Assembly: GCF_019037185.1 (NCBI RefSeq)
Contig: NZ_JAHHXM010000030.1
Coordinates: 1-36,809, forward strand
Length of the DNA stretch: 36,809 nt
Direction: 5' to 3'
Source of the DNA: Oceanobacillus caeni
GTDB taxonomy: Bacteria > Bacillota > Bacilli > Bacillales > Amphibacillaceae
Under the pieces are notes generated by a model. It saw only the letters and a program-made list of their open reading frames with translations, was not told the DNA's origin and did not search any database. The translations under genes were made by a program, and so were the position numbers. Numbering within the stretch: the first letter of the stretch is position 1; each line of letters begins with the position of its first letter. Positions 1 through 36,809 of this stretch are shown one piece after another.

Positions 1-3
1 TAA

Positions 4-77
4 TGGAGCGGGTGATGGGAATCGAACCCACGACATCAGCTTGGAAGGCTGAGGTTATACCATTTAACTACACCCGC
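4..77 (-). tRNA. tRNA-Gly(TCC)
   Basis: Cloverleaf on the minus strand with acceptor GCGGGTG paired to CACCCGC, anticodon loop CTTCCAA (anticodon TCC), U73 and an encoded CCA. It is the last gene of the cluster inside the window. Its 5' half is duplicated at 203-237. Confidence 0.95.
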
Positions 78-202
78 AAAATTTAATTAAATTTGTACTT
101 TAGATTCAATCCCGACCAACATGCCTCTCCATCTACAAGCCTATTCAAAGAAGTCAATGCTTCGAGGTAACTCGTAGATTATTCGGTAGAAGTGTCGCTC
201 GT

Positions 203-237
203 GGCTGAGGTTATACCATTTAACTACACCCACAAAA
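203..237 (-). pseudogene. Duplicated 5' half of tRNA-Gly (tRNA fragment)
   Basis: Positions 203-237 match 47-81 at 34 of 35 bases with a constant offset of 156. The copy covers the 5' acceptor strand, D arm and 5' side of the anticodon stem of tRNA-Gly(TCC), then stops at the anticodon loop. No 3' half follows, so it cannot fold as a tRNA. The 121 bases between the copies (82-202) hold no gene that I can see. This could be a relic of an insertion at the tRNA or of unequal recombination. Confidence 0.8.
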
Positions 238-261
238 CTATAAAAGATATATTAATAGAAA

Positions 262-338
262 TGGTGGACCCTGCAGGACTCGAACCTGCGACCGATCGGT
301 TATGAGCCGATAGCTCTAACCAACTGAGCTAAGGGTCC
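262..338 (-). tRNA. tRNA-Ile2(CAT, k2C-modified type)
   Basis: Anticodon loop CTCATAA (CAT), acceptor GGACCCT paired to AGGGTCC, A73, CCA encoded. The body resembles the Bacillus minor isoleucine tRNA (5' GGACC start, GCTCATAACC anticodon arm) rather than elongator or initiator Met. It is expected to be modified by TilS to read AUA. Confidence 0.85.
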
Positions 339-348
339 TTAATATGAA

Positions 349-422
349 TAGCGGCGGAGGGGATCGAACCCACGACCTCACGGGTATGAACCGTACGCTC
401 TCGCCAGCTGAGCTACGCCGCC
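349..422 (-). tRNA. tRNA-Met(CAT), elongator
   Basis: Acceptor GGCGGCG, anticodon loop TTCATAC (CAT), a G1-U72 pair as I recall for Bacillus elongator Met, A73 and no encoded CCA. Confidence 0.9.
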
Positions 423-432
423 ATATTAAAGA

Positions 433-505
433 TGGAGCCTAGCGGGATCGAACCGCTGACCTCCTGCGTGCAAAGCAGGCGCTCTCCCAGCTGAGCTAAG
501 GCCCC
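433..505 (-). tRNA. tRNA-Ala(TGC)
   Basis: Acceptor GGGGCCT, anticodon loop TTTGCAC (TGC), G3-U70 identity pair, A73, no encoded CCA. Confidence 0.95.
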
Positions 506-520
506 AAAACATATATTTAG

Positions 521-597
521 TGGTCGGGAAGACAGGATTCGAACCTGCGACCCCATGGTCCCAAACCATGTGCTCTACCAAGCTGAGCTACTTCCCG
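521..597 (-). tRNA. tRNA-Pro(TGG)
   Basis: Acceptor CGGGAAG paired to CTTCCCG, anticodon loop TTTGGGA (TGG), A73, CCA encoded. Confidence 0.95.
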
Positions 598-603
598 AAT
601 AAG

Positions 604-675
604 CTGGGCTACTAGGATTCGAACCTAGGATACACGGGATCAAAACCCGATGCCTTACCGCTTGGCTATAGCCCA
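604..675 (-). tRNA. tRNA-Gln(TTG)
   Basis: Acceptor TGGGCTA paired to TAGCCCA (U1-A72, typical of Gln), anticodon loop TTTTGAT (TTG), G73, no encoded CCA. Confidence 0.95.
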
Positions 676-699
676 ATCATTAAAATTATATTAAAATTA

Positions 700-776
700 T
701 GGGGCGACCGGTGGGAATTGAACCCACGAGTGCCGGAGCCACAATCCGGTGCGTTAACCCCTTCGCCACGACCGCC
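700..776 (-). tRNA. tRNA-His(GTG)
   Basis: Anticodon loop TTGTGGC (GTG). The extra G-1 opposite C73 that marks histidine tRNA is present at position 776. CCA is encoded at 700-702. Confidence 0.95.
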
Positions 777-785
777 ATTAGAATA

Positions 786-859
786 TGGCAGGGGTAGTAG
801 GAATCGAACCCACATTGACGGTTTTGGAGACCGTAGTTTTACCATTAAACTATACCCCT
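786..859 (-). tRNA. tRNA-Trp(CCA)
   Basis: Acceptor AGGGGTA paired to TACCCCT, anticodon loop CTCCAAA (CCA), G73, CCA encoded. Confidence 0.95.
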
Positions 860-876
860 TTAATATTCATTTGAGA

Positions 877-949
<73 letters not shown>

Positions 950-961
950 ATTTCTTATAAG

Positions 962-1054
962 TGGAGGAGGTAGAGGGATTCGAACCCCCGCGCGGTTTGA
1001 CCCGCCTGTCGGTTTTCAAGACCGATCCCTTCAGCCAGACTTGGGTATACCTCC
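962..1054 (-). tRNA. tRNA-Ser(TGA)
   Basis: Type II tRNA with a long variable arm, acceptor GGAGGTA paired to TACCTCC and anticodon loop CTTGAAA (TGA). The discriminator base is U73, whereas the other serine tRNA of this cluster has G73. CCA is encoded. Confidence 0.95.
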
Positions 1055-1070
1055 AATATAAATTTATAAA

Positions 1071-1147
1071 TGGCGGTCCGGACGGGACTCGAACCCGCGA
1101 CCTCCTGCGTGACAGGCAGGCATTCTAACCAACTGAACTACCGGACC
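1071..1147 (-). tRNA. tRNA-Asp(GTC)
   Basis: Acceptor GGTCCGG paired to CCGGACC, anticodon loop CTGTCAC (GTC), G73, CCA encoded. Confidence 0.95.
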
Positions 1148-1221
1148 ATTCCTGAAATTTAAAAACTAACCGTATTACTATTTTCATAACTAAGTTTTTT
1201 CATAAAAATATAAATAAACTT

Positions 1222-1299
<78 letters not shown>

Positions 1300-1329
1300 A
1301 TGTGAATAAATATTGAATTTAGATGTTAA

Positions 1330-1405
1330 TGGTGGAGGATACAGGGCTCGAACCTGTGACCCCCTGCTTGTAAGGCAGGTGCTCTCCCAGCTGAGCTAAT
1401 CCTCC
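1330..1405 (-). tRNA. tRNA-Val(TAC)
   Basis: Acceptor GGAGGAT paired to ATCCTCC, anticodon loop CTTACAA (TAC), A73, CCA encoded. Confidence 0.95.
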
Positions 1406-1479
1406 GAAGCACAGGATGTGCTAATGCATGAGTTACGATGGGACGTCACGAACTTAACATGTCTTTTTTAATAAAATAG

Positions 1480-1551
1480 TGACCCGTACGGGATTCGAAC
1501 CCGTGTTACCGCCGTGAAAGGGCGGTGTCTTAACCGCTTGACCAACGGGCC
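1480..1551 (-). tRNA. tRNA-Glu(TTC)
   Basis: Acceptor GGCCCGT, anticodon loop CTTTCAC (TTC), A73, no encoded CCA. It is separated from tRNA-Val by a 74-nt spacer. Confidence 0.95.
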
Positions 1552-1561
1552 ATAGGAACTA

Positions 1562-1652
1562 TGGCGGAGAAGGAGGGATTTGAACCCTCGCGCCGCTATC
1601 GCGACCTACACCCTTAGCAGGGGCGCCTCTTCAGCCTCTTGAGTACTTCTCC
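1562..1652 (-). tRNA. tRNA-Ser(GCT)
   Basis: Type II tRNA with a long variable arm, acceptor GGAGAAG paired to CTTCTCC, anticodon loop CTGCTAA (GCT), G73, CCA encoded. Confidence 0.95.
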
Positions 1653-1656
1653 GTAA

Positions 1657-1731
1657 TGGCTCCACAGGTAGGATTCGAACCTACGACCGATCGGTTAACA
1701 GCCGATTGCTCTACCACTGAGCTACTGTGGA
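1657..1731 (-). tRNA. tRNA-Asn(GTT), first gene of the cluster
   Basis: Acceptor TCCACAG paired to CTGTGGA, anticodon loop CTGTTAA (GTT), G73, CCA encoded. The order Asn-Ser-Glu-Val-fMet-Asp matches the start of Bacillus tRNA operons. Confidence 0.95.
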
Positions 1732-1790
1732 ATAATTAGACTGTAATCTTTCATGAATCATCACTAGAAAACCAAATGTGACATTTATAA

Positions 1791-1819
1791 ACATTAGCAT
1801 AAACAGATTTAACAGTCAA
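1791..1819 (-). promoter_or_regulatory. Sigma-A promoter of the tRNA operon
   Basis: On the minus strand, -35 TTGACT (1814-1819), a 17-nt spacer and -10 TAATGT (1791-1796) with an extended TG one base upstream. It lies about 60 nt before tRNA-Asn. No rRNA gene lies upstream, so this is a stand-alone tRNA operon. Confidence 0.75.
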
Positions 1820-1978
1820 CACTTTTTATTATTATATTTTCGTTTAGCTTATGTAAAGTTTTTTTCAACAGCAAAATCTATGATAAAACGACTTTTGAAA
1901 TAAGTCAATACATTTCATTAAAAAATGTAAAAATATTTAAATATCCTATGATTACCCTTTAAACTTTCGACCTGAGAA

Positions 1979-2299
1979 TCATGTTTTATCCTCCCTATCC
2001 CTTCTGGCTATTTTCCGCAGTAAACGAAGTAGATATGGAGTGTCCCGAAGAATAAATAAACTAATTTCTCCTCCCTTGGTTTTATATAACGGATTCGTTG
2101 TTACTAATTGTAATAAAAATAAATGATGTAAATTTTCTTTTGTACCCCGATATACAGTAACACCTTCTATATTCGTATTTCGAATTAATTCCCACATCAA
2201 ATGTTTTTCCTTTATGTTTAGCTTTGTTAGTCGATAATAGGTTTCTTTTTCTCTATTAGGAATTGATTGGAGAATATGTTCTTTATCTGATGTCCCCAT
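1979..2299 (-). CDS. Uncharacterised 106-residue protein
   Basis: I do not recognise this protein. The chosen ATG (2299) lies 7 nt after an AGGGGTG ribosome binding site; an in-frame ATG 33 nt upstream has no such site. The product is small and basic at the C-terminus (RLLRKIARRDREDK). It is mixed helix/strand in character with no signal peptide, membrane segment or cysteine motif. The middle (KHLMWELIRNTNIEGVTV) could be a small winged-helix or alpha/beta fold, but nothing decisive supports that. It lies between the tRNA promoter and the TPR protein on the same strand, with a hairpin upstream separating it from its neighbour. Confidence 0.6.
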   Translation of the reverse strand: MGTSDKEHILQSIPNREKETYYRLTKLNIKEKHLMWELIRNTNIEGVTVYRGTKENLHHLFLLQLVTTNPLYKTKGGEISLFILRDTPYLLRLLRKIARRDREDKT

Positions 2300-2373
2300 A
2301 CACGCACCCCTATTAACCGTTTCGCTAGGCATTTATTTATGCTTTAATTGTAACATAGGTAAAGACACATTAG

Positions 2374-2417
2374 AAAACGAACACATCTGCTCGTCATTTA
2401 GCGAATGTGTTCGTTTT
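2374..2417 (-). terminator. Hairpin terminator after the TPR protein gene
   Basis: A perfect 13-bp inverted repeat (AAAACGAACACAT at 2374-2386, complement at 2405-2417) with an 18-nt loop starts 11 nt after the stop codon. The descending arm ends in TTTT on the minus strand, with no long T tract after it. Confidence 0.6.
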
Positions 2418-2427
2418 GCTCATTCTA

Positions 2428-4977
2428 TTAATATCCATGTACTGGTTCAATAACCCCGTACAAAATATGAAATTGACGAACGTTGAAATCAAACATTGCA
2501 ATTGGATCTCGATAAATTTCTGGATTATTGCTCATTTCATATAATAATTGTTTTTCTTCAGTCAGGTCCTTTTCCACTTCTTTTAAAACTGCCTCCAAAC
2601 TATTAAAGGCGTTGTTAAAAAACATTTCTACGTCACGTTGGATGGATTTTTCAAAAAGATCAACTTGTAACATAAACCGATCCGTTATCGACTTGGCTAT
2701 GTCACTATAATCTTTCGTTTCTATAAATTCCCTATATTTCTTAAAAATGAGATGTTTATTTTTTTGTGGAATGGATCCAAAAACTTTTCCTGCCCCTTTT
2801 ATTAAAAACTGTGAAGAGCCTGACCGCATGATTATATTGGCTTCTTCCAATTGTATATTTCCGTGGCAAATTCGGTCTACATCACGAGCCCAGTCATCTA
2901 GTACACGTAAATCGCAATCAAATACTACTTTCTCTTTCCCAAACATTTGATTAAAATTAGTCCTTATTTCATCTAAACTGCTTTTCGAATCCTTAAGCTC
3001 CCTTTCACTCTCTTTAATCCATTCATCCATTGCTAAATGAAACACTTGGAGAATATCTTCATTCACATAATCATTTACCCTTCGATTCATTTCCTCATTC
3101 AATTTTACATGAATTTGTTCAAAGTCACTATCTTTTGAAACTAAATCCGCACATCCCCTTAATATTTCAGAAACTCCTTTTAACATATTTTCTCTTATTT
3201 CATGTTTGATAAAACGATAATTATTTTTTAATATATCTATCTTTTCATTTTGCAATTCATTCAATTGGCGAATCGCTTCATATAAATTATCCACCATTTC
3301 TTCGTTTCTCCCAATTGTATCTAGAAAGTTATCCTCTAATTCCTTCTGTTTATCTAATAAAAATCGAAGAAACCTTTTCAGAAACGACAATGTTTTAGTT
3401 GCCCTTTCTTCTTCTACCCTTAAATCTTGTAATTTTATAGATGACATAATTTCCGCCCATTGATCATTGTTTTTTTGAGGGAGACTCACAACACTAGAAT
3501 TTGAAAACTTTATTTTTATCTTTTGTGTTAAATCCGCGTCTTTGAATTCATTATTTATTAAAAATTGAAAATTGATTTCTGGCACTTGTTTTCGTATATG
3601 CATAGCCTCATCAATATCCGTTTCATTTTCGACAATGTATATTGCAAAATCGGCTAAGGATTGTTCTAAAAGACCAGCTGATTCCAATATATTTATCTCA
3701 TTATTTTTCAACATGGACATTTGACAAAGAATAAGTCCATTATTCGTTTTCTTTGTTTCTATTGGCGGTAACGAACTAGATGTTTTGTTTAATTTCCATT
3801 TACTTAGTAAAGACGATTTATTTCCACCTAAAAGAACAAAATAATGTTGTAAATCCAATTGTCGCTTCATTTTCTCCGTTAAGTGTGAATCTAAAACAAT
3901 CCCCTTTTCTTTTGCCCATCTAACCATTAATTCGAATAGTTTCACTGCTTTATATAAGATTTGGGTTGAATCGGCAGAATGATGGAGCAATAAATTCTTA
4001 GCCTTTTCAACGCCCATTCTATCCATATGAAAAGGATACATTTCATCCCATGCTATTACAGCTGATGCAGCAAGCTTTGCATCCTCACCTTTAGCAATTC
4101 GAAACCAAGTAAGGATTAAGCTAGGAACGATTTCAGATATTTCTTTAACGGTATAGTCACCACTCGTTATATCTGTAATTGTTTCTTTATAAAGGTTTGG
4201 TAAATGCCTCCACTCATATTCCACTCCCGGATCAATGTTTGGAGATAGTTTACTCATTTCAAGCAGCCATGATAAATATTGCTTTGTTTGTTTATAATGC
4301 GTCCAAAGCGCAACAACCAACTGTTCATAGCACTCTTTATCAACCGTATAAACTTCAGCTAATATAGGATGAAAATAATTTGGTTCCTTATCCTTTACGA
4401 GCCCTTTTTCCACGTAAGTCTTCAATACACGAAACCAATGTAGAGACTTTGTACGAATGGCTTCTTTTTCTGCTAGATATAACGCATCCTGCCAACTTTC
4501 CTCTTTCTCATAAAATGCTCTTGCTCTTTTGGTTACTCCTGGATAATCAGGATCTGTATCCAAGGCCTTTCGAATCGTATTTTTTGCCTCAAGCAGCCGA
4601 CCGCGTCTGATGTAAAGGAGAAACAATTGCAATAAAATTTCCATTTTTAATACCTCGGAGTCGGTTTGAATATCCTTATAATATTCTTCTGCAATAGCTA
4701 AAAAATCTAATTGCAAATGAGCATCGGCTATATTTTTTTGAGCCCAAGGAAGTAACTCACCAGACACGTTCTCCCACTTGAAAATCGCTGCCTCATAATC
4801 CTTGTTTAAATAATATACTTCCCCTTGAGCAAAGCGGATTTCCGATAAATCAAAAACTTCCTTTTGCCTTTCCGCGACATATTTTTCCCCTAAAATTAGT
4901 AATGCTTGTTTTTCATCATTTTCCTGCATATAAGTTTGGTAGTAGGATTTCGTCTTTAATTGATGATCGAATGACAT
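2428..4977 (-). CDS. TPR protein with an apparently inactive dynamin-like GTPase domain
   Basis: Residues 1-300 (numbering from the upstream ATG at 4983) are helical and TPR-like, with alternating AEEYY, LEAKNTIRKALDTDP and similar pairs. Residues 380-480 have the order of a dynamin-type G domain but with eroded motifs: a P-loop-like LLGGNKSSLL at 384-393 lacking the GxxxxGKS spacing, NILESAGL at 431-438 where DTPG would be, and FQFLINNE at 473-479 where NKxD would be. Residues 510-850 are long charged helices and coiled coil, as in dynamin stalk regions. This alignment by eye is inference. No membrane segment is obvious. Of two near ATGs, 4977 has the better-spaced GAGGG site. It lies downstream of the SWIM-SNF2 helicase and YpzI-like genes but behind a terminator. 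The function is unknown. Confidence 0.8.
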   Translation of the reverse strand: MSFDHQLKTKSYYQTYMQENDEKQALLILGEKYVAERQKEVFDLSEIRFAQGEVYYLNKDYEAAIFKWENVSGELLPWAQKNIADAHLQLDFLAIAEEYYKDIQTDSEVLKMEILLQLFLLYIRRGRLLEAKNTIRKALDTDPDYPGVTKRARAFYEKEESWQDALYLAEKEAIRTKSLHWFRVLKTYVEKGLVKDKEPNYFHPILAEVYTVDKECYEQLVVALWTHYKQTKQYLSWLLEMSKLSPNIDPGVEYEWRHLPNLYKETITDITSGDYTVKEISEIVPSLILTWFRIAKGEDAKLAASAVIAWDEMYPFHMDRMGVEKAKNLLLHHSADSTQILYKAVKLFELMVRWAKEKGIVLDSHLTEKMKRQLDLQHYFVLLGGNKSSLLSKWKLNKTSSSLPPIETKKTNNGLILCQMSMLKNNEINILESAGLLEQSLADFAIYIVENETDIDEAMHIRKQVPEINFQFLINNEFKDADLTQKIKIKFSNSSVVSLPQKNNDQWAEIMSSIKLQDLRVEEERATKTLSFLKRFLRFLLDKQKELEDNFLDTIGRNEEMVDNLYEAIRQLNELQNEKIDILKNNYRFIKHEIRENMLKGVSEILRGCADLVSKDSDFEQIHVKLNEEMNRRVNDYVNEDILQVFHLAMDEWIKESERELKDSKSSLDEIRTNFNQMFGKEKVVFDCDLRVLDDWARDVDRICHGNIQLEEANIIMRSGSSQFLIKGAGKVFGSIPQKNKHLIFKKYREFIETKDYSDIAKSITDRFMLQVDLFEKSIQRDVEMFFNNAFNSLEAVLKEVEKDLTEEKQLLYEMSNNPEIYRDPIAMFDFNVRQFHILYGVIEPVHGY

Positions 4978-5060
4978 CTTCATCCCTCGCTATATCGATA
5001 TAATTGAAACGTATAAACTCCTTTTCCATATGTATTCAGTGAAACTAAAATTATGAATAG

Positions 5061-5092
5061 AAAAAAGTCTCCCATGTGTTCATGAGAGACTT
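5061..5092 (-). terminator. Intrinsic terminator after the YpzI-like gene
   Basis: A 12-bp stem with one mismatch (5065-5076 with 5081-5092), a 4-nt loop and a run of six T on the minus strand. Confidence 0.85.
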
Positions 5093-5099
5093 ACCCTTT

Positions 5100-5240
5100 T
5101 TACTTATGCCCATCATTTAATCTTCTTGCTTCTTCAGGACTAGACATTTTTGTTGCACCTTTATAACGAAGTCCCACATCACGGTCCGATTCTACTCTAC
5201 CGCTTTGCTTTAGCTTTTTTTCTTGACGATCTCTACCCAT
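5100..5240 (-). CDS. Small 46-residue YpzI-like protein
   Basis: The start is ATG at 5240 after a strong AGGAGGTG site, ending TAA at 5100-5102. The product begins MGRDRQEKKLKQSGRVESDR and is very hydrophilic. The GRVESDRD motif is, to my recollection, the hallmark of the uncharacterised Bacillus YpzI family; I could not check this. It lies 49 nt after the helicase stop on the same strand and is closed by its own terminator. Such short, charged Bacillus proteins are often expressed in sporulation, but nothing in the sequence proves that here. Confidence 0.8.
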   Translation of the reverse strand: MGRDRQEKKLKQSGRVESDRDVGLRYKGATKMSSPEEARRLNDGHK

Positions 5241-5254
5241 ATGAACAACACCTC

Positions 5255-5270
5255 CTCATGTTAACATGAG
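5255..5270. repeat. Perfect 16-bp palindrome between helicase and YpzI-like genes
   Basis: The sequence CTCATGTTAACATGAG is self-complementary. It ends next to the ribosome binding site of the YpzI-like gene and is flanked by six T on the plus strand. With no gene ending on the plus strand here, it may be a dimeric-protein site or a hairpin affecting the downstream ribosome binding site. Confidence 0.4.
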
Positions 5271-5289
5271 TTTTTTAAGGATAATTTAT

Positions 5290-8200
5290 TCATATTTTCA
5301 GTAAGTCACGAATATCTTCATCGGTTAAAGTTTGCAACATACGATCTTCTGGATCAATTACTTCTTCGATCAAATGACGCTTTCTTTCCTGTAGGTCGTT
5401 CATCTTTTCTTCAATGGTTCCTTTGGCTATTATTTTCAAGACTTGAACCGTATGCTGTTGACCCATACGATGTGCTCGGTCAGCAGCTTGTTCCTCTACA
5501 GCAGGATTCCACCAACTATCATAAAAAATAACCGTATCCGCACCTGTTAAATTTAATCCCGTTCCACCCGCTTTTAACGAAATTAGAAAAAAGTCTCGCT
5601 CCCCCTTGTTAAAATGATTACATAAGTCTACTCTTTCGCTTGAGGGAGTGTGACCATCTAAGTAAAAATAAGGAATTTCTTGAGTAACGAACTCTTTACC
5701 AATAAGCTCTAACATCTTTGTATATTGAGAAAAAATTAAAACCCTTCTTCCAGATTGTTTTGCATCTGCTACAATTTCCATAAGCAGATCAAATTTAGCA
5801 GAATTCCCCTCATATCTATGAACAAATAATCCTGGATGACAGCAAATTTGCCGTAATCTAGTAATTCCAGCAAGAATTTTAATCCTATTTTTTCGAATCG
5901 TATCTTTATCTAAATGCTTAAATGTATCATGTCGTAATTTTGCTAAATATGCTGCATATAATGATTTTTGTTCCGGGTATAACTCACAAAACTGTACAGA
6001 TTCCTTTTTCTCAGGTAATTCGTCTAACACATCTTCTTTTACCCTTCGTAACATAAATGGTCGAATCCTTCTTGCTATCTGTTTTGTTGTTAATTTACTA
6101 TAATCCTTTAACCCTAAAAACAAATCCGGAAAAACAACATGAAAAATCGCCCACAGTTCCTCAAGTGCATTCTCCATTGGGGTTCCTGTTAATGCAAAAC
6201 GATGGTCAGCTTCTAGTTTTTTTACAGAACGAGCGGTTTGTGTTAGGGGATTTTTAAACATTTGTGCTTCATCAAAAAAGATGGTATGGAACTTTTCCTT
6301 CTCATACATTCGGATATCACTACGCAATAATGGATAACTCGTTATGAGGACATCTACTTGATCTCTTTTATGAAAAATTTCCATTCGATCTGATTTCTTT
6401 CCATCAACGACAATTGCTTCTAGTTCGAGGGAAAACTTCATTATTTCAGAAAGCCAGTTATACGTAACAGAGGATGGACAAACAATTAGTACAGGAAACT
6501 TCCTTTTTCGAATGTCCGGGAGTTCCGATAAAATGTATGCAATGCTTTGTACCGTTTTTCCAAGTCCCATATCATCAGCCAAAATACCACCAAAACCGAA
6601 ATTCGCCATCGTTTTCATCCACTTAAATCCTTGTTTCTGATAGTTTCTCAATGTTCCTGCGAGATTCTCTGGCACGTTATATTCATTTAGATCCGGATTA
6701 CTAATTCTCTGTAAAAAATCACGAAACGAGTCTTCGTAGGAAAAGGTATCATCACTTTCTACCGTATCTAAAAGTCGCAAACCTTGAACGATTGGAACGT
6801 CAAGTCCTTTTTCTAATTGATCATCATCTTGAATCGGAGCTTGCCGTAAAAAGCGTTGGATTTCCTCCATTTCCTTCGTTTCTAAAGAAAACAAGGTACC
6901 GTCTTTTAATCGGTAGTATTTTCGTTTGTCTTCCAATGCTTCTAATACATCTTTTATTTCACTCTGTGGAATTCCATCCATATCAAAAGTAAAATGAAGC
7001 CAATTCGTCCTTTCTTTACGATGTTTAACTTTAATTTTTGGCTTCCAGTTTTTACGAAAAATTCGATTTCTTACTGCTGTAGTTGCATAAACTTGGGTTA
7101 GTTTTTGTAATTTCGGTAATACATGGTACAAAAATTGATATTCTAATTCTTCATTATGAAGATAATATCCGCTCTCTGTTTGATTTAATCGGCCTTCCTC
7201 TTCCAGGAGCTGAAGTATTTCTTGTTCTTTCTCCGTGTCCCTTATAATGACCGTACCAATTTGCTTCTCATGTTTCTCTAATGGATTAATGACAACATGA
7301 TTATAATGAAATTCTAACCCCACCAATAATCGTTTTTTTAAACGATCTAAATACAATTTTGCTTTTAGTGGATTCTTTTCAATGTGGTCTGTAATGGACC
7401 CAGATAAGTGAACTTCACCTAATTTCCTTAAAACAGGAACCAACTTTTCCATATAGTATGAGATTTTGTTAGGGCCAATGAGGATTTTATCCGTATTAGA
7501 GTACTCTAGCATTCTCTCAAGCTCTGCCAACCGTTCCATATCTATGGAATTTATTCGAATAACCCTTCCTTGATATAAAACCGTATTATATTTTGTCATG
7601 AGTTTCACTTTCTGTAACCCACTGATTTTTAAGGAAAATCCATTTACTTCATCACCAAATTCAAATACGAGTGGAGGCAATTCATCAGATTGATGTAACC
7701 CAAGAAAATGTTGCTGATTGTATTCCAATGTGACATGATTCAAACTATCCAATAGTGGGACAAGGGTATCCCATAAGGAGACTGGAATGAAAATTTGGTG
7801 TTTGGGAAGATTACTCTCGTTATTACTCGGTAATGCACGCCGATATATTTTTTCGTCATCCATCACCCGAATGAGATGTTGCAAAATCATGTCCGAATCT
7901 TTATCAAAACAATATTTTGTCGGATTGTAAGTAAATTGTTGTGAAACGAAATAGGACTCCCCTCTTTTCATTTTGTCCAGAAATTCACGAATATCTTTAA
8001 TTTTTGTAGATTCAATGGAAATCTCCATTGCGAACATGTCATAATTAAGATCTCCTCGAACAGCTTTACAAAAAAACGTCGGGAAGATTTCAATTCTATT
8101 TTCAAAATAGTTCTGAGTACCACTCTTCATTTTTGGATTATCTTGAAATATTTTTATTATTTCATCTGAAATGTCTGACTGTATTTCATTCTTTTGCGAT

Positions 8201-8487
8201 TCTTTATGGTTTTCATTATATTGCAAAGCAATCAACACTGCCGCAATGTGTTGACAATCTTTCTGGAAAGAAGATAAGGTAGGGCAGCTACAAGTCGCAT
8301 GGATTTGTCCATTTTCTTTACGAACAATAACGTGAAAATCCTCTACACCCTCTACTGTAGCTTTAACCTCGTTTTTCGATTCTTCGTCGATCAATACTTT
8401 TCGGTTCCGAAAAAACGCCTCCCCTTTTCTAAAGGACACTGTACCACATCGCTCTTTGATTTTCCTTGATTGTAATTTTAGTTGCAT
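5290..8487 (-). CDS. SNF2-family DNA helicase with N-terminal SWIM zinc finger (YwqA-like)
   Basis: This is a 1065-residue ATP-dependent DNA translocase. The SWIM zinc finger is C66-x-C68-x9-C78-x-H80. A long middle region (about 90-600) resembles the bacterial SNF2-associated domain. The helicase motor has Walker A DDMGLGKT (638-645), motif II DEAQ (739-742), motif III LTGTP (766-770) and motif VI QAADRAHRMGQ (1000-1010). All key residues are intact. B. subtilis keeps a SWIM protein (YwqB) and a SNF2 helicase (YwqA) as separate genes, to my recollection; here both are in one polypeptide. It is divergent from the MBL hydrolase and upstream of the YpzI-like gene. The cellular substrate is not known. 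Confidence 0.93.
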   Translation of the reverse strand: MQLKLQSRKIKERCGTVSFRKGEAFFRNRKVLIDEESKNEVKATVEGVEDFHVIVRKENGQIHATCSCPTLSSFQKDCQHIAAVLIALQYNENHKESQKNEIQSDISDEIIKIFQDNPKMKSGTQNYFENRIEIFPTFFCKAVRGDLNYDMFAMEISIESTKIKDIREFLDKMKRGESYFVSQQFTYNPTKYCFDKDSDMILQHLIRVMDDEKIYRRALPSNNESNLPKHQIFIPVSLWDTLVPLLDSLNHVTLEYNQQHFLGLHQSDELPPLVFEFGDEVNGFSLKISGLQKVKLMTKYNTVLYQGRVIRINSIDMERLAELERMLEYSNTDKILIGPNKISYYMEKLVPVLRKLGEVHLSGSITDHIEKNPLKAKLYLDRLKKRLLVGLEFHYNHVVINPLEKHEKQIGTVIIRDTEKEQEILQLLEEEGRLNQTESGYYLHNEELEYQFLYHVLPKLQKLTQVYATTAVRNRIFRKNWKPKIKVKHRKERTNWLHFTFDMDGIPQSEIKDVLEALEDKRKYYRLKDGTLFSLETKEMEEIQRFLRQAPIQDDDQLEKGLDVPIVQGLRLLDTVESDDTFSYEDSFRDFLQRISNPDLNEYNVPENLAGTLRNYQKQGFKWMKTMANFGFGGILADDMGLGKTVQSIAYILSELPDIRKRKFPVLIVCPSSVTYNWLSEIMKFSLELEAIVVDGKKSDRMEIFHKRDQVDVLITSYPLLRSDIRMYEKEKFHTIFFDEAQMFKNPLTQTARSVKKLEADHRFALTGTPMENALEELWAIFHVVFPDLFLGLKDYSKLTTKQIARRIRPFMLRRVKEDVLDELPEKKESVQFCELYPEQKSLYAAYLAKLRHDTFKHLDKDTIRKNRIKILAGITRLRQICCHPGLFVHRYEGNSAKFDLLMEIVADAKQSGRRVLIFSQYTKMLELIGKEFVTQEIPYFYLDGHTPSSERVDLCNHFNKGERDFFLISLKAGGTGLNLTGADTVIFYDSWWNPAVEEQAADRAHRMGQQHTVQVLKIIAKGTIEEKMNDLQERKRHLIEEVIDPEDRMLQTLTDEDIRDLLKI

Positions 8488-8674
8488 GTGGTTGCTCCTT
8501 TCTGAAGGTTTTTATACCAATGTATCATGAACGAAAAATTGCTGCTAGTATTAGAAATACGATTCATCTTATCAAGCTTAAAGCTACACTTTAAAAAAAA
8601 GTCTTAAAATTCCACACACATCATATTATACTGAAATAGAAAGATGTATTGAATTTGTTGAAAGGACGGATCTA

Positions 8675-9517
8675 GTGAAAAGAAAAAGCAATATCAAAGT
8701 AATCCGCATTCCGATTCCAACCCCGACTTTATTGCCGCATACTACAACGAACTCCTATCTCATTGGAAATGAAGAAGAATCTATTTTAGTGGATGCGGGT
8801 TACGATACAGAGGATACGAGAAAATTATTAGAATGGGAAATCAATAAACATGGACTTGCGAGACCAAAACGAATTGTTCTAACTCATGCTCACCAAGACC
8901 ATGCACCGGGAGTACGCATGTTAATTCATTGGATGCCAACTATACTTTGTCATGAAAAAGAAGAGGAACAAGTATTATCCGCCATTTCTCCATGGGAAGA
9001 AATAACTCTTATAGAAGACGAGGACTCCATAAAGGTGGATGGGGAAGAAATCATCGTGATGCATACACCAGGTCACACGTTAGGGCATGTGAGTCTTTAT
9101 ATACCATCAGAACAAATTCTTATTGCTGGAGATAATATTGTTGCAGAAGGAACCACATGGATTGGAGCACCCGATGGAGATATGAAAGATTATTTGCAAA
9201 CCCTTCAGCGATTAAGGAATTTAAAAATAGAAAAAATTGGTCCAGGTCATGGTAAATGGGTACACCAACCACATGAACATATTGATTTTGTCATCCAGCG
9301 TAGGTTACACCGTGAACAACAATTATTAACTTTATTGGAAAAACATCAACAAATCACTTCAAAAGAATTGACAGAGATAATTTATCAAGATCGTATTCAT
9401 CCTAGTGTTTTCCCAGTTGCACAGAAAACGATAGAAGCACATCTTGATAAACTTTTAAAAGAGGATTTGATTCAATATGATGAATCAAAATCCAGTTATG
9501 TTTCTCCTCATTTTTAA
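8675..9517 (+). CDS. MBL-fold metallo-hydrolase with C-terminal winged helix (LACTB2-like)
   Basis: The 280-residue protein has the HxHxDH metal motif (THAHQDH, 70-76), the HTPGHTLGH motif near 130 and a later GD (IAGDN) and GPGHG segment, so the two-metal site of the metallo-beta-lactamase fold is complete. About 65 C-terminal residues form a winged-helix-like tail (SKELTEIIYQ, TIEAHLDKLLKEDLIQYD), as in LACTB2-type hydrolases, some of which act on RNA. Translation starts at GTG (8675) after AAAGGA. It is divergent from the helicase gene. Its 3' end overlaps the convergent NUDIX gene by 33 nt. The substrate cannot be deduced. Confidence 0.88.
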   Translation: MKRKSNIKVIRIPIPTPTLLPHTTTNSYLIGNEEESILVDAGYDTEDTRKLLEWEINKHGLARPKRIVLTHAHQDHAPGVRMLIHWMPTILCHEKEEEQVLSAISPWEEITLIEDEDSIKVDGEEIIVMHTPGHTLGHVSLYIPSEQILIAGDNIVAEGTTWIGAPDGDMKDYLQTLQRLRNLKIEKIGPGHGKWVHQPHEHIDFVIQRRLHREQQLLTLLEKHQQITSKELTEIIYQDRIHPSVFPVAQKTIEAHLDKLLKEDLIQYDESKSSYVSPHF

Positions 9518-10174
9518 TAAATCAATTTCGGAAGCAGATATATGAAGTTTCTCACCATTTAGGTATTTTATTACGGCTTCAAGCGTTAGAATGGTTGGTG
9601 CGGATAGTTTTAATTTTTTATTTTCAAATAAGTCAAGTGCTTCTTCAGGGGCAATCCAAAATGCATCATCTATTTCGGAACGGTCCGGATGAGGCTGTTG
9701 TCCTTGAGGAAGCATCACTAAGAAGAAGCGAGTATCAAAGCGGATATGACTTTGACTAGGGGTAACCAATTGACCAATATACGATAAACATTTTAAATGA
9801 AAAAATATTTCTTCCCTCTCTAAAATCTCACCAAATGTTATTTCTCTGTTTACTAATTGATTTCGATAAATTAGTTCCTTTTTCTTTGATAAAATTACAG
9901 GTGATCCATCTTCTTTATTCCCTAACAAAATCCCGACTTCTTCAAACAGCTCTCTAGCAGCGGCTATGTAATGACCCATAGTAAGAGAATCATTTTTAGA
10001 TTCACTCTTCACATATTTCTCATTTACAAGTTGATCCGCATCGTCCATTCCACCACCAGGAAACACATAAAATCCGCCCATAAACTTCATCGTCTTCGGT
10101 CTTTTCGTTAAATAGATCCTCGATTCATTATCCATTAAAACTACCGTAGATGCTGGTTTTGGTATTGCAACCAT
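9485..10174 (-). CDS. NUDIX hydrolase
   Basis: The 229-residue protein has a NUDIX core: FPGGGMDDAD at 38-47 and REL-FEEVGI at 74-82 (consensus REUXEEXGU). The usual short gap between the G and the REU element is expanded to about 30 residues, as in NUDT7/NUDT19-like members. The glutamates E75, E78 and E79 that bind metal are present. These enzymes hydrolyse nucleoside diphosphates linked to another moiety; CoA derivatives are possible for this subtype but unproven. The gene converges on the MBL hydrolase gene, overlaps its last 33 nt, and has no terminator between them. Confidence 0.85.
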   Translation of the reverse strand: MVAIPKPASTVVLMDNESRIYLTKRPKTMKFMGGFYVFPGGGMDDADQLVNEKYVKSESKNDSLTMGHYIAAARELFEEVGILLGNKEDGSPVILSKKKELIYRNQLVNREITFGEILEREEIFFHLKCLSYIGQLVTPSQSHIRFDTRFFLVMLPQGQQPHPDRSEIDDAFWIAPEEALDLFENKKLKLSAPTILTLEAVIKYLNGEKLHISASEIDLLKMRRNITGF

Positions 10175-10317
10175 AAACGTCCTCCTTAAAAGATATACCT
10201 AGTTAATACATTCCACATATTATGTGAAATCCCTTTTTAGTTTTTTTCAAGATATCAATCAAAAAAAGTTCTTTTCAAATTAATCTACTCATAATTTTTA
10301 ATTATAGACCAATGGAC

Positions 10318-10339
10318 AAGCTTCGTCTTGTTAAGCTTG
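10318..10339 (+). promoter_or_regulatory. Inverted repeat in the TerC leader
   Basis: CAAGCTT at 10318-10324 and AAGCTTG at 10333-10339 form a 7-bp inverted repeat just before the AAGGGGGG ribosome binding site of the TerC gene. It may be an operator or leader hairpin. No yybP-ykoY manganese riboswitch features are visible. Confidence 0.3.
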
Positions 10340-10358
10340 AAATCAAGGGGGGCAAAAC

Positions 10359-11006
10359 ATGGAATTTATTCAACCAATCTTAGAAATTCTGTTTATTAAT
10401 ATCCTTCTAAGCGGAGATAATGCCCTCGTCATTGCGATGGCTAGTCGAAATCTTCCCAAAGAACTTCAAGGGAGAGCCATTCAATGGGGTACATTAGGTG
10501 CCATTTCTTTAAGGACATTATTTGTTTTCTTAATGATACACTTATTGGAGATGCCATTTATTCAATTGATTGGTGGAATACTTTTACTTTTTATTGCCTA
10601 TAAACTAATGGTAGATTCACATGAAACCGATCAAATAAAAAGCGGAAATTCCTTGCAGGAGGCCATCTCGATTATCATTTTTGTAGATGTTATCATGAGT
10701 TTAGATAATGTACTAGCTATTGCTGCAATTGCTGACAGTAATTTACTACTAATTATTGCTGGAATTATTCTAAGCATTCCTATCATACTAACAGCGAGCG
10801 AACTTATTTTAAAGCTTATTCAAAAGTTCCCCATTGTAGTATTCATTGGAGCTGCCCTACTCGCTTGGACTGGCGGAGAAATGATTATAAAAGAAGAAAT
10901 GGTACGGGCCATCTTTCAAACCAATAACGTCCTTTCCCTTTTCTTTTTAATTGGTCTTACGGTCATCGTGATCATCATAGGGGCAATCAAGCGAAAACAA
11001 GTCTAA
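10359..11006 (+). CDS. TerC-family integral membrane protein (YjbE-like)
   Basis: The 215-residue protein is mostly hydrophobic, with about seven membrane segments. It carries the two family signatures with buried acidic residues: LLSGDNALVIA (16-26) and DVIMSLDNVLAIAA (about 109-122). TerC proteins of Bacillus (YjbE, YkoY, YceF types) are linked to manganese export or metallation of secreted proteins at the membrane. The start is ATG at 10359 after a strong AAGGGGGG site. It is transcribed alone towards the prenyl synthase gene, with a shared hairpin between them. The exact substrate is inferred only from the family. Confidence 0.9.
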   Translation: MEFIQPILEILFINILLSGDNALVIAMASRNLPKELQGRAIQWGTLGAISLRTLFVFLMIHLLEMPFIQLIGGILLLFIAYKLMVDSHETDQIKSGNSLQEAISIIIFVDVIMSLDNVLAIAAIADSNLLLIIAGIILSIPIILTASELILKLIQKFPIVVFIGAALLAWTGGEMIIKEEMVRAIFQTNNVLSLFFLIGLTVIVIIIGAIKRKQV

Positions 11007-11007
11007 A

Positions 11008-11044
11008 CAAAATCCACTCCTCTGTTCTAAAGGGGTGGATTTCT
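11008..11044. terminator. Hairpin between converging TerC and prenyl synthase genes
   Basis: An 11-bp stem with one G-U pair (AAATCCACTCC at 11010-11020, pairing at 11033-11043). The minus strand continues into TTTTGTTTAG, so it best serves the prenyl synthase-like gene; it may also stop TerC transcripts. Confidence 0.65.
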
Positions 11045-11051
11045 TAGTCCT

Positions 11052-13421
11052 TTAATTATCCCTATTCACCACATAACTTAAGAAATGCTTTAAAAAAGCT
11101 TTATTTCCAGGAATTTCTTGTAAAGCATCTAATCCTAAACAATAATGTTCCCACATAGCTCTTTTTGCTTCTTCCTTACCAAGAACGGTAACAAATGTTG
11201 ATTTATTATTTTTTACATCAAGGTTCGTTGGTTTACCAAGTGATATGGTATTTCCTTGATGGTCTAATAAGTCATCTTTAACTTGAAAAGCAATGCCAGT
11301 ATGATAAGCAAATTTTTTCAATGCTTTCTTTTCTTCTTCGTCTACCCCAGCAAGTATAGCTGGCATGATGAGTGAGGCCTCAAATCCTATACCCGTTTTA
11401 TAAAAACACATCTTATTTAATTGTTCTAACGATATTTTATCTTTTTCCTCTAAATCCATTGCCTGACCCCTACACATATCTGTTATAACACCAGACGAAT
11501 AATGAATCATTTCGAGCACTTTTTCCGAATTAAAACGTTGTAACGTTGTCTGTTCTTCTACAGCCTTTTGAGTCAAAAAAAGCCCGGATAATTCTGCGGT
11601 AGCAACATTATATACTTCATGCAACGTCTGCTTCCCTCGCCTAAGAGAGGCATTATCTTGGGAAGGTAAATCATCAAAAATTAAAGATGCCGTGTGCAAA
11701 TACTCCAATGACCGTAACAATGGAAAAATATCCGCTTCATCCATATGGTAGCAATGAACCGCCATCATCCAAGTTATAATAGGTCTTAACCTTTTACCAC
11801 CATCGCCTAAACTGTAATTTACCGCGTCCAGAATATGATCATTCGATAAAAATACTTGTTTATGAGATTTTAGTTGTAAGCAATTATTGATTTTTTCACG
11901 AATGCTTCGCGTCATTTCGATAAAATCTTCTCGCTCTTTCCGCTCTTTCCGAAAATGATTAATCATATGATCGCGTAAAAGTTTATCAAAGAAATCAACA
12001 TCATCGGCTTTTTTAACCATTTTTTGTATAAGACCATTAAAAGACTGAATTTCAGAAGTAAGGATGCCCATTATTTCTTCGTATTTTTGAGTCCCCCATT
12101 TTCTCTTAAACCGTTTTAACCCATTAATGGCACGATTTAAAATCACTTCGCATGTTTTTGGATCAGACTGGTAAACCTCGTGGATTAAAAAGGAAATGAC
12201 TGTCCAATACAATCCAAATGGATTTATAAGATCTCCACGCGTACGATAATATTTCAAATAATACGTATATGGGGTAACGGATCCCGTCTTTTCATCTTCA
12301 AACATATCGGCAAAGTCATCGGCTAATTGATTATATAATCCATAATAAAAGGTCCGGCTTTCAAACCCTTCATCCTCTGGGGCACTAATAATCGAACGTA
12401 CAATAAGACGGGAAGCCGCAGATTTTAAAATAACTGGAATGTAAATCTCCTCATTTGTAAGTTTTTGATTTTCCATAGATTTATTACGATCCACTTCCTG
12501 TGATTGAAAAAAAACGTAGGAATCTTTATAAAAAACTTCGGTTGTTTCAAGTCGTTGATGGGACTTTATATATTCGAATGCATCTCGAAGTTCTGCATGG
12601 ACAAACTGAATGAATTCCTTATTCTCCCCACTCCAATCATCCAAATCCGGTACAACACCAGTAGTTAAAGCGGAACGGATTAAATTGGTATAACGGATTT
12701 TTTCATTTGGAGACAAAATATTGGAATCTAGAAGGTCATCGATAAAAGGGTAAGTAAGGCCATAAGAATAGCCGAGTCTTATAGCCTCATCCAGTCTTAC
12801 CGATTTGTCCTTAGGTGAAATTTCATCATCCATTTCTTCTAAAACATGCATAACGACACCAACAATTATTTTGATTAGCTTTCGTTGGGCCTCATCTGAA
12901 TTTAAGCCTTCTGGAATTTGATCTCGTACTGTCTTTAATTTATCCGTCAACCAAATAAAACTGGATTCTACCCCTTCATTTTGTGACCAGCGAAATAACC
13001 CAGCAAGGTTATATGATTCCATTTTCGTTTCTGTAAGGGAGTTTACTAGATGGTTTTTCAGTTGATTAACAGATTTTTGTATACGATTTTGTGTTTTTGT
13101 AGAATCAAGTGCTTTACCCAAATCACGCATATAAATATAGGAAATACTCCGGTCGAGATAATTTTCTAGCTTACCAGTATGATGTAGATATTTTATATAT
13201 CGATGGTAATCCCTTGAATAACGTTCTCTTTTTCTATTGAAAAAAAGGGACGGAAATGAATGGACATGATTCTTTTTCCATAAATGGATATCGTTCGTTA
13301 ATTGATTTATATATGTCTTTTCTCTAAGCTGTTCAGAAAGCGTTTCGAAATATGCATGAGCCTTCTCTTCCATCTGTCGATAACATGCATCTGTGTCAAT
13401 CAATAATTCCGATGTCATCAT
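11052..13421 (-). CDS. Two-domain polyprenyl synthetase-like protein
   Basis: The C-terminal part (about 505-789) is a trans-isoprenyl diphosphate synthase. It has GGKRLRP (541-547), a first Asp-rich motif DDLPSQD (583-589) followed by ASLRRGK, and a second DDLLD (716-720) in AFQVKDDLLDHQG. It would condense IPP with an allylic diphosphate. The N-terminal 500 residues are all-helical and unusual: they contain DDLLD (228-232) in TYPFIDDLLDSN and DDFAD (368-372) in NQLADDFADMFEDEKTG, spaced 140 residues apart against 133 in the C-terminal domain. That suggests a second, diverged prenyltransferase or terpene synthase fold. Standard enzymes are about 290-330 residues, so this is more than twice the usual size. 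It is monocistronic, with RBS GTAGGG. The product is unknown. Confidence 0.88.
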   Translation of the reverse strand: MMTSELLIDTDACYRQMEEKAHAYFETLSEQLREKTYINQLTNDIHLWKKNHVHSFPSLFFNRKRERYSRDYHRYIKYLHHTGKLENYLDRSISYIYMRDLGKALDSTKTQNRIQKSVNQLKNHLVNSLTETKMESYNLAGLFRWSQNEGVESSFIWLTDKLKTVRDQIPEGLNSDEAQRKLIKIIVGVVMHVLEEMDDEISPKDKSVRLDEAIRLGYSYGLTYPFIDDLLDSNILSPNEKIRYTNLIRSALTTGVVPDLDDWSGENKEFIQFVHAELRDAFEYIKSHQRLETTEVFYKDSYVFFQSQEVDRNKSMENQKLTNEEIYIPVILKSAASRLIVRSIISAPEDEGFESRTFYYGLYNQLADDFADMFEDEKTGSVTPYTYYLKYYRTRGDLINPFGLYWTVISFLIHEVYQSDPKTCEVILNRAINGLKRFKRKWGTQKYEEIMGILTSEIQSFNGLIQKMVKKADDVDFFDKLLRDHMINHFRKERKEREDFIEMTRSIREKINNCLQLKSHKQVFLSNDHILDAVNYSLGDGGKRLRPIITWMMAVHCYHMDEADIFPLLRSLEYLHTASLIFDDLPSQDNASLRRGKQTLHEVYNVATAELSGLFLTQKAVEEQTTLQRFNSEKVLEMIHYSSGVITDMCRGQAMDLEEKDKISLEQLNKMCFYKTGIGFEASLIMPAILAGVDEEEKKALKKFAYHTGIAFQVKDDLLDHQGNTISLGKPTNLDVKNNKSTFVTVLGKEEAKRAMWEHYCLGLDALQEIPGNKAFLKHFLSYVVNRDN

Positions 13422-13597
13422 TTTGATCCCTACTTCTTTGAATAGTTATTTAAATATATTTTACTATACTTCAAACAATACCAATTAATAACAAGCTAGA
13501 GTTATGCTAATCGTATAATGTTAGTTTTTTGTAGGATAAAAAATGTTGGATTCCCCAACGAACCTTTTTGAATTTTTTTCGATTTATGTTCACCATC

Positions 13598-13746
13598 ATA
13601 ATACGATGAGTGACCGTCCAAGTTTAACTTAGTCCATAATAACCGCTCTCATGGACATTTGCTTGAAAAATGAATGAGACTTTGGCCGTGATATCCGCTG
13701 CCACGGACATTTGCCTGTAAAATGAACGAGACTTTGGCCGTGATTC
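13598..13746. repeat. Tandem 52-bp hairpin repeats, locus 1
   Basis: Two units, 13643-13694 and 13695-13746, agree at 44 of 52 bases. A third, decayed unit precedes them (13598-13642, best at ACTTAGTCCATAATAACCGCT). Each unit contains a 41-nt inverted structure: C(A)CGGACA at 13650/13702 and TGGCCGTG ending 13690/13742. The same family with the same 52-bp period occurs at 32733-32854. The rest of the 461-nt gap 13422-13882 holds AT-rich DNA, an inverted repeat at 13821-13842 and the RBS of the HD gene. Confidence 0.8.
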
Positions 13747-13820
13747 ATTAATTACAAAAAATCAATCCATTATTTTTACAAATCCACCAATAGCCATTGA
13801 AATTCGCCGAAAATCGTGGT

Positions 13821-13842
13821 AATGTATTTAACAATATACATT
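13821..13842 (+). promoter_or_regulatory. Possible operator before the HD hydrolase gene
   Basis: AATGTAT (13821-13827) and ATACATT (13836-13842) form a 7-bp inverted repeat with an 8-nt gap, 41 nt before the start codon. ATGTAT...ATACAT resembles NsrR-type half sites but with wider spacing, so the regulator is not assigned. Confidence 0.3.
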
Positions 13843-13882
13843 TCTGAGAAACGTAAATTATTAGATAAAAAGGGGGAGTATC

Positions 13883-14422
13883 ATGATACGAAATGTGACG
13901 TTAGAAACGCTTTATATCCACCCTATTGTTCAAAAATATGTTGGTCGTTCTGGAATGGCACATGCAGTTTCTGTTGCTGAAAAAGCCTTTGAAATTGCTC
14001 GTGAATCCGGTGTAAACCCAGATCTCGCTACGAAAGCTGGCTTACTTCACGATATCGGTCATTACGAATGGTATCAAGACGGTGAGTGGGATTATCAATT
14101 GTATAAGGAAAATGATATTCATGCCATAAAAGGTGCTGCTCGTGCTCATAAACTTCTCGTACGTTGTGGAGAAGACCTTCAAAATGCGAAAGCCATTGCC
14201 CTGGCGGTACTCCTTCACACAGACTCGTATTTGCCAGAAGGGGAATTACAACTTACCCCTCTACAAAAAGTGGTCGCACTGGCCGATGAAGCAGATGAAG
14301 AACCTGGTGGCAATCACCATTACCGCCAAATTGATCACGACACTGCGCTCCGTCGAATTCAAATTCTAGATAAAAAAATCAATAAATATATAGCATCTCT
14401 TCGTTTCGAACAAACAAGTTAA
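13883..14422 (+). CDS. HD-domain phosphohydrolase
   Basis: The 179-residue protein has the HD metal-binding set: H27 (MAHAVSVAEKA), H56-D57 in LLHDIGH and D135 in ALADEAD. HD proteins of this size are metal-dependent phosphohydrolases, usually acting on nucleotides. The LLHDIGHYEWYQDGEWDY stretch suggests a predicted-hydrolase subfamily rather than a RelA-type enzyme. The start is ATG at 13883 after GGGGGAG with a short spacer. No membrane segment is present. It is followed by the DUF1292 gene on the same strand after 132 nt that include a separate ribosome binding site. The substrate is unknown. Confidence 0.82.
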   Translation: MIRNVTLETLYIHPIVQKYVGRSGMAHAVSVAEKAFEIARESGVNPDLATKAGLLHDIGHYEWYQDGEWDYQLYKENDIHAIKGAARAHKLLVRCGEDLQNAKAIALAVLLHTDSYLPEGELQLTPLQKVVALADEADEEPGGNHHYRQIDHDTALRRIQILDKKINKYIASLRFEQTS

Positions 14423-14554
14423 AGTATATGACCACGTTTCACTTGATGAAACATGGTGTTTACATAATTGTGAATGTTTATATATAACTTCTCTTTTATG
14501 GTATGTTTTTCCTTTTTTAATGGTAAACTAGACTTAGAAAGAGGAGGTTGTATG

Positions 14555-14824
14555 ATGGAAGAAGTTACGGTTGGAGAAATCTTTACAATTGTGGACGAAT
14601 CAGAAGAAGAAAATTCTGTCGAAGTTTTAGCGAAAGTGACCATTGAAGGAACTAACTATGTTGCAGTTAGTTTTTTAGATGATGTACAAGAAGAAACGGA
14701 AGAAGACATCGATATTTTCTTCCTTAAGATTGACGAAGATGGGGATATAGCAGCCATTGAGTCAGACGAAGAATTTGAAAAAGTATCCGAAGCCTTTGAT
14801 GCTCTTTTAGATGATGAAGAATAA
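14555..14824 (+). CDS. DUF1292 family protein (YrzB-like)
   Basis: The 89-residue, very acidic protein fits DUF1292: VGEIFTIVDESEEENSVEVL, then NYVAVSFLDD, then DIFFLKIDEDGDIAAIESDEEFEKV. Members are conserved in Firmicutes, often beside ruvX (yrrK), but of unknown function. The GAGGAGG site at 14541-14547 sets the start at one of two adjacent ATGs (14552 or 14555); 14555 has the better 7-nt spacing. Here the gene stands alone with its own strong terminator, away from ruvX, so it may be a paralogue. Confidence 0.85.
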   Translation: MEEVTVGEIFTIVDESEEENSVEVLAKVTIEGTNYVAVSFLDDVQEETEEDIDIFFLKIDEDGDIAAIESDEEFEKVSEAFDALLDDEE

Positions 14825-14830
14825 CATTAA

Positions 14831-14872
14831 AAAACCATCTCCTGTATGTATACCTACATAAGAGATGGTTTT
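14831..14872 (+). terminator. Intrinsic terminator after the DUF1292 gene
   Basis: A perfect 11-bp stem (14831-14841 with 14862-14872) ends in TTTT, followed by ATTT. The loop holds a small TATGTA/TACATA inner pairing. The minus-strand flank is TTTTTTAATG, so it could also act for the small gene at 14885. Confidence 0.85.
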
Positions 14873-14884
14873 ATTTGGGATTGG

Positions 14885-15016
14885 CTATGAAAGTTTTACC
14901 GGAGTACATACCGCATAAAGATTTTCATTCGTATCAGACATATTTACTTCAATAACCTGATATCCCCCATTATTAATCTCGTTCTTCCCTAGGATTACTT
15001 TTTCTTCTTTATTCAT
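14885..15016 (-). CDS. Small 43-residue protein, unknown
   Basis: The ATG at 15016 is preceded on the minus strand by GGAAGGAAGAGAGAA, a good ribosome binding site. The frame runs to TAG at 14885 and ends just before the DUF1292 terminator, which can also serve this strand. The product begins MNKEEKVILGKNEINNGGYQ and has one cysteine, no membrane segment and balanced charge. I do not recognise a family. The RBS and the fit between start, stop and terminator make it a likely real gene, but the short length leaves doubt. Confidence 0.5.
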   Translation of the reverse strand: MNKEEKVILGKNEINNGGYQVIEVNMSDTNENLYAVCTPVKLS

Positions 15017-15166
15017 TTCTCTCTTCCTTCCATTGAATTCTCACACAATAACCAATATATGTTTCAGACAAAAATATGTGCACCCATTTTACTCGTTTTG
15101 CAAATTTCTTTCATTTACTTTTTGATTCCACTATACTAAGGAAAGATGGATTAGGAGGAAAGAAAA

Positions 15167-15622
15167 ATGTCATTAAAACAGTTTAATTTAGCTAGAACTT
15201 CTCTACTTACTTTTATACAAGATTTAGATGAAGACATCATAGATAAAACTTCCGAGTACTTCGACAAAACCATTCGCTGGCATATCGGCAATATCTTATA
15301 TATGGATGAAAAATTATTATTCGTAAGTCAAAAGAAATCTCAAAAAATACCAAAAGAATATGCAGAATTATTTAGCTCGGATGTTCAGGTAAAGGATTGG
15401 GAAATAGAACCGCCTAGCTTATCACAATTAATAGAAGATTTAATACAGCAACAAGAAAGAATCAATAAGTACGATGATTTATTTTGGAAATCTAACGTTA
15501 AATTCAAATCCCCACACGGATATATTGAAACACATGGTGACCTATTAATCATGCTTGCCCAACGAGAGGCTGAAACACTTGGTTTGATAAGAGCAATGAA
15601 GAAAGTCCTTGAAGTTAAATAA
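15167..15622 (+). CDS. DinB-superfamily protein
   Basis: The 151-residue all-helical protein fits the DinB/YfiT four-helix-bundle pattern. The TIRWHIGNILYMDEKLL segment near 35-51 supplies the first candidate metal histidine, and THGDLLIMLAQREAETLGLIRAM carries a second. The usual third histidine in the HExxHxGQ-like segment is replaced (ETLGLI), so metal binding may be altered. The family includes bacillithiol-dependent transferases and DNA-damage-inducible proteins. The start is ATG at 15167 after AGGAGG. It converges with hmp and shares a perfect bidirectional terminator with it. Confidence 0.7.
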   Translation: MSLKQFNLARTSLLTFIQDLDEDIIDKTSEYFDKTIRWHIGNILYMDEKLLFVSQKKSQKIPKEYAELFSSDVQVKDWEIEPPSLSQLIEDLIQQQERINKYDDLFWKSNVKFKSPHGYIETHGDLLIMLAQREAETLGLIRAMKKVLEVK

Positions 15623-15636
15623 TAAAAAAACGTAAA

Positions 15637-15676
15637 AATACTCACACGTTTTTTCTTCTGAAAACGTGTGAGTATT
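15637..15676. terminator. Bidirectional terminator between DinB-like gene and hmp
   Basis: A perfect 16-bp stem (15637-15652 with 15661-15676) with an 8-nt loop. The stem ends in T-rich or A-rich flanks on both sides, suiting both converging genes. Confidence 0.9.
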
Positions 15677-15680
15677 TAAA

Positions 15681-16898
15681 TTAATCTCCTAATATTGCTA
15701 CAGGATTAAATACCTCAAAATGAATTTGATCCTTAGGTACACCCCATTGATTTAGTAATCGAACCATTGCTTGTAAAAATGGTAATGGTCCACAAAGATA
15801 AAAATCAACATCATTAGATGGTAAGACCTTTTTAAGCCAGTCCAAATCGACGTGACCTTCCTTATCATAACGTTTTTCTTGTTTATCCTCTTCCGTTGGT
15901 GAATCATAAACAACGTAAGAATGGACACGATGATTATTTTTAGCCAACTCCGACAAATGTTCTCTAAATGCATGAACTTTACTGTTTTGGGTAGCATGAA
16001 TAAACGTAATATCACGATTTGGCTCTTTTTCTACCGTAGTATTTAACATACTAAGAAGTGGAGTAACCCCAATTCCTCCACTTAATAAAACCATGGGCTT
16101 ATTAGACGGGCTTATAATAAAGTCCCCTGCAGGTACAGAAAACTGTAAGGTGTCCCCAACTTGGATGTTTTGGTGTAAATAATTAGAAACGATCCCTTTA
16201 GGTTGACCGTTGACTGAATCTTCCCGCTTGACACTTATTCGATAATAATCTTTCCCAGGAGCATCAGATAAACTGTAATGGCGGATATGGGTGTATTTTT
16301 CCCCCTCTATTTCCGCTTTTGTCGTTAGGTATTGACCTGCCTGATAATCAGCAATTGGTTCGTCATCTTTTGGTCTTAAGTAGAATGAGGTAATAATATC
16401 ACTTTCATCCACTTTCTTATCTACTACAAATTCCCGGTAACCTTCCCAACCACCAGGAGCACTTTTAGCTTTTTCATAGAGCTCTTTTTCGATACTTATA
16501 AAAGCATCGGCAATATAATTATACGCTTTACCCCATGCAGTTAAAATTTCTTCTGTTGCTGTTTCTCCAAGTACATCTTTCACCGCTTCAAGTAAGGTTT
16601 CTCCTACAACTGGATATTGCTCAGGTTTAATTCCTATGGCACGATGTTTTTCCGTCACTCTTGTAATAACTGGTTTTATGGCATCTAAATTATCTATATG
16701 CTCACCGGCTGCATAAACAGAGTAAGCTAAAGCTTCCTGTTGAATACCCCTTTTTTGGTTTGTCTGGTTAAAAAGGTTATATAAGTCGGGAACTTTTGTA
16801 AATAATAATTTATAAAATCTTTTACCGATTTCTGTACTGTGTTCCTTTAGAACCGGTGCAGTCGATTTTACTATTTCAATCGTCTTTTGATCCAGCAT
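15681..16898 (-). CDS. hmp: Flavohaemoglobin, nitric oxide dioxygenase
   Basis: The 405-residue cytosolic enzyme converts NO and O2 to nitrate using NAD(P)H. The globin domain (1-140) has the distal Y29 and Q53, proximal H85, and catalytic partners Y95 and E137, all as in E. coli Hmp. The ferredoxin-reductase part (about 150-405) has FAD motif RHYSLSD (206-212), the NAD(P) loop GGIGVTP (274-280) and a C-terminal DFYLCGPLPF. Length and motifs are complete. It is monocistronic, between the shared terminator and the mqo terminator. In Bacillus the gene is controlled by NsrR and ResDE; I looked for an NsrR-type palindrome upstream and saw no convincing one. Confidence 0.97.
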   Translation of the reverse strand: MLDQKTIEIVKSTAPVLKEHSTEIGKRFYKLLFTKVPDLYNLFNQTNQKRGIQQEALAYSVYAAGEHIDNLDAIKPVITRVTEKHRAIGIKPEQYPVVGETLLEAVKDVLGETATEEILTAWGKAYNYIADAFISIEKELYEKAKSAPGGWEGYREFVVDKKVDESDIITSFYLRPKDDEPIADYQAGQYLTTKAEIEGEKYTHIRHYSLSDAPGKDYYRISVKREDSVNGQPKGIVSNYLHQNIQVGDTLQFSVPAGDFIISPSNKPMVLLSGGIGVTPLLSMLNTTVEKEPNRDITFIHATQNSKVHAFREHLSELAKNNHRVHSYVVYDSPTEEDKQEKRYDKEGHVDLDWLKKVLPSNDVDFYLCGPLPFLQAMVRLLNQWGVPKDQIHFEVFNPVAILGD

Positions 16899-17005
16899 GT
16901 TTTTAATTTCCCCTTTACGTTTAAATTTTAGAGATGATGATAAACTTATTTTTGGGTATTATGAGTTATTTATGCTGGATATATTTGGAGCCGATGCTAA
17001 AAAGG

Positions 17006-17045
17006 GTAAAAAAAAGAACCTTTAATTCTTGATTAAAGATTCTTT
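17006..17045 (-). terminator. Intrinsic terminator after mqo
   Basis: A 14-bp stem with one mismatch (17013-17026 with 17032-17045), 5-nt loop, followed on the minus strand by about nine T. Confidence 0.9.
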
Positions 17046-17058
17046 AACTTATGAAAAA

Positions 17059-18561
17059 TTAACTCAATACTAATTCTTTTTTATCTAATCCAAGCGCTTT
17101 CTCGGAGGATTGGCGAATTTCTTGTAAAAGTTCTGGATAGTCCATTAAAGACATTCCAAATGAAGGAATCATTTTTTTAATTTTCACTTCCCACTCATTC
17201 ATATGTTCAGGAAAGCATCTACTTAAGACTTCAAGCATGACGTGAACAGCTGTTGAAGCTCCAGGTGATGCACCTAATAATGCCGCAACAGAACCATCCG
17301 AAGAAGTAATAACTTCAGTTCCAAATTGTAATGTTCCCTTGCCGCCTGCTTCCGTGTCTTTAATAACTTGAACACGTTGACCTGCAACAACTAAATCCCA
17401 ATCTTCTGATTTAGCAGTAGGAATAAATTCACGTAATTCTTCCATTCGTTTTTCCTTAGATAACAAGACTTGTTGAATTAAATATTTGGTTAATGCCATC
17501 TCTTTAACACCTGCAGATAACATCGTTAACACATTATTAGGTTTAACAGATAATATTAAATCGAACATGGATCCTGTTTTTAAGAACTTCGGTGAGAACC
17601 CCGCAAAAGGGCCAAATAATAATGATTTTTTATTATCGATAAATCTTGTATCAAGATGCGGAACTGACATTGGTGGCGCACCAACTTTTGCCTTTCCATA
17701 AACTTTCGCATGATGTTTTTCAACCACTTCGGGATTATTACATACCATAAATAGTCCACTTACAGGAAATCCACCAATATGTTTACTTTCAGGTATTCGT
17801 GTTTTTTGTAGAAGAGGTAAGCTTCCTCCACCTCCACCGATAAAGATAAATTTTGCTTTATGGTGCTCTACGTTACCGCTATCAAGATTTTTTACTTTAA
17901 GTTCCCATAACCCGTCACTAGTACGTTTCATGTTGTTAACACGATGTCTATATTGAATATTCACATTTTGAGCACTTAGATGTTCAAAGAGTAAACGTGT
18001 TAATGCTCCAAAGTTAACATCCGTTCCATATTCAACTTTAGTTGCAGCAATTGGTTCATTAGTCTGACGTTCCTTCATAATGAGAGGAATCCATTCACTA
18101 AGTTTTTCTGGATTATCAGAGAATTCCATTCCTTCAAATAAAGGATTTTTTGACATCGCTTCATAACGTTTCTTTAAAAAAGTTACATTTTCTTCCCCTT
18201 GCACCATACTCATGTGAGGCAATGGCATAATAAATTCTTGTGGATTACGAATTAGGTTGTTCTTCACTAGATAAGACCAAAATTGCATCGAAACTTGAAA
18301 TTGCTCGTTAATTTTAATCGCTTTACTAATATCTAAAGAACCATCTGGTTTTTCTACTGTGTAGTTGAGTTCGCATAAAGCGGCATGCCCTGTCCCTGCA
18401 TTATTCCATTCATTTGAACTCTCTTCCCCAGGTTTAGATAGACTTTCGAACACTGTAATGTCCCATTCCGGAACTAATTCTTTCAAAAATGTCCCCAAAG
18501 TCGCACTCATAATTCCTGCGCCAATTAAAATGACGTCAGTTTTATTATCTCTGTTGCCCAT
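17059..18561 (-). CDS. mqo: Malate:quinone oxidoreductase
   Basis: The FAD-dependent, membrane-associated enzyme oxidises malate to oxaloacetate and reduces menaquinone, bypassing soluble malate dehydrogenase. The N-terminal dinucleotide-binding fold is [17 protein letters not shown]. Later family motifs include [15 protein letters not shown], the [16 protein letters not shown] loop and the C-terminal [12 protein letters not shown]. The 500-residue length fits the family. The ATG at 18561 gives the product beginning [10 protein letters not shown]; a TTG three codons upstream (18570) has a slightly better-placed AGGGG, so the true start is open. It is monocistronic, with a strong terminator. 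Confidence 0.96.
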
Positions 18562-18710
18562 ACTTATCAACCTTTTCCCCTAATTTTTTCAATTTTAGAT
18601 GTATAGCGGAATTTTTCATTAAACTCGTAAACACCTAATCTTCTACAGTACTATCATATCATAACTTATATAATTATTTATAGATTTTAAATTTCTACTA
18701 TTAGAGTTTT

Positions 18711-18847
18711 TTCAAAAAGTCCGATGAAAATGAAATGCCCTTGTGCTAGGGGTAGCGTCGTAGCAGATCATTACGGTGGGACGAGTAATTGGAGTCTCAG
18801 GACGCCGCGAGTTAGCCAACACGTTCCTTTTCATCCTCCTTTTTGAA
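18711..18847. mobile_element. MITE-like 137-bp inverted-repeat element
   Basis: Imperfect 24-bp terminal inverted repeats, TTCAAAAAG...GATGAAAA.GAA, lie at 18711-18734 and 18824-18847 (20 of 24 match). Further inward pairing (GCTA/TAGC, GCGTC/GACGC, TTAC/GTAA at 18771-18788) lets most of the element fold into one long hairpin. It is locally GC-richer than its surroundings and codes for nothing. It fills most of the 362-nt gap between mqo and dedA. No clear target duplication could be seen by eye. Confidence 0.6.
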
Positions 18848-18892
18848 TACGTACTATTATATATGAATAATTACGGTACTTTGTTAAATAAA

Positions 18893-18929
18893 AAACGTAG
18901 TGAAAGACTATTTATCTCCCACTACGTTT
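18893..18929 (-). terminator. Intrinsic terminator after the DedA gene
   Basis: A 10-bp stem (18893-18902 with 18920-18929) with a 17-nt loop and T5 on the minus strand, 4 nt after the stop codon. Confidence 0.8.
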
Positions 18930-18932
18930 CTA

Positions 18933-19535
18933 TTATCTTCTTTTTTTCACAAAGACAAACACAAAAATAATAAAAAGTAATAATAGAATTGCGTAAATTA
19001 TATTAGAATAAATATCCATATAATACACGATTACATCCCATGAGTTCCCAAGAGATGCACCTAAATTAACTAATACAATATTCCAAATAAACGTACCTAT
19101 CGTTGTAAAGATAAGAAATATACCAACATTCATATTTGACATTCCGGCCGGGATTGAAATTAAGCTTCGTATTAGCGGAATGAATCGGCATAGAAACACT
19201 GCCCATGGGCCATACTTATCAAACCATGCATCAGCTTTATGAATGTCACTTTTTTTAAGACGGAGTATATGCCCCCATCTATCAACTATCTTTTCTAGCC
19301 TTTCTACATCTAATTGTAAACCGATCATATATAAAACGATAGCCCCTACGACGGAGCCAGCAGTTGCGGATAGAACAACCTTGAATATAGTTAGGTTCGT
19401 AGTAGTTGTCATAAAACCACCAAATGTTAATATTACTTCTGATGGTATCGGAGGAAAGATATTTTCTAAAGCAATTAGAAACATTACTCCCATATAACCA
19501 AATTCATTCATAATTTCCGTTATCCAATTTTCCAT
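18933..19535 (-). CDS. DedA-family membrane protein
   Basis: The 200-residue polytopic protein has the DedA/VTT signatures: ENIFPPIPSEVILTFGG near the N-terminus and FLCRFIPLIRSLISIPAG with the conserved arginines in the middle. A hydrophobic C-terminal segment ends in VKKRR. DedA members act as lipid flippases or transporters (UptA/PopT types carry undecaprenyl phosphate and phosphatidylethanolamine); which one applies here cannot be told. ATG 19535 is preferred over GTG 19547 because the AGGTG site lies at the GTG itself. It is monocistronic, with its own promoter and terminator. Confidence 0.9.
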   Translation of the reverse strand: MENWITEIMNEFGYMGVMFLIALENIFPPIPSEVILTFGGFMTTTTNLTIFKVVLSATAGSVVGAIVLYMIGLQLDVERLEKIVDRWGHILRLKKSDIHKADAWFDKYGPWAVFLCRFIPLIRSLISIPAGMSNMNVGIFLIFTTIGTFIWNIVLVNLGASLGNSWDVIVYYMDIYSNIIYAILLLLFIIFVFVFVKKRR

Positions 19536-19644
19536 TTCATTTTGCACCTACGTCTCTCTATGTGTATTCTATTACGATTCTTCTATCATTTTATTTCGAA
19601 TAAATTCACTTTATCACTATAAAACGGAAGGAATAACTTATCTT

Positions 19645-19672
19645 ATCATAATTTGCTCAAGGTTAATGTTAA
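19645..19672 (-). promoter_or_regulatory. Candidate promoter of the DedA gene
   Basis: Minus-strand -35 TTAACA (19667-19672), 16-nt spacer and -10 TATGAT (19645-19650), about 110 nt before the start codon. Confidence 0.4.
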
Positions 19673-19684
19673 GTTTTTATTAAG

Positions 19685-19721
19685 AAAAAAGAGTCAGTCC
19701 CCCATATTAGGAAGCTGACTC
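19685..19721 (-). terminator. Intrinsic terminator after the RDD gene
   Basis: GAGTCAG and CTGACTC (19691-19697, 19715-19721) pair, with six T following on the minus strand. Confidence 0.8.
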
Positions 19722-19728
19722 ATTCGAA

Positions 19729-20118
19729 TTATTTTTCTTTTACAATAGTTCCAACGTAACGATCATGTGGTAGAATTTTTCCCTCTTCTTCCTCAAATGC
19801 TTTTGGACCTTTTAAATAATCAATCGTACTCCAAAAGTCTCTGTAAGCCATACGTTTCATAATTTGATTGCAATTTAGCTCGGAACCATCTTTATTCTCA
19901 AGTTCCAATCCCATCTTCTTATACCCATATGTTTGTCCATTTTTACGAAGTTGTGCGTATTCAAGCGACCATAATACTACTGTGGGTGTCACTAAAGCAT
20001 GAAACGCTTCGTTTTTAATCTTTTTACGTAAAACATACTCCACTCCCGCAGTTACTGTACTGGAAATGGCCAGATCAATTAAAAAAGCTTTCATACGTTT
20101 TTTCGTGATTGGTTTCAT
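19729..20118 (-). CDS. RDD-like membrane protein
   Basis: The 129-residue protein starts MKPITKKRMKAFLIDLAISS, in which R8-x-x-A-x-x-x-D14 matches the opening of RDD domains. Two hydrophobic segments follow (about 11-30 and 41-55), then a charged tail. ATG 20118 has an AGGGGG site 7 nt ahead; an upstream start at 20178 has none. RDD proteins are uncharacterised membrane proteins, some linked to ion tolerance. It lies 72 nt after the DUF1648 membrane protein gene and may be cotranscribed with it. Confidence 0.65.
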   Translation of the reverse strand: MKPITKKRMKAFLIDLAISSTVTAGVEYVLRKKIKNEAFHALVTPTVVLWSLEYAQLRKNGQTYGYKKMGLELENKDGSELNCNQIMKRMAYRDFWSTIDYLKGPKAFEEEEGKILPHDRYVGTIVKEK

Positions 20119-20190
20119 AATTTTCCCCCTTATTAATCTAACATTCATCCTTACGTAATATTGTATAATATGTTTCAAAACTATTAAATA

Positions 20191-20718
20191 TTATTTAACT
20201 TCTCGGTACATCTTCCAAATATAATAGATCGAAACACCAACTAACAACACGACTACAATTATAATTATCGATCCGAGCCCATTTCGATTGCCAATAGCTG
20301 TCTGAATCATCCCATAGAGTATGAACGCAAATAATATACTGATACACAAATTCATTACAGCTAACATTCTTGAAGAATATTTAACTACTCTATCTAATTG
20401 TGTTTCCGTTAATTTTTCCTTTTTCACAAAAGGAAGATTGATAAAATGCAGTGCTTCTTTTGGATCTTCTTGTTTAATAAATAAAAAATAGTTTAAACCA
20501 AAACATTGAAACAATAAAAAAACATATAGAACCAGGAAACCAATGAGGGTTCCTTTCCCATTCCACGCATCCGGTTCACCAGCTAAATTAAAATGCGTAG
20601 GAATCTCATCAGGAAGCTGTGTATAATAGTAAATGGAATAAAATACCGTAATAATGAGAATTAAAAAAGAACAAACATCAATCCATGGTGAATAAAAATT
20701 TTTAACCTTCCCCCACAT
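20191..20718 (-). CDS. DUF1648 domain membrane protein
   Basis: The 175-residue protein has four hydrophobic segments (about 15-33, 58-78, 118-140, 148-166). The extracytoplasmic loop LPDEIPTHFNLAGEPDAWNG is the DUF1648 signature shared with SdpI-type immunity proteins. This one has only the DUF1648 module and none of the SdpI C-terminal domain that I can see. The start is ATG at 20718 after GAGGGGAT. It is followed by the RDD gene and separated from gdhA by a strong terminator. The function is unknown. Confidence 0.85.
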   Translation of the reverse strand: MWGKVKNFYSPWIDVCSFLILIITVFYSIYYYTQLPDEIPTHFNLAGEPDAWNGKGTLIGFLVLYVFLLFQCFGLNYFLFIKQEDPKEALHFINLPFVKKEKLTETQLDRVVKYSSRMLAVMNLCISILFAFILYGMIQTAIGNRNGLGSIIIIVVVLLVGVSIYYIWKMYREVK

Positions 20719-20751
20719 GAACGATCCCCTCCTCTAGATTCCATTATATAC

Positions 20752-20795
20752 CAAAAAAACAGGTTGTATGGACGTTTTTCGTTCCATACAACCTG
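20752..20795 (-). terminator. Intrinsic terminator after gdhA
   Basis: A perfect 13-bp stem (20760-20772 with 20783-20795), 10-nt loop, then T7 on the minus strand. Confidence 0.92.
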
Positions 20796-20824
20796 CTATC
20801 ATAAATGTGCTTTTCCGTTTTAAA

Positions 20825-22213
<1,389 letters not shown>

Positions 22214-22303
22214 TCAGCCCCTAAATATAAGTTAAGTTTTTAACATAGTTATATTTTATAATATGACCATTAATAGATACAATATAAATTTTCGATTAAA
22301 TTA

Positions 22304-22318
22304 ATGCATATAACGCAT
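22304..22318. promoter_or_regulatory. Candidate LysR-type binding site between gdhA and the gltC-like gene
   Basis: ATGC-N7-GCAT fits the T-N11-A pattern of LysR-type operators. It lies in the 127-nt divergent spacer, close to the regulator's own start. This is inference from position and pattern only. Confidence 0.35.
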
Positions 22319-22340
22319 GAATAGACGGAGTGATGAAAAA

Positions 22341-23249
22341 ATGGAGTTTAGACAAATCCAATATTTCCTTGAAGTTGCCAAACGCGAACATGTTACAGAG
22401 GCTGCTAATGCCTTACATGTTGCACAATCCTCTGTTAGCAGACAGATTTTTAATTTAGAAGAAGAACTTGGTATAGAACTTTTCATTCGAGAAGGTAGGA
22501 ATGTAAAATTAACGACAATTGGTAAAATTTTCTATGACAGGATGCATTTAGTAATGAACATGATGGACGAAGCAAAAAGAGAAGTCAAGGAATATTTAAG
22601 CCCTGACAAAGGAACTGTTAGAATTGCCTTTCCTATGAGTATGGCCGCCCATACAATCCCAACCATCATTCATTCCTTTCGTATGCGTTATCCTGAAGTG
22701 AAATTTCAAATGATTAGTGCTGCCCATAAAGATCTCGTTAAAGGCGTTCAAAAAGGGGATTACAATTTAGCGATGGTTGCACCGATGCCCAAAAATAGAG
22801 GCGGAAAAATTAAAGGAACCGCTCTTTTCGTGGAAAAAATTGTTGCATTATTACCAAGTCATCATCCTTTGGCAGAGCGGGACTCCATCATGTTGCGAGA
22901 ATTGAAGGATGACTCTTTCGTTGTTTTATCTGAATCATTTGTATTTCGTGATCAAGTGATACAAGCTTGTAATAATGCAGGATTTTCTCCGAAGATTGCA
23001 TTTGAAGGAGAAGACATACATGCATTAAAAGGATTAGTTTCCGCAAGCCTCGGCGTTGCATTAATACCAGAAATGACTTTAATCGATAATACACCACGTC
23101 CTACTGTCATGATACCCATTTCTGATGCAAATTTAACTAGAACCGTTGGGGTCATTTTCTCAAACGAACGAAAATTGTCACCTACTGAGGAAGTATTTTA
23201 CCAATTCCTATTAGAAACATTTGAACGATTAAACGATTTTAAAAATTAA
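22341..23249 (+). CDS. LysR-family regulator, GltC-like
   Basis: The 302-residue regulator starts MEFRQIQYFLEVAKREHVTE, with the HTH segment VTEAANALHVAQSSVSRQIFNLEEELG near 17-43 and LFIREGRNVKLTTIG after it. These match GltC of B. subtilis closely, as do GEDIHALKGLVSASLGVALIPE and RTVGVIF in the effector domain. GltC activates glutamate synthase genes in B. subtilis and senses 2-oxoglutarate and glutamate. Here the divergent neighbour is gdhA instead, so it likely controls glutamate dehydrogenase. ATG 22341 is chosen after GGAGTG; an upstream in-frame ATG lacks a site. Confidence 0.9.
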   Translation: MEFRQIQYFLEVAKREHVTEAANALHVAQSSVSRQIFNLEEELGIELFIREGRNVKLTTIGKIFYDRMHLVMNMMDEAKREVKEYLSPDKGTVRIAFPMSMAAHTIPTIIHSFRMRYPEVKFQMISAAHKDLVKGVQKGDYNLAMVAPMPKNRGGKIKGTALFVEKIVALLPSHHPLAERDSIMLRELKDDSFVVLSESFVFRDQVIQACNNAGFSPKIAFEGEDIHALKGLVSASLGVALIPEMTLIDNTPRPTVMIPISDANLTRTVGVIFSNERKLSPTEEVFYQFLLETFERLNDFKN

Positions 23250-23260
23250 TTACTTTTTTA

Positions 23261-23301
23261 GAAAAAAGAATAGGTGTCCTAAACATCACCTTTCTTTTTT
23301 C
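23261..23301. terminator. Terminator between the gltC-like and CWC genes
   Basis: A stem of GAAAAAAGA...GGTG with CACC..TCTTTTTTC flanks a short loop between converging genes and has T6 on the plus strand. Confidence 0.65.
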
Positions 23302-23317
23302 AACCTTCTTAACACAT

Positions 23318-23530
23318 TTATGTAGTTTTATCCCTCATGATACTGGTTTTCTCTTTATACGCTTCTAAACAATTTTTACAGATGCAATGCTTTCTCCAAC
23401 TTTCTTCAGGTACTAAATCAAATATTCCTTTTGGAAACTTTTCCGAAGTGCACCAGCAATCCTCTGACGTACGTGCCATAAATTTATTTTCTTCTCCACA
23501 TAGCGGGCAGTAAATATTAGCCAAACCCAT
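23318..23530 (-). CDS. Cysteine-rich CWC family protein
   Basis: The 70-residue protein contains YCPLCGEENKF, DCWCTSEKFPKG and HCICKNCLE. The CxxC, CWC and CxCxxC pattern is the cysteine-rich CWC family, a small putative zinc-binding protein of unknown role. Start choice is difficult: ATG 23530 is only 2 nt after AAGGAG, and TTG 23524 has better spacing. It converges with the gltC-like gene and is divergent from ampS. Confidence 0.75.
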   Translation of the reverse strand: MGLANIYCPLCGEENKFMARTSEDCWCTSEKFPKGIFDLVPEESWRKHCICKNCLEAYKEKTSIMRDKTT

Positions 23531-23651
23531 CACTCCTTTCAATACCTTAACTAACCTTATTTTAGCATAAGAGTATGTTTGTTACAGATGTGATATTTTC
23601 TAGTGAATTTGGTAACATATATCTATACTTATAAAAATGGAGGAATTGAAA

Positions 23652-24887
23652 ATGATGTCTACGTTTAATGAGAATTTAGAGAAATACGCCTCCCTTGCAA
23701 TTGAAGTAGGTGCTAATGTTCAACAAGGGCAAACATTGGTTATCTCAGCACCAATTTCGGCTATTGATTTTGTTCGTATGTTAACGAAGAAAGCGTATGA
23801 AAAAGGGGCTGCTAATGTACTTCACGAATGGTCTGATGATGTATTGACTCGAACAAAGTTTGAATTGGCACCAGATGAAACATTTGAAACCTATCCAAAA
23901 TACTTAGCTAAACATCGTATCGATCTAGCGGAAAACGATGCCGCATTCCTTTTTGTTTTATCTAGCAATCCAGATTTACTGAATGGAATCGATCCAAAAC
24001 GAATTCAAACCAACTCTAAAACAGTTTCTACAGCCCTTGCTACCTTTACGAAATACGAAATGAGTGACAAAATAAGCTGGTCCATTGTATCTGTTCCAAA
24101 TGAAGCATGGGCCAAAAAGGTATTTCCGGAGTTAGATGGTGAAAAAGCTGTCCATGCATTGTGGGACGCTATATTCAATGCGACACGCGCTAATCTCTCA
24201 GAACCTGTTAACGCATGGAAAGAACACATTGATACGTTGGAATCCAAAGCTACCTATTTAAATGAACAAAAATTCAAAGCCCTACACTATCAAGCTGATG
24301 GAACGGACTTAACTATCGAATTACCTGAGAAACATATTTGGATAAGTGCGGAAAGTATAAATGAGAAAGGAACTCCTTTTGTCGCGAACATACCTACGGA
24401 AGAAGTATTTACCGCTCCTTTGAAAACAGGAGTAAATGGAACCGTCTCAGCAACAAAACCTTTAAGTTATTCCGGAAATTTGATTGAAAACTTCTCCTTA
24501 ACATTTAAAGATGGAAAAATTGTAGACTATCAAGCGGAAAAAGGATATGACACATTAAAGCATCTAATTGAAACAGATGAGGGCTCACATTTTACCGGTG
24601 AAGTGGCGCTCGTTCCCCATCACTCTCCTATTTCCGATACGGATTTAATTTTCTTTGAAACCCTTTTTGATGAGAATGCATCCAATCATATCGCAATTGG
24701 AAAGGGCTATGCTTTCTGTTTAGAAGGTGGAAAAGAAATGAGTGAAGAAGAGTTAAAAGAAAATGGTCTCAATGATAGTTTAACCCATGTCGATTTCATG
24801 ATAGGTTCAGACAAAATGAATATTGACGGTATTTTACCAGACGGAACAAGAAAACCTATTTTCAGAAAAGGAAATTGGGCGTTTTAG
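23652..24887 (+). CDS. ampS: M29-family aminopeptidase
   Basis: The 411-residue metallo-aminopeptidase is like AmpS/PepS of Bacillus and Streptococcus. The N-terminal LEKYASLAIEVGANVQQGQT is typical. The C-terminal half holds the metal-binding region, with FSLTFKDGKIVDYQAEKG, EVALVPHHSPIS, FFETLFDENASNHIAIGKGY and HVDFMIGSDKMNIDG containing the conserved E, H and D ligands. It trims N-terminal residues from peptides in the cytoplasm. ATG 23652 lies 8 nt after GGAGG; an ATG at 23637 overlaps that site. It is monocistronic, with a terminator. Confidence 0.93.
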   Translation: MMSTFNENLEKYASLAIEVGANVQQGQTLVISAPISAIDFVRMLTKKAYEKGAANVLHEWSDDVLTRTKFELAPDETFETYPKYLAKHRIDLAENDAAFLFVLSSNPDLLNGIDPKRIQTNSKTVSTALATFTKYEMSDKISWSIVSVPNEAWAKKVFPELDGEKAVHALWDAIFNATRANLSEPVNAWKEHIDTLESKATYLNEQKFKALHYQADGTDLTIELPEKHIWISAESINEKGTPFVANIPTEEVFTAPLKTGVNGTVSATKPLSYSGNLIENFSLTFKDGKIVDYQAEKGYDTLKHLIETDEGSHFTGEVALVPHHSPISDTDLIFFETLFDENASNHIAIGKGYAFCLEGGKEMSEEELKENGLNDSLTHVDFMIGSDKMNIDGILPDGTRKPIFRKGNWAF

Positions 24888-24894
24888 GAATAGA

Positions 24895-24938
24895 AGGTCG
24901 GATGATTGCTCTGATTAAGAGCCCATCCGACCTATTTT
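24895..24938 (+). terminator. Intrinsic terminator after ampS
   Basis: A 10-bp stem (24895-24904 with 24924-24933) is continued by an inner GCTCT/AGAGC stem, followed by ATTTTCT. Confidence 0.85.
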
Positions 24939-24975
24939 CTAACTTCAGTATTCCAGGAGTTTAGTCAATTTCAAC

Positions 24976-25769
24976 TTATCTCTTCTCTACAGTAATGCTT
25001 CCATTATCTGTTTTTAATTTAACTAAATTTTCGCCATTTCCAATGACTGTATCATAGTTACTTTTGCCGAAAACCAAAATTTTACCATTATCTGTGTTAA
25101 TATTAAACGTTGTATTGGTCGGTTCTTTTTCTGTATATACATTAATCGCTCCATTATCTGTTTCCAAATCTATCATTTGATCCAAAGAATCTGTTTTAAA
25201 AACAATTTTACCATTATCTGTATTACCTGAAATTTCACCTACGACGTTATCCAAAAGAATAGTACCATTGTCTGCCTCAGCAGAAAGATTCAAACTTTCT
25301 ATATTTCTTAAATTTATTTCCCCATTGTCGGTTTCTACATAAACATCATTCGCTTTTAAATTTTTCAATTTAACAAGACCATTTTCCGTTTCAGCTTTTA
25401 TCGCTTCATACACATTCTGAGGTAGATAGATGGTTAATGTTAATGTTTTAAAAGCGTTAAACCAGTCAAATGTAAACCATGAAAAAAATCGTTTGCTTTT
25501 AGTTCGACCATTAACGTATCATTCTTCACCTTTGCTTCAAGCTTATCATGTTTATTTTTCCCCGAAACTGCTATTTCTGCTGACTTACTATCAGATGGAA
25601 AAATCTCTACCGCAGCATTGTGTGCTTTGACATGAACACCAACAAAGTTCTCCGATACTTCTAATTGTTCTGGACCTGATCCATTTCTTGAAAAAAATTG
25701 AGTAATACTAACCGCCATAACTCCGATTAACACAATCGCAATAACCGTTACTTTTTTCAAATCAATCAA
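24976..25769 (-). pseudogene. Frameshifted DUF4097 family cell-envelope protein
   Basis: Two frames together encode one DUF4097 protein. The upstream frame (25769 to 25440) has a TTG start, a membrane anchor (VTVIAIVLIGVMAVSITQFF) and the first beta-rich part ending KANDFFHGL. The downstream frame continues, after translation of the gap, as SWFTFDWFNAFKTLTLTIYL, PQNVYEAIKAETENG, then six repeats of the xTDNG-hydrophobic type to TVEKR. The break maps to a run of seven T at 25482-25488 (minus strand); one more T would restore a frame of about 264 residues. The family forms beta-solenoid-like sheets of unknown function. A homopolymer sequencing error, phase variation or real inactivation are all possible. 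Confidence 0.85.
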
Positions 25770-25998
25770 CTACCTCTCTGCAATTTTTTGACCTTGATTC
25801 AAGAATATATGAAAAAGCATTCAAAAAGAATACCCCTGAAATGTATTTTACTATACGTCTAAAGTTGTATGGGGACTACGCGTTGGAAAACCTGTCGAAC
25901 GAAACGTGATTTAAATTTTCCTTTTTATTGGGTTACATTTATAATTTATATGATACGATAGCTTTTAAGAAATACTTAAAAGAAAGGATGCTATTCTT

Positions 25999-26895
25999 TT
26001 GAAAAAAACAATACACAAAATAGGGATATCATTTCTAGCAATGGTTATGTTGTTCTCGGTTTTTATAACAACTGTACATGCGGATGCAGTTCCAGGAGAT
26101 GTTATCGTTACATTAGGTGAAGATTTAACAGCTGACCAAAAGCAAACGGTTCTTAAAGACATGGGAATAGAAAACGAAAATGATGTTGAAATCGTTTATG
26201 TCACCAATAAGGAAGAACACCAATATTTAGGCAGTTATATTCCTGCAAGCCAAATTGGATCTAGAGCTATCTCCTCTGCAAGAATTACATTAGGACAATC
26301 CGATTCAGGCTTAGCAGTGGAAACAAAGAATATTAATTATATTACAGAAGAAATGTATATCAATCCTCTTGCAACTGCAGGAGTTACAGATGCACAAATC
26401 TATGTTACCGCACCATTCTCTGTTTCAGGTACAGGTGCATTAACAGGAATTCTTAAAGCATATGAAGTGTCCACTGGTGAAAAAATTGACGAAGATGTAA
26501 AGCAAGCTGCTAATGAAGAAATGGTAGTGACTTCTGAGCTTTCCAAGGATGAAAATATCGGTGAAGACAAAGCATTAGAATTGATGAACTTAATTAAGGA
26601 AGAAATGGCTGAAAAAAATCCTCAAACAGAAGCTGAAATTCGTGATATGATTAAACGTCTAGCAGCAGAATTAGGTATCAACCTTACAGACGCACAATTG
26701 GATCAGCTGGTTTCTTTATTCAATAAGTTAAAAGGTTTAAATATTGACTGGGATAAGGTGAGCGACACAATCAATACAGCAAAAAATAAGGTGGAAGAAT
26801 TTGCCCAAACAGAAGAAGGACAGAACATGATCAATTCTTTCATTACCTTTATAAAGTCTATTTGGAACTCCCTAATTTCAATCTTCTCTAAATAA
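25999..26895 (+). CDS. DUF1002 secreted protein, YpuA-like
   Basis: The 298-residue exported protein has a signal peptide (KKTIHKIGISFLAMVMLF..., cleavage likely at VHA-DA near residue 29). The mature part has the DUF1002 pattern: GDVIVTLGEDLTADQKQTVL, then SSARITLG..SGLAVETKNINYIT and DAQIYVTAPFSVSGTGALTGI. A helical C-terminal half follows. It matches Bacillus YpuA in length and order. Translation starts at TTG after AAAGGATG. Its role is unknown; family members are cell-envelope associated. It is monocistronic, followed by a terminator. Confidence 0.9.
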   Translation: MKKTIHKIGISFLAMVMLFSVFITTVHADAVPGDVIVTLGEDLTADQKQTVLKDMGIENENDVEIVYVTNKEEHQYLGSYIPASQIGSRAISSARITLGQSDSGLAVETKNINYITEEMYINPLATAGVTDAQIYVTAPFSVSGTGALTGILKAYEVSTGEKIDEDVKQAANEEMVVTSELSKDENIGEDKALELMNLIKEEMAEKNPQTEAEIRDMIKRLAAELGINLTDAQLDQLVSLFNKLKGLNIDWDKVSDTINTAKNKVEEFAQTEEGQNMINSFITFIKSIWNSLISIFSK

Positions 26896-26913
26896 AAACC
26901 AATTAGAAATAGT

Positions 26914-26950
26914 ATCCCCCCATTCCGAACTTCGTGAATGAGGGGATTTT
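26914..26950 (+). terminator. Terminator after the ypuA-like gene
   Basis: ATCCCC..CATTC (26914-26925) pairs with GAATG.GGGGAT (26936-26946), followed by TTTTGTT. The converging GNAT gene ends 19 nt further on and may share it. Confidence 0.8.
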
Positions 26951-26968
26951 GTTATTGAAACCTAGCCA

Positions 26969-27511
26969 TCATTTCTGAAAATGTAAAACTTCAGAAACAG
27001 GTTTTGGCGTTACCCCATATATATTTTCTACTTTATAAATATGAATTTGGTTATAAACTTCCTTCATATTCTCATAGACTGTCATTTCTGAAGTAGTATC
27101 ATTCGTCCAATATAAAATTTCCATCATAATTTCTTCGTTTGATACAAAGGAATGAAATTGATAGGTGATTGCTTTCGCATATTGAAAACCTTCTCTTTTA
27201 TAAAACCGGAGCCTCTTTTCCGTATCCGGTTCTTCTTCATTTATTGGCTCCACCTCTAGAATGATCGTTTTATTTTTGGCTTTAAGTTTCTCCATTAATT
27301 GATGACCAATCCCTTTACCCCTTGCTTTTTCTGAAACCCATAAAAAATCTATAAATATAAAAGTATCAAATTCTGCATACATGACAATGTGGTATTTTCC
27401 TTCATCTTTAATGTAATGCTCACCTTTTTCTAACAATAAGGCGTCTAATTGTACTTTTGATTTCATTTCACTGACAGGAAAATACGTATTTAATTTTTCA
27501 TACCAATCCAT
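26969..27511 (-). CDS. GNAT-family N-acetyltransferase
   Basis: The 180-residue protein has the acetyl-CoA-binding motif A: FIDFLWVSEKARGKGIGHQLMEKL (R/Q-x-x-G-x-G/A type, ARGKGIG). Motif B follows as KRLRFYKREGFQYAK. The final 50 residues are an extra beta/helix tail. ATG 27511 is preceded by AAGGAG at 8 nt; the longer reading frame upstream lacks a site. The substrate is unknown. It follows the deoxyribonucleotidase gene on the same strand after 69 nt and may be read through from it. Confidence 0.82.
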   Translation of the reverse strand: MDWYEKLNTYFPVSEMKSKVQLDALLLEKGEHYIKDEGKYHIVMYAEFDTFIFIDFLWVSEKARGKGIGHQLMEKLKAKNKTIILEVEPINEEEPDTEKRLRFYKREGFQYAKAITYQFHSFVSNEEIMMEILYWTNDTTSEMTVYENMKEVYNQIHIYKVENIYGVTPKPVSEVLHFQK

Positions 27512-27580
27512 TCGATTATACTCCTTTTTTCTTGCTAAGTAATAAAAGACACAAACCATTTGATTTGCGCCTTTTGTTTA

Positions 27581-28132
27581 CTAGTTTTGTGACTCTCTTA
27601 GCTTTTTAAAATACTCACGCACATCGTTCCATCCACTAACATGGACATGTTTTGTTTTCATATCTTCATTGTGATAGGCTTCAAATAATATTCCGGTTCC
27701 CGTGAAATTATCTAGTTGCGTAACTGTATCATCAATTAAATAATCCGCATGGACAACCTTTTTGTTTCCACAGAAAATAAAATAATTATGATCTAAAAAT
27801 GGAAAATGCTCTTTTAACCATTCATATTTATCCATAAAGGAAAATGGGACCTCCATTGCAGCTGTTGCAATATATATATCATAATGCTCGGATAATTCTT
27901 TTACAACCGGAATGGCCGAATCAATCACTTCCAAATCACGGAAAAATCCAGCTGTATTAATTGCTTGACCAAGCACCGTTAACTGTTCTTCTGTTAATGA
28001 TGCCCAAATACTTTTCCCCCGCAACCCTTCTTCACTTACTGGAAGACCTAGTTTCTTTGCAGTTTGAAAAACCTTTTTGGCAGTATCTGCAAGTACTTCA
28101 TCCATATCTATGGCAATACTGATTCTCTCCAC
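27581..28132 (-). CDS. 5'(3')-deoxyribonucleotidase (HAD superfamily, NT5C type)
   Basis: The 183-residue phosphatase has HAD motif I IDMDEVLAD (8-16, nucleophile D9 and acid/base D11), motif II in IYIATAAM, and motif IV in ADYLIDDTVTQLDNF. This combination matches cytosolic deoxyribonucleotidases that dephosphorylate dNMPs, including YorS-like Bacillus proteins. The GTG start (28132) lies after GAGGAG. It is the first gene of a possible pair with the GNAT gene and is separated from the ABC operon by 112 nt. Confidence 0.85.
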   Translation of the reverse strand: MERISIAIDMDEVLADTAKKVFQTAKKLGLPVSEEGLRGKSIWASLTEEQLTVLGQAINTAGFFRDLEVIDSAIPVVKELSEHYDIYIATAAMEVPFSFMDKYEWLKEHFPFLDHNYFIFCGNKKVVHADYLIDDTVTQLDNFTGTGILFEAYHNEDMKTKHVHVSGWNDVREYFKKLRESQN

Positions 28133-28244
28133 AAAAACACTCCTCTACCTTATCTTCTCCTTTCATTCTATCTGTTTTGCTGTAAAACTTCTATCTAAAT
28201 CCCTCTAAATTCACCTTATCTTAAGAATAGGAGATAATAAGCGG

Positions 28245-29117
28245 TTATTCTTGTTCAATCAAATATTCTAAAACTTCTTCCATGGAAAGACGCTGGGTTT
28301 GATTAATGGTTATTTGTTCAGCCTGCAAGACATCTTCTACATTACTTACATGATTCGTAACAATTTGGGCTGGGTTAACTTCAAACCGAATGACGTTAGG
28401 ATGGTTTTTCACATTATTTGTTATATGAGAAACCCATACCCTTCCCCAATGATCATGAATTTCATCTTTGTAAAAGGACTGTGTAATTCGTCCTTGATCC
28501 ATCACCATGATTTGATCACAAAGCTGGTTAATTTCATCGACCGTATGAGTCGCAAGAACAATACTTCTTTCTCCTTCTTCCATAAACCGAATAAGATCTT
28601 CTTTCATTTTCTTTTGAGAAACAATATCCACTCCTGACGTTGGTTCATCAAGCAGAAGCAATTGGGGTTCATGTGCCATTGCAAAAATAAAATCAATCTT
28701 TTTCTTGGTTCCCTTAGAGCATTTACTAAATTTTTCATCTATATCAATACGATAACGTTCCACCAACCTTGTAAACTTTTCTTCATTCCAAGTCGGGAAA
28801 AAATGGGAAATAAAAAACTTTATATCTTTTATAGTTGTAGAATCAAAAGACTCTAATAATTCCCCAGCATAACCAATTTTCTTTTTATATATTACTTCTT
28901 CCTCCTCTTCCTTCCAATTCATTCCTAAAATTTTAACTACTCCACCGTCTTCTCTCATTAGTTTCATCAATAAACGTAGGAATGTACTTTTTCCCGAACC
29001 ATTTGCCCCTACTAATCCAACGATCATTCCTTGCTCCAGTTCGAAATCCATTGGACCTAAATGGAATTTTTTAAAACGTTTCTCTAAGCCTGTAACTTCT
29101 AAAACTTTGGTTTGCAT
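28245..29117 (-). CDS. ABC transporter ATP-binding protein (YtrB-like)
   Basis: The 290-residue ATPase has Walker A GANGSGKST (about 37-45), Walker B LLLLDEPTSGVD (about 153-164) and H-loop VLATHT. The signature that should read LSGGQ is CSKGTKKK, a degenerate form typical of the YtrB/bacitracin-type group regulated by GntR proteins. About 80 C-terminal residues form an extra domain. It is the last gene of a four-gene operon, 12 nt after the GntR gene, and should energise the permease encoded at 29535-30290. The substrate is unknown; relatives respond to cell-wall antibiotics. Confidence 0.9.
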   Translation of the reverse strand: MQTKVLEVTGLEKRFKKFHLGPMDFELEQGMIVGLVGANGSGKSTFLRLLMKLMREDGGVVKILGMNWKEEEEEVIYKKKIGYAGELLESFDSTTIKDIKFFISHFFPTWNEEKFTRLVERYRIDIDEKFSKCSKGTKKKIDFIFAMAHEPQLLLLDEPTSGVDIVSQKKMKEDLIRFMEEGERSIVLATHTVDEINQLCDQIMVMDQGRITQSFYKDEIHDHWGRVWVSHITNNVKNHPNVIRFEVNPAQIVTNHVSNVEDVLQAEQITINQTQRLSMEEVLEYLIEQE

Positions 29118-29129
29118 ATTTATCCCTCA

Positions 29130-29516
29130 TTACTTAAAGTTTTTCTTCATAACATCTGAAAAAATATGATTAATTTCCTCTTCCGAACAGCCTACTTGTA
29201 TACCTTGTTCTACAGCTTTTTCAAATGCATCATGTACAACCTTTTGTTTCGTCTCTTCCATATGTTCATTTTTCACTTCACGAACGAACGTCCCTTTTCC
29301 CTGTACTGTCTTAATGAAACCAGCTACCTCTAAATTTTGGTACGCTCTTCTTGTTGTAATCACACTACAGCCTAGATCACTTGCTAAGGCTCTTATCGAA
29401 GGAAGTGGTGTCTCAGGATGCAGTTGACCACTAACGATTAGTGTTTTAATTTGGGTTTCGACTTGATGATAGATTGGCTCTCTACTTTCATCAGAGACAT
29501 GGATTGGTATCTTCAT
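29130..29516 (-). CDS. GntR-family repressor (YtrA-like)
   Basis: The 128-residue regulator has a winged helix at the N-terminus: EPIYHQVETQIKTLIVSG, PLPSIRALASDLGCSVITT, RRAYQNLEVAGF and the wing KTVQGKGTFV. The C-terminal tail is only about 50 residues and lacks a large effector domain, as in the YtrA subfamily. ATG 29516 is preferred; GTG 29528 sits too close to the GGGAG site. The 40-bp palindrome over the operon promoter (30811-30850) is its probable operator, which would make the operon self-repressed. Confidence 0.9.
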   Translation of the reverse strand: MKIPIHVSDESREPIYHQVETQIKTLIVSGQLHPETPLPSIRALASDLGCSVITTRRAYQNLEVAGFIKTVQGKGTFVREVKNEHMEETKQKVVHDAFEKAVEQGIQVGCSEEEINHIFSDVMKKNFK

Positions 29517-29534
29517 GCGAAAATCCACTCCCTT

Positions 29535-30290
29535 CTATATATAATCACGTTTTTCTAAACGCCTTTTGAGTATTTTATTCCATTCATAACAACTTACGAT
29601 TCCAATAAGGATGGAAACGATAGCTACAATGAATCCGTAACTTTTGATAAGTTGTAATATAGCTTCTATAACACTTTGATTAAAGAACGTGAAAAAGATG
29701 ATTTCTATAATAATAACAAAGCCCATGTAGATGAAAGGTATAAAATGCAACATTTTACCCTTCATCCCATATTCGACATAAGGGTTAAGCCCACCAATTG
29801 TTAACATAAATCCAAACCAAACGAAAACAAAGATAACATAGTCACCAATCGTCATCCATTCTAAAATGTTATTTGAAAATATAAGAATAATGATGCTCAT
29901 TGCTCCGAAAAACGCAAACGACATGATGACAAGAGTACATAGCATAAACAATGTCCGACTCAAAGCTAAAACAGAGACGGAAATAGGTAAAGAGCGAAGT
30001 ACTGCCATTCGTTTTCCATAAGGATTATGCTTCGCTACTCGATAACTTAAATATGGTTTGGCCATAGATAAAGTTGCAAATGAAGGTGCTAAACCTAAAA
30101 ACAAAAAGTCAAGGAAATATGAATCAAAAGAAGTAGAGTTCACTTCAAAGTGGAAACTAGTAAATCCCGAAAGAAATGTTCCCATAAAAAGACCAACAAT
30201 TAAACACATGATAAACGTTGAAATAACCGCTATCCATTGTTGCTTATACTCCATCTTAACCAACCAAAATGCATCTTTAAACAATTTCAT
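29535..30290 (-). CDS. ABC-2 type membrane permease
   Basis: The 251-residue protein has about six hydrophobic segments (near 18-42, 60-75, 103-133, 143-162, 175-200 and 215-236). It starts with an amphipathic WLVKMEYKQQW segment typical of ABC exporter permeases of Firmicutes. No ATPase or substrate-binding motif is present. The start is ATG at 30290 after GAAGGGGTGA, 10 nt from the upstream gene's stop. The downstream GntR and ATPase genes make it the transmembrane partner of an exporter. The family cannot be named more exactly by eye. Confidence 0.8.
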   Translation of the reverse strand: MKLFKDAFWLVKMEYKQQWIAVISTFIMCLIVGLFMGTFLSGFTSFHFEVNSTSFDSYFLDFLFLGLAPSFATLSMAKPYLSYRVAKHNPYGKRMAVLRSLPISVSVLALSRTLFMLCTLVIMSFAFFGAMSIIILIFSNNILEWMTIGDYVIFVFVWFGFMLTIGGLNPYVEYGMKGKMLHFIPFIYMGFVIIIEIIFFTFFNQSVIEAILQLIKSYGFIVAIVSILIGIVSCYEWNKILKRRLEKRDYI

Positions 30291-30300
30291 TCACCCCTTC

Positions 30301-30786
30301 TTAATTTCCATTAAAGTAATTAATAATGCCTTTGTCCTTTAAACCAATAAAGTCGATACCGAAATATAATAAAACAGTAAAAACGATACTCCAGGTCGTA
30401 ATACTAATCGTTATCCAAATGAATGTTTTCTTTTTCGTTCCACCAAATGTCATACTAGCTAAGGCGGTTAAATGGCTTCCGGCAACTAATGGACCGAACA
30501 TTGCTAAACCGGGCAACCCATATTTCTTCCACAAGTTTTGTGCTCTAGCGGATCGTTTACTTTCTTTTGGCTTCTTATCTTTTCTACGTTTACTTCTCCA
30601 AGCTTTAAACTGATTGACGAACATAATAAGAAGTAATACGGTTAATAAATTTCCAACCAACCCAATAATCATTACGGGTACGATGGACAATCCCGAAATA
30701 ATGGCAATTGGAATCACTCCATATGCTTCAAAAAATGGTGCCGCTGCTAAAATAAAAACTAATACATATCCCCAAAGTGCTTTCAT
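30301..30786 (-). CDS. Small multi-drug export family membrane protein
   Basis: The 161-residue protein has the Sm_multidrug_ex (PF06695) order: an N-terminal helix with AAAPFFEAYGVIPIAI, a second helix, a basic cytoplasmic loop (RSKRRKDKKPKESKRS), then WKKYGLPGLAMFGPLVAGSH and a C-terminal membrane helix. The family name comes from homology only; transport has not been shown for most members. It is the first gene of the operon, directly behind the palindromic promoter, with RBS GGGAGGA. Confidence 0.85.
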   Translation of the reverse strand: MKALWGYVLVFILAAAPFFEAYGVIPIAIISGLSIVPVMIIGLVGNLLTVLLLIMFVNQFKAWRSKRRKDKKPKESKRSARAQNLWKKYGLPGLAMFGPLVAGSHLTALASMTFGGTKKKTFIWITISITTWSIVFTVLLYFGIDFIGLKDKGIINYFNGN

Positions 30787-30810
30787 AAAAAATTCCTCCC
30801 AATGTATTTA

Positions 30811-30850
30811 AGTGTTAAGGTGTGTATATCTATATAAACACTATAACACT
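30811..30850. promoter_or_regulatory. 40-bp palindromic operator of the GntR/ABC operon
   Basis: The two 20-nt halves, 30811-30830 and 30831-30850, are inverted copies matching at 16 of 20 positions, built from AGTGTTA and GTGT.TATAT blocks. The palindrome covers the -10 box and presumed start site, a layout for repression by a dimeric GntR protein such as the one encoded at 29130-29516. Confidence 0.7.
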
Positions 30851-30867
30851 GTTTTATTGAAAAGCAA
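30840..30867 (-). promoter_or_regulatory. Promoter of the small export protein/ABC operon
   Basis: Minus-strand -35 TTGCTT (30862-30867), 16-nt spacer and -10 TATAGT (30840-30845). Confidence 0.55.
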
Positions 30868-30915
30868 GCCTATTTTCTAAAAATTGCTTTATTTAGGTTA
30901 TCAAGAGTTTAGGGA

Positions 30916-30945
30916 ATTAAAAAACCCGTCTATCCAGACAGGTTT
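30916..30945 (-). terminator. Intrinsic terminator after bioB
   Basis: AAACCCGTCT (30922-30931) pairs with AGACAGGTTT (30936-30945) with one mismatch and a 4-nt loop, then TTTTAATT on the minus strand. Confidence 0.85.
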
Positions 30946-30954
30946 GATCACTGT

Positions 30955-31953
30955 TTATATTTGTTTTTCAGGTACTTCATTATAATCAATTTCAAAACCT
31001 AGATCTTCAATCATCTTATGATCAGCAGTGCTTTCTTGGCCTTCTGTTGTTAAATAATCACCAACAAAAATAGAGTTAGCTGCATATAACCCTAATGGCT
31101 GCAAGCTCCTTAAGTTTACTTCTCTACCACCAGAAATACGAATTTCCTTCATTGGATTCATATAACGAAACAATGCTAATACTTTTAAGCAATATCTTGG
31201 ATCCAGTTCTTCTGTTCCTTCTAATGGAGTTCCATCAATTGCATGTAAGAAGTTAACCGGAATGGAATCCGCATCGATAATCTTTAGACTTCTTGCCATA
31301 TCAATGACATCTTCTTTTGATTCCTTCATCCCTACAATAATACCAGAGCAAGGAGAAATTCCTGCACTTTTCGCAGTTTCAACTGTATCTACACGATCGT
31401 CATACGTATGAGAAGTTGTAATGTTTGGATGATGCGCTTTAGATGTATTGATATTATGATTATAACGGTCCACACCAGCTTCTTTTAATTTCTCTGCTTG
31501 TTCAGGCTTCAATATACCCATGCAAGCACAAACTTTTAAATCATATCTTTGCTTAATTTCTTTAACTGCAGAAGCTACAGTATCCACTTCACGATTACTC
31601 GGTCCCCTACCACTTGCAACGATACAATATGTTCCAGCATTTAATTTAGTTGCTTGATCTGCACCACTTAGTAATGATAATTCATTTACAAAAGTGTATT
31701 TGTCTACAGGTGCTTCCGAAACAGAAGACTGGGCACAATACCCACAGTTTTCTGGACAAAGCCCAGATTTTGCGTTAATAATCATGTTCAATTTTACTTT
31801 ATTTCCATAATAATGATGTCTTATTTTATAAGCGCCTTGTAATAATAACAAAAGTTCCTCGTCTCGACTATCTAAAATGGACAATGCTTCCTCGTCTGTA
31901 ATTTCCTCCCCCATAATGACACGTTCTGCCATTCCAAACCAATCATTTACCAT
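30955..31953 (-). CDS. bioB: Biotin synthase
   Basis: The 332-residue radical SAM enzyme inserts sulfur into dethiobiotin. The radical SAM cluster motif is C66-PEN-C70-GY-C73. The auxiliary cluster and active-site segments VCACMGIL, RYNHNINTS and the SGGREVNLRSLQ motif (with the conserved arginine that coordinates the [2Fe-2S] cluster) are present. Length fits the family. It is the second gene of bioY-bioB, 47 nt after bioY, with an AGGGG site 8 nt before ATG. No other biotin ring-synthesis gene is visible, so the precursor must be made elsewhere or imported. Confidence 0.97.
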   Translation of the reverse strand: MVNDWFGMAERVIMGEEITDEEALSILDSRDEELLLLLQGAYKIRHHYYGNKVKLNMIINAKSGLCPENCGYCAQSSVSEAPVDKYTFVNELSLLSGADQATKLNAGTYCIVASGRGPSNREVDTVASAVKEIKQRYDLKVCACMGILKPEQAEKLKEAGVDRYNHNINTSKAHHPNITTSHTYDDRVDTVETAKSAGISPCSGIIVGMKESKEDVIDMARSLKIIDADSIPVNFLHAIDGTPLEGTEELDPRYCLKVLALFRYMNPMKEIRISGGREVNLRSLQPLGLYAANSIFVGDYLTTEGQESTADHKMIEDLGFEIDYNEVPEKQI

Positions 31954-32000
31954 TCCCCATACCCCTTTCTCTTATAAAATATCTCTCTACAAATAAACCA

Positions 32001-32579
32001 TTAAGCAGTCTTTGTACTACTTAAATTTCTAGATTTATAAACTTTCCCATAAATCCGGTATGCTAATCCGCCAGCCAATATAGTTAAAATAATATCTTTT
32101 GGAAGTGGTGCTAACATCCATAACCACGCCACCGCATAGCTAAATCCTTCAGGTGCACCAAACCATAATTGATATGCAAAGTACATCCAGGTCGTTCCAA
32201 ATACATAGTTAATTGCCATACCAACTATGGAAGCAAATACGAAATTTGCTTTTGTAGCTCTCTTCTCCGTTATTTTCCCTACTAAATACGCAACAATGAT
32301 ATAAGATACTACAAATCCAAACGTAGGGGATATAACCGAAGATGGCCCTCCCGAGAATTGTGCTAAAACAGGGGCCCCTGCTAACCCAACCAAGGCATAT
32401 ACCGTCATCGAAATAGCTCCTAACCTACTTCCAAGCAATAGACCTGACAAAATACAAAAGAAAGTAGTTAACGTAATAGGAACTCCTCCAATAACGATAA
32501 ATGCAGTAATATTAGCGCCAATAGCCATAAGAGCAGCGAACAGACCCGCAAGCGTAATATCGACAGCTTTTAATTTCAT
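32001..32579 (-). CDS. bioY: Biotin transporter substrate-binding membrane protein BioY
   Basis: The 192-residue protein is the S component of an ECF biotin transporter, with about six membrane segments. Family motifs are TLAGLFAALMAIGAN, PITLTTFFCILSGLLLG, ALVGLAGAPVLAQFSGG and GPSSVISPTFGF. It binds biotin in the membrane and works with EcfA/A'/T, which are not in this window. It is the first gene of bioY-bioB behind a BirA-like operator, so expression should fall when biotin is plentiful. The RBS is AGGGAGGAG. Confidence 0.95.
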   Translation of the reverse strand: MKLKAVDITLAGLFAALMAIGANITAFIVIGGVPITLTTFFCILSGLLLGSRLGAISMTVYALVGLAGAPVLAQFSGGPSSVISPTFGFVVSYIIVAYLVGKITEKRATKANFVFASIVGMAINYVFGTTWMYFAYQLWFGAPEGFSYAVAWLWMLAPLPKDIILTILAGGLAYRIYGKVYKSRNLSSTKTA

Positions 32580-32637
32580 AAAAATCTCCTCCCTAGACCT
32601 ATAAAAATGGACTCTATTAAATTTATATTCTGAAAAT

Positions 32638-32688
32638 ATGATATTTTATTTTCTTCTAATTGTCAACCGTTAACTATATAGGGTTGAC
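32638..32688 (-). promoter_or_regulatory. bioYB promoter with BirA-like operator
   Basis: Minus-strand -35 TTGACA (32661-32666), 17-nt spacer, -10 TATCAT (32638-32643). A perfect inverted repeat, GTCAACC (32662-32668) and GGTTGAC (32682-32688) with a 13-nt gap, overlaps the -35. It matches the general GTTAAC-gap-GTTAAC form of Firmicute BirA boxes. Confidence 0.7.
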
Positions 32689-32732
32689 GAACGAGATATA
32701 CTTCCTTTGCTAACATTTATAGATATTGAAAT

Positions 32733-32854
32733 GTGATTTGGTCCATGATAGCTTTTTCACGGACATTTTTACTGCGCTGGGTGCTAACTTTGTCCGTGAG
32801 AACTCTTGTCACGGACTTTTCCTCCCTACTAAATGATGACTTTGTCCGTGTAAT
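32733..32854. repeat. Tandem 52-bp hairpin repeats, locus 2
   Basis: Two units (32751-32802, 32803-32854) share the 41-nt core that begins CACGGAC and ends TTTGTCCGTG, with starts at 32758 and 32810, exactly 52 apart. A partial unit end (TTTGGTCCATGATA) precedes them. The inverted ends CACGGACA/TGTCCGTG of the first unit pair perfectly. This is the same family as at 13598-13746. The remainder of the 705-nt gap holds the bio promoter on the left and the metI promoter and riboswitch on the right. Confidence 0.75.
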
Positions 32855-32931
32855 AGGGAAATTATGTTTATGAAGAATGATTCTATGTAAAAACCTTCTA
32901 TGTAAAAAACAAAAAATTACCAAAATTCTTA

Positions 32932-32960
32932 TTGACAATTAATACGAATACGTGTAGTCT
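32932..32960 (+). promoter_or_regulatory. Promoter of the SAM riboswitch-metI unit
   Basis: -35 TTGACA (32932-32937), 17-nt spacer, -10 TAGTCT (32955-32960), about 25 nt before the riboswitch. Confidence 0.65.
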
Positions 32961-32984
32961 AATATTTAACTGAATATCCAAATT

Positions 32985-33086
32985 TCTTATCCAGAGAGGT
33001 GGAGGGACTGGCCCTTTGAAGCCTCGGCAACAGACTTTACAGAGAACTGTGCCAATTCCAGGAGCATCATGCTTGTAGATAAGAAG
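32985..33086 (+). ncRNA. SAM-I (S-box) riboswitch
   Basis: P1 strands TTCTTATC (32984-32991) and GATAAGAA (33078-33085) enclose the conserved core: AGAGAGGTGGAGGGACTGGC, CCTTTGAAGCC, CGGCAAC and GTGCCAATTCC. With S-adenosylmethionine bound, the aptamer should hold P1 and allow the following terminator to form; without it, GATAAGAAG can pair with CTTCTTATC (33114-33122) as antiterminator and metI is expressed. Confidence 0.96.
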
Positions 33087-33107
33087 AGAAAATAGCCATT
33101 GTGCATC

Positions 33108-33143
33108 AACCCTCTTCTTATCTATAGGAAGAGGGTTTTATTT
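33108..33143 (+). terminator. Riboswitch-controlled terminator
   Basis: A perfect 10-bp stem AACCCTCTTC/GAAGAGGGTT (33108-33117, 33128-33137) followed by TTATTTT. It overlaps the antiterminator arm of the S-box. Confidence 0.92.
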
Positions 33144-33284
33144 TAGCATTTGATTCATGTGAAAAATAAGATCAGGAAATAGTAATTAGCAAACGAATAT
33201 TAACGTAATATTACTATTGATTATCCTACGATGAAACAATAGGGCTTCCTTGCAGGGTCCACTCATTTATAAGGAGATGAAAAA

Positions 33285-34400
33285 ATGTCAGACAAAAGTA
33301 TAGAAACGAGATTGGTTCAATTAGGCAATAAGAGTGATCAATCAACGGGGGCTGTCAATCCACCTATTTATTTATCGACGGCATACCAACATCAAGGACT
33401 AGGCCAATCAACTGGATTCGATTACAGCCGAACAAAAAATCCTACAAGAACCATATTGGAAGAGGGCTTTGCTGATCTAGAAAATGGAGATAGCGGATTT
33501 GCATGTAGTTCTGGCATGGCAGCAATCGAGCTCGTTCTTTCTTTGTTTAAACCTGGGGATCAGTTGATTGTTCCTAAAGATATTTACGGTGGTACCTATC
33601 GCTTGCTTCAACATTACGCAGATACATACCATATTCAAACGACATACACCGATTTTGAAAACAATCAGCAAATCGAGCAATTAATCACCGAAAATACAAA
33701 AGCCATATTTCTCGAAACGCCAACGAATCCATTAATGCAAGAAATTGACCTTGCCCAGATTGCAGCTATCACCAAAAAACACAATCTTTTACTGATTGTA
33801 GACAATACGTTTATGACCCCCTACTTACAGCGACCTCTTGACTTAGGTGCAGACATTGTTGTTCACAGTGCGACAAAATATATCGGGGGACATAACGATG
33901 TATTAGCTGGTTTAGTTGTTGCAAAAGGCAATGAAATTTGTGAAAAATTATCCTTCATCCATAATGCATCTGGTGCTGTCCTTTCACCTTTTGATTGTTG
34001 GCTCTTAATAAGAGGATTAAAAACACTTTCATTACGGATGGATAAACATGTAGAAAATGCAAAAAGCATTGTTTCTTATTTAAAGAACGAAGCCTTGGTT
34101 AGTGACGTATATTATCCAGGTAAAGGCGGTATGCTTTCCTTCAAATTACAAGAAAGCCAATGGGTGGATACATTTTTACAAAATCTTCAAGTTATTACAT
34201 TCGCGGAAAGTCTTGGTGGCGTCGAAAGCTTTATTACTTATCCAGCAACTCAAACTCATGCTGATATCCCACTGGAAGAACGCATAGAACGAGGAGTAGA
34301 TAATCGACTATTACGTTTTTCAGTTGGAGTTGAGAAAGCAGAAGATTTAATTCAAGACTTAAAACAGGTATTTTCCATTTTAGCTAAGGTGGAAGTATAA
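33285..34400 (+). CDS. metI: Cystathionine gamma-synthase/O-acetylhomoserine thiolyase (MetI type)
   Basis: The 371-residue PLP enzyme of methionine biosynthesis joins an activated homoserine with cysteine or sulfide. Motifs of the Cys/Met PLP family are YSRTKNPTR (47-55), CSSGMAAIELVL, LETPTNPL, VDNTFMTPYLQRPL and the PLP lysine K198 in HSATKYIGGH, with a C-terminal RLLRFSVGVE. Length fits B. subtilis MetI. It is preceded by the SAM-I riboswitch, and RBS AAGGAG. In B. subtilis metI is followed by metC; no metC follows here. Confidence 0.94.
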   Translation: MSDKSIETRLVQLGNKSDQSTGAVNPPIYLSTAYQHQGLGQSTGFDYSRTKNPTRTILEEGFADLENGDSGFACSSGMAAIELVLSLFKPGDQLIVPKDIYGGTYRLLQHYADTYHIQTTYTDFENNQQIEQLITENTKAIFLETPTNPLMQEIDLAQIAAITKKHNLLLIVDNTFMTPYLQRPLDLGADIVVHSATKYIGGHNDVLAGLVVAKGNEICEKLSFIHNASGAVLSPFDCWLLIRGLKTLSLRMDKHVENAKSIVSYLKNEALVSDVYYPGKGGMLSFKLQESQWVDTFLQNLQVITFAESLGGVESFITYPATQTHADIPLEERIERGVDNRLLRFSVGVEKAEDLIQDLKQVFSILAKVEV

Positions 34401-34411
34401 AGAAGACTAAC

Positions 34412-34446
34412 CATCGGTGTGGGGTTTCTTTCATCCCCCACTGATG
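34412..34446 (+). terminator. Hairpin after metI
   Basis: CATCGGTG.GGGG (34412-34424) pairs with CCCC.CACTGATG (34435-34446) around a 10-nt loop, 11 nt after the stop codon. Only ATTT follows. Position suggests the metI terminator, but the sequence is also part of a possibly mobile-element-like stretch (34412-34501). Confidence 0.6.
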
Positions 34447-34531
34447 ATTTCCCACCTTTCCCAAAAGCTTAAGATCGGAGTCTTACTGCCCGTTTAGGTG
34501 GATAAATAAAACAAGGTAATTCATACCTACT

Positions 34532-34575
34532 GAAAGGAAGCCAACAAACGCTAATGCATGTATCGGCTCCCTTTC
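34532..34575 (-). terminator. Hairpin after the SASP-like gene
   Basis: GAAAGG.AGCC and GGCT.CCTTTC (34532-34542, 34565-34575) pair. It lies 17 nt after the stop of the minus-strand gene; no T tract follows, so termination is uncertain. Confidence 0.4.
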
Positions 34576-34591
34576 TATCACTTATTCTTTT

Positions 34592-34780
34592 TTAATCAGA
34601 GTTCAATTTCTTTTTAATTTCCTCTACATCCGTATTACTGTAAACGGATGTTTCTAGACCTCCTGTTGATGCTAGTAATGCCTTTACCTCATTATAGGAT
34701 AGTCCAGATTCCGCATTCTTTCTTTTTACTTCTTCAATATCAGTTCCTGCAACCGTATATTTTTCTTTATTTTCTTCCAC
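34592..34780 (-). CDS. Small two-repeat protein, possibly gamma-SASP-like
   Basis: The 62-residue hydrophilic protein has two short repeats: AGTDIEEVKRKNAES and SNTDVEEIKKKLNSD. The form TD.EEVK.KN recalls the repeats of gamma-type small acid-soluble spore proteins (AGT/ETN-x-x-x-VK/RQQN), but glutamine is scarce and a middle segment (YNEVKALLASTGGLETSVYS) is different. Gamma-SASP is therefore only a suggestion. GTG 34780 is chosen because GAAGG lies 8 nt ahead; GTG 34789 overlaps that site. It stands downstream of a terminator and is probably monocistronic. Confidence 0.65.
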   Translation of the reverse strand: MEENKEKYTVAGTDIEEVKRKNAESGLSYNEVKALLASTGGLETSVYSNTDVEEIKKKLNSD

Positions 34781-34831
34781 TTTAGTCACCTTCTTTTTTA
34801 TAGTTTATGCTATTTCTTCTTTTCTAACCAA

Positions 34832-34861
34832 AAAACTGGCCAATCTATCTTAGCCAGTTTT
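34832..34861 (-). terminator. Intrinsic terminator after the 130-residue protein gene
   Basis: A perfect 9-bp stem AAAACTGGC/GCCAGTTTT (34832-34840, 34853-34861), 12-nt loop and TTGGTT on the minus strand. The stem overlaps the stop codon. Confidence 0.8.
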
Positions 34862-35252
34862 AATTATGTGTTCCCATAGACTCACTCGATTCGTCTATTT
34901 TATATTTTAAAAATTCATAGTTTGAAGTCGGTTCTTTTTTCACAATAACACCATCATCATTTCTATACACCTCATATTTCCGATATTTTTCAACCATATA
35001 GCCATCCTCTTCATAAGTATCTACCAATTCAAGCTCCACACTCGACATGGCAGGAGTACTTTCTTGTTCCAAGTGAGCATAAGCTTCAATGGATTCCTCC
35101 TCAATTTCCTTTTCGATTTCTTCGCGAATGGTAGGTGTTGAATCGACGTGTAAATCAGGAACGAAACCATGGTAGTTATTTTCAGGTTTTTCTAAATAAG
35201 CAACAAATCCAAGAATTGCTATAACCCCAATAGCTAGAAGTATTTTTTTCAT
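34860..35252 (-). CDS. Membrane-anchored or secreted protein, unknown
   Basis: The 130-residue protein begins with an uncleaved-looking anchor or signal, MKKILLAIGVIAILGFVAYL, without a lipobox cysteine. The rest is acidic (EEIEKEIEEESIEAYAHLE) and then shows tyrosine-rich strands (DTYEEDGYMVEKYRKYEVYR). I do not recognise a family. It follows the MFS transporter gene by 15 nt and probably shares its transcript. It ends in a strong terminator. Confidence 0.7.
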   Translation of the reverse strand: MKKILLAIGVIAILGFVAYLEKPENNYHGFVPDLHVDSTPTIREEIEKEIEEESIEAYAHLEQESTPAMSSVELELVDTYEEDGYMVEKYRKYEVYRNDDGVIVKKEPTSNYEFLKYKIDESSESMGTHN

Positions 35253-35267
35253 TTTCCCTTCCCCTTC

Positions 35268-36425
35268 CTAATAAGACTTCGTTGGACTTGGAGATTGCAG
35301 TTTTGAATAACCAATCAGTGTCAAAACAACCATTCCTATCAAAAATGCAATAAAATAAGGTGAAATAAAGCTACGAATAATACCTGTAAAAAAGGTACTG
35401 AAAATCATCCCTAACGAATAAACTGCTGACATAACGCCAAAAGCTCTCCCATGCCCTTCACTTGAAACAACATCCGTTAATGCAGTAGCCATCGCCGGCA
35501 TCATAATTCCAAAAAAGACACCAATAAGGAAAACCAATATGCTTAATGATAGAAGAGAATTAAATAGTGCAAACAAACTTATACACATTCCAAATAACCC
35601 GAGGATCAACCGCTTCACAGGGTCGAACCTATTAATAAAAAGCAATGATAAGGATATAAACGTTCCAATACCAAAATAACTAAATAATTGTCCAGTAACC
35701 GCAGTAGATAAACCTTTTTCTACCGTTAAGTAAGGAATTTCATAAATAAGGACCCCATGAATATACATCACCGCAAATCCAGTCAAAAATACAACCTGAA
35801 GACCCGGTGTAGTTAAAACATCCCACAGACTCAAAACTGTTTTTGAGTTCCTTTTCATCATAACAATTTGTCTTTCATTTATAAATTTCATCGTATAGAT
35901 AGAGGTTAAAATTAATCCAGAACCTATTACGAAATACGTATTGGCATACCCTATCGACACACCTAGTTGTCCTCCGATTACAGGAGCTACGATACTAGCA
36001 ATCGTTCCTAGTATTCCATTAATTGCCATGTTTTTTCCTTGCTGTACACTATTTTTGGCATATCCCGAAAGTAATGCCATTGCTGCTGGAATTAAAAACG
36101 CTAACGAAAATCCATTCATGGCCCTAAGCATTAACAAGCTAACCGTATCACCAACAACACCATGGGCGATGAACAAAATGCCAGACACAAGTAAAGGCAG
36201 AGTAATAAAAATTCGCTTTCCAAACCGATCAACCAAAGGACCAGCAATCAAATTTCCAGTTAAATTTGCCAACTGTGAAACACTAAGCATAATACCAATT
36301 AATACACCTGACGCACCTACCATCGCTGCATAAGGAGTGAAAATTGGAGATTGGATACTCATGATTAAACTAATGAAGAACATCACTAAGAAGATATGTA
36401 ATTTGTCTACCTGCGCTTCTCTCAA
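35268..36425 (-). CDS. MFS transporter
   Basis: The 385-residue protein has about twelve membrane segments. The loop 2-3 signature is GNLIAGPLVDRFGKRIFI and motif C-like NGILGTIASIVAPVIGGQLG lies in helix 5, which suggests an H+-coupled drug-efflux type. The substrate is not deducible. TTG 36425 lies 8 nt after TTTTGAGG; the GTG at 36434 overlaps that site. It leads a likely two-gene unit with the anchored protein at 34860-35252. Confidence 0.85.
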   Translation of the reverse strand: MREAQVDKLHIFLVMFFISLIMSIQSPIFTPYAAMVGASGVLIGIMLSVSQLANLTGNLIAGPLVDRFGKRIFITLPLLVSGILFIAHGVVGDTVSLLMLRAMNGFSLAFLIPAAMALLSGYAKNSVQQGKNMAINGILGTIASIVAPVIGGQLGVSIGYANTYFVIGSGLILTSIYTMKFINERQIVMMKRNSKTVLSLWDVLTTPGLQVVFLTGFAVMYIHGVLIYEIPYLTVEKGLSTAVTGQLFSYFGIGTFISLSLLFINRFDPVKRLILGLFGMCISLFALFNSLLSLSILVFLIGVFFGIMMPAMATALTDVVSSEGHGRAFGVMSAVYSLGMIFSTFFTGIIRSFISPYFIAFLIGMVVLTLIGYSKLQSPSPTKSY

Positions 36426-36590
36426 TTTTTTCACCTCAAAATATTGTATGCGGGTGATAAAAAATTAGACGAGCTTTTCAGAATCTAACATTTCATTTTT
36501 TTGAAAAACTGGTATTTGCCAAGCTTTATAGACATATACCTTAAATGCACTTATTCAAATCTTTACGGTAGAACGAGTAATCGAAGCTCT

Positions 36591-36666
36591 AGACGGGAAA
36601 GATTTCCTTCCCGCTAAATAGAAAATGCACCACCCATAGTTGGATTGAATCCAACAATGATGGTGC
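36591..36666 (-). repeat. Two hairpins in the right intergenic region
   Basis: ACGGGAA/TTCCCGC (36592-36613) forms one hairpin. A second (36627-36666) has outer GCACCA/TGGTGC and inner GTTGGATT/AATCCAAC; on the minus strand it continues ATTTTC and could terminate a gene to the right. The segment 36435-36560 holds the MFS start region and nothing else I can name. Confidence 0.5.
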
Positions 36667-36710
36667 CTTCTCCTTAAACGTTTATGATTAACATATAATT
36701 CTAAACTCAG

Positions 36711-36809
36711 TGAACTACCCCCTCTTACCATCCTTACGGGTTGCTTGAAGTGGGGGCTTCTTGGGTAATCGCCACTTTTGGTAGCTGACGAATTTGACCA
36801 AGCTAACCC
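36711..36809 (-). mobile_element. Apparent end of an IS200/IS605-type (TnpB-associated) element, partial
   Basis: Read on the minus strand, the edge runs into AAGCCCCCACTTC...AAGAGGGGGTAGTTCAC. A C5/G5 hairpin followed by TTCAC looks like the right end and RNA scaffold of tnpB-bearing IS200/IS605 elements in Bacillaceae, as I recall them. No transposase coding is visible; the body would lie beyond the window. This rests on pattern memory. Confidence 0.45.

Follow-up and report, generated by a model that had tools for sequence, protein, structure and literature searches.

In the window (the whole stretch of 36,809 nucleotides of Oceanobacillus caeni DNA analysed here) a single open frame of 789 codons spans positions 11052..13421 of the minus strand. 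The frame, given without its strand in a preliminary description of this DNA, is real and encodes a two-domain protein of 789 residues, in which an N-terminal domain predicted to have a terpenoid-synthase fold (residues 1-500, 11922..13421, minus strand) precedes a C-terminal domain assigned to the trans-isoprenyl diphosphate synthases (residues 523-789, 11055..11855, minus strand). The host genome measures 3.57 Mb, and the closest named relative found, at 85% identity, is Oceanobacillus sp. Castelsardo. The two domains are joined by a long predicted helix (residues 478-512, 11886..11990, minus strand; full-length model, pLDDT 86.4). Just ahead of this helix lies a further string absent from the preliminary description, DDVDFFD (residues 473-479, 11985-12005, minus strand), which is well conserved (consensus KADDVDFFDKLLRD), V475, F477, D479 and K480 being invariant in 54 orthologues. 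At L013:632-3072 the coding region consists of two adjacent ORFs of 525 and 282 aa, and the break falls between the N- and C-domains; this layout may reflect a genuine split into two genes or an error in the draft sequence.

No biosynthetic neighbours had been seen around the gene, and the comparison of relatives agrees with this: no gene neighbourhood is common to them, and any other gene family occurs in at most 9 of the 45 loci compared (44 relatives, with flanks of up to 6 kb, plus the window). Two adjacent short ORFs of 145 and 109 aa were noted at 24976-25769 (minus strand). The 145-aa ORF groups with proteins some 275 aa long from four relatives, and the gene may be frameshifted in the window. 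None of ten sigma-factor patterns searched upstream of the two-domain gene occurs in more than one of the 45 loci, and a sigma-70 scan of 10900-13900 returned 10 sites, against 12.5 in shuffled sequences. In Paenibacillus an ECF-type promoter, GTAAC-N16/17-CGTATA, is found 77-157 bases upstream of the orthologue. This pattern, chosen after viewing related sequences and controlled by simple base shuffles, occurs in 11 of 52 upstream regions, all from Paenibacillus (L050, L051, L052, L055, L060, L062, L063, L064, L067, L070 and L071), against a shuffle mean of 0.02; it was not found in the window. The pattern hints at envelope-stress control of the gene in Paenibacillus.

The set aligned for comparison includes 54 two-domain proteins, namely the window protein, those of 43 of the 44 loci confirmed by a scan of contigs, and 10 more; L067, the frame of which stops 66 codons past the match start, was left out. 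The C-terminal domain had been taken for a normal trans-prenyl synthase, and this assignment holds by family and motifs. Residues 529-753 match positions 3-223 of the PF00348 profile with 184.8 bits (E 2.1e-54), well over the curated cut-off of 27, and both Asp motifs are intact. DDLPSQD is found at residues 583-589 (11655..11675, minus strand) and DDLLD at residues 716-720 (11262..11276, minus strand). The second motif is invariant in all 54 proteins, D716, D717 and D720 included, as are D583, D584 and D589 of the first motif and, outside the motifs, R594, R595, K675 and T676. An RRG pattern fits 53 of the 54 C-domains. In the PF00348 match, DDLPSQD, RRG, KT and DDLLD the domain is like bacterial FPP/GGPP synthases of the IspA/CrtE type. 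It differs from the IspA-type enzyme of the same genome, to which it is 34% identical, because it falls below the cut-off of FPPsyn, its best NCBIfam model (203 bits, cut-off 275; CrtE comes next), and features Ala in place of Tyr at the chain-length position. The Tyr of the host IspA-type FPP synthase lies in HTYSLIHDDLPAMD; the corresponding Ala578 (11688..11690, minus strand), fifth residue ahead of the first Asp motif, is conserved as Ala in 54/54. In mutants of bacterial FPP synthases a small residue at this fifth position is associated with chains beyond C15. Because Ala578 is small, the product of the C-domain is predicted, by analogy with this mutational work, to be C20 or longer.

The two-domain protein is not the sole prenyl synthase of the host, since the genome also encodes an FPP synthase, which passes its cut-off with 407 bits, and a further protein for which heptaprenyl synthase component II is the best match (415 bits against a cut-off of 457, with 226 residues read). 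A YtpB-type gene, a squalene-hopene-type cyclase and one PF00494 gene are found elsewhere in the genome, and terpene hydrocarbons are therefore probably already part of the host chemistry.

The region preceding the prenyl synthase could not be assigned in the preliminary description, where either an internal duplication or a fused terpene synthase was suspected. Structure prediction of residues 1-500 (pLDDT 87.2, pTM 0.87) and a fold search point to an all-alpha terpenoid-synthase fold, supported by structure matches whose Z carries the caveat usual for helical models. The fold comes from prediction, and we regard the claim as strong: the N-domain very probably has this fold. Of the two earlier suggestions, the fused terpene synthase is on this basis the likeliest.

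Searches of sequence families are less telling. No Pfam or NCBIfam family was found above cut-off in the N-region of the window protein. When 44 N-domains were scanned alone (E up to 1), PF00348 came first, matched in 25 with a best E of 7e-6, followed by a family matched in 5, among the best 25 of 38 families listed. PF00348 was similarly found in 3 of 6 further N-domains, with E from 0.0004 to 0.036. The window N-domain matches it at E 0.0015, behind DUF445 at 0.00084, through residues 281-379 aligned to profile positions 94-197; by simple arithmetic, assuming no gaps, D368 would fall at about profile position 186, about the same place as D716 of the C-domain. The comparison with synthase families proposed earlier gave a weak likeness to isoprenyl synthases; the window protein matches no Pfam terpene-synthase family, even with E allowed to reach 10. 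PF19086 was found in one of the 44 N-domains (E 0.016, among the 25 of 38 families listed). With NCBIfam, the hexaprenyl synthase model NF040936 was matched by 5/44 N-domains (best 0.0013), and an unrelated gliding model likewise by 5/44. PHROGs gave three matches to the window N-domain, the best at 0.05. No plasmid record matched the N-domain or the stand-alone protein L086 described below, and none of 54 pattern matches in viral contigs was confirmed. A sequence search of solved structures found nothing credible with the N-domain profile, nor with the two stand-alone proteins.

All four Asp motifs occur where they had been reported, DDLLD at 228, DDFAD at 368, DDLPSQD at 583 and DDLLD at 716, and the spacings are 140 in the N-terminal pair and 133 in the C-terminal one. 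Two DDxxD in 500 residues of such composition are mildly unlikely by count (0.17 expected; P of at least two 0.013 in 20,000 shuffles), and the strong evidence for the N-domain motifs is their conservation, rather than their number. Motif 1 (residues 228-232, 12726..12740, minus strand) closes a predicted helix, 224-232. It is DDLLD in 46 of the 54 proteins, DDVLD in 6, DDILD in one and DDLLG in one, so that D228 and D229 are invariant and the first class I motif DDxxD is present in 53. The single DDLLG copy belongs to L066, a Desulfitobacteriaceae MAG that has also YWLI replacing YPFI. Motif 2, DDFADMFED (residues 368-376, 12294..12320, minus strand; D368, D369, D372, D376), fits the pattern DD(F/L)xDxxxD in 54/54 and is aligned with DDLQDVxED of the stand-alone proteins. 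Lys333 (12423..12425, minus strand) is Lys in 54/54 and in both stand-alones, and is a candidate diphosphate-binding residue, plausibly the counterpart of the KT motif in prenyl synthases. Altogether 127 positions are invariant over the 54 proteins, among which D228, D229, K333, R338, R342, Q365, D368, D369, D372 and D376; 22 remain when the two stand-alones are added, and D228, K333, Q365, D368, D369, D372 and D376 are still among them. A second motif of the NSE/DTE type was found in none of the 54 N-domains with the strict pattern and in one with a relaxed pattern (the window protein, at residue 261, away from motif 2). We consider the N-domain likely to be catalytic.

The family is widespread. 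N-domain matches were found in 42 of 98 genomes, the host included, and in 19 of 71 genera, and a C-domain was found in all 40 examined of those 42 genomes, G093 and G031 being left out. The scan of contigs confirmed 44 of 59 candidate stretches, all from Bacillales as labelled, save the one Desulfitobacteriaceae MAG. In a sample of the phylum, 11 of 398 genomes had a match at E 0.01, corresponding to 8 full-length proteins (the window protein included), one distant relative and two chance hits. The latter, L087 (E 0.003) and L088 (E 0.006), were discarded; the long ORFs of L087 are presumably spore-germination proteins, which they resemble by eye.

N-type proteins are also found alone. L086 (396 aa read, its frame still open where the locus ends) and L105 (419 aa) are 48% identical and belong to a single genus within the phylum of the two-domain proteins. 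Pfam has no family for either, and NCBIfam none for L086; at about 400 aa each, both look like unrecognised terpene synthases. In these proteins motif 1 takes the form D-N-x-x-D, and DDLQDVxED stands at motif 2. L086 is picked up by the N-domain profile at 4.4e-10, and a search started from L086 leads back to two-domain proteins, via their N-domains where the range is given; the N-domain or the C-domain of the window protein, used as single query, did not find the stand-alones at 1e-3. The alignment between the profiles of N-domains and stand-alones covers 187 columns at probability 95.6 (E 1.3e-8) and keeps both motifs in register, and none of 40 column shuffles comes near this score.

The existence of stand-alone relatives argues that the N-domain forms an independent family, and that fusion is likelier than tandem duplication. 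The internal duplication suspected in the preliminary description is disfavoured by the same relatives, and is rejected on the profiles, since N- and C-domains align with probability 0.8 over 24 columns, a score as high being obtained in 4 of 40 column shuffles. When the stand-alones are added to the N-profile, or used alone, 2/40 shuffles score as high, so that N-type and prenyl synthase domains may be remotely related.

Three other roles for the N-domain have been weighed. The domain might be a non-catalytic or allosteric partner fused in cis, which sets the chain length of the C-domain as do the small subunits of heteromeric prenyl synthases. Such subunits usually lose the Asp motifs, whereas both motifs and K333 are conserved across the 54 orthologues. 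Moreover, N-like proteins occur alone, and inspection by eye of the ORFs no shorter than 120 aa, up to about 6 kb to each side of L105, showed no prenyl synthase. The fusion to a prenyl synthase and the weak PF00348 likeness of the domain speak in favour of this role, and small subunits, HexA among them, may regulate chain length according to the part consulted of PMC7839719; on balance we hold it unlikely.

A head-to-head joining of two prenyl diphosphates, as in squalene and phytoene synthases, rather than the cyclisation of one, appears less probable still. Motif 2, in the context NQLADDFADMFEDxxxG, resembles what we take to be the second motif of such synthases, and squalene synthase 3vjb ranks eighth among the Foldseek matches of the N-domain. 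Against this, PF00494 is not matched by the window protein even when E is allowed to reach 10, nor does it appear among the 25 of 38 families listed for the N-domains; the one match to a relative of the two-domain protein (G003, E 5e-4) falls within the C-domain. That the N-domain is a second chain-elongating synthase born by tandem duplication is very improbable, in spite of the predicted superfamily fold, the two DDxxD motifs and an N-C profile score that, with the stand-alones, only 2/40 shuffles reach, because the IPP-site patterns GKRxRP and RRG fit 0/54 N-domains, the N-C profile probability is under 1 percent, and the domain has stand-alone relatives of its own.

A coupled bifunctional terpene synthase is the best single reading, to which we give a probability of about 0.6. 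The C-domain would condense IPP with an allylic diphosphate into an all-trans prenyl diphosphate of at least C20, which would be handed to the N-domain of the same protein. There D228, D229 and D232, together with D368, D372 and D376, would hold the Mg2+ cluster ionising the diphosphate, and the resulting cation would be cyclised or quenched to yield a terpene. If so, a protein widespread in bacteria may make a terpene by itself, and Oceanobacillus, Neobacillus, Sporosarcina and Paenibacillus would host a hidden terpene synthase, of which Pfam names the prenyl synthase half only.

Among bacterial enzymes, the N-domain is reminiscent of class IB terpene synthases (YtpB / BalTS, DUF2600, PF10776), whose motifs, according to PMC7839719 (section 5.2) and PMC11234867, are DYLDNLxD and DY(F,L,W)IDxxED. 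Relaxed versions of these motifs fit 54/54 and 52/54 N-domains; the strict ones fit 0/54 each, as opposed to 20/20 and 12/20 DUF2600 proteins. The Asp motifs are 140 residues apart in the window protein, and 161-162 in 20 DUF2600 proteins, and the window protein gives no PF10776 match with E values as high as 10 allowed. In alignments of N-domains and DUF2600 proteins motif 1 is in register, and motif 2 too once the stand-alones are added. Homology to DUF2600 was rejected, as the profile scores are reached by 15/40 and 11/40 shuffles; the likeness of motifs is kept.

The non-canonical classes ID, IE and IF have a terpene-synthase fold hidden from sequence searches and found by structure, and their genes can lie outside gene clusters, according to the sections seen of PMC11234867. 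The N-domain is alike in that its predicted fold escaped sequence search and emerged from structure. Of the class ID motifs D(N/D), ND and RxxKD, the last is present in 3/54 N-domains and absent in the window protein, which has a D(N/D) pair at 228; the likeness to classes IE and IF (SalTPS / NpsTPS) is at the level of their published descriptions. No comparable fusion or bifunctional enzyme was found in the text of PMC11234867 available to us. In the literature searched, neither this family nor a bacterial fusion of such order was found, which is weak evidence of absence, subscription journals being thinly covered.

The closest parallel comes from the chimeric terpene synthases (PTTS) of fungi, said to be 'unique to fungi', in which an N-terminal synthase is followed by a C-terminal prenyltransferase (PMC8307374, seen in part). 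Fungal PTTS such as PaFS (fusicoccadiene synthase) and the window protein both associate an N-terminal alpha-fold synthase and a C-terminal prenyl synthase in one chain, the folds being here predicted. The window protein differs because it is bacterial, and because motif 2 of its N-domain is DD(F/L)xDxxxD rather than NSE; of the class I features of the PTTS N-domain, the fold is thus predicted and the NSE motif is absent. The domains of PaFS are connected by a flexible linker of about 70 residues, according to the part consulted of PMC8190136, and those of the window protein, in the model, by the single long helix 478-512. On the bifunctional reading, the two-domain proteins would be bacterial counterparts of the fungal chimeras, probably reached by convergence. 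The fuller proposal, in which a new class of terpene synthase not recognisable from sequence, compared to classes IE and IF by text only, is fused to its own C20-C30 prenyl synthase in a self-contained chimera, convergent with the fungal ones, and makes an undescribed terpene in many Bacillota outside gene clusters, stands in our judgement at even odds. If true, a bacterial family in which the fungal domain order is combined with a cyclase domain of unrelated appearance would represent a second origin of the chimeric design.
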